DNA from: Labedaea rhizosphaerae
Lineage (GTDB): Bacteria; Actinomycetota; Actinomycetes; Mycobacteriales; Pseudonocardiaceae
NCBI RefSeq assembly: GCF_004362825.1
Contig: NZ_SNXZ01000011.1
Location: 62,001-126,000 of the forward strand
DNA length: 64,000 nucleotides
Reading direction: 5' to 3'
How positions within the stretch are numbered: position 1 is the first letter of the stretch; every line of letters begins with the position of its first letter. Below are positions 1-64,000 of the stretch, one piece after another. The position numbers and the translations under genes are program-made. Under the pieces are notes generated by a model. It was not told the DNA's origin, searched no databases, and saw only the letters and a program-made list of their open reading frames with translations.

Positions 1-52
1 ACGGTACATATGGACAACGGCCTACCGGTATTCACCCGACCAGCGTGGACGA

Positions 53-79
53 GGCCTGCCGCCTGAACGGCGGCAGGCC
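53..79. terminator. Strong hairpin, possible terminator
   Basis: A perfect 11-bp inverted repeat, GGCCTGCCGCC and its complement, with a 5-nt loop. It lies just past the 3' end of the P450 gene that reads leftwards. There is no U-tract on either strand, so this is at best an actinobacterial type of terminator lacking the T tail. Nothing else could be assigned in bases 1-156. Confidence 0.45.
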
Positions 80-156
80 CCCAAAGCCACACCCATGCAT
101 CCGCTGCTCGGCAACGCAAACCAACCAACGAACACCACACCGAGGTTGAGGGGGAA

Positions 157-1374
157 TTACATAACCGGTGTAAAGAGCACAGGCAAAGTAGCGGGCCCGC
201 GAGTGAACACACCCTGCTCACCAGGCGAGAAGTCCGAGGCCAACCGCACATCGGGCATGGCGTCCAGCAGCATGTTCACCCCCACCTCGACTTCCGTGCG
301 GGCCAACAGGGCTCCTACGCAGAAGTGCCGGCCCAGGGCGAACGACAAGTGCTTGCTCGCCGCCGAGAACGCCGTCTCGGTGGGCAGGTCGGTCCGGAAG
401 ATGTCGAAGCTGTCCGGGTTGGCGAACCGGCGCGGGTCGCGGTTCGCCGCGCCGATCAGGCACGTGAGGGTGCTGCCCTTGGGCACGACACCGCCGCTCA
501 GTTCGACGTCGTCCGCCGGCTGGCGCATGATCATGTGCACTGGCGGGGTGTAGCGCAGGGTTTCCGCGAACGCCTTGTCGATCAGGCTGCGGTCCGCGCG
601 CACCGCCTCCAGCTGCTCTGGGTGCTCCAGCAGGTTGCGGAAGATGCTCGCGATGGCCTTGTCGGTGGTCTCGCCGCCTGCTGCGAGCAACAGGCTGACG
701 AACGCCTTGATGTCCTCGTCGCTCATCGTGGTGCCGTCGACTTCCGCCGTGCACAGGGCGGAAAGCAGGTCGTCGCCGGGGTTTTCGCGGCGCTCCTGGA
801 TGATCGGGATCATGTAGGCGGCGAGTTCGTCCTTGGTCTTCGCGCCGTCGGCCATGATGTCCGGGTCCTGCGCGAGGTTGCCCAGGAACGCGATGATCGA
901 CGTGTACCACCGCTGGAACCGCTCGTGGTCGCTCTTGTCGAGGCCCAGCATGTCCACGATGACGTTGATCGGGAAGTGCCGGGCGAAATCCTGCACCAGG
1001 TCCACCGAACCCTGGTGCCGGAACGCATCGATCAGCTCGCGGGCGTTGCGCTCGATCACCGGGCGGAACTTCTGCTCGAGTTCGCTGCCGCGGAACGGGC
1101 CGGCGACCAAGGCCCGGCGCACCGAGTGCTCGCGGCCGCTCATCTGCAGGATCGTCCGCCCGTGCACCGGTTCCAGCTGCCAGTCGTAGTTGTCGGTGGT
1201 GAAGACCGGCTCGCGGAAGGCCCGGGCGACGTCCTCGTAGCGCGACACGATGTAGCTCTGCATGCCCTCGTGCCAGATCAGCGGCTCATCGGCCAACATC
1301 ACCTGGTAGGCGGGGTACGGATCGCTCGCGAACTCGGGGGAAAGGATGTCCGGCGCTTGACGTGCCGTAGTCAT
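157..1374 (-). CDS. Cytochrome P450
   Basis: Soluble bacterial class I P450 of normal length (405 aa), a haem monooxygenase needing ferredoxin and ferredoxin reductase from elsewhere. The haem loop FALGRHFCVGA puts the cysteine ligand at about residue 352. The I-helix reads AGGETTDK with the usual acid-alcohol pair, and the K-helix ExxR is in ETLRYTPP. The ATG start is preceded by an AAGGGAG ribosome site at good spacing. The gene diverges from the radical SAM operon across a 380-bp intergenic region, so it may be a tailoring enzyme of that cluster, but its substrate cannot be read from the sequence. It is distinct from the P450 domain of the fusion gene at 4881-6371, whose I-helix is unusual. 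Haem-protein identity is certain; cluster membership is inferred. Confidence 0.9.
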   Translation of the reverse strand: MTTARQAPDILSPEFASDPYPAYQVMLADEPLIWHEGMQSYIVSRYEDVARAFREPVFTTDNYDWQLEPVHGRTILQMSGREHSVRRALVAGPFRGSELEQKFRPVIERNARELIDAFRHQGSVDLVQDFARHFPINVIVDMLGLDKSDHERFQRWYTSIIAFLGNLAQDPDIMADGAKTKDELAAYMIPIIQERRENPGDDLLSALCTAEVDGTTMSDEDIKAFVSLLLAAGGETTDKAIASIFRNLLEHPEQLEAVRADRSLIDKAFAETLRYTPPVHMIMRQPADDVELSGGVVPKGSTLTCLIGAANRDPRRFANPDSFDIFRTDLPTETAFSAASKHLSFALGRHFCVGALLARTEVEVGVNMLLDAMPDVRLASDFSPGEQGVFTRGPATLPVLFTPVM

Positions 1375-1754
1375 GAAACTCCCTTGCGTGACTAGTGGAC
1401 GCGTCAGACTAGCCAGCTTTCAGCCGGCGGTGCCATAAGTTCAGGCGGTTGGCCTAATCACTTCGGCGGGTGGTCGCGAGGAGTCACGGGACCCGCCGGA
1501 GCGGCCGTACCGCCAGGTCGCCAGTGGCTCCGGCCGAACGGACGACTGACGCTCCGACATGGAGCATGGACAACTATTACGCCGTTCCGGTGGTGTCACC
1601 GCCGGCAATTGCGGCGTGATGTCCCATTGCCAAGCCGCTGGGTGATGTGCGGCTGATCCGTTCAAGCGAGTTGTTCGTTCGTGTCTGTTGGCGAACAACC
1701 AACCATGCCAAGGTCGAGGCCGGGTCACGGAGGGAAACGTGGGGGTAGCATTCT
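1375..1754. other. Divergent intergenic region, no convincing gene
   Basis: This 380-bp stretch separates the divergent P450 and radical SAM operon and must hold both promoters. It contains two inverted repeats: CGGCGGGT/ACCCGCCG at 1464-1498 and GTTGTTCG/CGAACAAC at 1670-1699. Several tiny open frames exist (for example 1566-1619 and 1681-1758) but none has a good ribosome site and they are not called as genes. Confidence 0.6.
1670..1699. promoter_or_regulatory. Inverted repeat, possible operator of the cluster operon
   Basis: A perfect 8-bp inverted repeat, GTTGTTCG and CGAACAAC, separated by 14 nt. It lies 55-85 nt upstream of the GTG start of the radical SAM gene. Size and position suit a dimeric repressor or activator site, but no regulator can be assigned to it. 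Confidence 0.35.
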
Positions 1755-3623
1755 GTGAAAGTCTTGATGATCTCCATGCCTTGGCAAGGGCTGGACACGC
1801 CGTCGAGCGCGCTGGGAATCCTCGGACAATGCGTCCGGGAAAAGGCGAATGAGTGGGTCGTCGACGAGTTGTACGCCAACATCCGCTGGGCCGAATACCT
1901 GATGCGGGCGAGCAATGGCACCATCACGGCCACCCATTACGGCAGCGTCGCCGACCAGGTGTTCCACGGCGTGGGCGACTGGGTGTTCACGCCCGCGCTC
2001 TACGACGTCGACGGCTACCTCGCCGCGGAGTTCGCCGAGTTCCTCGAACAACGCGACGTCGACCCGCTCGTCCCGGTCGCGATGCAGGGTCACGCCCGCG
2101 GGTTCGTCCGCGAGCTCGCCGCCGAGATCGTCGCCGGAAAGCCGGACGTGGTCGGGTTCACCAGCACGTTCATGCAGAACGTGCCCTCGCTCGCGCTGGC
2201 CAAGGAGCTGAAGGCTCTGGCGCCGGACGTCGTGACCGTGATGGGCGGCTCGAACTGCGACGGGCCGCAGGGTGCCGCGCTGCACCGGAACTTCACCCAG
2301 CTCGACTTCGTGATCAGCGGCGAAGGCGAGCGCGCGCTGCCGGCCCTGCTGAACCGGCTGGCCGACGGGACCGGCTTCGCCGACGTGCCCGGGCTCAGCT
2401 GGCGCGACGGCGGGCAGCCGGTGGCGAACCCGCCCGCGACCTCGGCGCTGCCGCTGGCCATGGTCCCCGCACCCAACTACGACAGCTACTTCCACGCGCT
2501 CGAACGCTCGGTCGTGCGCGAGCACGTCCGGCCGATGGCGGTGCTGGAGACCTCGCGCGGCTGCTGGTGGGGCGAGCAGCACCAGTGCACCTTCTGCGGC
2601 CTGAACGGGTCGAACATCAACTTCCGGAGCAAGGCGCCGGACCGCATCGCCAAGGAGGTCCGTGAGCTCGCCGAGCGGTACCGGGTGCTCGACCTGGTCG
2701 TGGTGGACAACATCCTCGACATGAAGTACCTCGGCACGGCCATGCCGCAGCTGGCCGCGCTGGACTGCGACCTGCGCATCCACTACGAGATCAAGTCCAA
2801 CATGACGCGCGACCAATTGGCGGCCTTGAAGGAGGCGAATGTCCTCTACGTCCAGCCCGGCATCGAAAGCCTGAGCAGCCACGTCCTGCGGCTGATGGAC
2901 AAAGGCGTCAGCGCGGCCCACAACGTGCGCATGTTGCGGGACGGCGAGGACCTCGGCCTGAACGTCACCTGGAATATTCTCTACGGCTTTCCGGGCGAAA
3001 CCGAGGACGATTACCGCGGGTTGCTCGGGAAATTCGCGGCCCTGGAACACCTGCAGCCCCCGACCGGCGCGTGGCGAATAGCGTTGGAGCGGTTCAGCCC
3101 GTATTTCGAGGACACCAGCCAGGGCTTCCTCTTCCGCCGTCCGGCGGCGATCTATGACTTCATCTACCAGGTCCCACGCGATCAGCTCTACGACCTGGTC
3201 TACCTGTTCGACAGCGGCCACCAGGGCATCTCCGGCCCCATCGAGGACGAGATCAAGCAGGCCGTGGACGAGTGGGCGAAGTCCTACGCGCACAGCAGCC
3301 TCACCTACTGGACCGACGACCGGGGCCGTGTCGTCCTCGAGGACCGCCGGGCCAGCTGGCCCGAGGAAACGATCGAGCTGGACGACGTGCACAGCAACGT
3401 CTACCTCGGCATGTTCCAGTGCGCCGGTCGCGAGGGCATCCGCCGCCGGCTGACCGAGAGCGGGCACGTGATCAGCGACGACGAGGTCGACGCGATGTTG
3501 CGGTACTTCGTCGACCGCGGCCTGGCCTTCGAGGACGAGGGCCGGTACGTGAGCGTCGCGCTGGAGGTCGATCCGTACCGCCGCAAGCTGGTGGACGGCC
3601 GGGAGGTCGTGGCAGCCCGATGA
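1755..3623 (+). CDS. Cobalamin-type radical SAM C-methyltransferase
   Basis: 622-aa radical SAM enzyme with an N-terminal B12-binding-like region (about residues 90-210) followed by the radical SAM barrel. The cluster ligands are in a CX7CX2C arrangement, C270, C278 and C281, in the motif CWWGEQHQCTFCGLNG. That motif marks the family usually named RiPP maturation radical SAM C-methyltransferase; B12-dependent members methylate unactivated or aromatic-adjacent carbons. Here the neighbours (DUF5825 protein, JAMM protein, sulfur carrier, P450, TrpRS) match the chuangxinmycin pathway as I recall it, where such an enzyme with a small partner installs the C-methyl group, so a small indole substrate is more likely than a peptide. 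The GTG start follows GGGGG at about 9 nt. The stop overlaps the next start by ATGA, showing translational coupling. Confidence 0.88.
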   Translation: MKVLMISMPWQGLDTPSSALGILGQCVREKANEWVVDELYANIRWAEYLMRASNGTITATHYGSVADQVFHGVGDWVFTPALYDVDGYLAAEFAEFLEQRDVDPLVPVAMQGHARGFVRELAAEIVAGKPDVVGFTSTFMQNVPSLALAKELKALAPDVVTVMGGSNCDGPQGAALHRNFTQLDFVISGEGERALPALLNRLADGTGFADVPGLSWRDGGQPVANPPATSALPLAMVPAPNYDSYFHALERSVVREHVRPMAVLETSRGCWWGEQHQCTFCGLNGSNINFRSKAPDRIAKEVRELAERYRVLDLVVVDNILDMKYLGTAMPQLAALDCDLRIHYEIKSNMTRDQLAALKEANVLYVQPGIESLSSHVLRLMDKGVSAAHNVRMLRDGEDLGLNVTWNILYGFPGETEDDYRGLLGKFAALEHLQPPTGAWRIALERFSPYFEDTSQGFLFRRPAAIYDFIYQVPRDQLYDLVYLFDSGHQGISGPIEDEIKQAVDEWAKSYAHSSLTYWTDDRGRVVLEDRRASWPEETIELDDVHSNVYLGMFQCAGREGIRRRLTESGHVISDDEVDAMLRYFVDRGLAFEDEGRYVSVALEVDPYRRKLVDGREVVAAR

Positions 3624-4291
3624 GCGCACCCACGAACATCACCGACACCACCACCAACAGCATCGACATCGCCGAACTCCGGGCGCGGGCCTCGGCCGGC
3701 GAACGCGCCGCGGGGCGTCCCGCGACCTTGGCCTTGGGGGCCGACCTGCCCACGGCCAGTGAACTGCGGACCATGCTGGCCTGCGTGCCCGTCGCCGGGG
3801 TGCGGCTGGCGCCACCCGTCGACTTCGACCGCCTGCCCGGTGACGTGCTCGTGCAGATCGTCGCCTTGCTACGCGAGTGCTCGTCGATCGGCGTGCGGGT
3901 GACGTGGTCGCTGGTCTCCGGCCCGGACAAGGCCCTCGACCACCTGCCCGCGCCCGAAGGACGGCCGCGGTGGCGCTCGGCGAACACCTTCGGCCTGTTC
4001 TACTTCCGCCGCGGGCCCGGCTTCCTGTCCGTTGTGGACCGCAGGCCCGAGTCGATCGGCCGGACCACCGTGGCCGAACCGGCCCTGCTGGACGCCTTCC
4101 ACCCGACCCTGGACGGCTGTGCCTGGGACGGTTCCGCGGCGGTCCGCCGGCTGGTGGAGCTGGGTCTGGTGATGCGCTTCGGCGACCACTGCGTGGCCCT
4201 GCCGGTGCACATGCGGACCTGGCCGATCGGGGCGGCGCTGCTGGGCGGGACCCTGGCGTCGGCAGGCAAGAACCCGGACAAGAAAGTATGA
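3620..4291 (+). CDS. DUF5825-like partner of the radical SAM enzyme
   Basis: 223-aa soluble protein that I place in the DUF5825 group, recurrently found next to this radical SAM family in actinomycetes. It overlaps the upstream stop and the downstream start by ATGA, so it is made in step with both. A central region ending in RSANTFGLFYFRRGPGF and a C-terminal winged-helix-like stretch (VRRLVELGLVMRFGDHC) are visible; there are no metal or nucleotide motifs. From memory of the chuangxinmycin work, a companion protein in this position is needed for C-methylation, so a structural or cofactor-delivery partner role is the best guess. The family name is from pattern memory. Confidence 0.65.
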   Translation: MSAPTNITDTTTNSIDIAELRARASAGERAAGRPATLALGADLPTASELRTMLACVPVAGVRLAPPVDFDRLPGDVLVQIVALLRECSSIGVRVTWSLVSGPDKALDHLPAPEGRPRWRSANTFGLFYFRRGPGFLSVVDRRPESIGRTTVAEPALLDAFHPTLDGCAWDGSAAVRRLVELGLVMRFGDHCVALPVHMRTWPIGAALLGGTLASAGKNPDKKV

Positions 4292-4878
4292 CCGCGACCG
4301 TCCGCCTCGGGCCGGAACCGACGCGCCGCTTCGCCGCCGTGGCCACCCAGGAGTACCAGAAGTGCCTGGACAGCCGGGATTCCGCGGGCGTGCCCAGCCA
4401 CCTGCCCCGTGCTTCGGCGTTGCTGTTCGGGCGCTCGAACGACGCCGGGATCGTCATCGAGGACCTCGAGTTCGTGCCGAACGTCCGGGACAGCGACGAG
4501 ACGGTGATCGCCGAGTTCGAGACGACCATCGCGGCGCGGTTCGGCGAGGTCTACCGCAACCCCGGGCGCGGCTTCTGGTGCGACGAAAGCCAAGTGCTGC
4601 AAGCGATCAAGCGGCATGCCGAGAACGGCCTCGACCTGCTGGGGTCGGTGCACTCGCACCCCAACTGGCACGAGATCGGGCCACCGCACGAGCGCTACCA
4701 GCAGCTCAGCGAACACCCGACGCGGATGGACGACTACCTGTTCCGCCAGTCGGGCTGGCCGGTGAACGTCATCTGGTACATCCGCGGCGACGAGCACCGG
4801 GTGGCCTGCTGGCGGCCCGGCCCATTGAACTGCGATCGGCTGCACATCGAAGTCCCGCTTCCCGGCCTAGGGGGTTGA
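4288..4878 (+). CDS. JAMM/MPN-domain protein, probable sulfurtransferase
   Basis: 196-aa protein with a JAMM zinc motif, H122-S-H124-P in GSVHSHPNWH, followed by S141 and D148/D149, and the lead-in NPGRGFWCDESQ typical of prokaryotic JAB domains. JAMM proteins normally hydrolyse peptide or isopeptide bonds after a ubiquitin-like Gly-Gly. The canonical early motif PxExxGxLxG appears here as PRASALLFG (residues 40-48) with no glutamate, which suggests non-hydrolytic chemistry. It lies directly upstream of a ThiS/MoaD-like carrier gene. In chuangxinmycin biosynthesis a deubiquitinase-like JAMM protein moves sulfur from the carrier thiocarboxylate; this is the likely role. ATGA overlap with the upstream gene; 2 nt to the next. 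Confidence 0.82.
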   Translation: MTATVRLGPEPTRRFAAVATQEYQKCLDSRDSAGVPSHLPRASALLFGRSNDAGIVIEDLEFVPNVRDSDETVIAEFETTIAARFGEVYRNPGRGFWCDESQVLQAIKRHAENGLDLLGSVHSHPNWHEIGPPHERYQQLSEHPTRMDDYLFRQSGWPVNVIWYIRGDEHRVACWRPGPLNCDRLHIEVPLPGLGG

Positions 4879-4880
4879 CC

Positions 4881-6371
4881 ATGACCGATGGCGTGACCGT
4901 CAAACTTCCGGCGGCCTTCCACGCGCTGAGCGGCGGACGGCGCCAGGTGCCGGTCGCGGGCGACACCGTCGGCGCCGTGCTGTCCGGTTTGGACGATGCG
5001 GTGCCCGGCGTGCTCGCTCGCATCACCGAGCCCGGCGGAGCGCTGAAGCGCTACGTCAACGTCTACCGCAACGACGAGGACATCCGCGGTCTCGACGGCC
5101 TCGACACGAAGGTGACCAGCGACGACGTCGTCTGGATCATCCCGGCGGTGGCCGGCGGCAGCGACGTCCTGCCCACCGAGTTCTTCACCGACCCGGGACC
5201 GTCCCCGCACGCGGCGATCGCGGAGCTGCGGGCGCGGTGCCCGGTGCACCGGATCGACGTCCCGCCGGGGGCCGAGGCGTACGCGGTCCTCAGCCACAAG
5301 GTCGTCGAGGAAGCGCTGGGCGACGCGCGGCTGACCAAGCAGGTCGAGAACCTGCCCGCCCAGTACCGGGACAAGGCCGCCTCCAACAGCCTGCTCGTTG
5401 TGGGCAACCTGGGCTTCGCCGACCCGCCCAAGCACACCCGGTTGAAGAAGCCGCTGAACAAGGCGTTCACGCCGAGCGTCGTCGCGAAGCTGCGGCCCCG
5501 CATCCAGGACATCGTCGACGACCTCATCGACGGTTTCCCCGAGCACGGCGAGATCGACCTGCTCGCCGACTTCTCCCTGCCCATGCCGCTCACGGTGATC
5601 TGCGAATACCTGGGCATCCCGGTCGAGGACCGGCCGCTGTTCCTGCACTGGAGCTATGTGCTGAGCCAGGATCCGTTGCAGCACGCGGAAAGCGCGCTGA
5701 AGACGGCGAGCAAGGAGTTCTCCGAGTACTTCCTGGCGCTGGCCGACGAGCGGCGCAAGGACCTGCGTGACGACCTGCTGAGCGAGCTCATCCGGGCCCG
5801 CGACGACGACACGATGACCGACGCGGAGCTGCTGTCCACGCTGCTCCTGCTGATCATCGCCGGGCACAAGACTGTCGCCAACATGCTGGCCAACGGCACG
5901 CTGCTGCTGTTGCGCCACCCCGACCAGCTCGCGATGCTGCGCGCCGATCCCGGCCTGATCCCCTCGGCGATCGAGGAGATCCTGCGCTGCGAGGGTTCGG
6001 CCGCGTGGGCGTCGCTGCGGGTGGCCGGGCAGGACATGGAACTCGGCGGCGTGCCGATCGCCAAGGGCAGTTTCGTGCACCTCTACCTGACCGCGGCCGG
6101 CCACGACCCCGACGTCTACGACGACCCCGACCGATTCGACATCACCCGATCACCCAACCGGCACCTGTCCTTCGGGCACGGCCCGCACTTCTGCATCGGT
6201 GCGCCGCTGGGCCGGTTGCAAGGCGAGATCGCGTTCGCGGCGTTGCTGCGCCGGCTGCCCGACTTCGAGCTGGCCGTGCCCGAGGACGAGGTCGTCTGGC
6301 TCGCCGACAGCTCGCTCAGCCGGGGCCTGGCGGCGCTGCCGCTGCGGGTGGGCAGGCGGTTGCCGCGATGA
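4881..6371 (+). CDS. Sulfur carrier (ThiS/MoaD-like)-cytochrome P450 fusion
   Basis: One 496-aa frame. Residues 1-93 form a complete ubiquitin-fold sulfur carrier ending VVWIIPAVAGG, with the diglycine at 92-93; residue 94 onwards is a full P450. P450 landmarks are EEILRCE (ExxR) and FGHGPHFCIGAP with haem ligand C438. The I-helix reads AGHKTVA, with K330 where an Asp/Glu is usual and T331 at the oxygen-binding Thr. A free carrier needs an exposed C-terminal Gly-Gly to carry sulfur as a thiocarboxylate, so either the fusion is cleaved after G93, or the linker region acts differently. The JAMM gene immediately upstream is the obvious processing or sulfur-transfer partner. The P450 is the candidate for C-S bond closure of a thiopyrano-indole. 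GGGGG precedes the ATG by 5 nt. Domains are certain; processing is inferred. Confidence 0.88.
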   Translation: MTDGVTVKLPAAFHALSGGRRQVPVAGDTVGAVLSGLDDAVPGVLARITEPGGALKRYVNVYRNDEDIRGLDGLDTKVTSDDVVWIIPAVAGGSDVLPTEFFTDPGPSPHAAIAELRARCPVHRIDVPPGAEAYAVLSHKVVEEALGDARLTKQVENLPAQYRDKAASNSLLVVGNLGFADPPKHTRLKKPLNKAFTPSVVAKLRPRIQDIVDDLIDGFPEHGEIDLLADFSLPMPLTVICEYLGIPVEDRPLFLHWSYVLSQDPLQHAESALKTASKEFSEYFLALADERRKDLRDDLLSELIRARDDDTMTDAELLSTLLLLIIAGHKTVANMLANGTLLLLRHPDQLAMLRADPGLIPSAIEEILRCEGSAAWASLRVAGQDMELGGVPIAKGSFVHLYLTAAGHDPDVYDDPDRFDITRSPNRHLSFGHGPHFCIGAPLGRLQGEIAFAALLRRLPDFELAVPEDEVVWLADSSLSRGLAALPLRVGRRLPR

Positions 6372-7258
6372 CGATCGCCGTGGTGGGAGCCGGTGCGGTG
6401 GGCGGCTACTTCGGTGGCGTGCTCGCCGCGGCCGGGAACGACGTGCGGTTCCTGACGCGTGGCTCGTGGCCGGGCGGTGTGCGCGTCAACGACCGGCCGG
6501 TCCAGGTCCAGGCGACGGACGACCCGCGTGCGCTCGGTGAAGTCGAGGTCGTGCTGCTGTGCGTCAAGACGCCGCAGTTGCCTGCCGCCGTCGACGCGCT
6601 GGGCCCGGTGATCGGCACGCGGACCGTCGTGATCACCGTGCAGAACGGGGTGGAGGCACCGGAGGAGGTCGCGCAGCGCATCGGGCGCGACCACGTGCTG
6701 CCCGGCCTGGCCCGGATCGTCGCCACCACGACCGGCCCGGGCGAGATCCGGCAGGTCGGTCCGCCCGGCGCACTGGGCTTCGCCGAATGGGACGGCTCGG
6801 TGTCCAAGCGGGTCCTTCGGCTGCGTGAGGTGTTGTCGGCGGTGCCGATGCTCGAGCCACCGGACATCTGGGCCGCGCTGTGGGCGAAGTTCCTGTTGGT
6901 CGTGCCGGTGGGCAGCCTCGGCGCCGCGACCGGCGGGGCGACCATCGGCGAACTCCGGTCGCGCGAAGGCATCCGGAAGCTGCTGATCGCCGGCATGCGG
7001 GAGATCTACGCGACCGGCCTCGAGCTGGGCATCGCGTTGCCCGTCGACGCCGTCGAGAACGCGGTCGCGCTCATGGACCGGCAGGGCGCGGACGTCACCT
7101 CCTCGCTGCAGCGCGACCTCCTGGCCGGTCGCCCGTCCGAGCTCGAAGCCTGGACGGGGGCCGCGGTTCGGTTGGCCCACAAGGCAGGCATGTCCGCGCC
7201 GGTGCACGAGTTGCTCTACGAACTGCTCGCCACCCGTGCGTCGCTCGCCATCGCGTGA
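6368..7258 (+). CDS. Ketopantoate reductase-like oxidoreductase
   Basis: 296-aa ApbA/PanE-type NADP-dependent reductase. The N-terminal Rossmann motif is GAGAVGGYFG, and VQNGVEAPEEVAQRIG contains the conserved NGV substrate-loop signature; the C-terminal helical domain is complete. Family members reduce 2-keto acids. The start overlaps the stop of the carrier-P450 gene (ATGA), so it belongs to the biosynthetic operon, where it probably reduces an indole-pyruvate-type 2-keto acid rather than ketopantoate. A second, unlinked ketopantoate-reductase gene lies at 20653-21588, leaving this copy free to specialise. Substrate is inferred from context only. Confidence 0.8.
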   Translation: MTIAVVGAGAVGGYFGGVLAAAGNDVRFLTRGSWPGGVRVNDRPVQVQATDDPRALGEVEVVLLCVKTPQLPAAVDALGPVIGTRTVVITVQNGVEAPEEVAQRIGRDHVLPGLARIVATTTGPGEIRQVGPPGALGFAEWDGSVSKRVLRLREVLSAVPMLEPPDIWAALWAKFLLVVPVGSLGAATGGATIGELRSREGIRKLLIAGMREIYATGLELGIALPVDAVENAVALMDRQGADVTSSLQRDLLAGRPSELEAWTGAAVRLAHKAGMSAPVHELLYELLATRASLAIA

Positions 7259-7269
7259 CGGGCGTTGCT

Positions 7270-7323
7270 ATGGTTTCGACCGTGCATCGTTCGTCGTGCC
7301 TGTGCTGGTGGCGCTCCACGTAG
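7270..7323 (+). CDS. Trp leader peptide of the trpS attenuator
   Basis: 17-codon open frame encoding MVSTVHRSSCLCWWRST. Two adjacent Trp codons (7306-7311) sit just before the stop, at the foot of a hairpin. This is the classic layout of ribosome-mediated attenuation: a ribosome starved of charged tRNA-Trp stalls on the pair. No clear Shine-Dalgarno is visible, which is not unusual for actinomycete leaders. Confidence 0.85.
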   Translation: MVSTVHRSSCLCWWRST

Positions 7324-7358
7324 GAGCGGCCGCCACCTCAGCCATGACCGGGCCGTTC
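7307..7358 (+). promoter_or_regulatory. Attenuator: alternative pause and antiterminator structures
   Basis: Segment 1 (7307-7317, GGTGGCGCTCC) pairs with 7323-7337 through 11 bp and a 4-nt bulge, forming the pause hairpin over the Trp codons. Part of the second arm, GAGCGGCC at 7324-7331, can instead pair with GGCCGTTC at 7351-7358 (8 bp including one G-U), which is the 5' arm of the terminator. Stalling on Trp codons would free 7324-7331 and favour read-through into trpS. Confidence 0.8.
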
Positions 7359-7376
7359 GGATGAACGGCCCTTTTT
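7350..7376 (+). terminator. Intrinsic terminator of the trpS leader
   Basis: Perfect 9-bp stem GGGCCGTTC/GAACGGCCC with loop GGAT, followed by five T residues at 7372-7376. It lies between the Trp leader peptide and trpS, so it ends transcription when charged tRNA-Trp is plentiful. It may also stop read-through from the upstream operon. Confidence 0.92.
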
Positions 7377-7436
7377 CGTCGCCTGGACCAGGGGCTCGTG
7401 CATCGGAGCGGCACGACCCACTCACCAGGAGACCCC

Positions 7437-8501
7437 ATGAACACCACCCCCGTTGACGAGCTCGGAACGTCCGCCGCGCAGGTGCGCAGCGCGGAGCTGG
7501 AGCAGCAGATCCTCAAGGAGCCCGGGAAGTTCCGGATCCTGACCGGGGACCGACCTACCGGCCGGCTGCACCTCGGGCACTACTTCGGCTCGCTGCACAA
7601 CCGCGTGCGGCTGCAGGACCTCGGCGTGGAGACGCTCGTGGTCATCGCCGACTACCAGGTGCTCACCGACCGGGACGTGGCCGACAACCTGACCGGCTAC
7701 GTCGAGGAACTGGTCCTGGACTACCTGGCCATCGGCGTGGATCCCGCGCGCAGCACCATCTTCACGCACAGCGCGGTGCCCGCGTTGAACCAGTTGATGC
7801 TGCCGTTCCTGAGCCTGGTCTCGGTCGCGGAGCTCAACCGCAACCCGACGGTGAAGGACGAGATCACGCACTCACGCCAGTCGGCCGTGAGCGGCCTGAT
7901 GTTCACCTATCCCGTGCACCAGGCCGCGGACATCCTGTTCTGCAAGGCAAACCTGGTCCCGGTCGGTCAGGACCAGTTGCCCCACCTGGAAGTCACGCGC
8001 ACCATCGCGCGGCGCTTCAACGACCGGTACGGCTCTGTCTTCCCCCAGCCGGAGGCGTTGCTGTCGAACGCGCCGCTGCTGCTCGGCACCGACGGCACGA
8101 AGATGAGCAAGAGCCGGCGCAACGCCATCCCCCTGGCCGCCGACGCCGACGAGACCGCGCGGCTGCTGAAGGGGGCCAAGACGGACTCCGAGCGGCACAT
8201 CGCCTACGACCCGGCGACGCGCCCGGAGGTGTCGTCGCTGCTCCTGCTGGCCGCGCTGTGCCAGCAGCGGACACCGCAGGAGGTGGCCGAGGGCATCGGT
8301 TCCGCCGGCGCGGCCGCGCTGAAGAAGGTCGTGACGGAGTCGGTCAACGAGTTCCTGGCCCCGATCCGGGCCCGGCGGGCGGAGTACGCGCAGGACCTCG
8401 GCTTCCTCCGCGAGACGCTGCGGGAGGGCAACGAGCGAGCCCGGGCCGTCGCCGACGTGACGCTCGCCGAGGTGCGCACCGCCATGCACAGCGACTACTG
8501 A
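7437..8501 (+). CDS. trpS: Tryptophanyl-tRNA synthetase, probable antibiotic-resistant copy
   Basis: 354-aa class I synthetase that charges tRNA-Trp. The HIGH-type motif is HLGH (residues 45-48) and the signature KMSKS is exact (222-226). The ATG is chosen because AGGAGA lies just upstream; an earlier in-frame GTG at 7398 has no such site. The gene sits behind a Trp attenuator and directly after a chuangxinmycin-like operon. Auxiliary TrpRS enzymes resistant to indolmycin or chuangxinmycin are known in Streptomyces and in producers, and one Streptomyces copy is controlled by ribosome-mediated attenuation. The likely job is self-protection, with inhibition of the housekeeping enzyme switching this copy on. 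Resistance is inferred. Confidence 0.93.
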   Translation: MNTTPVDELGTSAAQVRSAELEQQILKEPGKFRILTGDRPTGRLHLGHYFGSLHNRVRLQDLGVETLVVIADYQVLTDRDVADNLTGYVEELVLDYLAIGVDPARSTIFTHSAVPALNQLMLPFLSLVSVAELNRNPTVKDEITHSRQSAVSGLMFTYPVHQAADILFCKANLVPVGQDQLPHLEVTRTIARRFNDRYGSVFPQPEALLSNAPLLLGTDGTKMSKSRRNAIPLAADADETARLLKGAKTDSERHIAYDPATRPEVSSLLLLAALCQQRTPQEVAEGIGSAGAAALKKVVTESVNEFLAPIRARRAEYAQDLGFLRETLREGNERARAVADVTLAEVRTAMHSDY

Positions 8502-8537
8502 ACGCGGGGGTGCAGCGGGTGGACCAGGAGAGTTAGG

Positions 8538-8563
8538 GTGTCCGACTGGAAATACCTGGACAC
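8538..8563. promoter_or_regulatory. Inverted repeat upstream of the STAND regulator
   Basis: GTGTCC and GGACAC separated by 14 nt, between the trpS stop and the regulator start. It could be an operator, perhaps autoregulatory, or a weak hairpin. It is short, so chance is possible. Confidence 0.3.
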
Positions 8564-8614
8564 AGCTGGACGGGCGGGGGAGCGGTTCTGGCCGAGGGAC
8601 CGGATGCGGGACGG

Positions 8615-11131
8615 GTGCACGGGCTCGAGGACCTGGCGCGGGAACTCGACCTGCTGCGTGCGCGGGCCGCGCACGGCACCGGCAAGGCGCGGGTGAGCCT
8701 CGCCCAGCTCGCCGATCGCGTCCAGTTGGCGCGCTCGACGGTGCACGCCTACGTCAGCGGCGTGTCGTTGCCGCCGTCCGAGGTGCTGGACGCGATCGTG
8801 ATCGCGCTCGGGGCGAGCACGGCCGAGCAGGCCGCGTGGGCCGAGGCCTGGTACCGGGTGCACGGCGAGCGGGAAGCGGTCAAGCGCACCGAGAAGGAGC
8901 ACGCCGGGCCCCGCCAGCTACCCCGCGACGTCGCGGAGTTCACCGGCCGGGTCGAGCAGTTGCGGTGGCTGGACGAGTGCCTCGACCAGGGCGCCGTCGT
9001 CACCGCCATCGCGGGCACCGCCGGTGCGGGCAAGACCGCCCTTGCCGTGCACTGGGCGCATTCGGTGGCCGACCGGTTCCCCGACGGCCAGCTGTTCGTG
9101 AACCTGCGCGGCTACGACCCGGGCGCACCCGTCGACACCGCGGACGCGCTGGCGATGGTGTTGCGTGCGCTCGGCGTCACGGGACCGCGGATCCCGGGCA
9201 CCGTGCCGGAGCGTGCGGCCATGTACCGCACCGCGCTGGCCGGGCGCCGGGTGCTCGTGGTGCTCGACAACGCCGGCAGCGCGGAGCAGGTGCGTGACCT
9301 GTTGCCCGGCACGGCCGGGTGCATGGCGTTGATCACCAGCCGGGACGCGCTGGGCGGGCTCGTGGTCCGCGACGGCGCGCGCCGCATCGACCTCGACGTG
9401 CTGACCGAGCCGGAGGCGGTCGCGTTGCTGGCCCGGTTGCTGGGCGACGACGAACCCGACCACGAGGCCGAGGCGGCGCAGGCGCTCGCGCGAGCCTGCG
9501 CCCGGTTGCCGTTGGCGTTGCGGATCGCCGCCGAGCTCGTGCGGTCGCGCTCGCGTGGCGGCATGGGCGATGTCGCCGCCGAACTCGCCGACCAGGACCG
9601 GCGGCTCGACCTGCTGGACGCGGGCGGTGACCCGCACACCGCGGTGCGCGCGGTGCTGTCGTGGTCGGTGCACGGGCTGACGCCCGACGCGACGAGGATG
9701 CTGGCGCTGCTGGGCGTGCACCCCGGCCGGCGCGTGGACCAGTACAGCGCGGCGGCGCTCGCGGGGTGCGAACCCGCGGCGGCACGCCGGCTGCTGGACG
9801 AGCTGCGCCGCGCGCACTTGGTGCAGGCGCAGGCGGACGGCCGCGTCGAGCAGCACGACCTGCTGCGCGCGCACGTCGTCGAGCGGGCCACGGGGCTGCC
9901 CGACGCGCACGCCGCCCGCACCCGGCTGCACGACTACTACCGTTCGGCCGCGCGTGCCGTGATGAATGTGTTGCACCCCAACGACAGCAGCCGGCGTGGT
10001 ACCCGGCTGCGGGTGCCGCCCACCGCGGTGGCGCTGCCGGAGCTGCCCGATGCCGAAGCGGCGATGAGCTGGCTCGCCGCGGAGCTGGACAACATCGTGG
10101 CGATGACCGCGGACGCGGCTCGGCACGGGTTCGCCGAGCACGCGCACCACGTCACCTACCTGCTGTGGAAGCAGCTCGACCTCGCCGCCTACCGGGACGA
10201 GGCGATGGCGATGTACCAGAACACACTCGCGGCGGCCCGGTCCGTTGGCTACCCGGCCGGTGAGGCGTCGGCGCTGCGCAACATCGCGACCGTGCTCGAC
10301 GCGCTCGGCCGCCACGAGGAGGCGCTGGTCCACCTGCGGCAGTCGTCGGCCATCCAGCGCGAACTCGGCGACGCCGAGGCCGCCGCGATGACCCTGACCA
10401 GCATCGGGGTGGTGCTGCAGGAGCTCGGCCGGTTCGAGGAATCCATTGCCGCGCAAGAGGAATCGCTGGCCATCCGGCTGGCCGCCGACGACCGGCAGGG
10501 CGCGGCCGCGTCGATGCTCAACCTGGGTGTCGTCCTTGAGGAGCGCGGCGAGTTCGCCCGCAGCAAGCAGTACCACTCGCAGGCGATGGCGGTGTTCGAG
10601 GAGGTCGGCGACCGGCTCGGCCAGGCGCACGCGCTGGCCAACCTGGGGAACATCTCGCGGCTGCTGGGCGATCCGTCGGCGGGCATCACTTACCTGCTCC
10701 GGGCCAAGGTGCTCTACGAGGAACTGGGCAGTCCCGTCGGCGTCACCTACGTCCACGCGGGGTGGGCGATGTGCGAAGCGGCCCTCGGGCACTCGGCGGA
10801 GGCGCTCACCCACCACCACGCCGCGCTGGACCTGGCCCGCGAGCTCGGCAACGCCGCGCTCGAGACGGAGGTCCTCAACGACCTGGGGATCACGCTGGCG
10901 GCCGGCGGTGACGAGCAACGCGCGGACGGCGCGCACCAGGCCGCGCTCGACATGGCCACCCAGCGCCAGGACCCGCACGAGCAGGCGCGTGCGCTGCACC
11001 ACCTGGGCAAGCTCCGCGGGGACACGGAATACCTGCGCCGCGCCGCCGAACTGTTCGACGGGCTGAACGCGCAGAAGGCGGCGCAGGTCCGTGCCGATCT
11101 CGCGGCGATGACCCACCGCGCGGTCGGCTAA
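8615..11131 (+). CDS. HTH-STAND ATPase-TPR transcriptional regulator
   Basis: 838-aa regulator. Residues about 1-85 form a helix-turn-helix (LAQLADRVQLARSTVHAY). An NB-ARC-like NTPase follows, with Walker A GTAGAGKTAL near residue 135 and Walker B RRVLVVLDNAG near 215. The C-terminal half, from about residue 530, is a run of TPR repeats (EASALRNIATVLDALGRHEE and similar). Such proteins are ligand-triggered switches, common beside actinomycete secondary-metabolite genes. It is co-directional with trpS and could be the cluster regulator, but may equally mark the cluster edge. The GTG start is the only reasonable one in frame. The ligand is unknown. Confidence 0.85.
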   Translation: MHGLEDLARELDLLRARAAHGTGKARVSLAQLADRVQLARSTVHAYVSGVSLPPSEVLDAIVIALGASTAEQAAWAEAWYRVHGEREAVKRTEKEHAGPRQLPRDVAEFTGRVEQLRWLDECLDQGAVVTAIAGTAGAGKTALAVHWAHSVADRFPDGQLFVNLRGYDPGAPVDTADALAMVLRALGVTGPRIPGTVPERAAMYRTALAGRRVLVVLDNAGSAEQVRDLLPGTAGCMALITSRDALGGLVVRDGARRIDLDVLTEPEAVALLARLLGDDEPDHEAEAAQALARACARLPLALRIAAELVRSRSRGGMGDVAAELADQDRRLDLLDAGGDPHTAVRAVLSWSVHGLTPDATRMLALLGVHPGRRVDQYSAAALAGCEPAAARRLLDELRRAHLVQAQADGRVEQHDLLRAHVVERATGLPDAHAARTRLHDYYRSAARAVMNVLHPNDSSRRGTRLRVPPTAVALPELPDAEAAMSWLAAELDNIVAMTADAARHGFAEHAHHVTYLLWKQLDLAAYRDEAMAMYQNTLAAARSVGYPAGEASALRNIATVLDALGRHEEALVHLRQSSAIQRELGDAEAAAMTLTSIGVVLQELGRFEESIAAQEESLAIRLAADDRQGAAASMLNLGVVLEERGEFARSKQYHSQAMAVFEEVGDRLGQAHALANLGNISRLLGDPSAGITYLLRAKVLYEELGSPVGVTYVHAGWAMCEAALGHSAEALTHHHAALDLARELGNAALETEVLNDLGITLAAGGDEQRADGAHQAALDMATQRQDPHEQARALHHLGKLRGDTEYLRRAAELFDGLNAQKAAQVRADLAAMTHRAVG

Positions 11132-12330
11132 ACCACGCGGACGCCGTCCTTCCAGACCTCGCGCACGTTGTCCTTCAACCCGTCCAGGTCGTACGCGTCC
11201 CCGGCCACGACCACCACGTCGGCGCGGTAGCCGGGGGCGAGCTTGCCGAGGTCGTTGTCGTAGCCCAGCAGTTGCGCCGCCGACGACGTGGTCGCGGTCA
11301 GGACCTGCGCCGGGCTCATGCCGCAGGCCGCCATCAGGGGCAGCTCTTCCAGGTTCGTGCCGTGCGGGCCGACCGCGGCGTCGGTGCCCATCGCGATCCG
11401 GACGCCCGCCGCGGCCGCCTTGCGCACCGATTCCGCGTGGATGCCAGCGACCTCTTCGGCCTTGCGGACCACGACCTCGGGCAGCGCCGCGCCCGCCTTG
11501 CCCGCGCGGATGACGTTGATCGGGGCGACCAGCGTGGGCACGAGCCACGTCCCATTGCGCAACATCAGGTCGATGGCCTCGTCGTCGAGGTAGATGCCAT
11601 GCTCGATGGAGCGGATGCCCGCGCGGATCGCGTTCTTGATGCCCTCGGCGCCCTGCGCGTGGGCCATCACGTACTTGCCCTGCGCGGTCGCCTCGGTGAC
11701 CAGCACCGCCAGCTCCTCGGGCGTGAACTGCGAGTGCCGCGGGTCGTCGCCGGGGGACAGGACACCGCCGGTCGTGTGGACCTTGAGCACCTCGGCCCCG
11801 GCACGCATCAGGGTCCGGGCGATCTTGCGCATCTCGTCGGGGCCGTCGACGACCGTCGCCGGGCGGCCCGGGTGCGGGGTGAAGAGCGGAACGCAGTGGC
11901 TGGACGGCAGCCAGGCGTCGCCATGACCGCCGGTCTGGCTGATCGCGTTGACCGAGATCTGCATCCGCGGCCCGGCGATCAGCCCGTCGTCGACGGCCTG
12001 CTTGATGCCGAGGTCGGCGCCGCCGGCATCGCGCACGGTGGTGATACCGAGCTCGAGGGTCTTGCGCAGGTTCTGCGCCGCCTCGAAGAACTGGTAGGAG
12101 AACGGCTTGAACAGCCGGTGCATCATGTTGATCTCGGACACCGAGACGTGCACGTGGCAGTCGAACAGGCCGGGCAGCAGCGTCGCGCCCGTGCAGTCCA
12201 CGACCTCGTCGCCGTCCAGGCCGCTGCCGACCTCGACGATCCGGCCGTCCTGCACCGCGACGTCGCCGGCGGCCGGATCGGCGCCCGTCCCGTCGAAGAC
12301 CTGCCCGCCCGCGAAGACCGTCCTGGTCAC
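11128..12330 (-). CDS. Metal-dependent amidohydrolase
   Basis: 400-aa amidohydrolase with all binuclear-metal ligands visible: HxH in DCHVHVS, a probably carboxylated Lys in EVLKVHTTGG, His in MAHAQG, His in SIEHGIYL and Asp in MGTDAAVGP. The arrangement resembles imidazolonepropionase-like and peptidase/lactonase-type members of the superfamily; the substrate is not clear. The GTG at 12330 is preferred over an earlier GTG at 12345 because GGAGGAG lies between them at ideal spacing. Its 3' end meets the end of the STAND regulator gene on the other strand. Confidence 0.85.
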   Translation of the reverse strand: MTRTVFAGGQVFDGTGADPAAGDVAVQDGRIVEVGSGLDGDEVVDCTGATLLPGLFDCHVHVSVSEINMMHRLFKPFSYQFFEAAQNLRKTLELGITTVRDAGGADLGIKQAVDDGLIAGPRMQISVNAISQTGGHGDAWLPSSHCVPLFTPHPGRPATVVDGPDEMRKIARTLMRAGAEVLKVHTTGGVLSPGDDPRHSQFTPEELAVLVTEATAQGKYVMAHAQGAEGIKNAIRAGIRSIEHGIYLDDEAIDLMLRNGTWLVPTLVAPINVIRAGKAGAALPEVVVRKAEEVAGIHAESVRKAAAAGVRIAMGTDAAVGPHGTNLEELPLMAACGMSPAQVLTATTSSAAQLLGYDNDLGKLAPGYRADVVVVAGDAYDLDGLKDNVREVWKDGVRVV

Positions 12331-12378
12331 GGCGTCTCCTCCCACAGTTGCTTACCGCCGCTAACGTTATCGGCGCCG

Positions 12379-12801
12379 TCAACCGGCCGGGGACTGCATC
12401 CGATCGATGATCTTGACCAAGGCCGATTCGAGGTGCTTGCGTTCGGCGGCGGTGAGCGTGGCGAAGGCGTGGGCGGCCAGGTCGGCACGCGCACGGGCGA
12501 TGTCCTGCTGGACCGACCGCGCGTGCTCGGTGAGGTGGATGCGCACCAGCCGGCCGTCGGTGGGGTCGCGCCTGCGCTCGACCAGGCCGGCGGTGGCCAT
12601 CCGCGAGGCCGACTTGACGATGGTCGGGGTGGCGACGCCCAGTCGTTCGGCGAGTTCGCCCGGCGTCAGCCCGTCCTGTTCCCACAGCACCTCGAGCACC
12701 AGGTTCTGGCCGACCCGCACGCCGTACCGGCTCATCGCCTCGTCGGTGGCGGCCCGCAACAGCTTGTGCGCGCGGGTGAACAGGCGCATCAGGTCGGTCA
12801 T
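12379..12801 (-). CDS. MarR-family transcriptional repressor
   Basis: 140-aa winged-helix protein with the MarR core LTPGELAERLGVATPTIVK (recognition helices) and the wing RRRDPTDGRLVRIHLTE. MarR dimers bind palindromes and release on binding small phenolic or oxidised ligands. A perfect 36-bp palindrome lies in the intergenic region to the divergent LLM oxidoreductase gene, so this protein very probably represses both genes. Confidence 0.9.
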   Translation of the reverse strand: MTDLMRLFTRAHKLLRAATDEAMSRYGVRVGQNLVLEVLWEQDGLTPGELAERLGVATPTIVKSASRMATAGLVERRRDPTDGRLVRIHLTEHARSVQQDIARARADLAAHAFATLTAAERKHLESALVKIIDRMQSPAG

Positions 12802-12851
12802 GCGTGGAGCGTAGGCGACGGTCCTTGCCGGACGCGGCGTCGATCGCTAGA

Positions 12852-12887
12852 TTTCGTTAGCCGACTATCGATAGTCGGCTAACGAAA
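12852..12887. promoter_or_regulatory. Perfect 36-bp palindrome, probable MarR operator
   Basis: Each half is TTTCGTTAGCCGACTATC, and the whole is identical to its reverse complement. It is centred between the divergent marR and LLM oxidoreductase genes and ends 10 nt before the latter's ATG, so a bound protein would block its transcription or translation start. It is AT-richer than its surroundings. Confidence 0.85.
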
Positions 12888-12897
12888 GGACGCCTCC

Positions 12898-13782
12898 ATG
12901 CTCAGCTTCGGTATCAAGACCAACCCCGTGCACACCACCTACCAGGACCTCCTGCGCGTCTGGCAGGCCGCCGACGCCGCGCCGCTGATCGAGCACGCGT
13001 GGCTGTGGGACCACTTCCTGCCGCTCTACGGTCCGGTCGACGGACCGATCCTGGAGGGCTGGACGCTGCTTTCGGCGCTGGCCGCCCGCACCGAACGCCT
13101 CGACCTCGGCCTGATGGTGACCAACAACCGGGTGCGCCCGCCCGCCGTGCTGGCCAAGATCGCGTCCACAGTGGACCAGCTGGCGAACGGCCGGCTGGTG
13201 CTCGGCATCGGCGTCGGCGGCACGCGCATGGCCAGGCCGGGCCAGGAGCTGGCCGAACGCGAGTACGCCGCCTACGGCCTCGACCTCGTGCCACCCGCCG
13301 ACGGGATCGCCGCGCTCGCCGAGACCTGCGTGCTCCTCCGTCGCATGTGGACAGAATCGGTGGTCGACTTCACCGGCACCCAGTACGCGGTGACCGGCGC
13401 CTACTGCGAGCCCAAGCCGGTGCGCCCGGGCGGGCCGCCGATCCTCATCGGTGCGTGGGGCCGGCGCGCGCTGCGGGTCGTCGCCGAGCACGCCGACATC
13501 TGGAACGTGCCGGGCCCGCACCACAACAGCATCGACTACCTGCGGGAGCGGTCCCGGGTCCTCGACGAGCACTGTGCCGCCATCGGCCGGGATCCGGCTT
13601 CGGTCGTGCGCTCGACGCAGCTCGTGGTGCGTCCGGACGACCTGGCGACGCCCCGGGCCGCGGTGTTCGAGTTGGTCGACTCCGGGTTCACGCACCTCGT
13701 GCTCAACGTCGGCGCGCCGTTCCCGGACGACCTCGTGCCCCGGCTGGTCGGCGAGATCATCGAACCGGCCCTCGCCCGGTGA
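12898..13782 (+). CDS. LLM-class (luciferase-like) F420-type oxidoreductase
   Basis: 294-aa TIM-barrel enzyme of the bacterial luciferase-like monooxygenase class, probably using F420 or FMN. Diagnostic stretches are WLWDHFLPLYGP near the N-terminus, LVLGIGVGGT in the middle and ILIGAWGRRALRVVAEHAD. AAGGA precedes the ATG. The gene diverges from marR across a perfect palindrome and is probably induced when MarR lets go, as in detoxification of xenobiotics or endogenous redox compounds. Substrate unknown. Confidence 0.88.
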   Translation: MLSFGIKTNPVHTTYQDLLRVWQAADAAPLIEHAWLWDHFLPLYGPVDGPILEGWTLLSALAARTERLDLGLMVTNNRVRPPAVLAKIASTVDQLANGRLVLGIGVGGTRMARPGQELAEREYAAYGLDLVPPADGIAALAETCVLLRRMWTESVVDFTGTQYAVTGAYCEPKPVRPGGPPILIGAWGRRALRVVAEHADIWNVPGPHHNSIDYLRERSRVLDEHCAAIGRDPASVVRSTQLVVRPDDLATPRAAVFELVDSGFTHLVLNVGAPFPDDLVPRLVGEIIEPALAR

Positions 13783-13815
13783 TCCCGTCCCGTCAAGGGT
13801 CGTGCGCGGGACCGG

Positions 13816-14493
13816 TCAGGTCGCGGTGGCGATGAGGTGGGCGAGCTCGACCGGCTTGGTGCGCATGGGCCAGTGGCCCGAGTCGATGTCGGCGAAGTCG
13901 ACGTGCTTGGCCTTCGCGAGCTCGGGCACGTCGCCCGCGGTGATCCACTCCTTCGCCTGGTCCGGGGTGAACTCGGGGCACACGACCAGGGTCGGCACGT
14001 CGAAGCGGCGCTCGTCGGTCAGCCGCACGGTGCCCTTGGCGACGCCCTCGGGCACCGGGATCGCGGCGGCTTCGAAGGCCTTCTTGGTGCCGTCGTCGAG
14101 GTCGGCCGAGTCCGGCCCCTCGAACGGGCCCCAGCCGGGGAAGGGCATGGCGCCGTCGCGCATCTCGAAGAAGTCCGCGTAGCTCGACCCGTCGGCCGAC
14201 GGGAAGCCGCCGATGAGGACGGTCTTGGCGACCTTCTCGGGCCGCGCGTCGGCGGCCAGCCACGCCAGGGTGCAGGCGGCCGAGTGCCCGACCACCACGG
14301 GCCTGCCCTCGGTCGCCTCGACCGCGGCGAGGACGGCGGCGAGCTGGTCGTCGAGCGTGGCGGTGGCCGCGCCATCGCCCTGGCCGGGCAGGGTCAGCGC
14401 CACCGGGTGGTGGCCGAGCGACCGCAGTTCGGCGGCGACGTCGTCCCAGGCGGAGCCGTCGAGCCACAGGCCGGCGATGAGCAGCACATCCAT
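13816..14493 (-). CDS. Alpha/beta hydrolase
   Basis: 225-aa hydrolase with the nucleophile elbow GHSAACTLAWL and a C-terminal HWPMRTKPVELA providing the catalytic His, as in small EstC/salicylate-esterase-like proteins. No signal peptide. It diverges from the WYL regulator at 14580, which probably controls it. Confidence 0.85.
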   Translation of the reverse strand: MDVLLIAGLWLDGSAWDDVAAELRSLGHHPVALTLPGQGDGAATATLDDQLAAVLAAVEATEGRPVVVGHSAACTLAWLAADARPEKVAKTVLIGGFPSADGSSYADFFEMRDGAMPFPGWGPFEGPDSADLDDGTKKAFEAAAIPVPEGVAKGTVRLTDERRFDVPTLVVCPEFTPDQAKEWITAGDVPELAKAKHVDFADIDSGHWPMRTKPVELAHLIATAT

Positions 14494-14579
14494 GATCAGA
14501 AATCCTCTTCCTCGGGTTGGTGGCGCCAGCGTAGAACCGATTCCGGACGATCGGCTTCCGGTTCGGTTAGCCTGGCCGC

Positions 14580-15533
14580 GTGTCCAGTGGTCTGAGCCCC
14601 ACCGCCCGCGCCCTGCGCGCCCTGGAGATCCTGCAGGCCCGTCCCGGCACGACGGCCGATCAGCTGGCCGAGAAGCTGGGCGTCACCGAGCGGGCCGCCC
14701 GCCGCTACGTCGGGATCCTGCGCGAGGCGGGCATCCAGGTCGAGTCCGCTCGCGGGCCGCACGGCGGGTACCGCCTGCGCCGCGGCACGCGGTTGCCGCC
14801 GATCGTGTTCACCCAGGCCGAGGCGCTGGGGCTGGTCATGGCCGTGCTCGACGGCCAGCCCGCCGCGACCGAGGCCGACGACCCGGTCGGCGCCGCGCTG
14901 GGCAAGGTGATCAAGGCGCTGCCCGAGAACGTCGGGCGCGAGGCCGCCGCGTTGCGTGCACACGCCTCGGCCGCGCCCGACCGGCACGCCGCGCACCCCG
15001 ATCCGGTCACCACCAGCACGCTCGTCGCCGCCGTCGCGGCGCGCCGTCGGGTGCGGCTCACCTACCGCAGCGAGACCGGCACCGAATGGGAGTCCGAAGT
15101 GGACCCGTGGGCGGTGGTGGTCCGGCACGGGCGCTGGTACCTGCTGTGCCATTCCCTTCGGGCCGAGGCGATCCGCACCTACCGGGTCGACCGGGTCCGG
15201 GCGGTCACGCAGACCACGCACGAGTTCGAGCCACCCGCCGGCCTCGACCCGGTCGCGGCGCTGGAGGAGAACCTCGGCCGGGGCTGGGAGTACCCGACCC
15301 GCGTGGTGTTCGACGCGCCGCTCGCCGACGTGGCCCCGTGGATCCGGGCGACCATGGGACGGCTGGAACCGCTGGGGACGGGGTGCGTTCTGGTCGGCAG
15401 CACCAGCAACCCGGCGATGTACGCGCAGGAATGGCTGACCACCGTGCCGTTCGACTTCCGGGTCGAGGGCGGCGAGGAAGTGCGTGCGGCGGTCGCCGCG
15501 GTCGCCGCCCGCTTCCACCACGCCGTCGGCTGA
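14580..15533 (+). CDS. HTH-WYL transcriptional regulator
   Basis: 317-aa protein with an N-terminal HTH (TADQLAEKLGVTERAARRYV), a WYL domain in the centre (WAVVVRHGRWYLLCHSLRAE) and a C-terminal WCX-like domain. WYL regulators are common actinomycete repressors or activators that sense nucleic acids or small ligands. The start is GTG. It diverges from the alpha/beta hydrolase gene with 86 bp between, suggesting shared control. Confidence 0.88.
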   Translation: MSSGLSPTARALRALEILQARPGTTADQLAEKLGVTERAARRYVGILREAGIQVESARGPHGGYRLRRGTRLPPIVFTQAEALGLVMAVLDGQPAATEADDPVGAALGKVIKALPENVGREAAALRAHASAAPDRHAAHPDPVTTSTLVAAVAARRRVRLTYRSETGTEWESEVDPWAVVVRHGRWYLLCHSLRAEAIRTYRVDRVRAVTQTTHEFEPPAGLDPVAALEENLGRGWEYPTRVVFDAPLADVAPWIRATMGRLEPLGTGCVLVGSTSNPAMYAQEWLTTVPFDFRVEGGEEVRAAVAAVAARFHHAVG

Positions 15534-15591
15534 CCGTCGCCGGCGCGGGGTTTAATCATGCGCCAGACGTTCGGTGCTCGAAGGATGACGG

Positions 15592-16863
15592 GTGCGCAAG
15601 CAGATCGCGACGTTGACCGTGCTCGCCGCGTTGTTGGCGATCACGTTGTTCGGCGGCCCGCTCGCGCTCGCGGTGTCGCGCTACTACGTCACCGAGGAGC
15701 GTGCGGAGCTCGAGCGCGCCGCCGACGACGCCGCGCTCGTGCTGGCCGCCGACCTCCTGGGTGGCCGCATCCCGCAGACCATGCCGAAGGTCAGCGAGCC
15801 CGGTTCGTACGCGGTCTACGACCCGGCCGGGCGCCGACTGGCCGGTGCTGGACCCGCCGCCGTGCCCGCGGCCACGCGGGTGCACCCGGGTGAGGTGCTG
15901 GGCGACGACACCTCGGACGACTATGGCGTGCTGGTCCCGATCAGCGACGACGGCCGGGTCGTCGCCGTGTTGCGGGCCGCCACGCCACGCGTCGAAGTCG
16001 TGCTCCAGACCGCGTTGACGTGGGCGGCCATGGTCGCGTTGGCCGCCATGGCGATCGTCGCGACCTGGTTGGTCGCGCGGCGGCGGGCCGGGCGCCTCGC
16101 CGAACCGCTGGAGGCCCTGTCGCAGACCGCGCGCCGGCTCGGCGACGGCGATTTCACCGTGCGGGCCCGGCGGTCCGGCATCGCGGAGATCGACTCCGTC
16201 GGCGCGTCGCTGGACGCCACGGCCGAACGGCTGAACGGACTGCTGGCGCGGGAACGGGCGTTCACCGCCGACGCCTCGCACCAGCTGCGCACGCCGCTGA
16301 CCGGTCTGCGGCTGCAACTGGAAGCGGCGTTGGACAACCCGGCCGCGGACCCGAGGCAGGCCCTCGTCGCGGGCATCGCCACCGCGGACCGGCTGGAACG
16401 CACCATCGCCGACCTGCTGGCCCTGGCCCGGGACGCGCCGCTGGCCGCCCGGCACGCCGCGCTCGGGGACGTGCTCGACGACATCCGCGGTGAGTGGTCC
16501 GGCCAACTCGACCGGGCCGGGCGCGCGCTCGAGGTGACGGTGGAGCCCGGCCTCGCCGAGTGCCTGGTCGCGGGGCCGGTCGTGCGGCAGATCCTGGCCG
16601 TGCTGCTCGACAACGCGGCACGCCACGGCGCGGGCACGGTGCGGGTCACCGCCCGCGACGCGGGCGACACCCTGGCGGTGGACGTGTCGGACGAGGGCCC
16701 GGGCATCGAGGCCGACGAGGACGTCTTCGCGCGGCGGGCCGCGGCGCACGGCATCGGCCTGGCGCTGGCCCGTCGGCTCGCCGAGGCGGAGGCCGGCCGG
16801 CTGCGGCTGACGCGGCACGCGCCGCCGCGATTCACCCTGCTGCTGCCGCTGGAGGCGCAGTGA
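15592..16863 (+). CDS. Two-component sensor histidine kinase
   Basis: 423-aa membrane kinase. A first membrane segment lies at about 7-28, an extracytoplasmic sensor domain runs to about 140, and a second membrane segment (MVALAAMAIVATWLVA) is followed by HAMP. The phospho-acceptor is H230 in DASHQLRTPL. The ATPase domain has the N-box DNAARHG and G-box DEGPGIE. AAGGATG precedes the GTG start. There is no receiver gene immediately downstream; the nearest response regulator is 0.8 kb away on the opposite strand (17653-18342) and is the likely partner. Confidence 0.9.
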   Translation: MRKQIATLTVLAALLAITLFGGPLALAVSRYYVTEERAELERAADDAALVLAADLLGGRIPQTMPKVSEPGSYAVYDPAGRRLAGAGPAAVPAATRVHPGEVLGDDTSDDYGVLVPISDDGRVVAVLRAATPRVEVVLQTALTWAAMVALAAMAIVATWLVARRRAGRLAEPLEALSQTARRLGDGDFTVRARRSGIAEIDSVGASLDATAERLNGLLARERAFTADASHQLRTPLTGLRLQLEAALDNPAADPRQALVAGIATADRLERTIADLLALARDAPLAARHAALGDVLDDIRGEWSGQLDRAGRALEVTVEPGLAECLVAGPVVRQILAVLLDNAARHGAGTVRVTARDAGDTLAVDVSDEGPGIEADEDVFARRAAAHGIGLALARRLAEAEAGRLRLTRHAPPRFTLLLPLEAQ

Positions 16864-16876
16864 TCATTTTGCCAAC

Positions 16877-16906
16877 CGCTAACCCGGTTTCGGGCCGGCG
16901 CTAACC
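16877..16906 (+). promoter_or_regulatory. Direct repeat upstream of the SARP gene
   Basis: CGCTAACC occurs at 16877-16884 and again at 16899-16906, exactly 22 nt apart, or two helical turns. SARP activators bind heptameric direct repeats with 11- or 22-nt periodicity near the -35 element, so this may be an autoregulatory site. It lies about 50 nt before the SARP start. Confidence 0.5.
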
Positions 16907-16957
16907 TGCGCGTGCGTAGCGTCCCTCCAGTGGGCTGATTCCGAAGGCCCGTACGCC

Positions 16958-17677
16958 GTGTCTTTGCTTGGACCGACGGCGGTGCGGGCCGATAGAGGCT
17001 GGGTCGCGCTGCGCTCGTCGCCGCGACGCCGGTTGCTCGAACTCCTGGCGATGCAATCGGGGCGAACCGTTCCGCTCGACGCGATCGTGGGCGAGCTGTG
17101 GGGCGACGGGCCGCCCGAGTGGCCGAGGGAAGCCGTGCAGACGCAGATCCGGCGGCTGCGCAAGACGTTCACCGACCTGCCGGTGCGATCCGACGACCAC
17201 GGGTACCTGCTCGACCTCCCACCCGGCGCCGTCGACGCGTTGCACATGGTGATGCTGGTCGAGTCGGCGTCCGGGCTCGAGGACGAAGAGCTCGTGAGCA
17301 CGCTGGACCAGGCGCTCGCGCTGTGGTCCGGCGAGCCGTTCGGCGGCATGGCCTTTGGTGCGCGGCACGCGGCCGCCGCCGCGCACTGGGCCGAGGTGCG
17401 CTCGCGTGCGTTGCGCCTGTGGGCGAGCGCGCAGTTGCGGCTCGGCCGGCCCAAGCCGGTGATCAGCAGGCTGCGGGCCGAGCGGGTCGGCGACTTCGCC
17501 GACGAATCGCTGTACCGGCTGCTGATCGACGCGCTGGACCAGGTCGGCCGCGAGATGGAGGCCGTCACGGAACCGCCGTCGCCCGAGGTCGTCGAGCCGG
17601 TGTGGACGCTGCCCGAGCACGTGGATGACCCGACCGGCGACCGGACCGGCGATCAGCCGGGCGGTTCGAGCCGGTAA
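16958..17677 (+). CDS. SARP-type (AfsR/DnrI-like) transcriptional regulator
   Basis: 239-aa protein with an OmpR-like winged helix at about 15-90 (LLELLAMQSGRTVPLDAIVG, then VQTQIRRLRKTF and GYLLDLP) followed by a bacterial transcriptional activation domain. It has no NB-ARC or TPR extension, so it is a small SARP. These usually activate secondary-metabolite operons. The GTG start has no better in-frame alternative. The gene is convergent with the response regulator, overlapping it by 25 nt. Its target is unknown; the upstream direct repeat suggests self-control. Confidence 0.8.
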   Translation: MSLLGPTAVRADRGWVALRSSPRRRLLELLAMQSGRTVPLDAIVGELWGDGPPEWPREAVQTQIRRLRKTFTDLPVRSDDHGYLLDLPPGAVDALHMVMLVESASGLEDEELVSTLDQALALWSGEPFGGMAFGARHAAAAAHWAEVRSRALRLWASAQLRLGRPKPVISRLRAERVGDFADESLYRLLIDALDQVGREMEAVTEPPSPEVVEPVWTLPEHVDDPTGDRTGDQPGGSSR

Positions 17678-18342
17678 CCGTGACCGCGCAGCGTGCTGAT
17701 CGTCGGCACGCGGTCGGTCCCGGCCGTGGCGAGTTTGCGGCGCAAGGCGGCCACGTGCACGTCGAGGGTCTTCGTCGAGCCGAACCAGTGCGCGTCCCAC
17801 ACGTCGGCCATGAGCGTCTCCCGGCGCACGGCGACCCCCGGTTCGCGCGCGAGCCGAAGCAGCAGGTCGAACTCCTTGGTGCGCAAGAGGAGTTCCTGCC
17901 CGTCCACGGTGACCCGCCGTGACGCCGGGTCGATGTGCAGCAGGCCGTGCACGAGGACGGCCTGCTCGCCGGCCACGCCGGATTCGCGCCGCAGGTGCGC
18001 CCGGATCCGGGCGTGCAGCTCGGCCAGCCGGACGGGCTTGGTGAGGTAGTCGTCGGCCCCGGCCTCGAGGCCGACGATCACGTCCATCTCGTCGGTGCGG
18101 GCGGTCAGGATGACCTGGACGCAGCCGGGCCGGACCTCGCGCAACCGGCGGCAGACCTCGATGCCGTCCAGGTCGGGCAGGCCGAGGTCGACCAGCGCCA
18201 GGTCGAAGGGCCGGCCTTCGGCGTCGCGCAAGGCGTCGCGCCCGCACCGCGCCCAGCACACGTCGTGGCCGTGGTGGCTCAGGCTCGACTCCAGCGCGGA
18301 CCCGATCGTCTCGTCGTCCTCGACCACCAGCAGGCGCGCCAT
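17653..18342 (-). CDS. OmpR/PhoB-type response regulator
   Basis: 229 aa. The receiver domain has acid pocket E8-D9-D10, phospho-acceptor D52 (LVDLGLPD) and the conserved Lys in LTKPV. The C-terminal winged helix ends in HVAALRRKLATAG and TLRGHGYRLEPPG, as in the PhoB/OmpR family. ATG 18342 gives the expected receiver N-terminus MARLLVVEDD. It is divergent from a lipoprotein gene and convergent with the SARP; the histidine kinase at 15592-16863 is a plausible partner. Confidence 0.92.
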   Translation of the reverse strand: MARLLVVEDDETIGSALESSLSHHGHDVCWARCGRDALRDAEGRPFDLALVDLGLPDLDGIEVCRRLREVRPGCVQVILTARTDEMDVIVGLEAGADDYLTKPVRLAELHARIRAHLRRESGVAGEQAVLVHGLLHIDPASRRVTVDGQELLLRTKEFDLLLRLAREPGVAVRRETLMADVWDAHWFGSTKTLDVHVAALRRKLATAGTDRVPTISTLRGHGYRLEPPG

Positions 18343-18396
18343 GCTCGGCACCTTAATAACGGTGTGAACGGGCCACACAACGGGCATTCTCCTGGT

Positions 18397-19047
18397 GTGA
18401 ACGCGAAGATCGGGTGCGCCGTGGTCGCCGTGCTGCTCGCCGCGACGGCGTGCACCACCTCCGATGCCGGAACGGCCGTGCCGACGACGGTGGCCGGCCA
18501 CGACCGCGCCGAGCTGGACGTGGTCAGCGGCGCGACGGCGGTGACGATCCGGGCCGTCGACCTGGGCACCGCGCTCTACCGCGCGGACGGCGCGCGGGCC
18601 GAGGTCGACGGCGACGTGGTGCGGGTGTCGGTCGCGGACGGCGCGTCGTCGATCCACGTCGACGTGGCGACCGGCGTGGCCTGGACGATCCGGCTCGACG
18701 GCGGTGCCACCGAGGAGTCGGTCGACTTCGCCGACGGGAAGCTGGACGCGCTCGAGTTCGGCGCGGGCGCGACCCGCATCGAGGCGACGCTGCCCACGCC
18801 GAGCGCAACCGTGCCGGTGCGGATGACCGGGGGCGCGTCGAGCTTCGCCCTCGCTCTGCCGCCGGGCGTCCCGGCCACCGTGCGGTTCGCGGGCGGGGCC
18901 GGGCAGGCGAACATCGACGGGGTGGCGCACAACGGCATCGGCGGCGGCACCGTGCTGTCCACATCGGACTGGACGGACGGCGCGAACGGCTACACCGTCG
19001 ACGCGGTCGCGGGCGTGTCCGCGCTGACGCTAGCCCGCAACGGCTGA
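18397..19047 (+). CDS. Putative lipoprotein of unknown function
   Basis: 216-aa secreted protein. The GTG start gives a short signal peptide with a hydrophobic core (CAVVAVLLAATAC) and a lipidation Cys, then a low-complexity linker and a beta-rich domain with repeated glycine-valine strands resembling the adhesin-like DUF4097 fold. It diverges from the response regulator gene and may be its regulated output. No enzymatic motif. Confidence 0.65.
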   Translation: MNAKIGCAVVAVLLAATACTTSDAGTAVPTTVAGHDRAELDVVSGATAVTIRAVDLGTALYRADGARAEVDGDVVRVSVADGASSIHVDVATGVAWTIRLDGGATEESVDFADGKLDALEFGAGATRIEATLPTPSATVPVRMTGGASSFALALPPGVPATVRFAGGAGQANIDGVAHNGIGGGTVLSTSDWTDGANGYTVDAVAGVSALTLARNG

Positions 19048-19572
19048 GATGTACTCCAGGAGCACCACGCCGGAACGGAAAGTGCGCGCCTCGGCCAGTT
19101 CCAGCCGGGCCGGCTCGGCGAACAGCTGCCGGCCGTGGCCCTGCGCCGCCGGGTAGACGAAGATCCGGTACCGGTCGACGAGCCCGGCGCGCTGCACCGC
19201 GCGCACGAGCTCGACGCTGCCGGTCACGACGATGTCGCCGCCCTCGCCCTGCTTCAGCGCCTCGATCTCGCCGACCTCACGCAGGATCGTCGAGTTCTGC
19301 CAGTCCGCGGACCGCAAGCTCGACGACACGACGTACTTCGCGACCGCGTCGAGGTAGGCGGCGACGCCGGTCGGGTCGTCGTCCTGGTGCGGCCAGAAGC
19401 CGGCGAACTCCTCGTAGGTGACCCGGCCCAGCACGAGCGCGTCGGCCGCCTCGCGGTGTGCCTTGGTCACCGCGAGCAGGTCGTCGTCGGCGGCCAGCGG
19501 GTCGAACCAGCCGTCCATCGGGCTCACGATGCCGTCGGCGGACGCGTTCTCGGTGACGATCAGCTGCCGCAT
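19030..19572 (-). CDS. RibD C-terminal/dihydrofolate reductase-like protein
   Basis: 180-aa reductase-fold protein beginning MRQLIVTENASADGIVSP. The conserved DALVLGRVTYEEFAGFWP and GDIVVTGSVELVRAV mark the dihydrofolate-reductase/RibD-C family common in actinomycetes; most members have no assigned substrate. Its start overlaps the end of the GNAT gene by 13 nt, so the two are co-transcribed. Confidence 0.85.
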   Translation of the reverse strand: MRQLIVTENASADGIVSPMDGWFDPLAADDDLLAVTKAHREAADALVLGRVTYEEFAGFWPHQDDDPTGVAAYLDAVAKYVVSSSLRSADWQNSTILREVGEIEALKQGEGGDIVVTGSVELVRAVQRAGLVDRYRIFVYPAAQGHGRQLFAEPARLELAEARTFRSGVVLLEYISAVAG

Positions 19573-20129
19573 GGGCGCACCAACTCCTCGGCGACGAGGT
19601 CCATGAGCAGGCCATCGTGCCAGCCTTCGCCGTGCGCGTCGCGCTCGTAGCGGCGCATGACGCCGACCGGGCGGAAACCGACGGCGCGGTAGCAGCGGAT
19701 GGCGGCCCCGTTGCCGGCCGCGGGGTCGATGACCAGGCGGTGGTGGCCGCGTTGGTCGATCAGGTGGGCCGCCAGCGTGGCCACGGCGTCGCGCCCGATG
19801 CCCTGCCCGTGCACGTCCGGGTCGAGGAAGATGTCGATCGACGCGTGCCGGTACTGCGGGTCGTGTTCCTCGCCGTACTGGACCAGGCCCACGACCTGAC
19901 CGCCGACGAGGACCGCGAAGCAGACGGTCTCGTCGTCCGCGACCGGCCAGCCGTCCTCGGCGGCGACGTCCGGCCAGTACGCGCGGACCGCAGGCGTGTC
20001 GAGGATCCGGCGCAACGCGGGCACGTGGTCGGCGGTCGCGCGGGTGAGGACCACACGAGCACCACGTAGGTCGGTGGTGGGCAGATCGGTGGTGGGCAGC
20101 TCGGTGGTGGGCGGCTTGGTGGCGGGCAT
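19560..20129 (-). CDS. GNAT N-acetyltransferase (AAC(6')-like)
   Basis: 189-aa GNAT enzyme with the acetyl-CoA loop DPDVHGQGIGRDAV and the C-terminal NGAAIRCYRAVGFRPVGVMR. The layout resembles aminoglycoside 6'-N-acetyltransferases and RimJ-like enzymes; the acceptor is unknown. The first 20 residues are a low-complexity PTTELPTTDLPTTD run encoded by a 15-bp tandem repeat, so the exact start is uncertain (in-frame codons exist upstream). It overlaps the RibD-like gene downstream. Confidence 0.82.
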   Translation of the reverse strand: MPATKPPTTELPTTDLPTTDLRGARVVLTRATADHVPALRRILDTPAVRAYWPDVAAEDGWPVADDETVCFAVLVGGQVVGLVQYGEEHDPQYRHASIDIFLDPDVHGQGIGRDAVATLAAHLIDQRGHHRLVIDPAAGNGAAIRCYRAVGFRPVGVMRRYERDAHGEGWHDGLLMDLVAEELVRPCGS

Positions 20130-20130
20130 G
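20071..20130. repeat. 15-bp tandem repeat inside the GNAT gene
   Basis: Unit TCGGTGGTGGGCAGN repeated at 20071, 20086 and 20101, with a degenerate fourth copy at 20116. On the coding strand it encodes PTTDL-type pentapeptides at the extreme N-terminus of the acetyltransferase. Copy number could vary by slippage. Confidence 0.85.
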
Positions 20131-20166
20131 GCGCCGATTGTCGGCGCCGCACGCTTGAATGTCCGC

Positions 20167-20574
20167 ATGAATATCGAGCTGCGCGCGATCGGCCACGTCG
20201 AGTCGCCGCTCACCGACCCGGCGCAGGCGCCCCGCCAGCCCGACGAGGGCGCCCCGGCCGCCACACTGGTGTTCGCACCGTCCGTCGTGGCGGCCCTGGA
20301 CGGCTTGAACGTCGGCGACGCGATCGTGCTGATCACATGGTTCGACCGCGCGGCCCGCGACGCGCTCGTCGTGCACCCCCGCGGCGACCGCACCCGGCCG
20401 CCGATGGGCGTGCTGGCGACGCGCTCGCCCGACCGCCCGAACCCGATCGGCCTGCACACCACCACCATCACCGAGATCAATGGCGCCCGGGTCGGGGTCG
20501 ACCACCTCGAAGCCCTTGACGGCACCCCGATCCTCGACGTCAAGCCGGTGCTGGGCCCGGTCGACCAGCGCTAG
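20167..20574 (+). CDS. TrmO/TsaA-family tRNA methyltransferase-like protein
   Basis: 135-aa single-domain protein. IGHVESPL at the N-terminus and the signature TRSPDRPNPIGLH identify the TsaA/TrmO fold, which in its characterised member uses SAM to N6-methylate t6A37 of tRNA. This copy is short, lacking the C-terminal extension of E. coli TrmO, so activity on tRNA is not assured. The ATG is chosen over an upstream in-frame ATG because it gives the family N-terminus. Confidence 0.82.
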   Translation: MNIELRAIGHVESPLTDPAQAPRQPDEGAPAATLVFAPSVVAALDGLNVGDAIVLITWFDRAARDALVVHPRGDRTRPPMGVLATRSPDRPNPIGLHTTTITEINGARVGVDHLEALDGTPILDVKPVLGPVDQR

Positions 20575-20652
20575 ACCGCCCTTGGTTCCATGCGGTGCAG
20601 CTGGGTCGGAACGCCGTGGGGGAGGAGTCCCGCTGCAGTTGGTCGTACTCGA

Positions 20653-21588
20653 TCAGCCCGCCGTCACCCCGGGGCGCCCGTCGCTGTGCACGGCGAGGAG
20701 GTCCATGATCGCCCGGTTGGCCGGCGTGGGGATGCCGAGCGCCTTGCCGCGGTCGGCCACGTCGCCGCTGAGCCAGGCGACCTCGAGCCGGTTGCCGTGC
20801 TCCAGGTCGAAGTGCATGGACGACGTCATGTCGGCGGGCACCTGGTCGACGAACGCGAGCCGGTCGTCGGCGTAGTCGGCGGGCAGCGACACGCCTTGGG
20901 CGCGGGCCACCCGCACCACTTCGTCCATCACGTCGTGCAGGAACGCCCGCGAGCGTGGGTTGTCGCGGATCGGTCCGATCGGCGCGCGCACGGTGCTCGT
21001 CAGGCCGGAGAGGCCGACCAGGAAAACGAACTTCTCCCAGATCGTGCGCTCGATGTCCGCGCTGATCTCAGCGTCGATGCCCGCGTCGACGCAGGCGTCG
21101 TGGAACGCTTGCACCCGTTGCGAAGTCGTGCCGTCGTACTCGCCGAAGACCAGCTTCTGCAAGGTGTTGGCATGGCGGATGATGCCCGGTTCCGCGATGG
21201 TGGCGGCGATGTAGCAAACCCCGCCGACGACGTGCTCGGCGCCGAGCCGCGCGCGCAGGATGTCGTCCTTCACCACGCCGTTCTGGAACGACACCACGCC
21301 GGTGTGCGTGCCGAGCAGCGGCTTGATCTGCTCGGCGGCGCCCTCGGTGTCCCAGAGCTTCACGCCGAACAGCACGAGGTCGGCCTGGCCGAGTGTGGCG
21401 GGGTCGTCGGTGACCTCGATGTGGGGCAGGTGCAGGTCGCCCAGCGGGCTCTGCACCCGCAGTCCCTTGTCCCGCAGGGCTTCGAGATGGCGCCCCCGCG
21501 CCACGAACGCGACGTCGTGGCCGGCTTCGGCCAGCCGCGCCCCGAAGTAACCCCCGACCCCGCCCGTCCCCATCACGACCAAGCGCAT
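20653..21588 (-). CDS. 2-dehydropantoate 2-reductase family protein
   Basis: 311-aa PanE/ApbA enzyme that reduces a 2-keto acid with NADPH; in the pantothenate pathway it makes pantoate. GTGGVGGYFGARLAEAG is the Rossmann motif, FQNGVVKDDIL the substrate-loop signature and EKFVFLVGLSG the start of the C-terminal domain with its catalytic Lys. AGGGG precedes the ATG. It stands alone, unlike the shorter copy at 6368-7258, and may be the housekeeping enzyme. Confidence 0.85.
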   Translation of the reverse strand: MRLVVMGTGGVGGYFGARLAEAGHDVAFVARGRHLEALRDKGLRVQSPLGDLHLPHIEVTDDPATLGQADLVLFGVKLWDTEGAAEQIKPLLGTHTGVVSFQNGVVKDDILRARLGAEHVVGGVCYIAATIAEPGIIRHANTLQKLVFGEYDGTTSQRVQAFHDACVDAGIDAEISADIERTIWEKFVFLVGLSGLTSTVRAPIGPIRDNPRSRAFLHDVMDEVVRVARAQGVSLPADYADDRLAFVDQVPADMTSSMHFDLEHGNRLEVAWLSGDVADRGKALGIPTPANRAIMDLLAVHSDGRPGVTAG

Positions 21589-21799
21589 GCCAACCCCTAG
21601 CTCGAGTGATCCCGACTCTGGGGAGAACGCGTTCGCGCGCCGATCGATGCCGCACGCGGTGTGACCTGCGACTCGGTGTGCTTCACCATCCGGCCCGGCG
21701 GCGACAGGCACACCACGGCCGCATACCGTCGGGACGTTGCCGGGACGTTGTTTGCTCGCGCGGTGGCCGAGGTCGTCCGCCGAGCGGAAGGAGACACCA

Positions 21800-22126
21800 A
21801 TGCTGCTCGAACTGCGTGAGTACATCGCCGAACCCGGGCGCGCGGCCGATCTGCACGCCAGGTTCGCCAACCACACCATGGCGTTGTTCGCCAAGCATGA
21901 CATGGAGGTCGCCGGCTTCTGGGCCGACGCCGAGGACGACGGCCGGATCATCTACCTGCTGCGTTTCGCCGACGAGGCCGCGAAGAAGGCGGCATGGGAC
22001 GCGTTCAAGGCCGATCCGGAGTGGCAGCGCGTGAAGGCCGCGTCGGAGGAGAACGGTCCGATCCTCGCCGAGCTCAACAGCACCACGCTCGCGGCGGTGC
22101 CCTACTGGCCAGGGGAGCAGGCATGA
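21800..22126 (+). CDS. NIPSNAP-family protein
   Basis: 108-aa ferredoxin-like (dimeric alpha-beta barrel) protein beginning MLLELREYIAEPGR, with FANHTMALFAKHDMEVAGFW typical of the NIPSNAP family. AAGGAG lies 7 nt upstream of the ATG. The biochemical role of bacterial NIPSNAP proteins is not settled. It is convergent with the SDR gene. The 211 nt upstream contain no recognisable gene. Confidence 0.82.
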   Translation: MLLELREYIAEPGRAADLHARFANHTMALFAKHDMEVAGFWADAEDDGRIIYLLRFADEAAKKAAWDAFKADPEWQRVKAASEENGPILAELNSTTLAAVPYWPGEQA

Positions 22127-22132
22127 AAGCGT

Positions 22133-22888
22133 TCAGAAGGCGCGCAAAGCGCCACCGTCGACCGGCACCATGATGCCGGTGAGGTAGGAAGCGGCAGGGG
22201 AAAGCAGAAACGCAGCCGTTCGCCCGAACTCCTGCGGCGTTCCGTACCGGCGCAACGGAATGCGCGCCTCCGCGGCCTCGCGTGCGGCCCGCGGGTCGGC
22301 GGCGAGTCCGTCGAGTTCACGCACGCGGTCCGTTTCGATCCGGGCCGGCAGCAGCCCGACGACGCGGATTCCCTTGGGCCCCAGCTCATCCGCGAGAGAC
22401 TTGGCGAAGCCCGCGAGCCCGGGCCGCAGACCGTTGGAGATGGTCAGGCCGGGAATCGGCTCGTACACCGAGCCCGACAACACGAAGCCGATCACGCCGC
22501 CCGGGCCCAGGGCCGCGGCGGCCGCGCGGGCGAGGCGCACCGCGCCCAGGAACACCGACTCGAACGCGGCCTGCCACTGCTCGTCGGTGACGTCGGCGGC
22601 CGATCCGGCCGGTGGGCCGCCGACGCTGATCAGCACGCCGTCGAGGCCGCCGAACCGGTCCCGCGCGGCCGTGATCAGGCGGGTTGGCGCGTCCGGGGCG
22701 CTGTTGTCCACGGCGACGCCTGTCGCGTTCGGCCCGAGTTCGGCGCCGGCGGCCACCACCTTCTGCTCGTCGCGCCCGCTGATCACGACCTTCGCCCCGT
22801 CGGCCAGCAGCTCGCGCGCGGCGGCGTTGCCCAGTCCGCGGGTGGCGCCGGTGACGACGTAGACGCGGTCCTTCAGCCCGAGATCCAT
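22133..22888 (-). CDS. Short-chain dehydrogenase/reductase, atypical active site
   Basis: 251-aa SDR with cofactor motif TGATRGLG and the C-terminal YLTGIMVPVDGGALRAF. The usual YxxxK is replaced by SNGLR, so the catalytic Tyr and Lys are not in place. Such divergent members occur in actinomycetes and may act on unusual substrates or need reassessment as reductases. The ATG at 22888 is preferred to one at 22912, which lies inside the end of the upstream gene. It forms an operon with the PPOX gene, 7 nt apart. Confidence 0.82.
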   Translation of the reverse strand: MDLGLKDRVYVVTGATRGLGNAAARELLADGAKVVISGRDEQKVVAAGAELGPNATGVAVDNSAPDAPTRLITAARDRFGGLDGVLISVGGPPAGSAADVTDEQWQAAFESVFLGAVRLARAAAAALGPGGVIGFVLSGSVYEPIPGLTISNGLRPGLAGFAKSLADELGPKGIRVVGLLPARIETDRVRELDGLAADPRAAREAAEARIPLRRYGTPQEFGRTAAFLLSPAASYLTGIMVPVDGGALRAF

Positions 22889-22895
22889 GCCCCAA

Positions 22896-23342
22896 TCATG
22901 CGGGATTGGCATAGACGCGGCGCGGCGTGACGAGCACGGCGGTCCGGTGTTCCTCGGCCATCACGCGGTCGTAGGTGTCCCAGTCGTCGTGGGTGCCACC
23001 GGCAGCCTTGAAGATGTCGCGCAGCAACACCCGCAACGCCTCGCCGTCGACCTCCGGGTGCGGGTCGTCGGGACCGATGAGCTGGGCCGTGCCCTCGACC
23101 GCCACCCACTGCCACCCGGCCCGCACGACGAGCGTCACGCGGGGGTCGGCACGCAGGTGCGCCAGCTTGCGCGAGCCGCCCCGGGCCACCAGCCCCACGG
23201 CCTGGCCGCCGTGCAGCGGGTGCGCGAGGATTCCCGCGTTGACCACGGAGGCTTGGATGCTCCCGTCGGGACGCAGGGTGCTGACCACGGTGAGGCCGTG
23301 GTCCTGGGTCACCAACTCGGCGAACGCGGCGAGCTCGGTCAT
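22896..23342 (-). CDS. PPOX-class F420/FMN-dependent protein
   Basis: 148-aa split-barrel protein of the pyridoxamine-phosphate-oxidase superfamily (TIGR03618-like). SRKLAHLRADPRVTLVVR is the flavin/F420-binding signature; VEGTAQLIGP follows. These proteins commonly use F420H2 to reduce small molecules. An alternative GTG start lies at 23351. It is the first gene of an operon with the SDR. Confidence 0.82.
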   Translation of the reverse strand: MTELAAFAELVTQDHGLTVVSTLRPDGSIQASVVNAGILAHPLHGGQAVGLVARGGSRKLAHLRADPRVTLVVRAGWQWVAVEGTAQLIGPDDPHPEVDGEALRVLLRDIFKAAGGTHDDWDTYDRVMAEEHRTAVLVTPRRVYANPA

Positions 23343-23363
23343 GGCCGCCACGATAGGCGCCGA

Positions 23364-23500
23364 TCACGCCTTCGGCAGGTGCGGCCACACCTTCGCGACG
23401 ATTGCCTTGGCCGTCGAGCACGCCCGGTGCGGACCGCTCGTGTCGAACACGAACACCTGGGCCTGCTCCACCAGATCTTTCAGTGGTTTGCCTTGCCCTG
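23364..23500 (-). other. Out-of-frame coding-like 3' extension of the membrane protein gene
   Basis: In the -1 frame relative to 23480-24160 the sequence stays open for about 40 codons beyond that gene's stop, with strongly GC-rich third positions and ordinary protein composition (for example KPLKDLVEQAQVFVFD and VAKVWPHLPKA). This looks like the true C-terminus, separated by a frameshift near 23483-23500. Confidence 0.5.
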
Positions 23501-24160
23501 GTCGTTCTTGCGTTGCGGGCACACGTAACGCGTCGGGTCGCTGGCCGCCCGGGCCCCGGCCGACAGCCACGCGTGGAAGCCGCTGGGCTCCCGGGCGGAC
23601 AGTTCGTCGAGGCACTGCTGGCGCAGCAGGACGATCTTCAGCCGGTCGTCGATCTTCCGGGCTTGTTGCAGGGCAACGTAACTGCGCCGCCACGTCCAGC
23701 AGATCTCGGCCGTGTCGGTGCGCACCAGTTCTGCCAGTTCCGCGGCGTCGGCCAGCCGCGGTTCCGGCACCGTCGCCTTGGTGAGCTTGACGGGTTTGAC
23801 CGGCTTGGCCGGCCTGATGGCCGGAGGCGGCGCCTCGGGACCGAAGCGCCGGTGCAGCCACACCGGCGCACCGGCGATCGCCAGGCAGAGCAGCCACAGC
23901 CAGCCCAGCTCGGCGAACGCGCCGATCAGCCCACTGACGCCGATCAGGGCCGGGGCGCACACGGCGGTGACCCGGCCGAGGTGCCGCGCCAACTGGCCCT
24001 CCGCAGGTGGGGCGACTTTGACCGCGAGGGTGGCGATCCCGAGCGCGGCCACGCCCATCAGCAGGAGCACCGACAACGGGCACACGAAGACCGCGAACGC
24101 GATCCCGATGCCACAACTAGCCGCACATACCGCCAACCACACCGATTGGTACGCCCGCAT
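23480..24160 (-). CDS. Membrane protein of unknown function, probably frameshifted
   Basis: 226 aa as it reads. Four hydrophobic segments fill residues about 7-105 (for example CGIGIAFAVFVCPLSVLLL and LGWLWLLCLAIAGAPVWL). A linker with PAKPVKPVKLTK follows, then a soluble region with WTWRRSYVALQQARKIDDR. I do not recognise the family. The frame stops at 23480, but coding-like sequence continues in another frame to 23364, so either a base is missing or extra in the assembly, the gene is mutated, or the ribosome slips. No operon partner: 29 nt from the DUF4235 gene on the same strand. Confidence 0.6.
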   Translation of the reverse strand: MRAYQSVWLAVCAASCGIGIAFAVFVCPLSVLLLMGVAALGIATLAVKVAPPAEGQLARHLGRVTAVCAPALIGVSGLIGAFAELGWLWLLCLAIAGAPVWLHRRFGPEAPPPAIRPAKPVKPVKLTKATVPEPRLADAAELAELVRTDTAEICWTWRRSYVALQQARKIDDRLKIVLLRQQCLDELSAREPSGFHAWLSAGARAASDPTRYVCPQRKNDQGKANH

Positions 24161-24189
24161 GCCGCCGCCCCAAACCTCAGAGCCGAAGC

Positions 24190-24480
24190 TCAGCCCGCCT
24201 TCTCTTCCGCGCGATCGTCCGGCCAGTGGCCGGTCATCTTCTTGTAGCCCGTGGCCCCGGCCCGGTCAACCGCCGCCTTCACGAGGCCGAACACCGCACC
24301 CTGTGCGGCGGCCCCGATGAGCACGGTGCGCCACGTCTGCGAGGGATCGGTTGGCTCGGGCGCCTTGTCGTCGCCCGAAGTGGCCCGCCAGATCTTCCGG
24401 AACGCCGCGTTGGCCGCGAGACCGCCGAGCACGCTCACGCCGAGCCCGATGGGCTTGTACAGCGCCGCGTTGACGTTCAT
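24190..24480 (-). CDS. DUF4235 membrane protein
   Basis: 96-aa small membrane protein with a glycine-rich first segment (IGLGVSVLGGLAANAAFRKIW) and a second (VLIGAAAQGAVFGLVKAAVD), the pattern of DUF4235. It is the last gene of a three-gene operon with holin-like and DUF3618 proteins, overlapping the DUF3618 stop by 4 nt. This trio is a recurrent actinobacterial envelope unit of unknown role. Confidence 0.85.
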   Translation of the reverse strand: MNVNAALYKPIGLGVSVLGGLAANAAFRKIWRATSGDDKAPEPTDPSQTWRTVLIGAAAQGAVFGLVKAAVDRAGATGYKKMTGHWPDDRAEEKAG

Positions 24481-24791
24481 CGGTTCCTCCGCTTCATGAA
24501 GCTCCGCACGACGAGCGCGCTGCCGAGGAACGCGCCGACGGCCAGCCCGGGGTGCGCCACGACGGCGCCGACCCCGCGTCGGACGGGCGCGGCGGCGGGC
24601 TCGGGCAGCGCGGCGACCACGTTCTCGGTCTTGCTCAGGACGTCGGCCCGCAGTTGCGCGGCCTTCTCCTTGCCGCGCGCGCTCACGTCGAGTTTGCGGG
24701 TCAGGGCTTCGACCGTGTCGCCGACCTGGGCGCGGGTCGTCTCGATCTCCGAGCGCAGTTCGGCCTGGCTGGGTTCGGTTTGCTTCGTCAT
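24477..24791 (-). CDS. DUF3618 protein
   Basis: 104 aa. The N-terminal half has the DUF3618 hallmark LRSEIETTRAQVGDTVEALTRKLD, predicted coiled coil; a C-terminal membrane segment is VGAFLGSALVVRSF. It sits in the middle of the operon with 4-nt overlaps on both sides. Confidence 0.88.
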   Translation of the reverse strand: MTKQTEPSQAELRSEIETTRAQVGDTVEALTRKLDVSARGKEKAAQLRADVLSKTENVVAALPEPAAAPVRRGVGAVVAHPGLAVGAFLGSALVVRSFMKRRNR

Positions 24792-25204
24792 CGGTGCGCG
24801 TGCTCCTTCACGGTCGCGATGTCGCGCTGGACGCTCTGGACCGCCTGCTCCGGCACCGGCGGCGTCCCGCGGCGCAGGCGGCCGCGGCCGACCAGGGCGA
24901 GCACGCCGGCCAGGGCGAACAGCGCCACGGTCACGATCAAGGCGGCGAGCCACGCGGGCAGCACGAGGGCCAGCGCCAGCACCACGCAGGCGATGGCGGC
25001 CATCCCGCCGTACCCGGCGACGACCCCGGCGGCACCGAACATCCCGGCGCCGATCCCGGCGTTCTTGCCCTTTTCCTTCAGCTCCGCTGTGGCCAGCTGG
25101 ATCTCGTCGCGCACCAGCGTGCTCACCTGGTCGGTGAGGTCGTGCACGAGCTCCGATGTGCTGCGTGCGTCGGCGCCTGACTGGACAGCGTTGTGTTCGG
25201 TCAT
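24788..25204 (-). CDS. Phage-holin-3_6-like (DUF1469) membrane protein
   Basis: 138-aa protein. ELVHDLTDQVSTLVRDEIQLA at the N-terminus is the family signature; two membrane segments follow (VVAGYGGMAAIACVVLALAL and ALIVTVALFALAGVLALV). Despite the Pfam name, these are chromosomal envelope proteins of actinobacteria, not phage lysis genes. First gene of the operon. Confidence 0.88.
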   Translation of the reverse strand: MTEHNAVQSGADARSTSELVHDLTDQVSTLVRDEIQLATAELKEKGKNAGIGAGMFGAAGVVAGYGGMAAIACVVLALALVLPAWLAALIVTVALFALAGVLALVGRGRLRRGTPPVPEQAVQSVQRDIATVKEHAHR

Positions 25205-25237
25205 GTCGGCCTCCAGCGAAAATTGCTCTTCATTTCC

Positions 25238-26221
25238 TTACCCACCAGCCGCGACCGGCAAACCGGCGTCGGCCAGGCGCGGGGCGACCTCGCCGGCCCA
25301 GAACTCGAAGAAGCCGTCCTGGTCGGGGCCGATCTGCTGGATGTGGACGTGGTCGAACCCCGCGTCGGCGAACGCCCGGATCCGGTCCACGACCGGTTGC
25401 GGATCGGGTCCGCACGGCACCGCGTCGGCGACCATTTCCGGGGTCACCAGCGTCGAGGCCTGCTCGAAGTGCCGCGGCGTCGGCAACACCTGCGCCAGCT
25501 CGCCGGGCAGTTGTTCGTTGGGCCACAAGCGATGCGCGGTGCGGGCGGCCTCCTCGGCGGTCGGCGCGTAGCAGACCTTGAACCCGCCCTGGACGGGCAG
25601 GCCCGCGCCACCCGCGTCCCGGAACGCCGACACCATGTCGGCGTCGGGCTGCACGCTGACGAACCCGTCGCCGATCCGCCCGGCCAGCCGCGCCGCCTTG
25701 GGCCCGAACCCCGACACGTAGATGGGGACCGGCTCGTCGGGAACCGTGTAGATGCGCGCGTTCTGCACCGTGTAGTGCTCGCCGTGGTGGTTGACCTCGT
25801 CGCCCCGGTGCAGCGCGCGGATGATCTCGACGGCCTCCTCCAGCATGGCCAGCCGGACGTCGGTCGCGGGCCACGCGTCGCCGAGGATGTGCTCGTTGAG
25901 CGCCTCGCCGCTGCCGACCCCGAGGACGAACCGGCCGGGCAGTTGCACGGCCGCGGTCGCCGCGGCCTGGGCGACGACGGCCGGGTGCATGCGCATCGTC
26001 GGGCAGGTCACCGCCGTGGCCACGGGCAGGTCCGTCACCTGCGACAGCGCGCCGATGACCGACCAGACGAACGGGCTCTGACCCTGCTCGTCGTTCCACG
26101 GGTGGTAGTGGTCGGAGATCCACAGGCGTTCGAAGCCCGCCTGCTGAGCGCGTTCGGCCTGCCGCACCAGTTCGCGCGGCCCGAACTCCTCACTGGACAG
26201 GAAGTAGCCCATGCTCACCAT
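25238..26221 (-). CDS. LLM-class F420-dependent oxidoreductase (TIGR03557-like)
   Basis: 327-aa luciferase-like TIM-barrel enzyme. FERLWISDHYHPWNDEQG and FVLGVGSGEALNEHILG match the F420-dependent glucose-6-phosphate-dehydrogenase-like subfamily. The C-terminal FDHVHIQQIGPDQDGFFEFW is typical. A paralogue is at 47335-48306. An internal ATG at 26212 is an alternative start. Substrate unknown. Confidence 0.87.
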   Translation of the reverse strand: MVSMGYFLSSEEFGPRELVRQAERAQQAGFERLWISDHYHPWNDEQGQSPFVWSVIGALSQVTDLPVATAVTCPTMRMHPAVVAQAAATAAVQLPGRFVLGVGSGEALNEHILGDAWPATDVRLAMLEEAVEIIRALHRGDEVNHHGEHYTVQNARIYTVPDEPVPIYVSGFGPKAARLAGRIGDGFVSVQPDADMVSAFRDAGGAGLPVQGGFKVCYAPTAEEAARTAHRLWPNEQLPGELAQVLPTPRHFEQASTLVTPEMVADAVPCGPDPQPVVDRIRAFADAGFDHVHIQQIGPDQDGFFEFWAGEVAPRLADAGLPVAAGG

Positions 26222-26258
26222 GGGGGAGAGCTACCCAACTCGCGGCACGGCAAACGTT

Positions 26259-27125
26259 TCAGCCCAGGTCGGGTCGCCCGCCCGGGTGACCCACGGTGGC
26301 GCTCGCCGCGGCGGCGGCGCGCCGGGCCGCGTGCTCGATCGGGTGCCCCTGGGTCAGCTCCCAGGTGAGCGTCGCGACGAGGGCGTCACCGCTGCCCGTC
26401 GTGTCCACGACTGGTGTGTCGTCCAGCGGCACGAGCAGGTGGCCGCCGGGCCAGGTGAACAGGTTGCCGACGGGGTCGACCGCCATGACGACGAGCGAGG
26501 GACCGCGTTCCAGCACGGCGTTGGCGGCCTCGAGCGCGTCGTCCTCGTTGGACAGCGACCGGCCGGTGAGCAACTCCCCCTCGTGGTGGTCCACGCGCAG
26601 CACGTCGACCGCTGCGAGGATCTCGTCCTGGTGGTCCGCGGGAACGCCGTCCGCGACCACGCGAGCTCCGGCGTCGCGGGCGATGCGCGCGGCGTACAGG
26701 ATCGCGTCGGTCGGCTGTTGCAACTGCAGCACCACCGAACGCGCGCCACGCAACACCGATTCGGCGGCCGCGATGTCGGCCGCGGTGAGCAGTTCCGGCA
26801 GGTCCTCGAAGTAGCGCCACTTCCCTTGTGTGGTCAGCACATTGACGATCAACCCGGAGGTGCCGCGCTTCTGGACGCCGTGCACGTCGAGACCGTCGGC
26901 GCGGGCCGCGGTCAGCAGTTCGGCGCCCCGGTCGTCGGCGCCGACGACCCCGATCAGGGCCACCTGGGCGCCTTGTTGCGTGGCACCGACGGCGATGTTG
27001 GCGCCCTTGCCGCCCAGCATCTCCTTGCGTTGTCGCACGGATGTGGAACTCCTGGCGTCGGGCAGGTCGTCCACGAGCAGCACGAGGTCGCGGGCGATCT
27101 GCCCCACCACGGCGATGTCGGCCAT
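26259..27125 (-). CDS. PfkB-family sugar/nucleoside kinase
   Basis: 288-aa ribokinase-like kinase. PfkB signature 1 is LGGKGANIAVGATQQGA near residue 37 and signature 2 is VDTTGSGDALVATL near 240, giving the anion hole and catalytic Asp. It phosphorylates a sugar or nucleoside; which one cannot be told. It stands alone. Confidence 0.88.
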   Translation of the reverse strand: MADIAVVGQIARDLVLLVDDLPDARSSTSVRQRKEMLGGKGANIAVGATQQGAQVALIGVVGADDRGAELLTAARADGLDVHGVQKRGTSGLIVNVLTTQGKWRYFEDLPELLTAADIAAAESVLRGARSVVLQLQQPTDAILYAARIARDAGARVVADGVPADHQDEILAAVDVLRVDHHEGELLTGRSLSNEDDALEAANAVLERGPSLVVMAVDPVGNLFTWPGGHLLVPLDDTPVVDTTGSGDALVATLTWELTQGHPIEHAARRAAAAASATVGHPGGRPDLG

Positions 27126-27166
27126 GCGCGCCGGTTACCCAGCCCACGGCCGATAAATGCCGGTGC

Positions 27167-28228
27167 TTACGGTGTTGTCTGCGCGGCCAGGATGTCCACC
27201 ACGTCATTCAGGCTTTCCCGGCGCCGGTACTCGGCGTGCTGGCGTTCGGCACCGTTGCCGTCGGTTTCGATCCAGGCCAGGACGTCCTTGGCGTAGGCGC
27301 GGTCGTCGTCGTCGGACAGGCGGCCGACGAGCCCGCGCAGCAGCTCGGGCACCGGCGTCCGGTCGCCGGTCTCCGGGTCGAGCGCCGCGGTGTGCCAGCC
27401 GTCGCGGGCCGCGCGCCAGATCTCGCCCTCCAGCACGTGGTGCGGCAACGGCTCCATCCTTTGTGGACTTTCCAGGGCCGCGTGGACCAAGCCGCGCACG
27501 AGGATCGCGAGCAGCGTCGACTCGGCGACGGTGGACGGGACGTCGTGCACCCGGACCTCGACGGTGTCCTGGTGCTCGGACGGCCGGACGTCCCAGTAGA
27601 TCATCTTCCGGTCCATGGCGGCTTCGGACCGGATCATCCCGCTCACCACGTGCTCGTAGTCCTCGGCGGACCGCAGGTGCGGCGGCGGCCCGGCCGTGGG
27701 CCAGCGACGCCACAACAGGTAGCGGGTGCTGGCGTAGCCGGTGTCCTGACCGCCGTGGAACGGCGAGTTCGCCGACAACGCGAGCAGCACGGGCAACCAC
27801 GGCCGCAGCTGGTTGACGACCTGGATGCGGTCCTCGGGGTCGGCGACGCCCACGTGGACGTGGCAGCCCGACGTCACCCCGCCGTAGACCAGCCGGCCGA
27901 AGTGCCGGGTCATCCGCTGGTAGCGCGCCGAGGGCGCGACCCGCATCGCGCCCGGCTGCGGGTGCACCGTGGTGCCCACGGCGACCAGCCGCAGGCCACG
28001 GCCCTCGGCGCCCGCCGCCAGCTTGCGCCGCAGGTCGGTCAGCTCGGTCTCGACCTGGGCGGCGGTCGAACACACCTCGGTGGCCGACTCGACCTGGCTG
28101 CGCCACAGCTCCGCCTTGAGGTCGGCGTCGCCGGTCGGGGCGTCGGACAACGTCTCGGATGCCTCCTCGACCAGCAGCCCCGCGTCGTCGACCAGGATGA
28201 ACTCTTCTTCGACGCCGAACGTCGCCAT
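27167..28228 (-). CDS. YbdK-type carboxylate-amine ligase (GCS2 family)
   Basis: 353-aa ATP-dependent ligase of the glutamate-cysteine ligase family 2. Visible signatures are TFGVEEEFILVD at the N-terminus and GCHVHVGVADPEDRI and VRVHDVPSTV further in. YbdK members have weak gamma-glutamylcysteine synthetase activity, and the physiological substrate is unsure. The ATG at 28228 is preferred, with a GTG at 28240 as alternative. It diverges from nasA. Confidence 0.85.
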   Translation of the reverse strand: MATFGVEEEFILVDDAGLLVEEASETLSDAPTGDADLKAELWRSQVESATEVCSTAAQVETELTDLRRKLAAGAEGRGLRLVAVGTTVHPQPGAMRVAPSARYQRMTRHFGRLVYGGVTSGCHVHVGVADPEDRIQVVNQLRPWLPVLLALSANSPFHGGQDTGYASTRYLLWRRWPTAGPPPHLRSAEDYEHVVSGMIRSEAAMDRKMIYWDVRPSEHQDTVEVRVHDVPSTVAESTLLAILVRGLVHAALESPQRMEPLPHHVLEGEIWRAARDGWHTAALDPETGDRTPVPELLRGLVGRLSDDDDRAYAKDVLAWIETDGNGAERQHAEYRRRESLNDVVDILAAQTTP

Positions 28229-28395
28229 GCCTGTTTCCACGTCCAGGAGTTACCCCCTGCGCGGGCCGGTCAAGCTTCGCGGTCCTCACCGTCGCCGCGG
28301 GCGCGTTGCGCAGGCAAGTTCGCACGCCCGAAACGTGGCGGCACCGTGGGGTAACAGCCGCTCCCTAGCGTCGGGCTCGACCCCGGAGGTGGCCG

Positions 28396-30417
28396 ATGAC
28401 CGACACGCACTGCCCGTACTGCGCCCTGCAGTGCGGCATGCGGCTGACCGGCACCGAGGTCGCGCCCCGCGGTGGCGGGCTGTGCCAGAAGGGCTGGACC
28501 GCGGGCCGGCTGCTGACCTCGCCACGGCGGCTGAGCACGCCGCTGGTCCGGGTCGACGGTGAGCTGCGGCCGGCCGACTGGGACACCGCGCTCGACACGG
28601 TCGCCGCGCGGCTGCGGGACACCATCGCCGCCTCGGGACCGGACGCGGTCGGGGTGTTCGGCGGCGGCGGGCTGACCAACGAGAAGGCTTACCTGCTCGG
28701 CAAGTTCGCGCGGGTCGCGCTCGGCACGTCGCAAGTGGACTACAACGGCCGGTTCTGCATGTCGTCGGCGGCGGCCGCGGCGAACCGGGCGTTCGGCGTC
28801 GACCGCGGGCTGCCGTTCCCGGTCACCGACCTCGCGGACGCGGACGTGGTGCTGCTGGTCGGCGCCAACCCGGCCGAGACGATGCCGCCGTTCCTGCAGC
28901 ACCTGCGCCGGGCCACCGCGTCCGGCGGGCTGGTCGTGGTGGACCCCCGGCGCACGCCGACCGCCGAGCAGGCCGCGCTGCACCTGCAGCCCGCGCCGGG
29001 CACGGACCTCGCGCTGGCGCTGGGCATCCTGCACGCCGTGGTGGCCGACGGTCACCTGCGCCGCGACTACGTGGCCGCGCGCACCAGCGGGTTCGACGCG
29101 GTCTGGCGGATCGCCGCCGCGTGGTGGCCCGAGCGGGTGGAGCGGGTCACGGGCGTGGCCGCGGCCGACCAGCGCCGGGCGGCCGCGCTGCTGGCCGGTG
29201 CGCGTAACGCCTACGTGCTCACCGCGCGGGGCACCGAGCAGCACGCCCGCGGCAGCGACACCGCGCAGGCCTGGCTCAACCTGGCGCTGGCCCTCGGCCT
29301 GCCCGGCCGGCTCGGGTCGGGCTGGGGATGTCTGACAGGGCAAGGCAACGGGCAGGGTGGCCGCGAGCACGGGCAGAAGGCCGACCAGTTGCCCGGCTAC
29401 CGCAAGCTCACCGATCCGGCGGCACGCGCGCACGTCGCCGGGGTGTGGGGCGTCGACCCGGCCGCGCTGCCCGGTCCCGGCCGGTCGGCGTACGAGCTGC
29501 TGACCGCTGCCGACCTGCGGGCGCTGCTGGTCTTCGGCAGCAACCCGGCGGTGTCCGCGCCCCGCGCGGGCCACGTGGTCGACCGTCTGTCCACTCTGGA
29601 CTTGCTGGTGGTCGCCGACGTGGTGTTGTCGGAGACCGCGGCGATGGCCGACGTGGTCTTCCCGGTCACCCAGTGGGCCGAGGAAACCGGCACGATGACC
29701 AACCTCGAGGGCCGGGTCCTGATGCGGGAGCAGGCGGTCGAGCCGCCGGACGGCGTGCGTTCGGATCTAGCCGTGCTGCACGGGCTCGCCACCCGGCTCG
29801 GCCAGCCCGCGGCCCGGTTCCCGGTCGAGCCGTCGGCGGTGTTCGACGAACTGCGGGCCGCGTCGAAGGGCGGGATCGCCGACTACTACGGCGTGACCTA
29901 TGACCGGCTGCGCTCGGGCGAGGCCCTGCACTGGCCGGTGCCGTCGACGGAGCACGCGGGCACGCCGCGCCTGTTCCTCGACGCCTTCGGCCACCCGGAC
30001 GGTCGCGCGCGCTTCGTCCCGGTCGACCACACCGGCCCGGCCGAGCCTCCCGACGCGGACTACCCGCTGCTCGCGACCACCGGCCGGGTGCTGCAGCACT
30101 ACCAGTCCGGCGCGCAGACCCGCCGGATCCCCGAGCTGACCGCGGCCGTGCCCGACGGTTACGTCGAGGTGCACCCGGACACCGCTCGCCACGCCGGCCT
30201 GGCCGACGGCGACCTGGCCCTGGTCGAGTCCCGCCGCGGTGGCGCGACCGTGCCGGTGCGCTTCGTGCCGAGCATGCGCACGGACACGGTGTTCCTGCCG
30301 TTCCACTTCCCGGGCGACCGGCGCGCCAACCTGATCACCAACCCGGCTCTCGACCCGGTCAGCCGCATGCCGGAGTTCAAGGTGTGCGCGGTCCGGCTGA
30401 CGGCGGCCCCGTCATGA
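28396..30417 (+). CDS. nasA: Assimilatory nitrate reductase, molybdopterin catalytic subunit
   Basis: 673-aa cytoplasmic molybdopterin oxidoreductase reducing nitrate to nitrite. The N-terminal [4Fe-4S] ligands are C6, C9, C13 and C30 (HCPYCALQC and GGLCQKG). The guanine-dinucleotide-binding domains include FNG-type GRFCMSS and GSNPAVSAPRAGHV, and the C-terminal molydopterin-binding domain follows (YPLLATTGRVLQHYQSG). No twin-arginine signal, so it is the assimilatory type. GGAGG precedes the ATG. ATGA overlap with the next gene, its probable electron donor. Confidence 0.9.
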   Translation: MTDTHCPYCALQCGMRLTGTEVAPRGGGLCQKGWTAGRLLTSPRRLSTPLVRVDGELRPADWDTALDTVAARLRDTIAASGPDAVGVFGGGGLTNEKAYLLGKFARVALGTSQVDYNGRFCMSSAAAAANRAFGVDRGLPFPVTDLADADVVLLVGANPAETMPPFLQHLRRATASGGLVVVDPRRTPTAEQAALHLQPAPGTDLALALGILHAVVADGHLRRDYVAARTSGFDAVWRIAAAWWPERVERVTGVAAADQRRAAALLAGARNAYVLTARGTEQHARGSDTAQAWLNLALALGLPGRLGSGWGCLTGQGNGQGGREHGQKADQLPGYRKLTDPAARAHVAGVWGVDPAALPGPGRSAYELLTAADLRALLVFGSNPAVSAPRAGHVVDRLSTLDLLVVADVVLSETAAMADVVFPVTQWAEETGTMTNLEGRVLMREQAVEPPDGVRSDLAVLHGLATRLGQPAARFPVEPSAVFDELRAASKGGIADYYGVTYDRLRSGEALHWPVPSTEHAGTPRLFLDAFGHPDGRARFVPVDHTGPAEPPDADYPLLATTGRVLQHYQSGAQTRRIPELTAAVPDGYVEVHPDTARHAGLADGDLALVESRRGGATVPVRFVPSMRTDTVFLPFHFPGDRRANLITNPALDPVSRMPEFKVCAVRLTAAPS

Positions 30418-31847
30418 CCGCGCGCCGGATCGTCGTCGTCGGGTACGGGATGGCGGGTGCGCGGCTGGCCGAGCGGTTGCGTGACCGCGACCCGGATGGC
30501 ACACGCGTGGCGATCACCGTGCTGGCGGGGGAGGAGCGGCCCGCCTACAACCGGGTGCTGCTCTCCGCCGTCCTCGCCGGGTCGATGGCGGTCGACGCGA
30601 TCCGGTTGCACGACGACGACTGGGCCGAGCGCCACCGCGTCGACCTGCGCCCGGCGGCGGTCGCGATCGACCGCGCGGCCCGCACCGTCGCCCTCGCCGA
30701 CGGGTCCACAGTGGACTACGACGTGCTGGTGCTGGCCACCGGCGCCCGGCCCTGGCTCCCGCCGGTGGAGGGCCTGGCCTTCGACGAGCAAGGCGTCGCG
30801 GCCTTCCGCACGATCGACGACTGCGAGCGGATCATCGCCGCCGTCGCCCCCGGCGCGCCGGTCGCGGTGCTCGGCGGCGGCCTGCTCGGGCTCGAGGCGG
30901 CCCGCGGGCTGGCCGGGCGCGGCTGCCTGGTGACCGTGGTCCACCCGGTCGGCCACCTCATGGAGCGCCAGCTCGATCCGGCCGCGGCCCGCGTGCTCGC
31001 CACCGTGCTCGAAGCGCAGGGCATCGAGTTCCGCCTCGGCGCCCCGGCCGCCCGCTACCTGCCCGGCGACGGGTTGAAGCTGGCCGACGGCAGCCACGTC
31101 CCGGCGGATCTTGTGGTGGTGTCCGCCGGGGTCCGTGCGGACACCGGCCTGGCCGAGGCGGCCGGGCTGGCCGTCGACCGGGGCGTGCTCGTCGACGACG
31201 CACTGCGCACGAGCGACCCGCGCGTGCACGCCCTCGGCGACTGCGCGCACCACCCCGGCACGGTCTCCGGCCTGGTGCAACCGGCCTGGGACCAGGCCGA
31301 AGTGCTCGCCGATCTGCTCACCGGCGTCCGACCGGCGGCCCGCTACCGCGGCAGCCCGGTGGTCACCCGGCTCAAGGTACGCGGCGTGGACCTGGCCGCG
31401 CTCGGCGACGCGCTGACCGACGTGCACGACCCCGACGCCGAGGTGCTCTGCCTGACCGATCCGGCTCGCGGCCGCTACGCCAAGCTGGTGCTGCGGGCCG
31501 ACCGGGTCACCGGCGCCATCCTGCTCGGCGCCCCCGACGCGGCCGCCACCATCACCCAGCTCTACGACCGCGGCACGCCCGCGCCCGCCGACCGGCTCGC
31601 GCTGCTGCTCGGCCGGGCCCTGCCGGGCGGCGCCGCGGTCGCGTCGAGCCCGGCCGACCTGCCGGCGACCGCCACGGTCTGCCGCTGCAACTCCGTCACC
31701 AAGGCCGCGCTGGTCACCGCGTGGCGTGCCGGTGCGTCCGATGTGGACGGTCTGGTTCGCGCGACGAAGGCGAGCACGGGCTGCGGCACTTGCCGGGACA
31801 CCGTGTGCGGCATCGCCGACTGGCTCACGGCCGCCGAACCGAACTGA
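30414..31847 (+). CDS. FAD oxidoreductase with BFD [2Fe-2S] domain, nitrate reductase electron transfer
   Basis: 477 aa. The N-terminal pyridine-nucleotide-disulfide-type domain has FAD motif VVGYGMAGARLAERL and NAD motif VAVLGGGLLGLEAARGL. The C-terminus carries a BFD-like [2Fe-2S] site with cysteines in VCRCNSVTK and STGCGTCRDTVC. It resembles the NirB N-terminal half and the NasB/NasC electron-transfer proteins. Stop-start overlap with nasA implies it feeds NAD(P)H electrons to NasA. Confidence 0.88.
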   Translation: MTARRIVVVGYGMAGARLAERLRDRDPDGTRVAITVLAGEERPAYNRVLLSAVLAGSMAVDAIRLHDDDWAERHRVDLRPAAVAIDRAARTVALADGSTVDYDVLVLATGARPWLPPVEGLAFDEQGVAAFRTIDDCERIIAAVAPGAPVAVLGGGLLGLEAARGLAGRGCLVTVVHPVGHLMERQLDPAAARVLATVLEAQGIEFRLGAPAARYLPGDGLKLADGSHVPADLVVVSAGVRADTGLAEAAGLAVDRGVLVDDALRTSDPRVHALGDCAHHPGTVSGLVQPAWDQAEVLADLLTGVRPAARYRGSPVVTRLKVRGVDLAALGDALTDVHDPDAEVLCLTDPARGRYAKLVLRADRVTGAILLGAPDAAATITQLYDRGTPAPADRLALLLGRALPGGAAVASSPADLPATATVCRCNSVTKAALVTAWRAGASDVDGLVRATKASTGCGTCRDTVCGIADWLTAAEPN

Positions 31848-31856
31848 GAGGTGTGT

Positions 31857-33200
31857 ATGCGCAAGCACTGGATCGAGCACTGGGAGCCCGAGAACGAGCA
31901 GTTCTGGGCGAGCACCGGCAAGAAGGTCGCTACCCGCAACCTGTGGCTGTCCATCTTCGCCGAGCACCTCGGGTTCTCGGTGTGGACGATGTGGTCGGTG
32001 CTGGTGTTGTTCCTGGGCAAGGACTACGGGTTCAGCCCGGCCGACAAGTTCCTCCTGACCACGACGCCCGCGCTGGTCGGGGCGGTCCTGCGCGTGCCGT
32101 ACACGTTCGCGGTGGCCCGCTTCGGCGGCCGCAACTGGACCATCTTCAGCGCGTCGCTGCTGATCGTCCCGTGCATCCTCATCGGGATCGTGCTCGAACC
32201 GGGCGTCTCGCTGTCCACCTTGATCGTCGTGGCCGCGGTGGCGGGCGTCGGCGGCGGCAACTTCGCGTCGTCGATGACGAACATCAACACCTTCTACCCG
32301 GAGCGGCTCAAGGGCTGGGCGCTCGGCCTCAACGCGGGCGGCGGCAACGTCGGCGTCGCGGTCGTCCAGCTGCTCGGCCTCGCGGTGATCGCCACGGCCG
32401 GGGTCGGCCACCCGAAGATCCTGCTGTGGATCTACGTCCCGCTGGTGGTCCTCGCCGCGCTCGCCGCCACGCTGTACATGGACAACCTCGCCACGGTCCG
32501 CAACGACAAGGGCGCCGCCAGGCTCGCGCTGACCCAGTCGCACACGTGGACCATGGCGGTGCTCTACATCGGCACGTTCGGCTCGTTCATCGGTTACAGC
32601 TTCGCGTTCGGCCAGGTGCTGACCAACGAGTTCCACAAGGCCCCGCTGGACGCGGCGTACTGGACGTTCATCGGCCCGCTGGTGGGCTCGCTCATCCGGC
32701 CGATCGGCGGCAGGCTCGCGGACCGGATCGGCGGCTCGATCGTCACGTTCTGGACCTTCGCGGCCATGGCCGCCGGGTGCGTGCTGGTGATCGTGGCCGG
32801 CACGGCGCACTCGTTCCCGCTCTACCTCGCCGGGTTCCTGGTGCTGTTCGTCGGCTCCGGGGTCGGCAACGGGTCGACCTACAAGATGATCCCCGCGATC
32901 TTCCAGGCCAAGGCGCGCGGCAGGATCGCCGAGGGCGCCGACGAGCAGGCCGAACTGCTCACCGCGCGGCGGATCTCCGGCGCGGTGATCGGGCTCGTGT
33001 CCGCGATCGGCGCGCTGGGCGGGGTGTTCATCAACATCGCGTTCCGCCAGTCGTTCCTCGACACCGGCAGCGGCACCGCCGCGGTGCTCGGTTTCCTCGC
33101 CTTCTACGCCCTGTGCTTCGGCGTGACCTGGGCGGTCTACCTGCGCAAGGCGGCCGTGCCCGAGTCCACCAGGGCGGTGCTCACGACCGCGGGCGTCTGA
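31857..33200 (+). CDS. narK: Nitrate/nitrite transporter, NarK family
   Basis: 447-aa MFS transporter with 12 predicted membrane helices. The nitrate signature regions appear as GVGGGNFASSMTNINTFYP and VGSGVGNGSTYKMIPAIF, and conserved arginines lie in the helix-2 and helix-8 areas (LRVPYTFAVARFGG, IRPIGGRLADR). It imports nitrate or exchanges it with nitrite. ATG 31857 follows GAGAGG at 5 nt; an in-frame GTG at 31851 is weaker. Placed 9 nt after the electron-transfer gene, so part of the nas operon. Confidence 0.92.
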   Translation: MRKHWIEHWEPENEQFWASTGKKVATRNLWLSIFAEHLGFSVWTMWSVLVLFLGKDYGFSPADKFLLTTTPALVGAVLRVPYTFAVARFGGRNWTIFSASLLIVPCILIGIVLEPGVSLSTLIVVAAVAGVGGGNFASSMTNINTFYPERLKGWALGLNAGGGNVGVAVVQLLGLAVIATAGVGHPKILLWIYVPLVVLAALAATLYMDNLATVRNDKGAARLALTQSHTWTMAVLYIGTFGSFIGYSFAFGQVLTNEFHKAPLDAAYWTFIGPLVGSLIRPIGGRLADRIGGSIVTFWTFAAMAAGCVLVIVAGTAHSFPLYLAGFLVLFVGSGVGNGSTYKMIPAIFQAKARGRIAEGADEQAELLTARRISGAVIGLVSAIGALGGVFINIAFRQSFLDTGSGTAAVLGFLAFYALCFGVTWAVYLRKAAVPESTRAVLTTAGV

Positions 33201-33213
33201 CCGGCGGCGTTCC

Positions 33214-33251
33214 GTAACGCGGGCGCAACGCGACCGACCCGGCCGTGACAC
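33214..33251 (+). promoter_or_regulatory. GlnR-like box upstream of nirB
   Basis: Four pentamers spaced by exactly 6 nt: GTAAC, GCAAC, GACCC and GACAC. The first two match the actinobacterial GlnR consensus gTnAC-n6-GaAAC well; the last two are weaker. It lies 46-83 nt before the nirB ATG, the right place for nitrogen-limitation activation by GlnR with NnaR. Confidence 0.55.
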
Positions 33252-33296
33252 GGCCGCGACCGAGCATGGACCCGATCGACGAGGAGGAGGACACGC

Positions 33297-35801
33297 ATGC
33301 CCCGCAAGCTCGTGGTGGCCGGCAACGGCATGGTCGGGCACCGCACCGTCCAGGCCCTGCGCGACCGCGACCAGCACGGCGAGTGGCAGGTCACGGTGTT
33401 CGCCGAAGAGGCCCGCACGGCATACGACCGGGTCGCCCTCACGTCCTACGTGGACGGCTGGGACCCGGCCGCGCTCGCCCTGCCGGGTGCGGACTTCGCC
33501 GACGACGACGCGGTCTCGCTGCACCTCGGCGACCCCGTGGTGGCGATCGACCGTGCCGCCCGCATGGTCACCGCGGCGAGCGGGCGCCGGGTCCGCTACG
33601 ACGCGCTGGTGCTGGCCACGGGTTCGGCGCCGTTCGTGCCGCCGGTGCCCGGGCACGACCTGCCGGGCTGCTTCGTCTACCGCACCATCGACGACCTGGA
33701 CGCCATTCGCGCCGCCACGGCGGGCACCGGTTCCGGGCGCCGCGCCGCATTGGTCGTCGGTGGCGGGTTGCTCGGCCTGGAGGCGGCAAAAGCCTTGCGG
33801 GACATGGGGATGTCGCCGCACGTGGTCGAGCTGGCGCCGCGCCTGATGCCGTTGCAGGTCGACGACGGCGGGGGCGCACTGCTGGCCCGGCTGATCGCCG
33901 AACTGGACGTCACCGTCCACACCGGCGTGTCCACCCAGGTCATCGAGGAGGACCGCGGCCGGTTGCTGGCCAAGCTCGCCAACGGGGTCGAACTGGACGT
34001 GGACCTGGTGGTGTTCGCGGCGGGGATCCGGCCGCGCGACCAGCTCGCCACCGCTGCCGGGCTGCGGACCGGTCCGCGTGGCGGCATCGTCGTGGACGAG
34101 GCGTGCCGCACCGACGACCCGCATGTGTATGCCGTCGGCGAGTGCGCGTGCGTGGACGGTGTCGTCTACGGGCTGGTCGCGCCCGGCTACGCGATGGCCG
34201 AGGTGGTCGCAGACAGGCTGCTGGGCGGGGACAGCGTGTTCACCGCCGCGGACACCTCGACCAAGCTGAAGCTGCTCGGCGTCGACGTCGCGAGCTTCGG
34301 CGACGCGCACGCCCGCACCGAAGGCGCGCTCGAGGTCGTCGTCAACGACGCGGTCGCGGGCAGCTACAAGAAGCTCGTGGTCTCCGACGACGCCAAGACC
34401 CTGCTCGGTGGCGTCTTCGTCGGTGACGCAACGGAATACGCGCTGCTGCGGTCGCTTGTGGACCTGCCGGGTGACCCGCTGACCCTGATCGGTCCGCGCG
34501 GTGGCGGTGGTGGGGTCGGAGTCGCCGCGCTGCCCGACGACGCGCAGATCTGCTCGTGCAACGCGGTCACCAAGGGCACCATCACGGCGGCCATCGTCAC
34601 CGCCGAGTGCGACGACGTGCCGAAGCTCAAGGGGTGCACCGGTGCGGGCACCGTGTGCGGGTCGTGCGTGCCGATGCTGCGCCAGTTGCTCGGCGCGTGC
34701 GGGGTCGCCCAGTCCACGGCGTTGTGCGAGCACTTCCCGCAGTCGCGGGCGTCGCTCTTCGAGATCGTCCGGGTCACCGGCATCCGCACGTTCAGCGAGC
34801 TCATCACCGCCCACGGCACCGGCCGGGGCTGCGACATCTGCAAGCCCGCCGTCGCCTCCATCCTGGCCTCGCTCGGCACCGGGCACGTGCTCGACGGCGA
34901 GCGGGCCGGCTTGCAGGACACCAACGACCGGTTCCTGGCCAACATCCAGCGCAACGGCACCTACTCGGTGGTCCCGCGCATCCCCGGCGGCGAGATCACC
35001 CCCGCCAAGCTGATGGTCATCGCCGAGGTGGCCCGGGACTTCGACCTCTACACCAAGATCACCGGCGGGCAGCGGATCGACCTGTTCGGCGCCCGGTTGG
35101 AGCAGCTGCCGCAGATCTGGGCCCGGCTCGTGGCCGCCGGGTTCGAGTCCGGGCACGCCTACGGCAAGGCGCTGCGCACGGTCAAGTCGTGCGTGGGCAG
35201 CACGTGGTGCCGCTACGGCGTGCAGGACTCGGTCGGGCTGGCCATCGAGCTCGAGTTGCGCTATCGCGGGCTGCGCTCGCCACACAAGCTGAAGGCCGCC
35301 GTGTCCGGCTGTGCCCGCGAATGCGCCGAGGCGCGCGGGAAGGACTTCGGCGTGATCGCCACCGAGCGCGGCTGGAACCTCTACGTGGGCGGCAACGGCG
35401 GCACGACGCCCCGCCACGCCGACCTGCTCGTGTCCGAAGTGGACAAGGAGACCCTGCTCCGGACCATCGACCGGTTCCTGATGTTCTACATCCGCACGGC
35501 GGACCGCCTGCAGCGCACCTCCGCCTGGCTCGAATCCCTGGAAGGCGGCCTGGACCACCTCCGCGCGGTGGTGCTGGACGACAGCCTCGGCCTGTGTGCG
35601 GACCTGGACCGGCAGATGGCCGCCCACGTCGACGCCTACACCGACGAATGGGCGGACGTCCTGGCCGATCCGGACAAGCTGGCGCGCTTCACCTCCTTCG
35701 TGAACGCCCCCGGCCTGCCGGACCCGACGGTAGAGTTCCGCGCCGAACGCGGCCAGCCGGTCCCGGTTCTGCTCGGTACCCCCGCGGTGATGGCCCGATG
35801 A
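33297..35801 (+). CDS. nirB: Nitrite reductase [NAD(P)H] large subunit
   Basis: 834-aa cytoplasmic enzyme reducing nitrite to ammonium with six electrons. An N-terminal FAD/NAD domain (VVAGNGMVGHRTVQAL; LVVGGGLLGLEAAKAL) is followed by tandem BFD [2Fe-2S] sites (ICSCNAVTKG, CGSCVPMLRQL) and the sirohaem-[4Fe-4S] domain with ligands C632, C638, C672 and C676 (CVGSTWC and GCAREC). Full length. The ATGA overlap with nirD couples the two subunits. Confidence 0.96.
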   Translation: MPRKLVVAGNGMVGHRTVQALRDRDQHGEWQVTVFAEEARTAYDRVALTSYVDGWDPAALALPGADFADDDAVSLHLGDPVVAIDRAARMVTAASGRRVRYDALVLATGSAPFVPPVPGHDLPGCFVYRTIDDLDAIRAATAGTGSGRRAALVVGGGLLGLEAAKALRDMGMSPHVVELAPRLMPLQVDDGGGALLARLIAELDVTVHTGVSTQVIEEDRGRLLAKLANGVELDVDLVVFAAGIRPRDQLATAAGLRTGPRGGIVVDEACRTDDPHVYAVGECACVDGVVYGLVAPGYAMAEVVADRLLGGDSVFTAADTSTKLKLLGVDVASFGDAHARTEGALEVVVNDAVAGSYKKLVVSDDAKTLLGGVFVGDATEYALLRSLVDLPGDPLTLIGPRGGGGGVGVAALPDDAQICSCNAVTKGTITAAIVTAECDDVPKLKGCTGAGTVCGSCVPMLRQLLGACGVAQSTALCEHFPQSRASLFEIVRVTGIRTFSELITAHGTGRGCDICKPAVASILASLGTGHVLDGERAGLQDTNDRFLANIQRNGTYSVVPRIPGGEITPAKLMVIAEVARDFDLYTKITGGQRIDLFGARLEQLPQIWARLVAAGFESGHAYGKALRTVKSCVGSTWCRYGVQDSVGLAIELELRYRGLRSPHKLKAAVSGCARECAEARGKDFGVIATERGWNLYVGGNGGTTPRHADLLVSEVDKETLLRTIDRFLMFYIRTADRLQRTSAWLESLEGGLDHLRAVVLDDSLGLCADLDRQMAAHVDAYTDEWADVLADPDKLARFTSFVNAPGLPDPTVEFRAERGQPVPVLLGTPAVMAR

Positions 35802-36121
35802 CCTGGTTCGCCGTGTGCCCGGTCGCGGCCGTGCCGCCGGAGCAAGGGGTCGCCGCGCTGTTGCCGGACGGCCGGCAGGTCGCGGTGTTCCGCACGCACG
35901 ACGGCACCCTGCACGCACTGTCCAACGTGGACCCGTTCTCCGCCGCCGCGGTGCTGGCCCGCGGGATCGTCGGCGACCTCGGTGGGGTGGCGGTGGTGGC
36001 GTCGCCGATGCACAAGCAGCACTTCGAGCTGGCCACCGGCCGGTGCGTCGAGCACCCGGACGTCGCCGTGGCGGTGTACCCGGTGCGCGAGCACGGCGAC
36101 CGGATCATGGTGGCGCCGTGA
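35798..36121 (+). CDS. nirD: Nitrite reductase small subunit
   Basis: 107-aa Rieske-like-fold protein partnering NirB. VAVFRTHDGTLHALSNVDPF and SPMHKQHFELATGRC match NirD; the Rieske cluster ligands are absent, as is normal for assimilatory NirD. It overlaps nirB and the next gene by 4 nt each. Confidence 0.94.
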   Translation: MTWFAVCPVAAVPPEQGVAALLPDGRQVAVFRTHDGTLHALSNVDPFSAAAVLARGIVGDLGGVAVVASPMHKQHFELATGRCVEHPDVAVAVYPVREHGDRIMVAP

Positions 36122-37266
36122 CCAATGCGGAGCCGCCGGTGTTGCCGCTGGCCGGGTTCACCGTCGGCGTGACCGCCGCGCGGCGCGCCGACGAGCTCAG
36201 CGCGCTGCTGCAACGGCGTGGTGCCGTCGTGCAACACGGGCCCGCGCTGCGCATCATCCCGCTGGCCGACGACGCCGACCTGCTCGCCGCCACCCGCGAC
36301 CTGGTGCGCGACCCCGTGGACGTGGCGGTCGCGACCACCGGCATCGGCTTCCGCGGCTGGGTCGAGGCGGCCGAGGGCTGGGGGCTCGGCGAGCAGCTGC
36401 GCGCCGCGCTCGCCGGCGCCCGCGTGCTGGCACGCGGCCCCAAGGCCAAGGGTGCGGTGCGCGCGGCCGGGCTCGTGGAGTCGTGGTCGCCCGCGTCGGA
36501 GGCCAGCGCCGAGCTGCTGGCGCACCTGCTCGAATCCGGTGTGGACGGTCTGCGGATCGCGGTCCAGCTGCACGGGGAACCGTTGCGGGACTTCGTGGCG
36601 AGCCTGCGCGCGGCGGGTGCCGACGTGCTGGAGATCCCGGTGTACCGCTGGACCGGGCCCGCCGACCCGGCGCCGCTCGACCGGCTGCTGGACGCCGCCG
36701 TCGCCGGTCAGCTGGATGCGTTGACCTTCACCAGTGCCCCCGCCGCGGCCAGCTTCCTGCGCACGGCCGGGCACCGGGGCCAGCTCGACGACCTCCTCGC
36801 GGCGCTGCGTACGCAGGTGCTCGTGGCGTGCGTCGGGTCGATCACCGCGGGTCCGCTGGTCGAACTCGGGGTGCCGATCGTCCAGCCGAGCCGGGCCCGG
36901 ATTGGCGCGCTGGTCCGGGAACTGGTCGACACCCTGCCCACGCGGTCGCGGCGGCTGCGGGTCGGCGCCCGCGAGCTGGAGGTGCGCGGGCACGCCGTCC
37001 TGGTCGACGGTGCGCTGCGGCCGGTGCCACCGGCGCCCATGGCGGTCCTGCGCGCCCTGGCCGATTCCCCCGGCCACGTGCTGTCCCGCCCCGCGCTGGC
37101 CGGTGTCCTCTGCCGCCACTCTGGTCGGGACACCGGCGTCGACGAGCACGCGGTCGAGTCCGCCGTGGCCCGCCTGCGCACCGCCCTCGGCGAGCCCCGC
37201 CTGGTCCAGACGGTGGTGAAGCGCGGCTACCGGCTCCCGGTCCAGCCGATCGGGGCCGCGTCGTGA
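36118..37266 (+). CDS. nnaR: Uroporphyrinogen-III synthase-winged helix regulator (NnaR-like)
   Basis: 382 aa. Residues about 1-260 are a HemD-like domain (VTAARRADELSALLQRRGA; LTFTSAPAAASFLRTA), and the C-terminal 100 form an OmpR-type winged helix (PAPMAVLRALADSPGHVLSR; ESAVARLRTALGEP; VVKRGYRLPVQP). This fusion is the architecture of NnaR, the nitrate/nitrite-assimilation co-regulator that works with GlnR in Streptomyces and mycobacteria. It sits inside the nirBD operon with GTGA overlaps. It may also sense a sirohaem precursor, though enzymatic activity is unproven. Confidence 0.88.
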   Translation: MTNAEPPVLPLAGFTVGVTAARRADELSALLQRRGAVVQHGPALRIIPLADDADLLAATRDLVRDPVDVAVATTGIGFRGWVEAAEGWGLGEQLRAALAGARVLARGPKAKGAVRAAGLVESWSPASEASAELLAHLLESGVDGLRIAVQLHGEPLRDFVASLRAAGADVLEIPVYRWTGPADPAPLDRLLDAAVAGQLDALTFTSAPAAASFLRTAGHRGQLDDLLAALRTQVLVACVGSITAGPLVELGVPIVQPSRARIGALVRELVDTLPTRSRRLRVGARELEVRGHAVLVDGALRPVPPAPMAVLRALADSPGHVLSRPALAGVLCRHSGRDTGVDEHAVESAVARLRTALGEPRLVQTVVKRGYRLPVQPIGAAS

Positions 37267-37904
37267 TGGTGCTGGCGGCGCACGGCACCCGGGACCCCGC
37301 GGGCGTGCGCGTGATCGAGGCCATCGCGCGGCGGGTACGGCGTGCGGGCGTGCCGGTGCGGGTCGGCTACGCCGATGTCCGGCGACCCGCCGTGCCCGAG
37401 GTCGTGACGCCTGGATGCGTTGTGGTGCCGGCCTTCCTCGCCGCCGGCTACCACGTGCGGGTGGACCTGCCCGCCCAGCTCGCCGGTTCCGGTGCGACCC
37501 TCACCCCGCACCTGGGCACGTCGCTTGTTCCTGCTGCCTTCGAGCGGCTGCGCGAGGCCGGTTGGCGACCGGGGGATGCCGTCGTGCTGGCCGCCGCCGG
37601 CTCCTCTGACGAGCGGGCGCTGGCCGAGGTGCGCCAGGCGGCGACCCTGCTCGGCGCGTGGACCGGGAGCGAGGTGTCCGTCGGCTACGTCGCGGGTACC
37701 GCCCCCAAACTGGCGGAAGTCGTTGCCGCGCAACGAGGGCGCGTGGCCGTGGCGAGCTGGCTGCTCGCCCCGGGGCTGTTCCACCGGCGCGCCCGGGAAT
37801 CGGGTGCGGACGTGGTGGCCGCGCCGATCGGTGACCACCCGCTGGTGGCCGAAGCGGTGCTGGCGCGATATCGGTTGACCGCGGCAAGCAGGATGGGTGG
37901 GTGA
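37263..37904 (+). CDS. Sirohydrochlorin chelatase (CbiX/SirB-like)
   Basis: 213-aa chelatase that inserts iron (or cobalt) into sirohydrochlorin. Active-site His regions are LAAHGTRDP at the N-terminus and AGYHVRVDLPAQL; the second half-domain has LAAAGSSDERA. It supplies sirohaem for NirB, explaining its place in the operon. GTGA overlaps with both neighbours; ATG 37266 is an alternative start. Confidence 0.88.
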   Translation: MMVLAAHGTRDPAGVRVIEAIARRVRRAGVPVRVGYADVRRPAVPEVVTPGCVVVPAFLAAGYHVRVDLPAQLAGSGATLTPHLGTSLVPAAFERLREAGWRPGDAVVLAAAGSSDERALAEVRQAATLLGAWTGSEVSVGYVAGTAPKLAEVVAAQRGRVAVASWLLAPGLFHRRARESGADVVAAPIGDHPLVAEAVLARYRLTAASRMGG

Positions 37905-38410
37905 CCGATGCTGTGACGACGGCGCGCCTCGAGGTGCGCCCGCCCGTGGAAGCCGACCGCGCGCGGTTCGTCGAGTTCCTCTGCGATCCCGACTTCATGG
38001 TGTTCTACCCGGTCTCGTACACCGAGGCGCAGGCCAACGCCAAGTTCGACCACCTGCTCGCCCTCTGCCAGGAGATCCCGTTCGGCAAGCAGCCGGTGGT
38101 CGAGCGGGCCACCGGGCGCGTGGTCGGGTACACCGGCGCCGACTACCTCGAGGTCGAGGGCCGGACCTGGCTGGAGTGGGGATACCGCTTGATCCCGGAA
38201 TGCCGGGGGCTGGGCTACGCCACGGAGGCGGGCAACGCCCTGCTGGCCGTGGCCCGCCGAACCTACGAAGGTGAACTGCTGGCCGTCATCGCGCCCGACA
38301 ACGTGGCGTCGCAGAAGGTGATCGGCAAGCTCGGCTTCACGTTCTGGAAGCAGGCCCCCGTCCTCGGCGATCTCTGCAACCTCTACACGTTGCTCGTCCA
38401 GCGCCCGTAG
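37901..38410 (+). CDS. GNAT acetyltransferase (RimJ/RimL-like)
   Basis: 169-aa GNAT enzyme. LEVRPPVEADRARFVEFL and the acetyl-CoA-binding CRGLGYATEAGNALL plus NVASQKVIGKLGF are typical of RimJ/RimL-type N-acetyltransferases. Last gene of the nirB operon by GTGA overlap, but with no obvious link to nitrate assimilation. Its end overlaps the convergent lysR gene by 28 nt. Confidence 0.85.
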   Translation: MTDAVTTARLEVRPPVEADRARFVEFLCDPDFMVFYPVSYTEAQANAKFDHLLALCQEIPFGKQPVVERATGRVVGYTGADYLEVEGRTWLEWGYRLIPECRGLGYATEAGNALLAVARRTYEGELLAVIAPDNVASQKVIGKLGFTFWKQAPVLGDLCNLYTLLVQRP

Positions 38411-39309
38411 GTGGCGGGCGCCAGCTCCGGCCCGTGGCGCAGGACGTGGTCGTGGAACGCCTGCGAGGCGCCGGGGAGCTGCCGGTCGGCGAGCCAGGCC
38501 AGGCCGATGTCGCGGGCCGCGGGCACGTCGGTGACCGCCAGGTGGTGGGCCGGCTTGACCGTGGTGGACAGCACGGCGTGGGGCGGCGGCAGCAGCGCCA
38601 CACCGAGCCCGGCGGCGATCAGCGACCGCAGCGTCTCGACCTCCTCGCCCTCGAACGCGACGCGCGGGCTGAACCCGGCCCGCGCGCACAGCTCCTCGGT
38701 CAGCGTGCGCAACCCGTAGCCCGCCCGGAGCAGGATGAACGGCTCGTCCGCGACCTCCGCGAGCCGCACCCGCTTGCGCCGGCCGAGGCGGTGGTTCGCG
38801 GGCACGGCCAGGCGCAGCGGTTCGACGAGCAGCCGCTGCCAGCGCACCCGCGGATGTCCCGGATCGCCGCTGGTCAGCACCAGGTCGACGACGCCGTCGA
38901 GCAGGTTGCGCAGGATCGGTTCCTCGCCGTGCTGGCGCAGCTCGAAGCGCACCGCCGGGTGCGTCTCGCGGAAGCCGCTGATCAGCGGCGGCACCAGCCA
39001 CGTGCCGAGCGTGTGCAGGAACGCGACCGGCACGACCCCGCGCTCGGGGTCCACCAGTTCGGCGACCGCGCGCAGGCCGAGGTCGTACTGGTCGAGCGTC
39101 CGGTCGAGGGTGGCCTTGAACACCCGGCCCGCCGGGGTCAGGGCCAGCGTCCGGCCCACGCGGGTGAACAGCGGCGTGCCGACCTCGTGCTCCAGCCGGG
39201 CGAGGGCCCGGGACAGCGCGGACTGGGTGAGGTGGGCGCGCTGCGCGGTCTCGGTCACCGTGGCCCCCTCGGCCACGTCCTGGAACCAGCGCAGGATCTG
39301 CAGGTCCAT
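38383..39309 (-). CDS. LysR-family transcriptional regulator
   Basis: 308 aa. N-terminal winged helix (TVTETAQRAHLTQSALSRAL ... LEHEVGTPLFTRVGRTLALT) and a periplasmic-binding-like effector domain. It diverges from the pyruvate oxidase gene and has a 7-bp inverted repeat between, so it most likely controls that gene and itself. ATG 39309 gives the usual MDLQILRWF start. Confidence 0.9.
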   Translation of the reverse strand: MDLQILRWFQDVAEGATVTETAQRAHLTQSALSRALARLEHEVGTPLFTRVGRTLALTPAGRVFKATLDRTLDQYDLGLRAVAELVDPERGVVPVAFLHTLGTWLVPPLISGFRETHPAVRFELRQHGEEPILRNLLDGVVDLVLTSGDPGHPRVRWQRLLVEPLRLAVPANHRLGRRKRVRLAEVADEPFILLRAGYGLRTLTEELCARAGFSPRVAFEGEEVETLRSLIAAGLGVALLPPPHAVLSTTVKPAHHLAVTDVPAARDIGLAWLADRQLPGASQAFHDHVLRHGPELAPATYGRWTSNV

Positions 39310-39317
39310 CCATTCAT

Positions 39318-39336
39318 GATTCCACAGAATGGAATC
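39318..39336. promoter_or_regulatory. Inverted repeat between lysR and poxB, possible LysR box
   Basis: GATTCCA and TGGAATC separated by 5 nt, containing the T-N11-A layout of LysR recognition sites. It begins 9 nt upstream of the lysR ATG and 77 nt upstream of poxB. Confidence 0.5.
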
Positions 39337-39412
39337 GGTGAAGAACCGGAATTGGACGCATGCGATGGACAGGCGCATCGTTGGGGGTGACGACACCGAG
39401 GGAGCGTGAGCG

Positions 39413-41146
39413 ATGGCCACCGTTGCGGAGCAGCTGGTTCGCATGCTGCGGGACGCAGGCGTGCAGCGGGTCTACGGCGTGGTGGGCGACAGCCTGAACC
39501 CGATCGTGGACGCGATCCGCCGCACCGACGGCATCGACTGGGTCCACGTCCGGCACGAGGAGACGGCCGCGTTCGCCGCCGCCGCGGAAGCCCAGGTCAC
39601 CGGCAAGCTGGCCGTCTGCGCGGGCAGCTGCGGGCCGGGCAACCTGCACCTGATCAACGGCCTGTACGACGCGCACCGCAGCGGCGCGCCGGTGCTGGCC
39701 ATCGCCTCGCACATCCCGTCGGCGCAGATCGGCACCAACTTCTTCCAGGAGACGCACCCGGACCAGCTCTTCCGCGAGTGCAGCCACTACTGCGAGCTGG
39801 TCTCCCAGGCCGAGCAGATGCCGCGGCTGCTGCGCGTCGCCATGCAGACGGCGGTCGGGCTGCGTGGCGTGTCCGTGCTGGCCATCCCCGGGGACGTCGC
39901 CGAGCGGCGCAGTGTCGAACCCAATGCCGCGCCGGTGAAGCTGGTCGCGCCGTCGCCGGTCGTGCCGCCGGCCGAGCGGATCGCCGAGCTGGCCGAGCTG
40001 CTGAACTCCGGTGAGAAGGTCACGCTCTTCGCGGGTGCCGGTTGCGCGGGCGCGCACGACGAGGTGATGGCCCTGGCCGAGGCGCTGCAGGCGCCGGTCG
40101 GGCACAGCCTCGGCGGCAAGGAGTGGATCCAGTACGACAACCCCTACGACGTGGGCATGTCCGGGCTGCTCGGCTACGGCGCGTGCTACGACGCGATGCA
40201 CGCCGCCGACCGGATCGTGTTGCTGGGCACCGACTTCCCGTACGACAACTTCCTGCCGCAAGCCCGCACGATCCAGATCGATGCCAACCCCGCCGCGCTC
40301 GGCCGGCGCACCAACCTGGACCTGGCCGTCCACGGCGACGTGAAGGCCACCATCGCCGCGGTGCTGCCGCTGCTGCGCAAGCGCACCAACAGGTCCTTCT
40401 TGGACACGATGCTGCGTGAGCACGCCCGCAAGCTGCAGAAGGTGGTCGACGCCTACACGACCCGGATCGAGCACCGCACCCCGATCCACCCCGAGTACGC
40501 CGCGGACGTCCTCGACGACGTGGCCGCCGACGACGCGGTGTTCACAGTGGACACCGGCATGGGCAACGTCTGGGCGGCGCGGTACCTGACGCCCAACGGG
40601 AAGCGCCGCGTGATCGGCTCGTTCCGGCACGGCAGCATGGCCAACGCGCTGCCGCATGCGATCGGCGCCGCGCTGTCCTCACCCGGCCGCCAGGTCGTCT
40701 CGATCTCCGGCGACGGCGGGCTGGCCATGCTGATGGGGGACCTGCTGACGCTGACGACCTACGACGTGCCGGTGAAGGTCGTGGTGTTCAACAACGCGAG
40801 CCTCGGCATGGTCAAGCTGGAGATGTACGTCGACGGCCTGCCCGAGTACGGCACCGACCACCCGCCGGTGAACTTCAGCGCGATCGCCGCGGCGTGCGGC
40901 ATCCACGCGGTGCGCGTCGAGCACCCGGGCAAGATCCGCGAAGCCCTGGCCGAGGCGTTCGCCCACCCCGGCCCCGCCCTGGTCGAACTGGTCACCGACC
41001 CCAACGCCATGTCGATCCCACCCAAGATCACCGGCGACATGATGCGCGGCTTCGCGTTGGCGGTAAGCAAGACCGTGCTCAATGGCGGCGTGGGCAAAAT
41101 GGTCGACCTGGCCCGGTCCAACCTGCGCAACATCCCGCGCCCCTGA
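39413..41146 (+). CDS. poxB: Thiamine-diphosphate enzyme, pyruvate oxidase/dehydrogenase (quinone)-like
   Basis: 577-aa ThDP enzyme with the three-domain layout of pyruvate oxidase and acetolactate synthase. HEETAAFAAAAEAQVTGKLA carries the catalytic Glu, and GDGGLAMLMGDLL ... NNASLGM is the ThDP-Mg motif. LRVAMQTAVGLRGVSVLAIPGD is typical of PoxB, which decarboxylates pyruvate to acetate and CO2. The C-terminus ends RNIPRP; the DNA encoding it is repeated at 44213-44233. It diverges from a LysR gene. Confidence 0.88.
   Translation: MATVAEQLVRMLRDAGVQRVYGVVGDSLNPIVDAIRRTDGIDWVHVRHEETAAFAAAAEAQVTGKLAVCAGSCGPGNLHLINGLYDAHRSGAPVLAIASHIPSAQIGTNFFQETHPDQLFRECSHYCELVSQAEQMPRLLRVAMQTAVGLRGVSVLAIPGDVAERRSVEPNAAPVKLVAPSPVVPPAERIAELAELLNSGEKVTLFAGAGCAGAHDEVMALAEALQAPVGHSLGGKEWIQYDNPYDVGMSGLLGYGACYDAMHAADRIVLLGTDFPYDNFLPQARTIQIDANPAALGRRTNLDLAVHGDVKATIAAVLPLLRKRTNRSFLDTMLREHARKLQKVVDAYTTRIEHRTPIHPEYAADVLDDVAADDAVFTVDTGMGNVWAARYLTPNGKRRVIGSFRHGSMANALPHAIGAALSSPGRQVVSISGDGGLAMLMGDLLTLTTYDVPVKVVVFNNASLGMVKLEMYVDGLPEYGTDHPPVNFSAIAAACGIHAVRVEHPGKIREALAEAFAHPGPALVELVTDPNAMSIPPKITGDMMRGFALAVSKTVLNGGVGKMVDLARSNLRNIPRP
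41122..41142 (+). repeat. 21-bp direct repeat, left copy (3' end of poxB)
   Basis: CCTGCGCAACATCCCGCGCC plus one more C, inside the last codons of poxB. An identical 21-bp copy, also running into TGA, lies at 44213-44233. The pair brackets the LuxR regulator and the small membrane protein. Confidence 0.9.
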
Positions 41147-41199
41147 CGGGTTTCCTGCGGTTGCGCCCGTGGATGGCTTGCCCGCGGAGCACTTCGCGT

Positions 41200-43761
41200 C
41201 TAGGGCTCCGTGTCGGCCAGCACGGCCTCGAGCTCGCCGCGGCTGGTGATCCCGAGCTTCGCATACGCGGACTGCAAGTGGTTCTCCACCGTGCGCGGTG
41301 ACAGGACAAGGCGCTCCGCGATGGTCTTGCTGGAGTGCCCGCCGGCGGCGAGCATCGCGATTTGGTGCTCGCGCTTGGTGAGCCCTGGCGTCTGCACCGC
41401 CCGCAAGGCCGGCGTGCGTGGCTTTTGACATCGGGCGGCGAGCGCCGAAGCCCGGGCCATGGCCGAGGCGCCGCCCCGGTCGGCTGCCATCGCCGCGGCC
41501 TCCGCGGCGTACAGCAGGCAGCCGATCCGCTCGAACTCGTCGGCGACGGCCAGCAGCTTGGCCGGATGCCCGGTGGTGGCTGCTTCGGCGTGCTGTGCGT
41601 AGGCGGCGGTGAGCCGGCCCTCGACCTCCGCGGTAAGCTGGACGATCCGCTCGCACGCCCGTTCGGGCGCGCCGAGGCGAACAACGTCGTGCAGCGCAAC
41701 GGCCTCGAACCCGGACAGCCGCGATGACCGGCACCGGTCGGCGTGCGCGAGGGCGAGTTCGACGGCCTCGTCGATGGCGCCTTCGGCCACCCTGACCCAT
41801 CTTTCCGCGAGGGCGATCCATTGCTGTTCACTGACGACGAACCGGTTCGACTGGACGTGGTGCGCGTGGGTCAGCGCCTCGCGGGCGGGCTCGGCGCGAC
41901 CGGCGAGCGCGAGGGCGTGGGCGCGTTCGGCGAGGCAGCTCGCCCGGGTGTGCTCGGGGTGCGCGCCCGCCGTTGCGATGGCGGCAGCGGTGAGCTGCCC
42001 ACGCATGCGCAGCGTCTGGGCCCGGCCGAGCATGTCGATCTGATCGGCTGCGTGCCAGTCGATGTGGCTCCCGGTCTCGGCCCGCAGACTGGCCAGGGCC
42101 AGATCGGCATCGCCGAGGTCGCCCGCGTAGAGGGCGGCCGCGTACCACGTGGCAACGACCGTCGTGATCAGCACCGGGATCTCGGCGCGCCACGATTCGA
42201 CGTCGTCCATGGCCAGGCGGGCGCAGACCACGGCCTGGTCGAGCTTTCCGCGGATGGCCAAGGCCCCCGCACGCGCGCTGAGCGATTGCGCGCGCAGCGC
42301 CGGGTTGAGCTCCGATGCCTGCAGCAGCCGGCCGGTCAGCTCCAGGATGGCGGACACCTCGCCGGTCCGGCTGAGGATGAGGACGCGCAGCATGTCGACG
42401 TTTCGGCGCAATTGCGGATCCGTGACGATGTCGGATGCCCTGTCCAGCACAGCCAGTGCTTCCTCGGCGCAGCCCGGCGTCATGCTCCGGGTGAAGGCCG
42501 TGGTCATCGCGAGTTCCGCGTGTTGGCGCTGGCTCAGCGCCCCGCTGTCGATCTTGGCGAGCACCCGAGCCGCCTCGTCGATGGCGCCGCTGTGGTTGAG
42601 CACGTTCGCGAGCAGGATGCTCGCGTCGACGCCGCCGCCTGCGCGGACCGCGGCGCCCGCGAGTCGCCGGGCCGTGGGGTAGTCATGGACCGCCCACGCG
42701 GTCCGGGCCGCGGCGATCGACGAACCCGGTTCGGCGGGTTGGCCGGCATCGAGCTGCCAGATAGGCGTCCGCAGGTCGTGACCGGCCACGGCGAGCAACT
42801 CGCGATAGCGGCGCCGTCGCCTGGTGAGGGGGCATCGGTCCCGGATGACCGCCCCGATGAGCGGGTGCGCAAGGTGGGCCCGCTCCTCTTCGTCGATCCG
42901 TACGAGGTCACGCGACTCGCATTCCTCGAGCGCCACCGGATCGCACACCGCTGAGAGCACACCTAGCTCCAGTGGTTCGCCGAAGGCGACGTATTCGAGG
43001 ACGGCGCTCTGCTGATCGTCGAGCGATCCGATGCGGACGTCCATCAGCTCACGAAGGCGCGGCGCCGCTACCGGCCATGGCCCGGTCCGGCGCCACGGAG
43101 GTCCGGTCAGCACACCTGCGTCGCGAGCCGCGAGGACAAGCTCGTGGAGCAGCAGTGGGTTGCCTTCGGTCAACCGCCACAGCTCGCGTGCGGTCGCCAC
43201 CGGCACCGGACCGCCCAAGGCAGCGGTGAGCACCTCGGCGACCTCCGCCTCGGCAAGTGGAGGCAGGTCGATCCGGGTCGCGTGCCCGGACCGCCAGAGC
43301 GTCGAGATGGCATCCGGTGCGGGGAAGTCATCGCGCACGGTCCCCAGCACGGTCGCCCGCCGACCGCGAACCAGCTGGTTCACCATTGACGCGGACGCCG
43401 GGTCGAGCATGTGCAGGTCGTCGACGAGCACCGCCAGCCGTCGGCGGGCCGCCGCCCTCAGCACCGCGTCCACCGCCCATCCCAGGGGATTCCCGTTCGC
43501 CGGCGGCCCGTCGATCGGCAGCAGGTGGGCGAAGGCGCCGTAGGGGATGTCGCGGGTCGCGGCCGTCGCCTGTGCGGTCACCGTTGTGAATCCCCGTCGG
43601 CCGAGGTCATCAAGCACTTCGGTCGCCAGCCGCGTCTTGCCCACGCCGGTCGGCCCGGCGACGAACACCGCCACGGGCGTGTCGCCCACGCGACGCAGCA
43701 GCGTCGTGAACTGGATCCCTCGACCAGCGAATGGCCACATGCCTCGCCCGTCCCGAGTCAC
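41200..43761 (-). CDS. Large ATP-binding LuxR-family (LAL) regulator
   Basis: 853 aa. N-terminal AAA ATPase with Walker A GPTGVGKTRL near residue 36 and Walker B LAVLVDDLHMLD near 110, a long helical middle, and a LuxR HTH at the C-terminus (LTKREHQIAMLAAGGHSSK ... LVLSPRTVENHLQSAYAKLG). LALs are pathway or catabolic activators. GTG 43761 is used; ATG 43740, 7 codons later, is also possible. It lies within a segment bounded by a 21-bp direct repeat, so may be an inserted module. Target unknown. Confidence 0.87.
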   Translation of the reverse strand: MTRDGRGMWPFAGRGIQFTTLLRRVGDTPVAVFVAGPTGVGKTRLATEVLDDLGRRGFTTVTAQATAATRDIPYGAFAHLLPIDGPPANGNPLGWAVDAVLRAAARRRLAVLVDDLHMLDPASASMVNQLVRGRRATVLGTVRDDFPAPDAISTLWRSGHATRIDLPPLAEAEVAEVLTAALGGPVPVATARELWRLTEGNPLLLHELVLAARDAGVLTGPPWRRTGPWPVAAPRLRELMDVRIGSLDDQQSAVLEYVAFGEPLELGVLSAVCDPVALEECESRDLVRIDEEERAHLAHPLIGAVIRDRCPLTRRRRRYRELLAVAGHDLRTPIWQLDAGQPAEPGSSIAAARTAWAVHDYPTARRLAGAAVRAGGGVDASILLANVLNHSGAIDEAARVLAKIDSGALSQRQHAELAMTTAFTRSMTPGCAEEALAVLDRASDIVTDPQLRRNVDMLRVLILSRTGEVSAILELTGRLLQASELNPALRAQSLSARAGALAIRGKLDQAVVCARLAMDDVESWRAEIPVLITTVVATWYAAALYAGDLGDADLALASLRAETGSHIDWHAADQIDMLGRAQTLRMRGQLTAAAIATAGAHPEHTRASCLAERAHALALAGRAEPAREALTHAHHVQSNRFVVSEQQWIALAERWVRVAEGAIDEAVELALAHADRCRSSRLSGFEAVALHDVVRLGAPERACERIVQLTAEVEGRLTAAYAQHAEAATTGHPAKLLAVADEFERIGCLLYAAEAAAMAADRGGASAMARASALAARCQKPRTPALRAVQTPGLTKREHQIAMLAAGGHSSKTIAERLVLSPRTVENHLQSAYAKLGITSRGELEAVLADTEP

Positions 43762-43855
43762 TGCGCCCCCGCGAACTCCAACATGAGTACCTGGTTACTC
43801 AGGCTGTCGGCCAGTCTCCCACGCATGCTGTTGCTGAGGAGGGGAGGTGGTTCCG

Positions 43856-44188
43856 ATGTCCTACCCGGTCGGATACCCGCCGAAGAAGAAAGACGACGGG
43901 CTCGTCCAGTTGTTCCACTTCATCGCGGTGGGTGCACTCGGCTTCGGCGCGTTTCCGTTCTGGCGGCGAGGGTTCGTGCACCTCGGTGTGCCGGACTTCC
44001 TGTCGTGGCTGTTGACGATCGTCGTGGCCCTGATCTGGGTGTCGCTGGTCCTGGGCTTCATCAACGACATCGACGAGATCAAGGGGTTCGTGGCGAAGAT
44101 CGTCGCCTACCTCTTCATGATCGCGGTCCAGGTCGCGCTGATCCTGCTCGCGATCGGCGGCGGTGCACAGTTCGACGCCGGCGGTTGA
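43856..44188 (+). CDS. Small membrane protein of unknown function
   Basis: 110 aa with a charged N-terminus (PPKKKDDG) and three hydrophobic segments, the last two being FLSWLLTIVVALIWVSLVLG and IVAYLFMIAVQVALILLAIG. GGGAGGTGG precedes the ATG. It diverges from the LAL regulator inside the repeat-bounded segment and could be its target. No family recognised. Confidence 0.7.
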   Translation: MSYPVGYPPKKKDDGLVQLFHFIAVGALGFGAFPFWRRGFVHLGVPDFLSWLLTIVVALIWVSLVLGFINDIDEIKGFVAKIVAYLFMIAVQVALILLAIGGGAQFDAGG

Positions 44189-44212
44189 CCTACAGGCCGT
44201 GTCCGTTGGGAT

Positions 44213-44233
44213 CCTGCGCAACATCCCGCGCCC
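44213..44233 (+). repeat. 21-bp direct repeat, right copy
   Basis: Identical to 41122-41142 in the poxB 3' end and likewise followed by TGA after 0 or 1 extra C. It has no gene of its own here, so it reads as a remnant of the poxB end left on the far side of an inserted or duplicated segment of about 3.1 kb. Confidence 0.85.
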
Positions 44234-44276
44234 TGAGATGTATGGGCCGCATATGCCGGTTCGTTAGGGTTCCGGT

Positions 44277-45173
44277 GTGGGGAAAGCATTCCGGGTCTCG
44301 TCGATCGTGCTGCTGGTGGCGTTTCTCGCCGGGTGCACGGAATCCGCGAGCGGGGCACCCGTGATGCCGCCCAACCGGGCGGGCGTGGACACGGCGACCT
44401 GCCAGCAGGTGCTGGACATGGTTCGCGACGATCTCGAGACTGTCTTCCCGATGGTCGCCCAGTCGACGCCGGGGAACCGGCCGGAGCTGGTCCGCCAGCG
44501 CCTCGTCGGCGCGGGCGAGAACGACGTGACGGCGGTGATGACCGACTACCTGAACCACACCAAGGTGGACGAGGTGGCCGACGTCGACGCCGCGGTGGTC
44601 CGGCTCACCGGTGACCACGCTTCGGTGCTGGTGTTCGGCTGGCTGGTCGAGGACCCCACCGGGGCGAACTTCCGCCAAGAGGTGACGATGCTGATCGGCC
44701 TCGACCGGCTGGCCGGGACCTGGCGCATCAGCCGGGTCAGCTTGGACCCGACGGAGGCTCCGCTGGCCGGCGGCCCTGGCCCGGCGCCCGACGCGCAGAT
44801 CGCGGAACGCGACGCGGCCGTGTCCGCCGCGGTCACCCTGGCCACCCGCCTCACCGAGTTCGACGCTTCCGACCCGGAAGCCAGCTACGACAAGTGGTTC
44901 AAGGCCAGCGTGGAGCCGCTCACCACCAAGTTGCGCACCGCTCGTGAGGAGTTCCCGCCCGGCGACGCGGTCACCGTGACCGTCTCGCCCCGTCCGATCG
45001 TCGCGCCGGTCTACGTGCGGCCGGGCGACGCCTCCTTGCTCGTCTCGCTTTACACCCACAACAGCCAGGGATCGGCGCTCCAGGCACTGCGCATTCAGGT
45101 GGTGCGCGTCGAGGACGGCTCGTGGCGGGCGGCGGACCTCACGCAGCTCCACGCCGTCGGCGGCGGCTCCTGA
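44277..45173 (+). CDS. Putative lipoprotein
   Basis: 298 aa. Signal peptide VSSIVLLVAFLAGC with a good lipobox (LAGC), then an exported domain. The middle segment (VRLTGDHASVLVFGWLVED; LAGTWRISRVSLDP) resembles the NTF2-like fold of Mce-associated proteins of actinobacteria, but the match is loose. GTG start. It stands alone and is convergent with the CYTH/CHAD gene. Confidence 0.72.
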   Translation: MGKAFRVSSIVLLVAFLAGCTESASGAPVMPPNRAGVDTATCQQVLDMVRDDLETVFPMVAQSTPGNRPELVRQRLVGAGENDVTAVMTDYLNHTKVDEVADVDAAVVRLTGDHASVLVFGWLVEDPTGANFRQEVTMLIGLDRLAGTWRISRVSLDPTEAPLAGGPGPAPDAQIAERDAAVSAAVTLATRLTEFDASDPEASYDKWFKASVEPLTTKLRTAREEFPPGDAVTVTVSPRPIVAPVYVRPGDASLLVSLYTHNSQGSALQALRIQVVRVEDGSWRAADLTQLHAVGGGS

Positions 45174-45179
45174 CCGGGT

Positions 45180-46676
45180 TCAGCGCAGCCAGGTGGGGGT
45201 TTTCGACGGCGGGTCGGTCCACAGGGCACGGAACTTGCGGTAGCCGGCGCGCCCGTGCTCGTCCTGGCGGGCGTAGAGCAGCCCGTAGGTGTACGCGTTG
45301 CCGCCGGAGGCGTGGGTCCTGATCGCCAGTTGCCGCAGCTGCGCACCCGTCGTCACCGCGTCGTGCTGTTCACCGAGGGCGTCCTGCAGAGCTTTCAGGT
45401 GCTTGCGCCAGCGGCGCACCTTCTTGCCGAAGGCCGGTTTCAGCGCGTCGGCGGCGTAGCGTGCCTTGCGGGTTTCCTTGCGGGCGCGGTGCAGCGCGGC
45501 GTCCAGTTCGGGCCCCACGGTCGCAGATTCGCTGCGCTGCACGGCCTTCTTCACCCGACGCCACGCCTTGCGAGCGGATTTGCGCAACGCCTTCTTGCCC
45601 TTGCGCTTGCGCAGGGGCGGATCTTCCAGCAGCTGGTCGAGCCGGTCGAGCATCCGGAAGTAGCGCTTCGCGGCCATGGTGCGGGCAACGGTGTCGGCGG
45701 CGGTCGCCTCCTCGCGCGCGAAGTGCGCCGTCAGCTTCGCGGCCACCGGCCCGAGCACGTGCTCGACGGGCACCTGGCCGACCTCGTCGTGCAGGACCTC
45801 GGACATCACCTCGACGTCGCGTGCCCCGCTCAACCGCCGTTCGTACCACTGCAGTTCCTCGCGCAGCGGGTCGACCTGGCGCCGGCGCAGCACCGGCCGG
45901 AACGTCTTCAGCGTCGCCCGCAGCTTGCGGCTGGCCACCCGCGCCTGGTGCACGGCGTCCGGCAGGTCGCGCCGGATGGCGATGTCCTGCTGCCGCACGG
46001 CGTCCGCCTGCTTGCGCACGTAGGCCAGGACGACGGCGCCGGCCGAACCGGCCCGCTTGGTCCGTGGCCGCTTGACCGCCAAGGCCCGGGCGAGCTTGGA
46101 CTTCGCCGACGACACGGGGAAGCCGGCCTCCGCCATCACGGCACCGAGCCGGTCGGCCGTCGCACGGTCGGCGCCACCGGCCAGCTCGATCTCGACCTCG
46201 TGCCAGCTCTTCACGGTGGCCGCCTCGGTCCCGGCCCGCTGCGGCACGGTCGCGGTCACCTGGTCGGCCGCGACCTCGGCGAGGGCCGAACCCGCGTCGT
46301 CGAGCAGCGTCCACGTGGTCCGAGTGGTCTTCAGGCGCGCGACCTCCACCAGTTCCGCGCCGCGCGCGATGCCGGCGAACAGCTTCGCCAGCTCCTCGGG
46401 CATGCCGGGCTGGGGCGCGAACCGCAGCTCCTCGCGGTCACCACCGCCCGCGGGCACCTTCGCGTGCCAGCCCGCGTCCTCGCCGCCCGCCCGGTTGCGC
46501 AGGGTGAACCCCGCCCGCAGCAGGCGCAGATCGGCCGTGTCGAAGTAGTGCGCGTCCAGTTCGGTCTGCTCGGGGCCGAGCACCGAGGCCACACCCGCGA
46601 CCCCGGACCAGTCGGGCAGGCTCGCGCCGGCCGGGACGTCGTACTTGCGTTCGCTCTCCACCACGGCGGTCGTCAC
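45180..46676 (-). CDS. CYTH-CHAD domain protein
   Basis: 498 aa. N-terminal CYTH domain (ESERKYDV with the ExExK-type motif, about residues 5-200), a triphosphate-tunnel metalloenzyme fold, followed by a CHAD domain of histidine-rich helices (AVHQARVASRKLRATLKTFR; HRARKETRKARYAADALKP). CHAD domains bind polyphosphate; the pair suggests polyphosphate or organic triphosphate handling. The GTG start overlaps the upstream TAG by one base, in an operon with HAD and LLM genes. Confidence 0.9.
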   Translation of the reverse strand: MTTAVVESERKYDVPAGASLPDWSGVAGVASVLGPEQTELDAHYFDTADLRLLRAGFTLRNRAGGEDAGWHAKVPAGGGDREELRFAPQPGMPEELAKLFAGIARGAELVEVARLKTTRTTWTLLDDAGSALAEVAADQVTATVPQRAGTEAATVKSWHEVEIELAGGADRATADRLGAVMAEAGFPVSSAKSKLARALAVKRPRTKRAGSAGAVVLAYVRKQADAVRQQDIAIRRDLPDAVHQARVASRKLRATLKTFRPVLRRRQVDPLREELQWYERRLSGARDVEVMSEVLHDEVGQVPVEHVLGPVAAKLTAHFAREEATAADTVARTMAAKRYFRMLDRLDQLLEDPPLRKRKGKKALRKSARKAWRRVKKAVQRSESATVGPELDAALHRARKETRKARYAADALKPAFGKKVRRWRKHLKALQDALGEQHDAVTTGAQLRQLAIRTHASGGNAYTYGLLYARQDEHGRAGYRKFRALWTDPPSKTPTWLR

Positions 46677-47338
46677 TAGTCCGCTGGCTCCTTTGCTGGC
46701 AGCGTGTCCAAGTCCTCGATGAGCGACGGTAGATCCTCGTACACCCGGCTCGCACCCGCTTCGGTCAGTTCGTCGTTGCCGAAGCCCCCGGTCAGCACCG
46801 CGACGGTCGGGATCTCGAGCTTCGCGGCGGCACGGCAGTCCCACACCGAGTCGCCGATCGCCATCGCCCGCTCGCCGCGGCCCTTGGTCAGCGCCACGCC
46901 GATCAGGTCGGGCGCGGGCTTGGTGTCCTCGACGTCCTCGGCGGTGGTCCAGCCGGCCACCAGCTCACGCGCGTCGAGCAGGTCGAGGTAGTGGTCCACG
47001 TGCTCCGGCTTGCCCGAACTGGCCAGCACGACGGAGAAGTCCTTGTGCCGCAACTCTTTTAGCAGCTTGCGGGCGCCATCGAGCACGGTGATCTCCTCGA
47101 GCATCGGGTCGAAGAACTCGGCCCACGCCGCGCGGATCTCGTCGCCGTACTCGCGTTCGACTTCCTCGCCCGCGACCTCGGCGGGCAGCCGGTCACCACC
47201 CATGCCGATCGCCCGGTGGATCTTCCAGATCGGCACGACGACGCCGCTGTTCTCGAACGCGCGGAACCACGCCAGGCTGTGGTGGTAGTTGGTGTCCACC
47301 AAGGTGCCGTCGACGTCGACGACCGCGATCGTGGTCAT
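46676..47338 (-). CDS. HAD-superfamily hydrolase
   Basis: 220-aa phosphatase-type HAD protein. Motif I is DVDGTLVDT with nucleophile D8 and D10, motif II SSGKPEHVD, motif III/IV KPAPDL and GDSVWDC. Resembles phosphoglycolate-phosphatase-like enzymes; substrate unknown. Middle gene of the LLM-HAD-CYTH/CHAD operon, ATGA overlap with the LLM gene. Confidence 0.88.
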   Translation of the reverse strand: MTTIAVVDVDGTLVDTNYHHSLAWFRAFENSGVVVPIWKIHRAIGMGGDRLPAEVAGEEVEREYGDEIRAAWAEFFDPMLEEITVLDGARKLLKELRHKDFSVVLASSGKPEHVDHYLDLLDARELVAGWTTAEDVEDTKPAPDLIGVALTKGRGERAMAIGDSVWDCRAAAKLEIPTVAVLTGGFGNDELTEAGASRVYEDLPSLIEDLDTLPAKEPAD

Positions 47339-48306
47339 GCCGACGCCTCACGCAGAGCGGGCAGCAGCTCCTGTTCGGCGAACGGGAAGAACTCGTCCTG
47401 GTGCTCGCCGCCGATCTGCACCAGGGCAACGTCGGTGAACCCGGCTTGCCAGAACGCCGACACCGCGTCGACGATCTTGTCCACCTTCGGTCCACAAGGG
47501 ATGGACTCGGCCACGTCCTCGGGCCGCACGAACTGGGTCGCCCCGGCGAAGCCGGACGGCCCCGGCAGCTCCGCGTTGACCTTCCAGCCGCCACCGAACC
47601 AGCGGAACTGGGCGTGGGCGCGCTCGATCGCCGCTTCCTCGGACTTGTCGTAGCAGATCGGGATCTGCCCGATGATCCGCTGGTCGCCGGACTTGGCCTT
47701 GCGCCACGACTTGGTCAGCTCTTCCTTGGGCTCCACCGCGATCATGGCGTCGGCCAGCGGCGCGAACCCGCTGATCGACTGCTCGCCCGACACGGCCACG
47801 GCGACGGGCACCGGCTGCTCGGGCCGGTCCCACAGCTTCGCCGAGTCCACGCGGTAGTGCTCGCCCTTGAAGTTGACGTAGCCGCCCTCGAACAGCGCGC
47901 GCATGATCCGCAGCGCCTCGTCCAGCATCTCGTGCCGCACGTTCGCCGGCGGCCACCCGCGCCCGACGACGTGCTCGTTCAGGTTCTCGCCCGCGCCGAC
48001 GCCGAGGGTGAACCGGCCGTCGGACAGCAACTGGACCGTCGCCGCCTTCTGCGCCACGACCGCCGGGTGGTAGCGCATGATCGGGCAGGTCACGTACGTC
48101 ATGAGGTCGACCCGCTCGGTGGCCTGCGCGACCGCGCCGAGCACGCTCCACGCGTAGGGTGCGTGGCCCTGCTCGTCGAGCCAAGGGGAGTAGTGGTCGC
48201 TCATCACCTCGAAGTCGAAGCCGGCCCGCTCCGCCGCGGTGGCGTGCCCGACGAGCTCGCGCGGCCCGGCCTGCTCGGTCATCAGTGTGTACCCGAATCG
48301 CACCAT
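47335..48306 (-). CDS. LLM-class F420-dependent oxidoreductase (TIGR03557-like)
   Basis: 323-aa luciferase-like enzyme, paralogous to 25238-26221. FDFEVMSDHYSPWLDEQG, FTLGVGAGENLNEHVVG and the C-terminal FTDVALVQIGGEHQDEFFPF define the subfamily. First gene of the operon. Probably uses F420; substrate unknown. Confidence 0.88.
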   Translation of the reverse strand: MVRFGYTLMTEQAGPRELVGHATAAERAGFDFEVMSDHYSPWLDEQGHAPYAWSVLGAVAQATERVDLMTYVTCPIMRYHPAVVAQKAATVQLLSDGRFTLGVGAGENLNEHVVGRGWPPANVRHEMLDEALRIMRALFEGGYVNFKGEHYRVDSAKLWDRPEQPVPVAVAVSGEQSISGFAPLADAMIAVEPKEELTKSWRKAKSGDQRIIGQIPICYDKSEEAAIERAHAQFRWFGGGWKVNAELPGPSGFAGATQFVRPEDVAESIPCGPKVDKIVDAVSAFWQAGFTDVALVQIGGEHQDEFFPFAEQELLPALREASA

Positions 48307-48368
48307 GACGGCTGGGTACCCGCTCGAACTCGATTCGAACATGGGCGGTCCGCTGCTAGGTTTCCCTG

Positions 48369-49010
48369 GTGGGCGAGCAACTTCCGGACGGCGGCCACGA
48401 GCTGTCACCGGCCGAGCTCGACGCCCTCGACGCGCGGTGGTCGTCCTGCTGGACCCCGGGTCAGGTGGCCCAGCGGCTGGCCGGGCTGGCCACGCCGTGG
48501 TGCGTGGCGGCGGGGTGGGCGCTGGAGCTGTTCCGCGGCACGCCGACGCGGGCGCACGGGGACATCGAGATCGCCATCCCGAGCTCCCGGTTCGCCGAGG
48601 TCCGCGATCGCCTACCCGGCTACGCCCTCGACGCCGTCGGCAGCGGCCGGGTCTGGGCCGATGCCACACCGGACATCCTGGCCGTCACCCACCAGACCTG
48701 GGTGCGCGATCCGGTCACGGGCGACTACCTGCTCGACGTGTTCCGCGAGCCGCACGACGGCGACACGTGGATCTGCCGCCACGACGAGACCATCCGCTTC
48801 CCCTACCGCGACATCATCCACCGCACCCGGGACGACATCCCTTATCTGGCGCCCGAACTGGTCCTGCTGTTCAAGGCCAAGCACACGCGGCCCAAGGACC
48901 AGGCCGACTTCGCCGCGACCGTCCCACACCTGAGCGAGGCTCAGCGCGCGACCCTGGCCGAGCTGCTGGCCCGCGTGTATCCGGGGCACGCCTGGCTCGC
49001 AGGTCTGTAG
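48369..49010 (+). CDS. Nucleotidyltransferase, aminoglycoside adenylyltransferase-like
   Basis: 213-aa protein with CVAAGWALELFRGTPTRAHG followed by DIEIAIPSSRF, which supplies the metal-binding acidic pair of the nucleotidyltransferase fold, as in ANT(2'')-like proteins. Such chromosomal homologues rarely prove to be resistance enzymes. GTG start. No operon partner. Confidence 0.72.
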   Translation: MGEQLPDGGHELSPAELDALDARWSSCWTPGQVAQRLAGLATPWCVAAGWALELFRGTPTRAHGDIEIAIPSSRFAEVRDRLPGYALDAVGSGRVWADATPDILAVTHQTWVRDPVTGDYLLDVFREPHDGDTWICRHDETIRFPYRDIIHRTRDDIPYLAPELVLLFKAKHTRPKDQADFAATVPHLSEAQRATLAELLARVYPGHAWLAGL

Positions 49011-49113
49011 ATAGATCGTGCACAAGGGTTGCGCTCCTGCGCAGCGGCCCACCAACCGACCGGCCTTTTTGTGAATTCTCTTCACGAGGGAGAACTCCAG
49101 GAGGCAGGAACAC

Positions 49114-49890
49114 ATGGGCAAGCAACCGAAGTGGGCCTTGGCGGCGGTCGGCGTGGTGGCGGTGGCGGGCATCACCGCGGCCGTCGTGATCGCGACCGGC
49201 GGGGACCAAGCCGAGGCGCAGGCCGCGCCACCGGCCGTCAGCGGCGTGCAGCTGGCGCAGGCACCCGACGAGGCCGAGCCGGACGCGCTGCAGGCCAACG
49301 CCACCGACGTCACCGCGGCGGCCAAGAGCCGTTCGGTCTCGCTGATCCTCGAGTACAAGGTCACCAAGACCTGCACGGTGCACCCGAACTACCCCAAGGA
49401 CGGGGTGATCGGCAACGACATCGACTGGCAGATCGCGCCGACCGACATCGTGGCGTGGCGCTACAACGTCAACTCGACGTGGTCGATGATCAGCGACAAG
49501 AAGTACCGCAACAGCAAGCACCCGTGGTGGGGCTTCGTGCACCGCGACTGCCTGGGCACCTCGGTCGGCGGCGAGCACTTCCCGACGCCGACCAGCCACT
49601 ACCCGGCCGGTGAGCCGGTGCCGCAGCGGATCCTCGAGGGCCGCAGCGCGGTCGAGGCCGACCACTACCGCACCGTCGTCTTCCGTGTCGCCGAAGGGCA
49701 CGTCACCAACGACCACCGGGCCGTCAAGACCATGGGCACGTTGCGCGACGCGGCCAACCGGTTCGTCATCGGCAACGTGTTCGGTGGCTGGCACGTGCAC
49801 TCGACCGACCAGCACGACCACGGCTGGACCAAGGTCTACGTGCCGAACGCCAAGCGCTGGGGCTGGGTCCAGGACATCCACCTGGCCTGA
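49114..49890 (+). CDS. Exported protein of unknown function
   Basis: 258 aa. Signal or anchor segment ALAAVGVVAVAGITAAVVIA, a low-complexity Ala/Pro/Asp stretch to about residue 65, then a globular region rich in aromatic and His residues (DIVAWRYNVNSTWSMISDKK; NVFGGWHVHSTDQHDHGW) ending in an SH3-like strand pattern. AGGAGG lies upstream of the ATG at about 8 nt. Family not recognised. Confidence 0.72.
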   Translation: MGKQPKWALAAVGVVAVAGITAAVVIATGGDQAEAQAAPPAVSGVQLAQAPDEAEPDALQANATDVTAAAKSRSVSLILEYKVTKTCTVHPNYPKDGVIGNDIDWQIAPTDIVAWRYNVNSTWSMISDKKYRNSKHPWWGFVHRDCLGTSVGGEHFPTPTSHYPAGEPVPQRILEGRSAVEADHYRTVVFRVAEGHVTNDHRAVKTMGTLRDAANRFVIGNVFGGWHVHSTDQHDHGWTKVYVPNAKRWGWVQDIHLA

Positions 49891-50772
49891 TCAGGACGCG
49901 CGGTACTGACCCGGGGCCACCCCGAACTGCCGCTTGAACGCGTGCGAGAAGGCGAACACCGACCGGTAGCCGACCTGTTCGGCCACTGTGGACAGTGGCC
50001 GGTCCGACTCGCGCAGCAGGCGCGCCGCGCTGGTCAGGCGCCACCACGCCAAGTAGTTCATGGGCGGGCGCCCGACCAGCGCGGTGAACCGGCGGGCCAG
50101 GGCAGCGCGCGACAGACCCACCTGGGCGCCAAGGGTTTCCACGCTCCACGGGTGGGCCGGGTCCTCGTGCAGCACGCGCAAGGCCGAAGCCACCACCGGA
50201 TCGGCCAGGGCCTGGCTCCAGCCGGACGGCCGGTCCGCGAGCCAGGCCCGCAACACGTACACCAGCAGCAGGTCCAGCAACCCGGGCAGCGCCGCGTCCC
50301 GCCCCGGCAGCGCCTGCTCGACTTCACCGCCCAGCAGGTCCACCGCCGCGCGCAGCGATGGGTGCCGGCCCGCGCCGGCGGGGACGTGCACGACGTCGGG
50401 CAACTCGGCGAGCAGCGGATGGGCCCGCGACGGGTCCGTCCGGTACTTGCCGCACAACAACTCCGACACCACCGGCCCGTCCACATCGGACTCGGTGGGC
50501 GACCACCGCTCGAAGGGGACGGCTTCGGCCGGGGCGTCGTCGGAGGCGAGGTCGTGGCCGCTGCCGTGGGGGAGCAGGACCACGTCGCCGACGTTCAGCA
50601 GCACCGGCGCGCCCGACGGCGGGTACAGCCGGCAGCTGCCACGCAACAACACGTGGAAACCGGCGCCGTCGTAGGGCGCGAAGCGCATCCGCCACTGGCG
50701 CCGGGCGACGCGGCGCCCCGACTCCGGGGTGCCGCTCCGCATCACGGTGATGGCGTCGCTCACCACGTCCAT
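49891..50772 (-). CDS. AraC-family transcriptional regulator
   Basis: 293 aa. N-terminal cupin-like domain (GFHVLLRGSCRLYPPSGAP; VGDVVLLPHGSGHDLASD) and C-terminal AraC HTH (LGAQVGLSRAALARRFTAL; VGYRSVFAFSHAFKRQFGVA). It diverges from the metallo-beta-lactamase-fold gene with 79 bp between and probably regulates it. Confidence 0.9.
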   Translation of the reverse strand: MDVVSDAITVMRSGTPESGRRVARRQWRMRFAPYDGAGFHVLLRGSCRLYPPSGAPVLLNVGDVVLLPHGSGHDLASDDAPAEAVPFERWSPTESDVDGPVVSELLCGKYRTDPSRAHPLLAELPDVVHVPAGAGRHPSLRAAVDLLGGEVEQALPGRDAALPGLLDLLLVYVLRAWLADRPSGWSQALADPVVASALRVLHEDPAHPWSVETLGAQVGLSRAALARRFTALVGRPPMNYLAWWRLTSAARLLRESDRPLSTVAEQVGYRSVFAFSHAFKRQFGVAPGQYRAS

Positions 50773-50851
50773 CCCGTCAGCGTAGACGATCGCGCATGCA
50801 GAAGCGCCGATCAAGCATTGAAACGCGCGTACGCAGGCTTACGGTCGAGTC

Positions 50852-51685
50852 ATGGAGACAATCACTTTGGGCCGCGTCGAGGTCGGCCGCGTGCGTGAAC
50901 TGCAGGGACCGTTCGCCCCGGCGGGCGACCTGGTCCCCGACGCGCCGCGGGAACACTGGGAAGAGCTCGGTCCCGACTTCTGGCAGCCGCAGGACAACGT
51001 CGCGGTGCTCGCCTTGCAGACGTGGGTGTTGCGCAGTGGCGGTCGCACGATCCTGGTCGACACCGGACTCGGCACCGACCGCTTCCCGATGGAGACCGAG
51101 CCGCGTCCGGACCTGCCCGGCCTGCTCGCCGCGGCGGGCGTGCACCCCGAGGCGGTCGACCTGGTGATCAACACCCACCTGCACGGCGACCACGTCGGCT
51201 GGAACACCACCGACGGCGCGCCGACCTTCCCCAACGCCCGCTACCTGATCCCCGCGCCGGACAACGCCAAACTCAGCGGCGACGACCTGCACACCAAGGC
51301 GGTGGCACCGATCATCGAGGCGGGCCTGGCCGAGGTGTGGGAAGGCGAGTTCCGCATCGACGCCGACCTGGTTCTGGAGGCGGCCCCCGGTCATACGCCG
51401 GGCTCGGCGGTGCTGCGCCTGGACAGCGGCTCCGACCGCGCCGTGTTCGTCGGCGACCTGCTGCACAGCCCGGTGCAGCTCCTCGAACCCGCGCACAACA
51501 GCTGCTTCGACGAGGATCCCGCGGGGGCGGCCCGGTCCCGCAAGACCGTGCTGGCCCGCGCAGCCGACGAGAACCGCCTGGTCTTCCCGGCCCACTTCGG
51601 CGGTGCGGGCTATGTGGCGCTCAGCCGCCGGCCAGGGGGATCGGGACGCAACCCAGCGACGCAGGTCGAGGAGTTCGTGCTCTAG
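50852..51685 (+). CDS. MBL-fold metallohydrolase
   Basis: 277-aa metallo-beta-lactamase-fold protein with the dinuclear metal motif NTHLHGDHVGWN, a second His in APGHTPGSA, an Asp in FVGDLLHS and a final His in FPAHFGGAG. This is the layout of quorum-quenching lactonase and related hydrolases. Substrate unknown. The divergent AraC gene is its likely regulator. Confidence 0.87.
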   Translation: METITLGRVEVGRVRELQGPFAPAGDLVPDAPREHWEELGPDFWQPQDNVAVLALQTWVLRSGGRTILVDTGLGTDRFPMETEPRPDLPGLLAAAGVHPEAVDLVINTHLHGDHVGWNTTDGAPTFPNARYLIPAPDNAKLSGDDLHTKAVAPIIEAGLAEVWEGEFRIDADLVLEAAPGHTPGSAVLRLDSGSDRAVFVGDLLHSPVQLLEPAHNSCFDEDPAGAARSRKTVLARAADENRLVFPAHFGGAGYVALSRRPGGSGRNPATQVEEFVL

Positions 51686-51912
51686 TCAGCCGGTCCGCGC
51701 AAGGTGAACACGACGCGCATGACGTGCTCGACCGCGGCCTGGAACATCGCGCCACGCAACTCCCCGCGCATGGCGAGCGTCCGGGACGCGAACTCGAGCA
51801 CCGCGTCGTCGCCCATGCGGCGCAGCACGAGGGCGACCACGTCCTCCAGTTCGAGGCCGGGGTTGTCCATGCGGGCCAGCGCGATGGCGACGATCAGCTC
51901 CTCGTCGGTCAC
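51682..51912 (-). CDS. Small protein of unknown function
   Basis: 76 aa, GTG start, mostly helical (ELIVAIALARMDNPGLELED). It overlaps the end of the MBL-fold gene by 4 nt on the opposite strand. No family recognised; composition is protein-like rather than that of a shadow frame. Confidence 0.5.
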   Translation of the reverse strand: MTDEELIVAIALARMDNPGLELEDVVALVLRRMGDDAVLEFASRTLAMRGELRGAMFQAAVEHVMRVVFTLRGPAD

Positions 51913-52260
51913 CCGACCACCGTAGCGTTCCGGCCCGCTCGGAATCGAACGGTAACCACTACTGTGCGTACCGTAAATTCGCCGGAACATCGTCGAGAGC
52001 GCGGCGGTTCCGCCGTCGAAGCCCTTTCGGCGGGAATTCTGACCGGTTTCCTGATCGCCGACAGTAATGACGAAGCCGTCGTTGGGTCTTTGTACCCGCC
52101 CCGAAATGGCCGCCACGGTTCACCTGGTTGTCGCAGGGAGTGACAATAGCGCTAGGCCATTCGAGTGACATTGCTGCGTGCTCGATTGTTGCTCCATTCG
52201 ATCGAGTGTCCAATGGCCCGGACTGGCCGGTGAAGAGGTGGCGGGCCGCGGGTTCCGCAG
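51913..52260. other. Intergenic region without a recognisable gene
   Basis: 348 bp of somewhat lower GC than its surroundings. It contains a repeated CCATTCGA element near 52154 and 52194, the second within the near-palindrome ATTCGATCGAGT. Probably holds the promoters of the flanking divergent genes. Confidence 0.5.
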
Positions 52261-52695
52261 GTGGGAGTGGAAGCCTTGACACTCGCCTCGGTTGTGGTGT
52301 GGAGCGTCACCGCGGCCTTCGGCTTGACCTTGCTGATCCGCGCGGGGGCGATCAGCCGGGGACCGCGGGGACGATCGAAACGTCGACGGGTGCTGCTGGC
52401 CATCCACGTGACTGCGGCGGCGGGCGGGCTGCTCGCGTGGACGTGGTACGCGGTGACGGGATTGTGGGCGACCGCCATCGCGGGTCTGGTGTTCCTCGTG
52501 GTGGCCGCGGCGCACGGATTGCTCATGGTCGCCAGGTGGTCACCCGGGCACGGCCGGCACGCGAATGCCGAACGACCGAGTCGCAGCGCGGGCGGCTATT
52601 TCCCGGTGCACACCGCGACCGTGCACGCGATGGCCGCGGCGTCCACCGTCACGTTGGTTCTGGTCGTGATCCTCACCGGGCACGGCTGGTCGTGA
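52261..52695 (+). CDS. Small membrane protein
   Basis: 144 aa with four hydrophobic segments (for example ASVVVWSVTAAFGLTLLI, VLLAIHVTAAAGGLLAWTWY and STVTLVLVVILTG). GTG start. Family not recognised. Its stop lies 29 nt before the DivIVA-like ATG, so the two may be co-transcribed. Confidence 0.65.
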   Translation: MGVEALTLASVVVWSVTAAFGLTLLIRAGAISRGPRGRSKRRRVLLAIHVTAAAGGLLAWTWYAVTGLWATAIAGLVFLVVAAAHGLLMVARWSPGHGRHANAERPSRSAGGYFPVHTATVHAMAAASTVTLVLVVILTGHGWS

Positions 52696-52724
52696 CCGAC
52701 GCAAACGGAAAGGGGGCGGTGCGC

Positions 52725-53264
52725 ATGGCGCCACCATGGCTCACCGCACGCGACATCGGCGAGGCCGTGTTCGACCAGGCCCGCCTGACCCGCCGCGGCT
52801 ACGACGAGGACCAGGTCGACGCCTTCCTCGACCGCGTCGCCGACACCATCGTCGGGATGACCGCCGAACTCGCCGCGGCGAGCCGCGAGGTCGACCGGTT
52901 GCGGCACTGGCACCAGCAGCACGGCGCCAGCCCGGCGGCGCTGGCGACCATGTCGCACGCCGAGGCGGACGCGGAGCGGATCATCGCCGAAGCCCACGAG
53001 CACGCACGCAAAGTGGCGCAGGAAGCGGCGGCCATCCGCGCCGAGGCGGCGCGCCAGGCCCAGCAGATCCTCGCCGCGATCCACAGCCTGGCCGACGAGG
53101 GCACGGTCGACCAGCGCTACGCGGCGATGGCCGCGATCCTCGTCGGCACCCGCGACCACCTCACCGACATCCGGGCGCAGTTGACCGACGAGGTGAGCCG
53201 GCTGGACAGCTTGCTGAGCCCGTCGCGGCAACGCAACGGAGCGTCCACTCAGGAGCGCAGGTAG
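52725..53264 (+). CDS. DivIVA-domain protein
   Basis: 179 aa. LTRRGYDEDQVDAFLDRVAD is the DivIVA/Wag31 N-terminal motif; a coiled coil rich in Ala and Glu follows (AEADAERIIAEAHEHARKVA). Such proteins mark curved membrane and organise polar growth, though this one is shorter than Wag31. ATG 52725 has AAGGGGG upstream; in-frame GTGs at 52692 and 52719 are less likely. Confidence 0.82.
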   Translation: MAPPWLTARDIGEAVFDQARLTRRGYDEDQVDAFLDRVADTIVGMTAELAAASREVDRLRHWHQQHGASPAALATMSHAEADAERIIAEAHEHARKVAQEAAAIRAEAARQAQQILAAIHSLADEGTVDQRYAAMAAILVGTRDHLTDIRAQLTDEVSRLDSLLSPSRQRNGASTQERR

Positions 53265-54481
53265 CCGTCGAGGTGGGCGATCACGTCCCGCGCGTCGTCC
53301 TCGATGCCGTGGATGAACGTGGACTTGCGCCGCCGCAACACCGGCAGGCCCAGCGCGTACAGCCCGGGGCCGGCCACGACGCCGCCGTCGTGGTCCAACC
53401 GGCCCTTCGTGTCGACCACCGGGACGTCGAGCCAGGAGTAGTCCGGCCGGAAGCCCGTCGCCCAGACGATCGTGCGGATCGCGCCGCCGCGCAGGTCCAG
53501 GCGCAGCCGCGTCGAGGCGGGCACCCGGGTGGGCTCGAACCGCTCGGGCGCCTTGAGGTCGGCCTCCACTTCGGACTCCAGCGCCCACTCGTCGAACGCG
53601 GTCAGCAGCCGGTCCAGCTTCAGGTCGGCCAGCCGGATGACGTTGCGCAGCCCGCCGGAGAAGAGCAGTTCACCGTCGCGCACCATCGAGGCCCGGCCGA
53701 CGAGTTCCACGCCCAGTTCGGTGAGCGCGTTGAGGTCGAGCGTCGCCCGCTCCCTGGTGCCCACCAGTTGCGGTGAGGCCAGCGACCGGGCCCGGGTCAG
53801 GTCGGGCACCTCGTCGTAGCGCTGGTCCCACACGCCGGCCGCGTCCATCCACCACAGGACGTCGCGGCCGCGGTACACGCGCGGCATGCGCACGTGCTCG
53901 CCGGCCGAGAGCGTCACCGGCCGGCCGGACCGCTGGATCTCCGCCGCCAGCTGCACGCCGGTGGCCGACGCCCCGACGACGAGCACGCCGCCGTCGGGGA
54001 GCCGGCCTGGGTTGCGGTAGTCGAACGGTGTCAGCTGAACGACCTCGTCCGGCACCGCTTCGCTGAGCGCCGGCACGGCCGGCCGGTTGCAGGCGCCGCT
54101 GGCGATGACCACGGTCCGGCAGGCGAGCTCGCCCTGGTCGGTCGTCACGCGGTAGCCGTCGTCGGTGCGCCGGACCGACGTGACCGTGGTGCCGGTGCGC
54201 ACCGGCGCACCGGTCAGCGCGGCGAAGCGGTCGATGAACCCGACCACCTCGGGCATCGTCATGTAGCCGTCGGGATCCGGGCCGCCGTAGTGGTGGCCCG
54301 GCAGCCGGCTCTGCCAGTTGGGCGTGAGCAAACGCAGCGAGTCCCAGCGCTCGCGCCGCCAGGAGTTCGCCACCTCACCACGCTCGAGCACGACGTGGTC
54401 GACCGAGCGCTCGCTGAGGAAGTGGCTCGCCGCCAACCCGGCGTGACCGGCCCCGATGACGACCGTGGTTGTCGTTTCTAT
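53249..54481 (-). CDS. Flavin-containing monooxygenase-like protein with ATA start
   Basis: 410 aa. The FAD-binding motif VVIGAGHAGLAAS lies upstream of the first conventional start (TTG at 54436, which falls inside it). The only codon giving a complete N-terminus is ATA at 54481, preceded by TGAGGG at 8 nt, giving (I/M)ETTTTVVIGAG. The NADP-binding VLVVGASATGVQLAAEI and FMO-like fingerprint around GFRPDYSWL are present. Converts S/N/C-containing small molecules using NADPH and O2. ATA is a rare start; a sequence error or mutated ATG are alternatives. Overlaps the end of the DivIVA-like gene on the opposite strand. Confidence 0.8.
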   Translation of the reverse strand: METTTTVVIGAGHAGLAASHFLSERSVDHVVLERGEVANSWRRERWDSLRLLTPNWQSRLPGHHYGGPDPDGYMTMPEVVGFIDRFAALTGAPVRTGTTVTSVRRTDDGYRVTTDQGELACRTVVIASGACNRPAVPALSEAVPDEVVQLTPFDYRNPGRLPDGGVLVVGASATGVQLAAEIQRSGRPVTLSAGEHVRMPRVYRGRDVLWWMDAAGVWDQRYDEVPDLTRARSLASPQLVGTRERATLDLNALTELGVELVGRASMVRDGELLFSGGLRNVIRLADLKLDRLLTAFDEWALESEVEADLKAPERFEPTRVPASTRLRLDLRGGAIRTIVWATGFRPDYSWLDVPVVDTKGRLDHDGGVVAGPGLYALGLPVLRRRKSTFIHGIEDDARDVIAHLDGYLRS

Positions 54482-54491
54482 GGTTCGGCCC

Positions 54492-55049
54492 TCAGACGAC
54501 CTCGACGGTGACGTCCGTGGGGTTGGTCAGCGCGTCGAAGACGGCGGACCGCTTCTGCGACTGGGCGACCAGCGCCTCGATGTCCTCTTTGGACGCGTCG
54601 GCGTCGATGTTGAAGGAGACCTTGATGCCGTTGTAGCCGTTGCGCACGTCGCTGTCGGCACCGAGGATGCCGCGGATGTCGTGCGCGCCTTCGAGGGTGG
54701 CCTCGACCGAGCGCAGCTGGATGCCGCGGTTCTGCGCGACGGACGCGATGCCCGCGGTCAGGCAGCTGCCCAGGCCGACGAGCAGGTACTCGATCGGGGT
54801 GATGCCGTTGTCGGTGGCCGCGAACACCTCGGGGTGGTCGGCGACGAACGTCGACTCGGCCTTGTGCTCGTGGTCGGCGCCGAGGCCGGAGTAGTCCTTG
54901 ACCGTCGAGGTGGTGTGCACGCCGTTTTCCCACCTGGTGGTCGAGCGCCACGTGAACTGGGCGGCCTCCGGCGCGCCCTTGAGCGCCTCGCGCGCCTCGA
55001 GCAGCGCCTGGACGTTGACGCCGTTGTCGATGCTGTCAACTGCCGTCAT
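54492..55049 (-). CDS. OsmC-family protein
   Basis: 185-aa OsmC/Ohr-like protein. The reactive-site pattern is seen as VGLGSCLTAGIASVAQNRGI, with the peroxidatic Cys, and IKVSFNIDADASKEDIEAL follows. Reduces organic hydroperoxides with thiols, or acts in detoxification. It diverges from metX and lies 10 nt upstream of the monooxygenase gene, so the two form an operon. Confidence 0.88.
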   Translation of the reverse strand: MTAVDSIDNGVNVQALLEAREALKGAPEAAQFTWRSTTRWENGVHTTSTVKDYSGLGADHEHKAESTFVADHPEVFAATDNGITPIEYLLVGLGSCLTAGIASVAQNRGIQLRSVEATLEGAHDIRGILGADSDVRNGYNGIKVSFNIDADASKEDIEALVAQSQKRSAVFDALTNPTDVTVEVV

Positions 55050-55187
55050 GGGAGCGGTCCTCTCGCGTGGTTCACCTGCCGATCCCGCACGCTACACAGC
55101 GCACCGGCCCGCTGACCTGCGTCTCATATTCCGAAACGGGCCTTCGCGCGGCGGCGGGACCGATCCGGATCTGGTTACCATGCGGGC

Positions 55188-56381
55188 ATGGTGTCCGTTC
55201 CGGCGGTCGCGGCTGGGTCGGTCGGCACGGTCGAGACCCGCTACGTCGATTTGCCGGACCCGGTGCGGCTCGATTGTGGACAGGAGTTGCACCCCGTCCG
55301 CGTCGCATACGAGACCTACGGCACCCTCTCCCCGCGGCGCGACAACGTCATCCTGGTGTGCCACGCGCTCAGCGGTGACGCCCACGCGGCGGGCGTCTCG
55401 ACCACCCCGGCCGCGGCGAGCACCCGCGACGGGTTCGGCGCCGAGGACCGCGACGGCTCGGCCGGTCCGGCGCTCGGCTGGTGGGACGGGATGATCGGCC
55501 CGGGCAAGGCCTTCGACACCGACCGGTTCTTCGTCGTGTCCACGAACCTGCTCGGCGGCTGCCGCGGCACCACCGGTCCGTCGTCGATCGACCCCGCGAC
55601 GGGCCGCCCGTACGGGTCGGCGTTCCCGGTCATCACCGTCGCGGACATGGTGCGCACCCAGCGCGCGTTCCTCGACGTGCTGGGCATCGAGCGGCTCGCC
55701 GCCGTGGCCGGTGGTTCGCTCGGCGGGATGCAAGCGCTCGAGTGGTCGGTCCTGTACCCGGACCAGGTCGACGCCCTCGTGGCGATCGCCAGCACGCACG
55801 CGTTGCACCCGCAAGGCCTGGCGTGGAACGCGATCGCCCGCGAGTCGATCATGCGCGACCCGTCGTGGCAGGGTGGCGACTACTACGGCACGGGCCGCAC
55901 GCCGGACGCCGGCATGGGCGTGGCCCGGATGGTCGGGCACATCACCTACCTCTCGGCGCCTGCGCTGGACGACAAGTTCGGCCGCCGGCTGCAGTTCGCC
56001 GACGACGTGCGGTACACGCTGACCGAGCCCGAGTTCGAGGTGGAGAACTACCTGCGCCACCAAGCGAACTCCTTCGTCAAGCGCTTCGACGCCAACACCT
56101 ACCTCGCGCTTTCGCGCGCACTGACCTATTTCGACCTGGCCCGCCAGCACGGCGGTTCGCTGGCGACCGCCTTCGCCACCGGCAAGGCGCGGACGCTGCT
56201 GATCGCGTTCAGCTCGGACTGGCTGTACCCGCCGGTGGCCTCGACGGAGATCGACGCCGCGTTGCGTGCGCTGGGCCGGCCGAGCGAGCTGCACGTGATC
56301 GACGCGCCCTACGGGCACGACTGCTTCCTGCTGGAAGAACAACGACAGACCCCGATCGTCCGCCGGTTCCTCGGCGACTGA
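55188..56381 (+). CDS. metX: Homoserine O-acetyltransferase
   Basis: 397-aa alpha/beta-hydrolase-fold enzyme that acetylates homoserine with acetyl-CoA in methionine synthesis. Catalytic Ser in AVAGGSLGGMQALEW, Asp in SSDWLYPP and His in YGHDCFLLEE; the lid region PSSIDPATGRPYGSAFP is typical of MetX. 11 nt before metY, so one operon. Confidence 0.93.
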   Translation: MVSVPAVAAGSVGTVETRYVDLPDPVRLDCGQELHPVRVAYETYGTLSPRRDNVILVCHALSGDAHAAGVSTTPAAASTRDGFGAEDRDGSAGPALGWWDGMIGPGKAFDTDRFFVVSTNLLGGCRGTTGPSSIDPATGRPYGSAFPVITVADMVRTQRAFLDVLGIERLAAVAGGSLGGMQALEWSVLYPDQVDALVAIASTHALHPQGLAWNAIARESIMRDPSWQGGDYYGTGRTPDAGMGVARMVGHITYLSAPALDDKFGRRLQFADDVRYTLTEPEFEVENYLRHQANSFVKRFDANTYLALSRALTYFDLARQHGGSLATAFATGKARTLLIAFSSDWLYPPVASTEIDAALRALGRPSELHVIDAPYGHDCFLLEEQRQTPIVRRFLGD

Positions 56382-56392
56382 GGAAGGCCCTT

Positions 56393-57694
56393 GTGACTCG
56401 CATCGAGCAAGACCACGAGTTCGGCTTCGAGACCCGGCAGCTGCACGCCGGGCAGCGACCGGACCCGAACACGGGTGCGCGAGCGGTGCCGATCTTCCAG
56501 ACGTCCAGCTACGTCTTCGAGGACCCGGAATCCGCGGCCGCCTACTTCAACCTGCAGGAGTACGGCAACACCTACTCGCGCATCATGAACCCGACGGTCG
56601 CCGTGCTCGAGGAGCGCGTGGCGAACCTGGAGGGCGGCGCAGGTGCGGTGGCGTTCGCCAGCGGGATCGCCGCGCAGGCGGCGGCGCTGTTCACGTTCCT
56701 GGAGCCGGGCGACCACGTGGTCTCCTCCACCGCGCTCTACGGCGGCTCGGTGAACCAGCTCAAACACCTGCTGCGCAAGATGAACATAGACCTGACGTGG
56801 GTCGACCCCGACGACCTCGACGCGTGGCGGGCCGCCGTTCGCCCGCAGACCAAGGCGTTCTTCGGCGAGACCATCGGCAACCCCGGCGGCAACGTGTTCG
56901 ACATCGAGGCCGTGGCGGCCATCGCGCACGAGCACCAGCTGCCCTTGGTCGTGGACAACACTTTCGCGACGCCCTACCTCTGCCGCCCAATGGATTGGGG
57001 CGCCGACATCGTGGTCCACTCGGCGACCAAGTTCATCGGCGGGCACGGCACGAGCATCGGCGGCGTCGTCACCGAATCCGGTCTCTTCGACTGGTCGAAC
57101 GGGCGTTTCCCGGTGGTCGCCGACCCGTCGCCCGCCTACCACGGGTTGCAGTTCCACGAGACGTTCGGCGTGTACGGCTACCTGATGAAGCTGCGGGCCG
57201 AGACCTTGCGCGACCTGGGCGCGGCCATGTCGCCGTTCAACGCTTTCCTGTTCCTGCAAGGACTCGAGACGTTGTCGCTGCGCATGGAACGGCACGTCGA
57301 GAACGCGCGGCAGGTCGCCGCGTTCCTGGAATCCCACGAGCTGGTCTCACGCGTGACCTACCCGGACCTGCCGGGCAGCAAGTACCGGTCGCTGGTTGAC
57401 AAGTACCTGCCGCGCGGGGCGGGTGCGGTGTTCTCCTTCGACTGCGCGGGCGGCCGTGCGGGTGGGCAGGCGCTCATCCGCGGTCTGTCGCTCTGGTCGC
57501 ACCTGGCCAACGTGGGCGACGCGAAAAGCCTGGTCATCCACCCGGCCAGCACCACCCACCGCCAGCTCAGCGATGCCGAGCTCGCGGCCGCCGGCGTCGG
57601 CCCCGGGACGGTGCGGCTCTCGGTCGGCACCGAGTCGGTCGAGGACCTGATCTGGGACCTGGAGCAGGGCTTCAAGGAGGTCGCGGCGGCATGA
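56393..57694 (+). CDS. metY: O-acetylhomoserine sulfhydrylase
   Basis: 433-aa PLP enzyme converting O-acetylhomoserine and sulfide to homocysteine. The Schiff-base Lys is in VVHSATKFIGGHGTSIGG, and YGNTYSRIMNPTVAVLEERV is the substrate/PLP loop. Length and motifs are those of MetY, not shorter cystathionine synthases. GTG start after AGGAAGG. ATGA overlap with the CoA-binding protein gene. Confidence 0.93.
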   Translation: MTRIEQDHEFGFETRQLHAGQRPDPNTGARAVPIFQTSSYVFEDPESAAAYFNLQEYGNTYSRIMNPTVAVLEERVANLEGGAGAVAFASGIAAQAAALFTFLEPGDHVVSSTALYGGSVNQLKHLLRKMNIDLTWVDPDDLDAWRAAVRPQTKAFFGETIGNPGGNVFDIEAVAAIAHEHQLPLVVDNTFATPYLCRPMDWGADIVVHSATKFIGGHGTSIGGVVTESGLFDWSNGRFPVVADPSPAYHGLQFHETFGVYGYLMKLRAETLRDLGAAMSPFNAFLFLQGLETLSLRMERHVENARQVAAFLESHELVSRVTYPDLPGSKYRSLVDKYLPRGAGAVFSFDCAGGRAGGQALIRGLSLWSHLANVGDAKSLVIHPASTTHRQLSDAELAAAGVGPGTVRLSVGTESVEDLIWDLEQGFKEVAAA

Positions 57695-58248
57695 GCGAGC
57701 TTGCGAGCGAATCATCGGACACAGCGCGCGCGCGAAGTGCCCACCGAGCGTCAGCGACAGGTGGGTCCCGCGAGCTGGCGAAGTACCAGGATCCGCTGGA
57801 GATCCAGCGGGTGCTCAACGGCGCGAAGACGATCGCGGTCGTCGGGCTGTCCAACAACGAGTTGCGGGCGAGCTACTTCGTCGGCTACTACCTCAAACGC
57901 CACGGCTACAACGTCATCCCGGTGAACCCGCGGGCTTCGGAGATCCTCGGCGCCAAGAGCTATCCCAGTTTGCTGGAGGTGCCGGAGCCGGTGGACATCG
58001 TGAACGTCTTCCGCGCGCCCGACGCCCTGCCCGAGATCGCGCGGCAGACCGTGCAGATCGGGGCCAAGGCGTTGTGGTGCCAGTTCGGGGTGATCAACCT
58101 GGAAGGTGCGCGGATCGCCGAGGACGGGGGCGTCACCGTGGTCATGGACCGGTGCATCAAGGTCGAACACGCGCGTTACGTCGGTCGCATGCACTGGCTG
58201 GGCTTCAACACGCAGCGGATCACGTCGGTCCGGTCTGGACTCCAGTAG
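57691..58248 (+). CDS. CoA-binding domain protein (YccU-like)
   Basis: 185 aa. Core TIAVVGLSNNELRASYFVGY (Rossmann-like CoA binding) and PVDIVNVFRAPDALPEI; single-domain YccU family. The first 26 residues (MSELASESSDTARARS...) are an unrelated low-complexity extension. Stop-start overlap with metY. Function unknown; it may bind CoA or acyl-CoA. Confidence 0.85.
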   Translation: MSELASESSDTARARSAHRASATGGSRELAKYQDPLEIQRVLNGAKTIAVVGLSNNELRASYFVGYYLKRHGYNVIPVNPRASEILGAKSYPSLLEVPEPVDIVNVFRAPDALPEIARQTVQIGAKALWCQFGVINLEGARIAEDGGVTVVMDRCIKVEHARYVGRMHWLGFNTQRITSVRSGLQ

Positions 58249-58257
58249 CGTGCCCTC

Positions 58258-58776
58258 GTGATCCAGGTGGTGCCGTACGACCCGGCGTGGCCGTTGCTGG
58301 CCGCTTCGGCGATCGCCGAGCTGACCGCGGTGTTGCCGTTGACGGAAATCGAGCACATCGGCTCGACTGCGGTGCCGGGCCTGGCGGCCAAGCCAGTCAT
58401 CGACCTGATGGCCGCGGTGCCGGCACTGGCGGCGGTGTCCGATCGCGATGAAACCCTTGTGCGGCTTGGCTATCGCCGCTTCGACGGGTTCGCGGATCGG
58501 CTGTTCTACGCCCGTGACACCGGTGGCGTGCGGTCGCACCACCTGCACGTGGTCACAATGGACAGCTGGTCGACCCGCAACCAGCGCATCCTGCGCGATC
58601 ACCTGCTGTCGCACCCAGAAGACGCCGCCCGGTACGCGGAGCTCAAGCAGACCCTGGCCGTGACCGCCGCGAACGGCGACGCGTACACGGCGGCGAAGAC
58701 CGAGTTGATCCAGGAGCTGGTCGACCGGGCGCGGGCCGAACGCGGTCTGCCGCGGGAACCGGTGTGGGAGGCGTAG
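58258..58776 (+). CDS. GrpB-family (UPF0157) protein
   Basis: 172-aa nucleotidyltransferase-fold protein with the GrpB hallmark IEHIGSTAVPGLAAKPVIDL and LRDHLLSHPEDAARYAELK. GTG start. Function not established. Overlaps the methyltransferase start by one base. Confidence 0.88.
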   Translation: MIQVVPYDPAWPLLAASAIAELTAVLPLTEIEHIGSTAVPGLAAKPVIDLMAAVPALAAVSDRDETLVRLGYRRFDGFADRLFYARDTGGVRSHHLHVVTMDSWSTRNQRILRDHLLSHPEDAARYAELKQTLAVTAANGDAYTAAKTELIQELVDRARAERGLPREPVWEA

Positions 58777-59354
58777 TGCGACCGGACATCGCGAAGACGC
58801 GGGAGTTCTTCGGGCCGCGCGCGGCCGGCTGGGAAAACCGCTTCCCCGACGACGAACCGGTCTACGCGCGGGCGATCGCCGACCTGGCGCCGCCGGCAGG
58901 AGGGGCGGTGCTGGACGTCGCCTGCGGGACGGGCCGGGCGTTGCCGATGTTGCGCGCGGCCGTGGGCGAGTCCGGCGTGGTGCTGGGCGTCGACCTGACA
59001 CCTGAGATGCTGGCCGAGGCGCAACGCAAGGGCCGAAAGGCTTTGGTGCTCGGCGACGCCCGCGCGCTCCCGATCCTTTCCGGCGCCGTGGACGCGGTTT
59101 TCGCCGCTGGGCTGCTCCCTCACGTGCCGGTGGTCGTGTTGGCCGAGCTGCATCGGGTGTGCCGTCCGGGTGGCCGGCTCGCGTTGTTCCACCCGATCAG
59201 CCGTCAAGCCCTGGCTCGCAGGCACGGCCACGACCCAGACCCGGACGACGTGCGCGCGGAGCCGAACATCCGCCGCGCCCTCACCGCCGCCGGCTGGACG
59301 TGCGACCTGGTCGACGACGGCCCCGACCGCTACCTGGTCACCGCCACCCGCTAG
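58776..59354 (+). CDS. Class I SAM-dependent methyltransferase
   Basis: 192 aa. SAM motif I is VLDVACGTGRALPML, motif II GVDLTPEMLAEA, motif III LGDARALPILSGAVDAVF. UbiE/Methyltransf_11 type; substrate unknown. The GTG at 58776 follows GGGAGG at 5 nt and overlaps the GrpB stop (TAGTG). Confidence 0.87.
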   Translation: MRPDIAKTREFFGPRAAGWENRFPDDEPVYARAIADLAPPAGGAVLDVACGTGRALPMLRAAVGESGVVLGVDLTPEMLAEAQRKGRKALVLGDARALPILSGAVDAVFAAGLLPHVPVVVLAELHRVCRPGGRLALFHPISRQALARRHGHDPDPDDVRAEPNIRRALTAAGWTCDLVDDGPDRYLVTATR

Positions 59355-59755
59355 GTCGTGTGGCGGAGGTCGTCGATGGACGCGACGGTCACCAGTTCCC
59401 GGGCGACACGGGCCAGCTTGGCATCCAGCGTGACGAAGGCATCGGCCTGCAACTGCGTCAAGGCGATGTACTCCGCGGTGAAGGTGTCGGTCCAGCCGAG
59501 CCGGTCGGCGACCTTCCACGCGTTCGCCTGCAGGACCCGGTCGCCCAGGAGGCGGATCTTCAGCCCTCGCATGTGGTCGAGGTAGCGGTCGGCGGCCTTC
59601 TTGGTCAGCTCGCCGGCGCGGACCTGTCCATACAGGATGGAGAGCACCTGGGAGCGCAGGAGCGTGGGCGCCACCAGCTTGTGCTCGCCGCCGACCGCGA
59701 GCTGGTCGGCGGCCAGCTTGATGGCGACCCCAGGGTCGATCACGTACCTCGTCAT
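59351..59755 (-). CDS. PIN-domain protein (VapC-like)
   Basis: 134 aa. MTRYVIDPGVAIK supplies the first Asp, TAEYIALTQLQADAFVTLDAKL the last two acids. The second conserved acid, usually Glu in a PxxLxxEV motif, is Gln here (APTLLRSQVL), so nuclease activity is doubtful. No antitoxin-sized gene precedes it. Convergent with the methyltransferase. Confidence 0.78.
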   Translation of the reverse strand: MTRYVIDPGVAIKLAADQLAVGGEHKLVAPTLLRSQVLSILYGQVRAGELTKKAADRYLDHMRGLKIRLLGDRVLQANAWKVADRLGWTDTFTAEYIALTQLQADAFVTLDAKLARVARELVTVASIDDLRHTT

Positions 59756-59825
59756 GGGTCTTCCTCCCTGACCGAATGTGGACAGAGTCGTTTGGTTCTC
59801 CGCACTCCTGTAGTACGACTGTGCC

Positions 59826-60359
59826 ATGACCGGTGTGCGACTGCGCCTCGTCCGGCTGGGCGGGGTGCGCGCCGTGACTCAGTTCGGTCGGCGTCGGGTG
59901 CTGGCGGGGGACTTGCCCGGGGCGGCTGCCGCGTTCGGGCTCGCGGCCGGGTCCGGGCACGCGCGGTACCGGCTGCGGGCGGCCCTGCACCTCTGGGTTC
60001 TCCATGCCAGACAAGGGGATTCCTTCCGCTCGGGTACGGCCCTGCGGGAGGCGGTGCGGCTGGCCGCCGTGGCCGAGCGGTGCTCGATCGGCGACGCGTG
60101 CGTCCACATTGGAAGCGTGCTTGCCGACAAGCGACCGTCGTTGCCCGGTGTGGGCGAAGCCGTGATGGCCTTCCGGGAGACGATCAACTCCGGCGATCTC
60201 GACCTCGCGCCCAAGGCCGCGCTCGGGCTCGCGGTGTTGCGGTGGCGCTTCGGCGCGGCCGAGGACGACGTGCGCGCCGCCTTCCGGTTGGCGGTCAACT
60301 CCCGGCACCCCGACGTCGCGCCCACGGCCGAGCGGCTGCTCGCCCTCTTCGACCGGTGA
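59826..60359 (+). CDS. TPR/SEL1-like repeat protein of unknown function
   Basis: 177 aa, mostly alpha-helical with repeating Ala-rich pairs (LPGAAAAFGLAAGSGHARYR; DLAPKAALGLAVLRWRFGA; HPDVAPTAERLLALFDR) in the style of TPR repeats. No catalytic motif. Alone in orientation with the photolyase 30 nt downstream. Confidence 0.62.
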   Translation: MTGVRLRLVRLGGVRAVTQFGRRRVLAGDLPGAAAAFGLAAGSGHARYRLRAALHLWVLHARQGDSFRSGTALREAVRLAAVAERCSIGDACVHIGSVLADKRPSLPGVGEAVMAFRETINSGDLDLAPKAALGLAVLRWRFGAAEDDVRAAFRLAVNSRHPDVAPTAERLLALFDR

Positions 60360-60389
60360 GCCCACGACCGCCGTGGAACACTGGCGCGG

Positions 60390-61700
60390 GTGACTGTCGC
60401 CATCGCGCTGTTCACCCGTGACTTGCGGGTGCACGACAACCCCGTCCTGCACGCGGCCGCCCGGTCGGCCGACCAGGTGATCCCGCTTTTCGTGCTGGAC
60501 AAGGGGATCCAGGCCGGCCCCAATCGGGCGCGGTTCCTCGCCGAGTGCCTGCGCGACCTGGATGCGGCGCTCGCCGAGGCGGGCAGCGGGCTGGTCATCC
60601 GCCGGGGCGACCCCGTGGCGCAGGTGGCGAAGCTCGTGCGCGAACACGACGTCCGGACCGTCCACGTCGCGAAGGACTACAGCGGGTACGCCCAGCGGCG
60701 CGAGCGGGCGCTCGCCGAACTCGGGGTCGACCTGCACGTGCACGACGACGCCGTCGTGGTGGTGCCGCCGGGCACGGTCACGCCGCAGAACGCCGACCAC
60801 TTCTCGGTCTTCAGCCCCTACCACCGGCGCTGGGCGGAGGTCCCGGTCCGCAAACCGTTGCGCAGGCCGACCAAGTTGAACTCGCCCGACGTCCGCTCGG
60901 ACACGCTCCCACCGATCAAGAAGGCCGCGCCCGACCTGATCGAGGGCGGCGAGACCAACGCCCGCAAGCTGATCCGCGCCTGGGATGTCGAGGGCTACGC
61001 GGCCGGCCATGACGACCTCGCCGGCGACAAGACCTCGCACTTCTCGGCGCACCTGCACTTCGGGTCCGTGTCGCCGGTGGAGCTCGTGCACGCTTTCGGG
61101 ACGGAGTCGGATTCGGCCAAGGCGTTCGTGCGCCAGCTCGCCTGGCGCGACTTCAACCACCAGCTGCTCGCCGCCCGTCCCGAGGTGGCGCACGAGGACT
61201 TCCGCCCCAACGGCGTCACCTGGCGCAAGTCGGACGAGGACCTCGAACGCTGGAAGACGGGCCGGACCGGCTTCCCGATCGTCGACGCCGGGATGCGCCA
61301 GCTGCTGCGGGAAGGCTGGATGCACAACCGCGCCCGGCTGATCGTCGGCAGCTTCCTGACCAAGACCCTGCTGATCGACTGGCGCCTGGGCGCGCGGCAC
61401 TTCCTCGACCACCTCGTCGACGGCGACATCGCCAACAACCAGCTCAACTGGCAGTGGGTCGCGGGCACGGGCACCGACACGCGGCCCGGACGCGTGCTCA
61501 ACCCCTTGCGTCAGGCCGAGCGCTACGACCCGGACGGCGCGTACGTGCGGCGCTACGTGCCCGAGCTCGCCGGCCTCGACGCGCCGGCCATCCACAAACC
61601 GTGGACCGTGGCGGCCGAGCTCGACTACCCCGAACCGATGGTCGAACTGGCCCGGGGCCGGGAGCGTTACCAGTCCGCCCGCCAGCAGTCGCTCTTCTGA
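60390..61700 (+). CDS. phr: Deoxyribodipyrimidine photolyase
   Basis: 436-aa class I CPD photolyase/cryptochrome. N-terminal antenna domain starts TVAIALFTRDLRVHDNPVL; the FAD domain has TSHFSAHLHFGSVSP, RQLAWRDFNHQLL and NQLNWQWVAGTGTDTRPGR, with the conserved Trp/Arg of the DNA- and FAD-binding site. Repairs UV pyrimidine dimers with blue light. GTG start. Confidence 0.94.
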   Translation: MTVAIALFTRDLRVHDNPVLHAAARSADQVIPLFVLDKGIQAGPNRARFLAECLRDLDAALAEAGSGLVIRRGDPVAQVAKLVREHDVRTVHVAKDYSGYAQRRERALAELGVDLHVHDDAVVVVPPGTVTPQNADHFSVFSPYHRRWAEVPVRKPLRRPTKLNSPDVRSDTLPPIKKAAPDLIEGGETNARKLIRAWDVEGYAAGHDDLAGDKTSHFSAHLHFGSVSPVELVHAFGTESDSAKAFVRQLAWRDFNHQLLAARPEVAHEDFRPNGVTWRKSDEDLERWKTGRTGFPIVDAGMRQLLREGWMHNRARLIVGSFLTKTLLIDWRLGARHFLDHLVDGDIANNQLNWQWVAGTGTDTRPGRVLNPLRQAERYDPDGAYVRRYVPELAGLDAPAIHKPWTVAAELDYPEPMVELARGRERYQSARQQSLF

Positions 61701-61717
61701 ACCCGGAAGGCTCGCCG

Positions 61718-62497
61718 ATGACGAACCTCTTGCTGGTCAGCGGCTTGTCGCTGGCCGCGATCGTGGTGCTGATGGCCGTCACCGCGATCACCGGCCGGGT
61801 GCAGGGCCGGGTGTCGGTGGTCGACACGGCGTGGCCGCTGGGGTTCGTCGTGGTGGCGGTGGTCGCGCTGCTCGCCGGGGACGGCGCGCGCTGGCGGGCC
61901 GTGCTCATGCTGCTGCTGGTCCTCGTCTGGGCCGGGCGGCTGGCCTGGCACATCACCCGGCGCAACCACGGCAAGGGCGAGGATCCGCGCTACGAGAAGC
62001 TGCTTTCCCAGGTGCCGCAGGAGAAGCGGTTCGGGTTCGCGGTCCGCCGGGTCTACGCCACGCAGGGCGTCGCAATGTGGTTCGTGTCGCTGCCGGTGCA
62101 GGTCTCGGCGACCGCCGACGACGGCGTCCGGTGGGTCGCCGTCGTCGGCGTCGTGGTGTGGGCGATCGGACTGTGGTTCGAGGCGACGGGGGACCGGCAG
62201 CTCAAGCGGTTCAAGGCCGACCCGGCCAACAAGGGCAAGGTCATGGACCGCGGCCTGTGGGCGTGGACCCGGCACCCCAACTACTTCGGCGACTTCACCG
62301 TCTGGTGGGGCCTCTACGTCGTCGCGGCCGGCGCGTGGCCCGGCGTGCTGACCGTGCTGTCGCCGCTGGCCATGGCGTTCTTCCTGATCGTCGTGACCGG
62401 CGGGCGGTTGCTGGAGAAGGACATGGCCAAGCGGCCGGGGTATCCGGAGTACCAGCGGCGCACCAGCTTCTTCGTCCCGCGACCGCCGCGCCGGTGA
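61718..62497 (+). CDS. DUF1295 membrane protein (steroid 5-alpha-reductase-like)
   Basis: 259 aa with 5-6 membrane segments and the C-terminal signature DRGLWAWTRHPNYFGDFTVWWG and YPEYQRRTSFFVP of the DUF1295/isoprenylcysteine-methyltransferase-like fold. Possible lipid reductase or methyltransferase. It follows the photolyase by 17 nt with GGAAGG before the ATG. Confidence 0.88.
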   Translation: MTNLLLVSGLSLAAIVVLMAVTAITGRVQGRVSVVDTAWPLGFVVVAVVALLAGDGARWRAVLMLLLVLVWAGRLAWHITRRNHGKGEDPRYEKLLSQVPQEKRFGFAVRRVYATQGVAMWFVSLPVQVSATADDGVRWVAVVGVVVWAIGLWFEATGDRQLKRFKADPANKGKVMDRGLWAWTRHPNYFGDFTVWWGLYVVAAGAWPGVLTVLSPLAMAFFLIVVTGGRLLEKDMAKRPGYPEYQRRTSFFVPRPPRR

Positions 62498-62498
62498 C

Positions 62499-63647
62499 TC
62501 AGCTGTGCGTGACGGTCAGGCTGTGGATGATCACTTCGCCGTAGTTGCCGTCCGAGCACGGTGACGACTTGTCGCAGTTGGCCTGGGTGTAGGCGCCCGC
62601 CTTGAAGTACGCGCCGTCGAAGGACTTGCTGATCGTCGCGACCAGGGTGCCGTTGTAGTAGGCCTTGACCTGGCCGCCGGACACCACGTACTTGGCCTCG
62701 AACCGGGTGCCCAACTGGTAGTTGTCGGTGATCAGCTTGTAGTGCGTGGTGTCGCCGTTGGTGACGTAGAGCTTGGTGCCCTCCAAGCGGAACACGGTGA
62801 GGTCGTCGTCGGCGCCGTGGATCTGGCCGGCCACGACCTCGGGCTTGTCGTTGGGCAGGTGGGTGATCTCCTCGTTGATCACCATGGTGTGGGTGCCCGA
62901 GGTCGACGACCACGACGCCTGGTCGGCGCCGTCCATCTCGCGCAGCTCCGAGCGCGGGTAGCTCGACCCGCTCGTGGTCACGCCGTTCACCGCGGCCCGG
63001 AACTGGACGCCGTCGCAGTTCGGCGTGACCGTGAACCACGGGTCGATGTGGTAGGTCGCCAGTTCCGGCTGCTTGACGTTGGTCGGGTGCTCGGCCTCGC
63101 CGATCGGCAGGCCCTCGTACCAGTTGGTCAGGTCGAGCACGTCGGCCGGAACCTGGCAGCTGGTGCCGCCGCCGTCGGCGCCGAGGATCTTGGTCTCGGA
63201 AATGCTCGTCCAGTCGTTGTAGGTGTTGCCGTGCCCGACGACGCGGACGTACCGCCCGGACGCGTCGGCGAAGTCGTAGGTCACCGCGCTCGCCGTGGTG
63301 CCGGCGGTGCGCTCGCCGGCCAGGACCGTCGTCCACGACGAACCGGTGCCGGAGACCTGCACGTCGAAGGTCTCGCTGCGGGTGTCGCCCTGGTACCAGG
63401 CGATCGACACCGAGCCGACGGTCCGGGTGGCGCCGAGGTCGTACCGGATCCACACGCCGTCGCCCTCGTCCGACCAGCGGGTCGACAGGTCGCCGTCGAG
63501 GGTGTTGGCGGGCACGTGGCCGTCGTCGCCGCTCGCGGTCACCGCGACCACGTCGAGCGCCGAACCGGCGGCGGCCGAAGGGATCGACGACACGGCGACG
63601 CCGCCGAGGGCCAACACGCCGGCCAGGGCCAGGGGGACTGCCTTCAC
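62499..63647 (-). CDS. Secreted polysaccharide lyase family 7 with CBM32-like domain
   Basis: 382 aa. Signal peptide (VPLALAGVLALGGVAVSS), then an F5/8-type-C (CBM32) domain to about 165 (DGDLSTRWSDEGDGVWIRYD), then the alginate-lyase-2 domain. PL7 active-site strands are RSELRE, QIH (VAGQIHGADD) and YFKAGAYTQ. Likely cleaves alginate or another uronate polymer outside the cell. GTG 63647 follows a GGAGGC site. Convergent with DUF1295, with one base between stops. Confidence 0.9.
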   Translation of the reverse strand: MKAVPLALAGVLALGGVAVSSIPSAAAGSALDVVAVTASGDDGHVPANTLDGDLSTRWSDEGDGVWIRYDLGATRTVGSVSIAWYQGDTRSETFDVQVSGTGSSWTTVLAGERTAGTTASAVTYDFADASGRYVRVVGHGNTYNDWTSISETKILGADGGGTSCQVPADVLDLTNWYEGLPIGEAEHPTNVKQPELATYHIDPWFTVTPNCDGVQFRAAVNGVTTSGSSYPRSELREMDGADQASWSSTSGTHTMVINEEITHLPNDKPEVVAGQIHGADDDLTVFRLEGTKLYVTNGDTTHYKLITDNYQLGTRFEAKYVVSGGQVKAYYNGTLVATISKSFDGAYFKAGAYTQANCDKSSPCSDGNYGEVIIHSLTVTHS

Positions 63648-63753
63648 GTCTGCCTGCCTCCACGCTCGTTGGTGAGGAACTCCCGGTTCTTCACCGTATC
63701 CGGTGAAGCGCAAACCATTGGGAATCTGGCAGCGACCGGACAACGATGATCCG

Positions 63754-64000
63754 ATGGGCATCCGGGCGTTCCGGTGGGTGTGGGGCGGCGAGACGGTCTC
63801 CATGGTCGGCGACGCGAGCTACACCGTCGTGTTCGCGTGGTTGGTGCTCTCGGTGACCGGGTCGCCGGCCGCGCTGGGCGCGGTGATGCTCGCCGTGACG
63901 ATCCCGTCCGGGGTGCTCGTGCTGGTCGGTGGCGCGATCACCGACCGGTTCTCCGCGCGCGCGGTCATGCTCGTCACCCACCTCGTCCGCGGCGCGGCGA
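63754..64000 (+). CDS. MFS transporter, 5' part only
   Basis: The first 82 codons of a gene running off the window. MGIRAFRWVWGGETVSMVGD opens as in EntS/macrolide-efflux-type MFS proteins; three hydrophobic segments are visible. Diverges from the lyase gene. Confidence 0.75.
   Translation, partial: MGIRAFRWVWGGETVSMVGDASYTVVFAWLVLSVTGSPAALGAVMLAVTIPSGVLVLVGGAITDRFSARAVMLVTHLVRGAA

Follow-up and report, generated by a model that had tools for sequence, protein, structure and literature searches.

Organization of the locus

The window (the whole stretch of 64,000 nucleotides that was analysed) contains, at 4881–6371 on the forward strand, one open frame that runs from an ATG at 4881 to a TGA at 6371 and encodes 496 amino acids. 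The sequence-only reading of this DNA had claimed that a whole carrier with a Gly-Gly end (residues 1–93) continues in frame, without a stop or a new start, into a full cytochrome P450, and Pfam profiles, matches in the PDB, and a scan for start codons all agree with it. Pfam ThiS covers residues 7–93 of the fusion (E 3.3e-9, over the cut-off) and the p450 profile covers the rest. In PDB sequence searches, the carrier part (residues 5–93) is closest to 3dwg_C (E 8.5e-19), which bears the PDB label “9.5 kDa culture filtrate antigen” and which we take to be M. tuberculosis CysO. Residues 94–496 align end to end with residues 8–410 of the CxnD chain 6kfw_A (717 bits, E 9e-215, 78.7% identity), while the runner-up match scores 304 bits (E 1.6e-89). 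The chain of 6kfw_A has histidines, presumably a tag, directly ahead of its TDVIPTEFF. By sequence comparison, the P450 part, whose heme Cys438 codon lies at 6192–6194, is an ortholog of CxnD, the C–S-bond-forming P450 in the biosynthesis of the antibiotic chuangxinmycin. The fused gene and its neighbors are arranged as follows.

1755..3623, + strand: B12-binding radical SAM C-methyltransferase, CxnA-like by family (TIGR03975, 568 bits)
3620..4291, + strand: DUF5825 protein (PF19142, 76 bits), directly after the methylase gene in all four relatives as well
4288..4878, + strand: CxnF-like JAMM protein, 196 aa (Pfam Prok-JAB, 23.3 bits)
4881..5159, + strand: carrier domain of the fusion, residues 1–93, ThiS/CysO/SAMP1-like, ending ...VAGG (Pfam ThiS and 3dwg_C matches)
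5154..5162, + strand: Gly92-Gly93 and Ser94, the proposed cleavage site GG/S (codons GGC GGC AGC)
5160..6371, + strand: P450 domain, residues 94–496 and stop, a CxnD ortholog without a start codon of its own (6kfw_A match)
6368..7258, + strand: ApbA/PanE-type reductase, CxnC-like by family and position (PF02558 and PF08546)
7398..8501, + strand: extra tryptophanyl-tRNA synthetase (TrpRS), exact start unsure (TIGR00233)

In the chuangxinmycin pathway as described, tryptophan is transaminated by CxnB, and the sulfurtransferase CxnF, which is deubiquitinase-like, adds sulfur to the α-keto acid together with CxnE, a ubiquitin-like carrier (PMC12087186). CxnC then reduces the thione and CxnD closes the ring, on the thiol, two steps after sulfur addition, while CxnA with CxnA1 accounts for the methylation step (PMC12087186). 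The carrier CxnE, the sulfurtransferase CxnF, and the P450 CxnD are named there as separate proteins (PMC12087186), and CxnD is likewise described as a separate enzyme elsewhere (PMC11843346). TrpRS is described as the target of chuangxinmycin, and the published cluster is reported to have been found via trpRS as a presumed resistance gene (PMC12087186).

The neighbors in the window fit most of this cluster, which the sequence-only reading had not identified; the P450 was compared by sequence and the other genes by family and position. Carrier, JAMM protein, reductase, and B12 radical SAM methylase occur together by family, and the same set is found in all four relatives described below. Like the chuangxinmycin (cxn/cxm) cluster of Actinoplanes tsinanensis, the window has a CxnD-type P450 and, by family, a carrier, a JAMM protein, a reductase, a B12 radical SAM methylase, and a TrpRS. 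Unlike that cluster, in which CxnD and CxnE are separate, the window joins the two in one chain, and neither an aminotransferase (CxnB) nor a LysR-type CxnR was found among the 15 neighboring proteins scanned with Pfam (10 in the window and 5 upstream). The carrier used in published chuangxinmycin work was reportedly named Cxm4GG. The extra TrpRS is a probable self-resistance gene, and the DUF5825 protein is perhaps a CxnA1-type partner of the methylase, a guess from its position only.

Two further genes adjoin the cluster. A large HTH/NB-ARC/TPR regulator lies beside TrpRS at 8615–11131 of the window; the regulator described for the published cluster is of LysR type (PMC12087186). On the reverse strand, at 157–1374, a P450 flanks the cluster whose nearest type is the cyclodipeptide-associated TIGR04538 (376 bits, below the cut-off of 500); in the relatives’ fetched stretches it matches only the CxnD genes, at 31–36%.

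Related loci in other genomes

When 200 relatives were searched with the carrier, G022 and G125 were the first found, at 68–69%. A JAMM query of 390 genomes of the window’s family gave a match in 41, with the cxn type (>60% identity) confined to the window and G022. Overlapping draws of 396 genomes from the phylum, 394 from the class, and 397 from the order yielded 2, 5, and 7 matching genomes, respectively, and the cxn-type loci among them were those of the window, G927, G1292, and G125 only. Extending the search to the families or genus to which G927 and G1292 belong (35, 51, and 134 genomes) yielded no further cxn-type locus, a plasmid collection returned only matches below 60% identity, and a pattern scan of genome contigs gave 58 pattern matches with one relative among them, the G125 contig again. 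There are thus five cxn-type loci: the window, L010/L031 (G125), L011/L043 (G022), L067 (G927), and L069 (G1292).

Carrier, P450, JAMM, reductase, methylase, and DUF5825 genes are clustered in all four relatives, and a cluster carrier is retained in five of five cxn-type loci. The window’s order, methylase-DUF5825-JAMM-carrier-P450-reductase, recurs in L031, L043, and L069; in L067 the methylase and DUF5825 genes lie behind the reductase. Identity with the four relatives is 57–69% for the fused carrier, 62–65% for the reductase, and 70–80% per aligned segment for the methyltransferase. TrpRS is 62–81% identical in three relatives, while in the fourth just its last 39 residues fall inside the fetched stretch; its orientation is that of the window in L069 only. 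The L067 locus also has an aminotransferase gene. In G927, the methylase gene is split by an IS66-type transposase gene (DDE_Tnp_IS66; L067:14229–18001, with the match broken at 15674/17576), and because of this insertion the strain would be expected to make a non-methylated compound.

The junction between carrier and P450

Three of the four relatives (L010, L011, and L069) encode carrier and P450 in two genes with an overlap of 1–4 bases, and their carriers continue past Gly-Gly for 9, 10, and 10 residues, respectively. From Gly-Gly to the codon after the P450 Met there are exactly 32 nt in each of these three loci and 0 nt in the window, so that the tail, the ribosome site of the P450, and its ATG are all absent at the window junction, which we term scarless. 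The first residue past Gly-Gly is Ser in six of six capped carriers (window, L010, L011, L067, L069, and L077, the last a non-cxn locus described below), and the tail is otherwise not conserved. A cut after G93 would leave SDVLP..., and the separate P450s begin MSDVLP, MTDVLP, or MTEVLP. Initiator Met is removed before Ser or Thr. Because the junction is scarless, such a cut would therefore yield the expected mature N-terminus of the P450.

GC3 is 0.96–0.98 over residues 51–150, and the continuity of codon-position GC over the junction makes a hidden frameshift unlikely; the 32-nt difference from three relatives also means that a single-base error could not hide two separate genes. A frameshift near the junction, a possibility that the sequence-only reading had singled out for checking, is thus unlikely. 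The only in-frame start codons at residues 86–145 are GTGs at V90 and V122. A ribosome site is lacking ahead of the GTG at V90, which scores −3.1 kcal/mol with the anti-SD, whereas the P450 starts of L010 and L069 give −6.8 and −10.5, respectively (the L011 row, start 1798, was left out of this comparison). The GTG at V122 reaches −4.8 kcal/mol, and a start there would drop 28 mostly conserved residues.

The same two-domain architecture, for which a search of other genomes had been suggested, occurs once more, in L067. There the distance from Gly-Gly to the P450 codon is 33 nt and not 32, and the frame therefore runs through, giving a fusion of 519 aa from the ATG at 10309 that both ThiS and p450 match and that depends on this one-base length difference. 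It also has an in-frame GTG at residue 116 with a ribosome site of −6.6 kcal/mol, similar to that of the L010 P450 start, followed by PEVLPSEFF. Since this internal GTG is usable and lies just before the P450, L067 may make both a fusion and free P450. The clean, scarless fusion is found in one genome only. The fused proteins of the window and L067 do not form a sister pair in the P450 tree, where L067 clusters with L031 and L043 (99/98) and is placed, along with CxnD, apart from the window (98/99). Two independent fusion events would be the simpler reading of this tree, whose root is unsure because the outgroups from the window’s own genome were poor (L003 fell into an open fork with the window).

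Selection on the fused carrier was compared with that on its relatives. Carrier dN/dS is 0.26–0.56 in the four pairs that include the window, compared to 0.19–0.44 among the three separate carriers, for sequences that are short and partly saturated. Paired with L069, its nearest relative, the window has a carrier value of 0.56 and a P450 value of 0.32. These figures are not decisive and lean slightly against cleavage, as they make weaker constraint on the fused carrier possible.

The adjoining JAMM protein

The sequence-only reading had also placed a JAMM protein next to the fusion, and the JAMM-like frame at 4288–4878 bears this out. The ligand set of Glu, H-x-H, and Asp is present as E76, H122, H124, and D148, which are invariant in 22 of 22 aligned relatives (the alignment omits L048, L049, L051, L052, L055, L060, L064, L065, L066, and all unfetched matches). 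The HSH is encoded at 4651–4659, the Asp of Thr145-x-x-Asp148 at 4729–4731, and Glu76, the probable catalytic Glu, at 4513–4515. The canonical JAMM motif is given as EXnHS/THX7SXXD (PMC300881). The window protein departs from the canonical spacing, with a T-x-x-D after HSH and the Asp 24 residues past the second His. Its Prok-JAB score of 23.3 bits (E 6.2e-5) is just below the curated cut-off of 25, as are those of L010 (19.3 bits), L011 (20.2 bits), and L077 (24.2 bits), and the L069 ortholog is not matched by Prok-JAB at E 1e-3. When the PDB was searched with the JAMM sequence, all matches were weak and unrelated (best E 0.45). AlphaFold2 models are unusable both for judging an MPN fold in the JAMM protein (mean pLDDT 37.3, from an alignment of 2 sequences) and for the fusion (mean pLDDT 49.3, from 4 alignment rows, with the carrier at about 60–83 per block and the P450 and linker mostly lower).

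Among the aligned proteins, all six JAMMs with an adjoining carrier gene have H-S-H, and all 16 that lack such a neighbor have H-[L/M]-H, the absence of a carrier being judged by tblastn inside the fetched stretches. This pattern is compatible with a role of the Ser in acting on a carrier, though shared ancestry could also account for it. Members of the wider JAMM family (34–49% identity) sit in a different setting, many of them beside genes that appear by eye from their sequence to be VOC-like or LysR-like, and no carrier was detected near them by tblastn (E 1e-4 and 0.05) except in L077. In that locus, of non-cxn type and on a 7.7-kb contig, an H-S-H JAMM is followed directly by a 93-aa ThiS-type carrier ending GGS (L077:5252–6161). 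JAMM relatives of about 44% also occur in two stretches with a Trp halogenase, an Asn synthase, and an FAD enzyme (L044:5858–12468, called by Pfam, and L068:3619–12727, called by sequence likeness only). These stretches, which presumably resemble a thienodolin-type cluster, have no carrier gene within the portions fetched.

Other sulfur-carrier genes in the genome

Searched with the carrier at E 1e-3, the genome gives one match besides the fusion, a gene on contig C4 whose product is 43% identical to the fused carrier and has a free VAGG end. It sits in a run of genes that we take to be CysO-like, Mec-like, and CysM-like, the first assigned by Pfam ThiS and the Mec-like one by Pfam Prok-JAB. 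A MoeZ-like ThiF-rhodanese protein, also encoded in the genome, makes thiocarboxylation of a carrier possible, and Prok-JAB proteins are present as well; the Mec-like JAMM is thus a second candidate protease. The locus resembles the CysO-CysM-Mec pathway in its carrier and JAMM protein and in its closest solved carrier, 3dwg_C. It differs in that the genome’s CysO-like carrier ends in a free Gly-Gly. The JAMM protein of the CysO-CysM-Mec pathway removes the product cysteine.

Proposed processing of the fusion

A thiocarboxylate needs a free C-terminal Gly, and a carrier whose C-terminus is held in a peptide bond cannot be thiocarboxylated. For this reason, carriers with residues after Gly-Gly need trimming, and since the separate cxn carriers are capped in three of three loci, uncapping is required in any case. 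Several such systems are described. MoaX of M. tuberculosis is reported to be cleaved between Gly82 and Ser83, with cleavage required for activity and the protease not identified in that study (PMC4326299), and JAMM proteins are reported to cut the D. radiodurans MoaD-MoaE fusion (PMC8832034) and a SAMP1-MoaE fusion (PMC4443979). Carriers with residues after Gly-Gly are said typically to need a protease such as QbsD, and deletion of the JAMM gene ptmS1 is reported to have abolished thioacid products (PMC6006322).

Like MoaX and the D. radiodurans MoaD-MoaE, the window protein has an N-terminal carrier that is fused after Gly-Gly (PMC4326299, PMC8832034). However, their partner, MoaE, takes sulfur from the carrier, while the partner in the window is a P450 that acts two steps later, and the window fusion lies in a biosynthetic operon with a JAMM gene directly upstream. 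With its ThiS fold and residues after Gly-Gly, the fusion also falls within the definition of a capped carrier, as in thioquinolobactin with QbsD and PtmS2 with PtmS1, where residues past Gly-Gly are likewise accompanied by a JAMM-family protease (PMC6006322). Its cap differs in being a whole enzyme of 403 residues, compared to the two and one residues described for PtmS2 and PtmS3 (PMC6006322). Among the openly available papers listed, none described a sulfur carrier-P450 fusion, judged by titles and the starts of abstracts. The principle of a carrier fused after Gly-Gly and released by a protease is known; what appears to be new is a P450 as partner, joined without a scar and in a biosynthetic setting. 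The view that no such mechanism had been described does not hold in general, as Gly-Gly cleavage of carrier-enzyme fusions has been published (PMC4326299, PMC8832034, PMC4443979).

Starting from what is directly observed (the fusion, the P450 orthology, the junction geometry, the relatives’ capped carriers, and the JAMM, MoeZ-like, and Mec-like genes) and taking the pathway steps from the literature, we infer the cleavage and its protease. The fusion would be a capped-carrier precursor with a CxnD-type P450 as its cap, most likely cut by the adjacent CxnF-like JAMM protein before entering the known pathway, a reading to which we give a probability of roughly two in three. The cut would fall between Gly93 and Ser94 and, if not made by the adjacent JAMM protein, would be the work of the housekeeping Mec-type JAMM; the genome’s MoeZ-like E1/rhodanese would thiocarboxylate the freed carrier. 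From that carrier, sulfur would pass via the CxnF-like protein to the tryptophan-derived keto acid; the product would then be reduced, and the freed P450 would close the ring. The GG/S site is the same as the mapped cut in MoaX, although the shared Ser may reflect mere common descent. Several points count against this reading: the JAMM protein’s score under the Pfam cut-off, its wide T-x-x-D spacing, the L069 ortholog without a Prok-JAB match, and a CysO-like carrier with a free Gly-Gly that could stand in for the fused one. In addition, the published pathway describes the JAMM protein as a sulfurtransferase (PMC12087186), and carrier trimming by the same protein is a proposal made here.

It is improbable that the fusion stays uncleaved, with a carrier domain that is only a passive remnant and with the housekeeping CysO-like carrier as the source of sulfur in trans. 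The genome does contain that carrier, with its free VAGG beside CysM-like and Mec-like genes, the carrier dN/dS relative to L069 is above that of the P450, and thioplatensimycin is described as using carriers from outside its cluster (PMC6006322). Yet the fused carrier keeps its fold, its Gly-Gly, and the next Ser, it is closer to the four relatives’ carriers than to the CysO-like protein, and no cxn-type locus has lost its cluster carrier. Loss of 32 nt from an ordinary two-gene arrangement during assembly would explain why three relatives carry exactly that many more nucleotides here, and none of the 200 relatives belongs to the same genus, so that there is no near check. Such an artefact is nonetheless very doubtful, as GC3 is continuous, the assembly comprises 22 contigs at 99.1% completeness, and an in-frame gap of this size is not a usual type of assembly error.

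An arrangement in which one gene gives two products, the full-length fusion and free P450 from an internal start, is suggested by the GTG of L067 with its ribosome site. It is a better fit to L067 than to the window, where V90 lacks such a site and V122 would remove conserved residues, and for the window it is highly improbable. The physical linkage, and the membership of both domains in one pathway, are all that speak for a working tether, in which the attached carrier would hand sulfur in cis to a substrate in the P450. This is scarcely credible given the need for a free C-terminal glycine. Moreover, sulfur entry is described as preceding the P450 step and as going through CxnF, with CxnD separate and acting two steps later (PMC12087186, PMC11843346). 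Of the two options originally posed, cleavage after G93 is accordingly the better supported, while cis transfer conflicts with the order of the pathway as well as with the free-glycine need.

If the capped-precursor reading is true, processing of a fused precursor by a deubiquitinase-like protease would extend from molybdopterin synthase to an oxidase of secondary metabolism. With the fusion, one could also ask directly whether the JAMM protein of chuangxinmycin biosynthesis, which is described as a sulfurtransferase, has protease activity as well. As a natural scarless fusion, the protein is ready-made for engineering carrier-P450 pairs for C–S bond formation. A more elaborate and unlikely version may be put forward tentatively. 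In it, one JAMM protein would both free the carrier from the P450 and deliver its sulfur, and the cut would set active carrier and active P450 at 1:1, a self-metering precursor whose cap is the ring-closing enzyme. The fusion may also, while still uncut, keep its P450 docked to the JAMM protein, with substrate handed on within a transient complex.

A different pair of neighbors is joined in G1292, where DUF5825 and JAMM form one open frame of 456 aa (L069:9099–10469; DUF5825 by Pfam and JAMM by tblastn). Adjoining genes of this operon seem prone to fusing.
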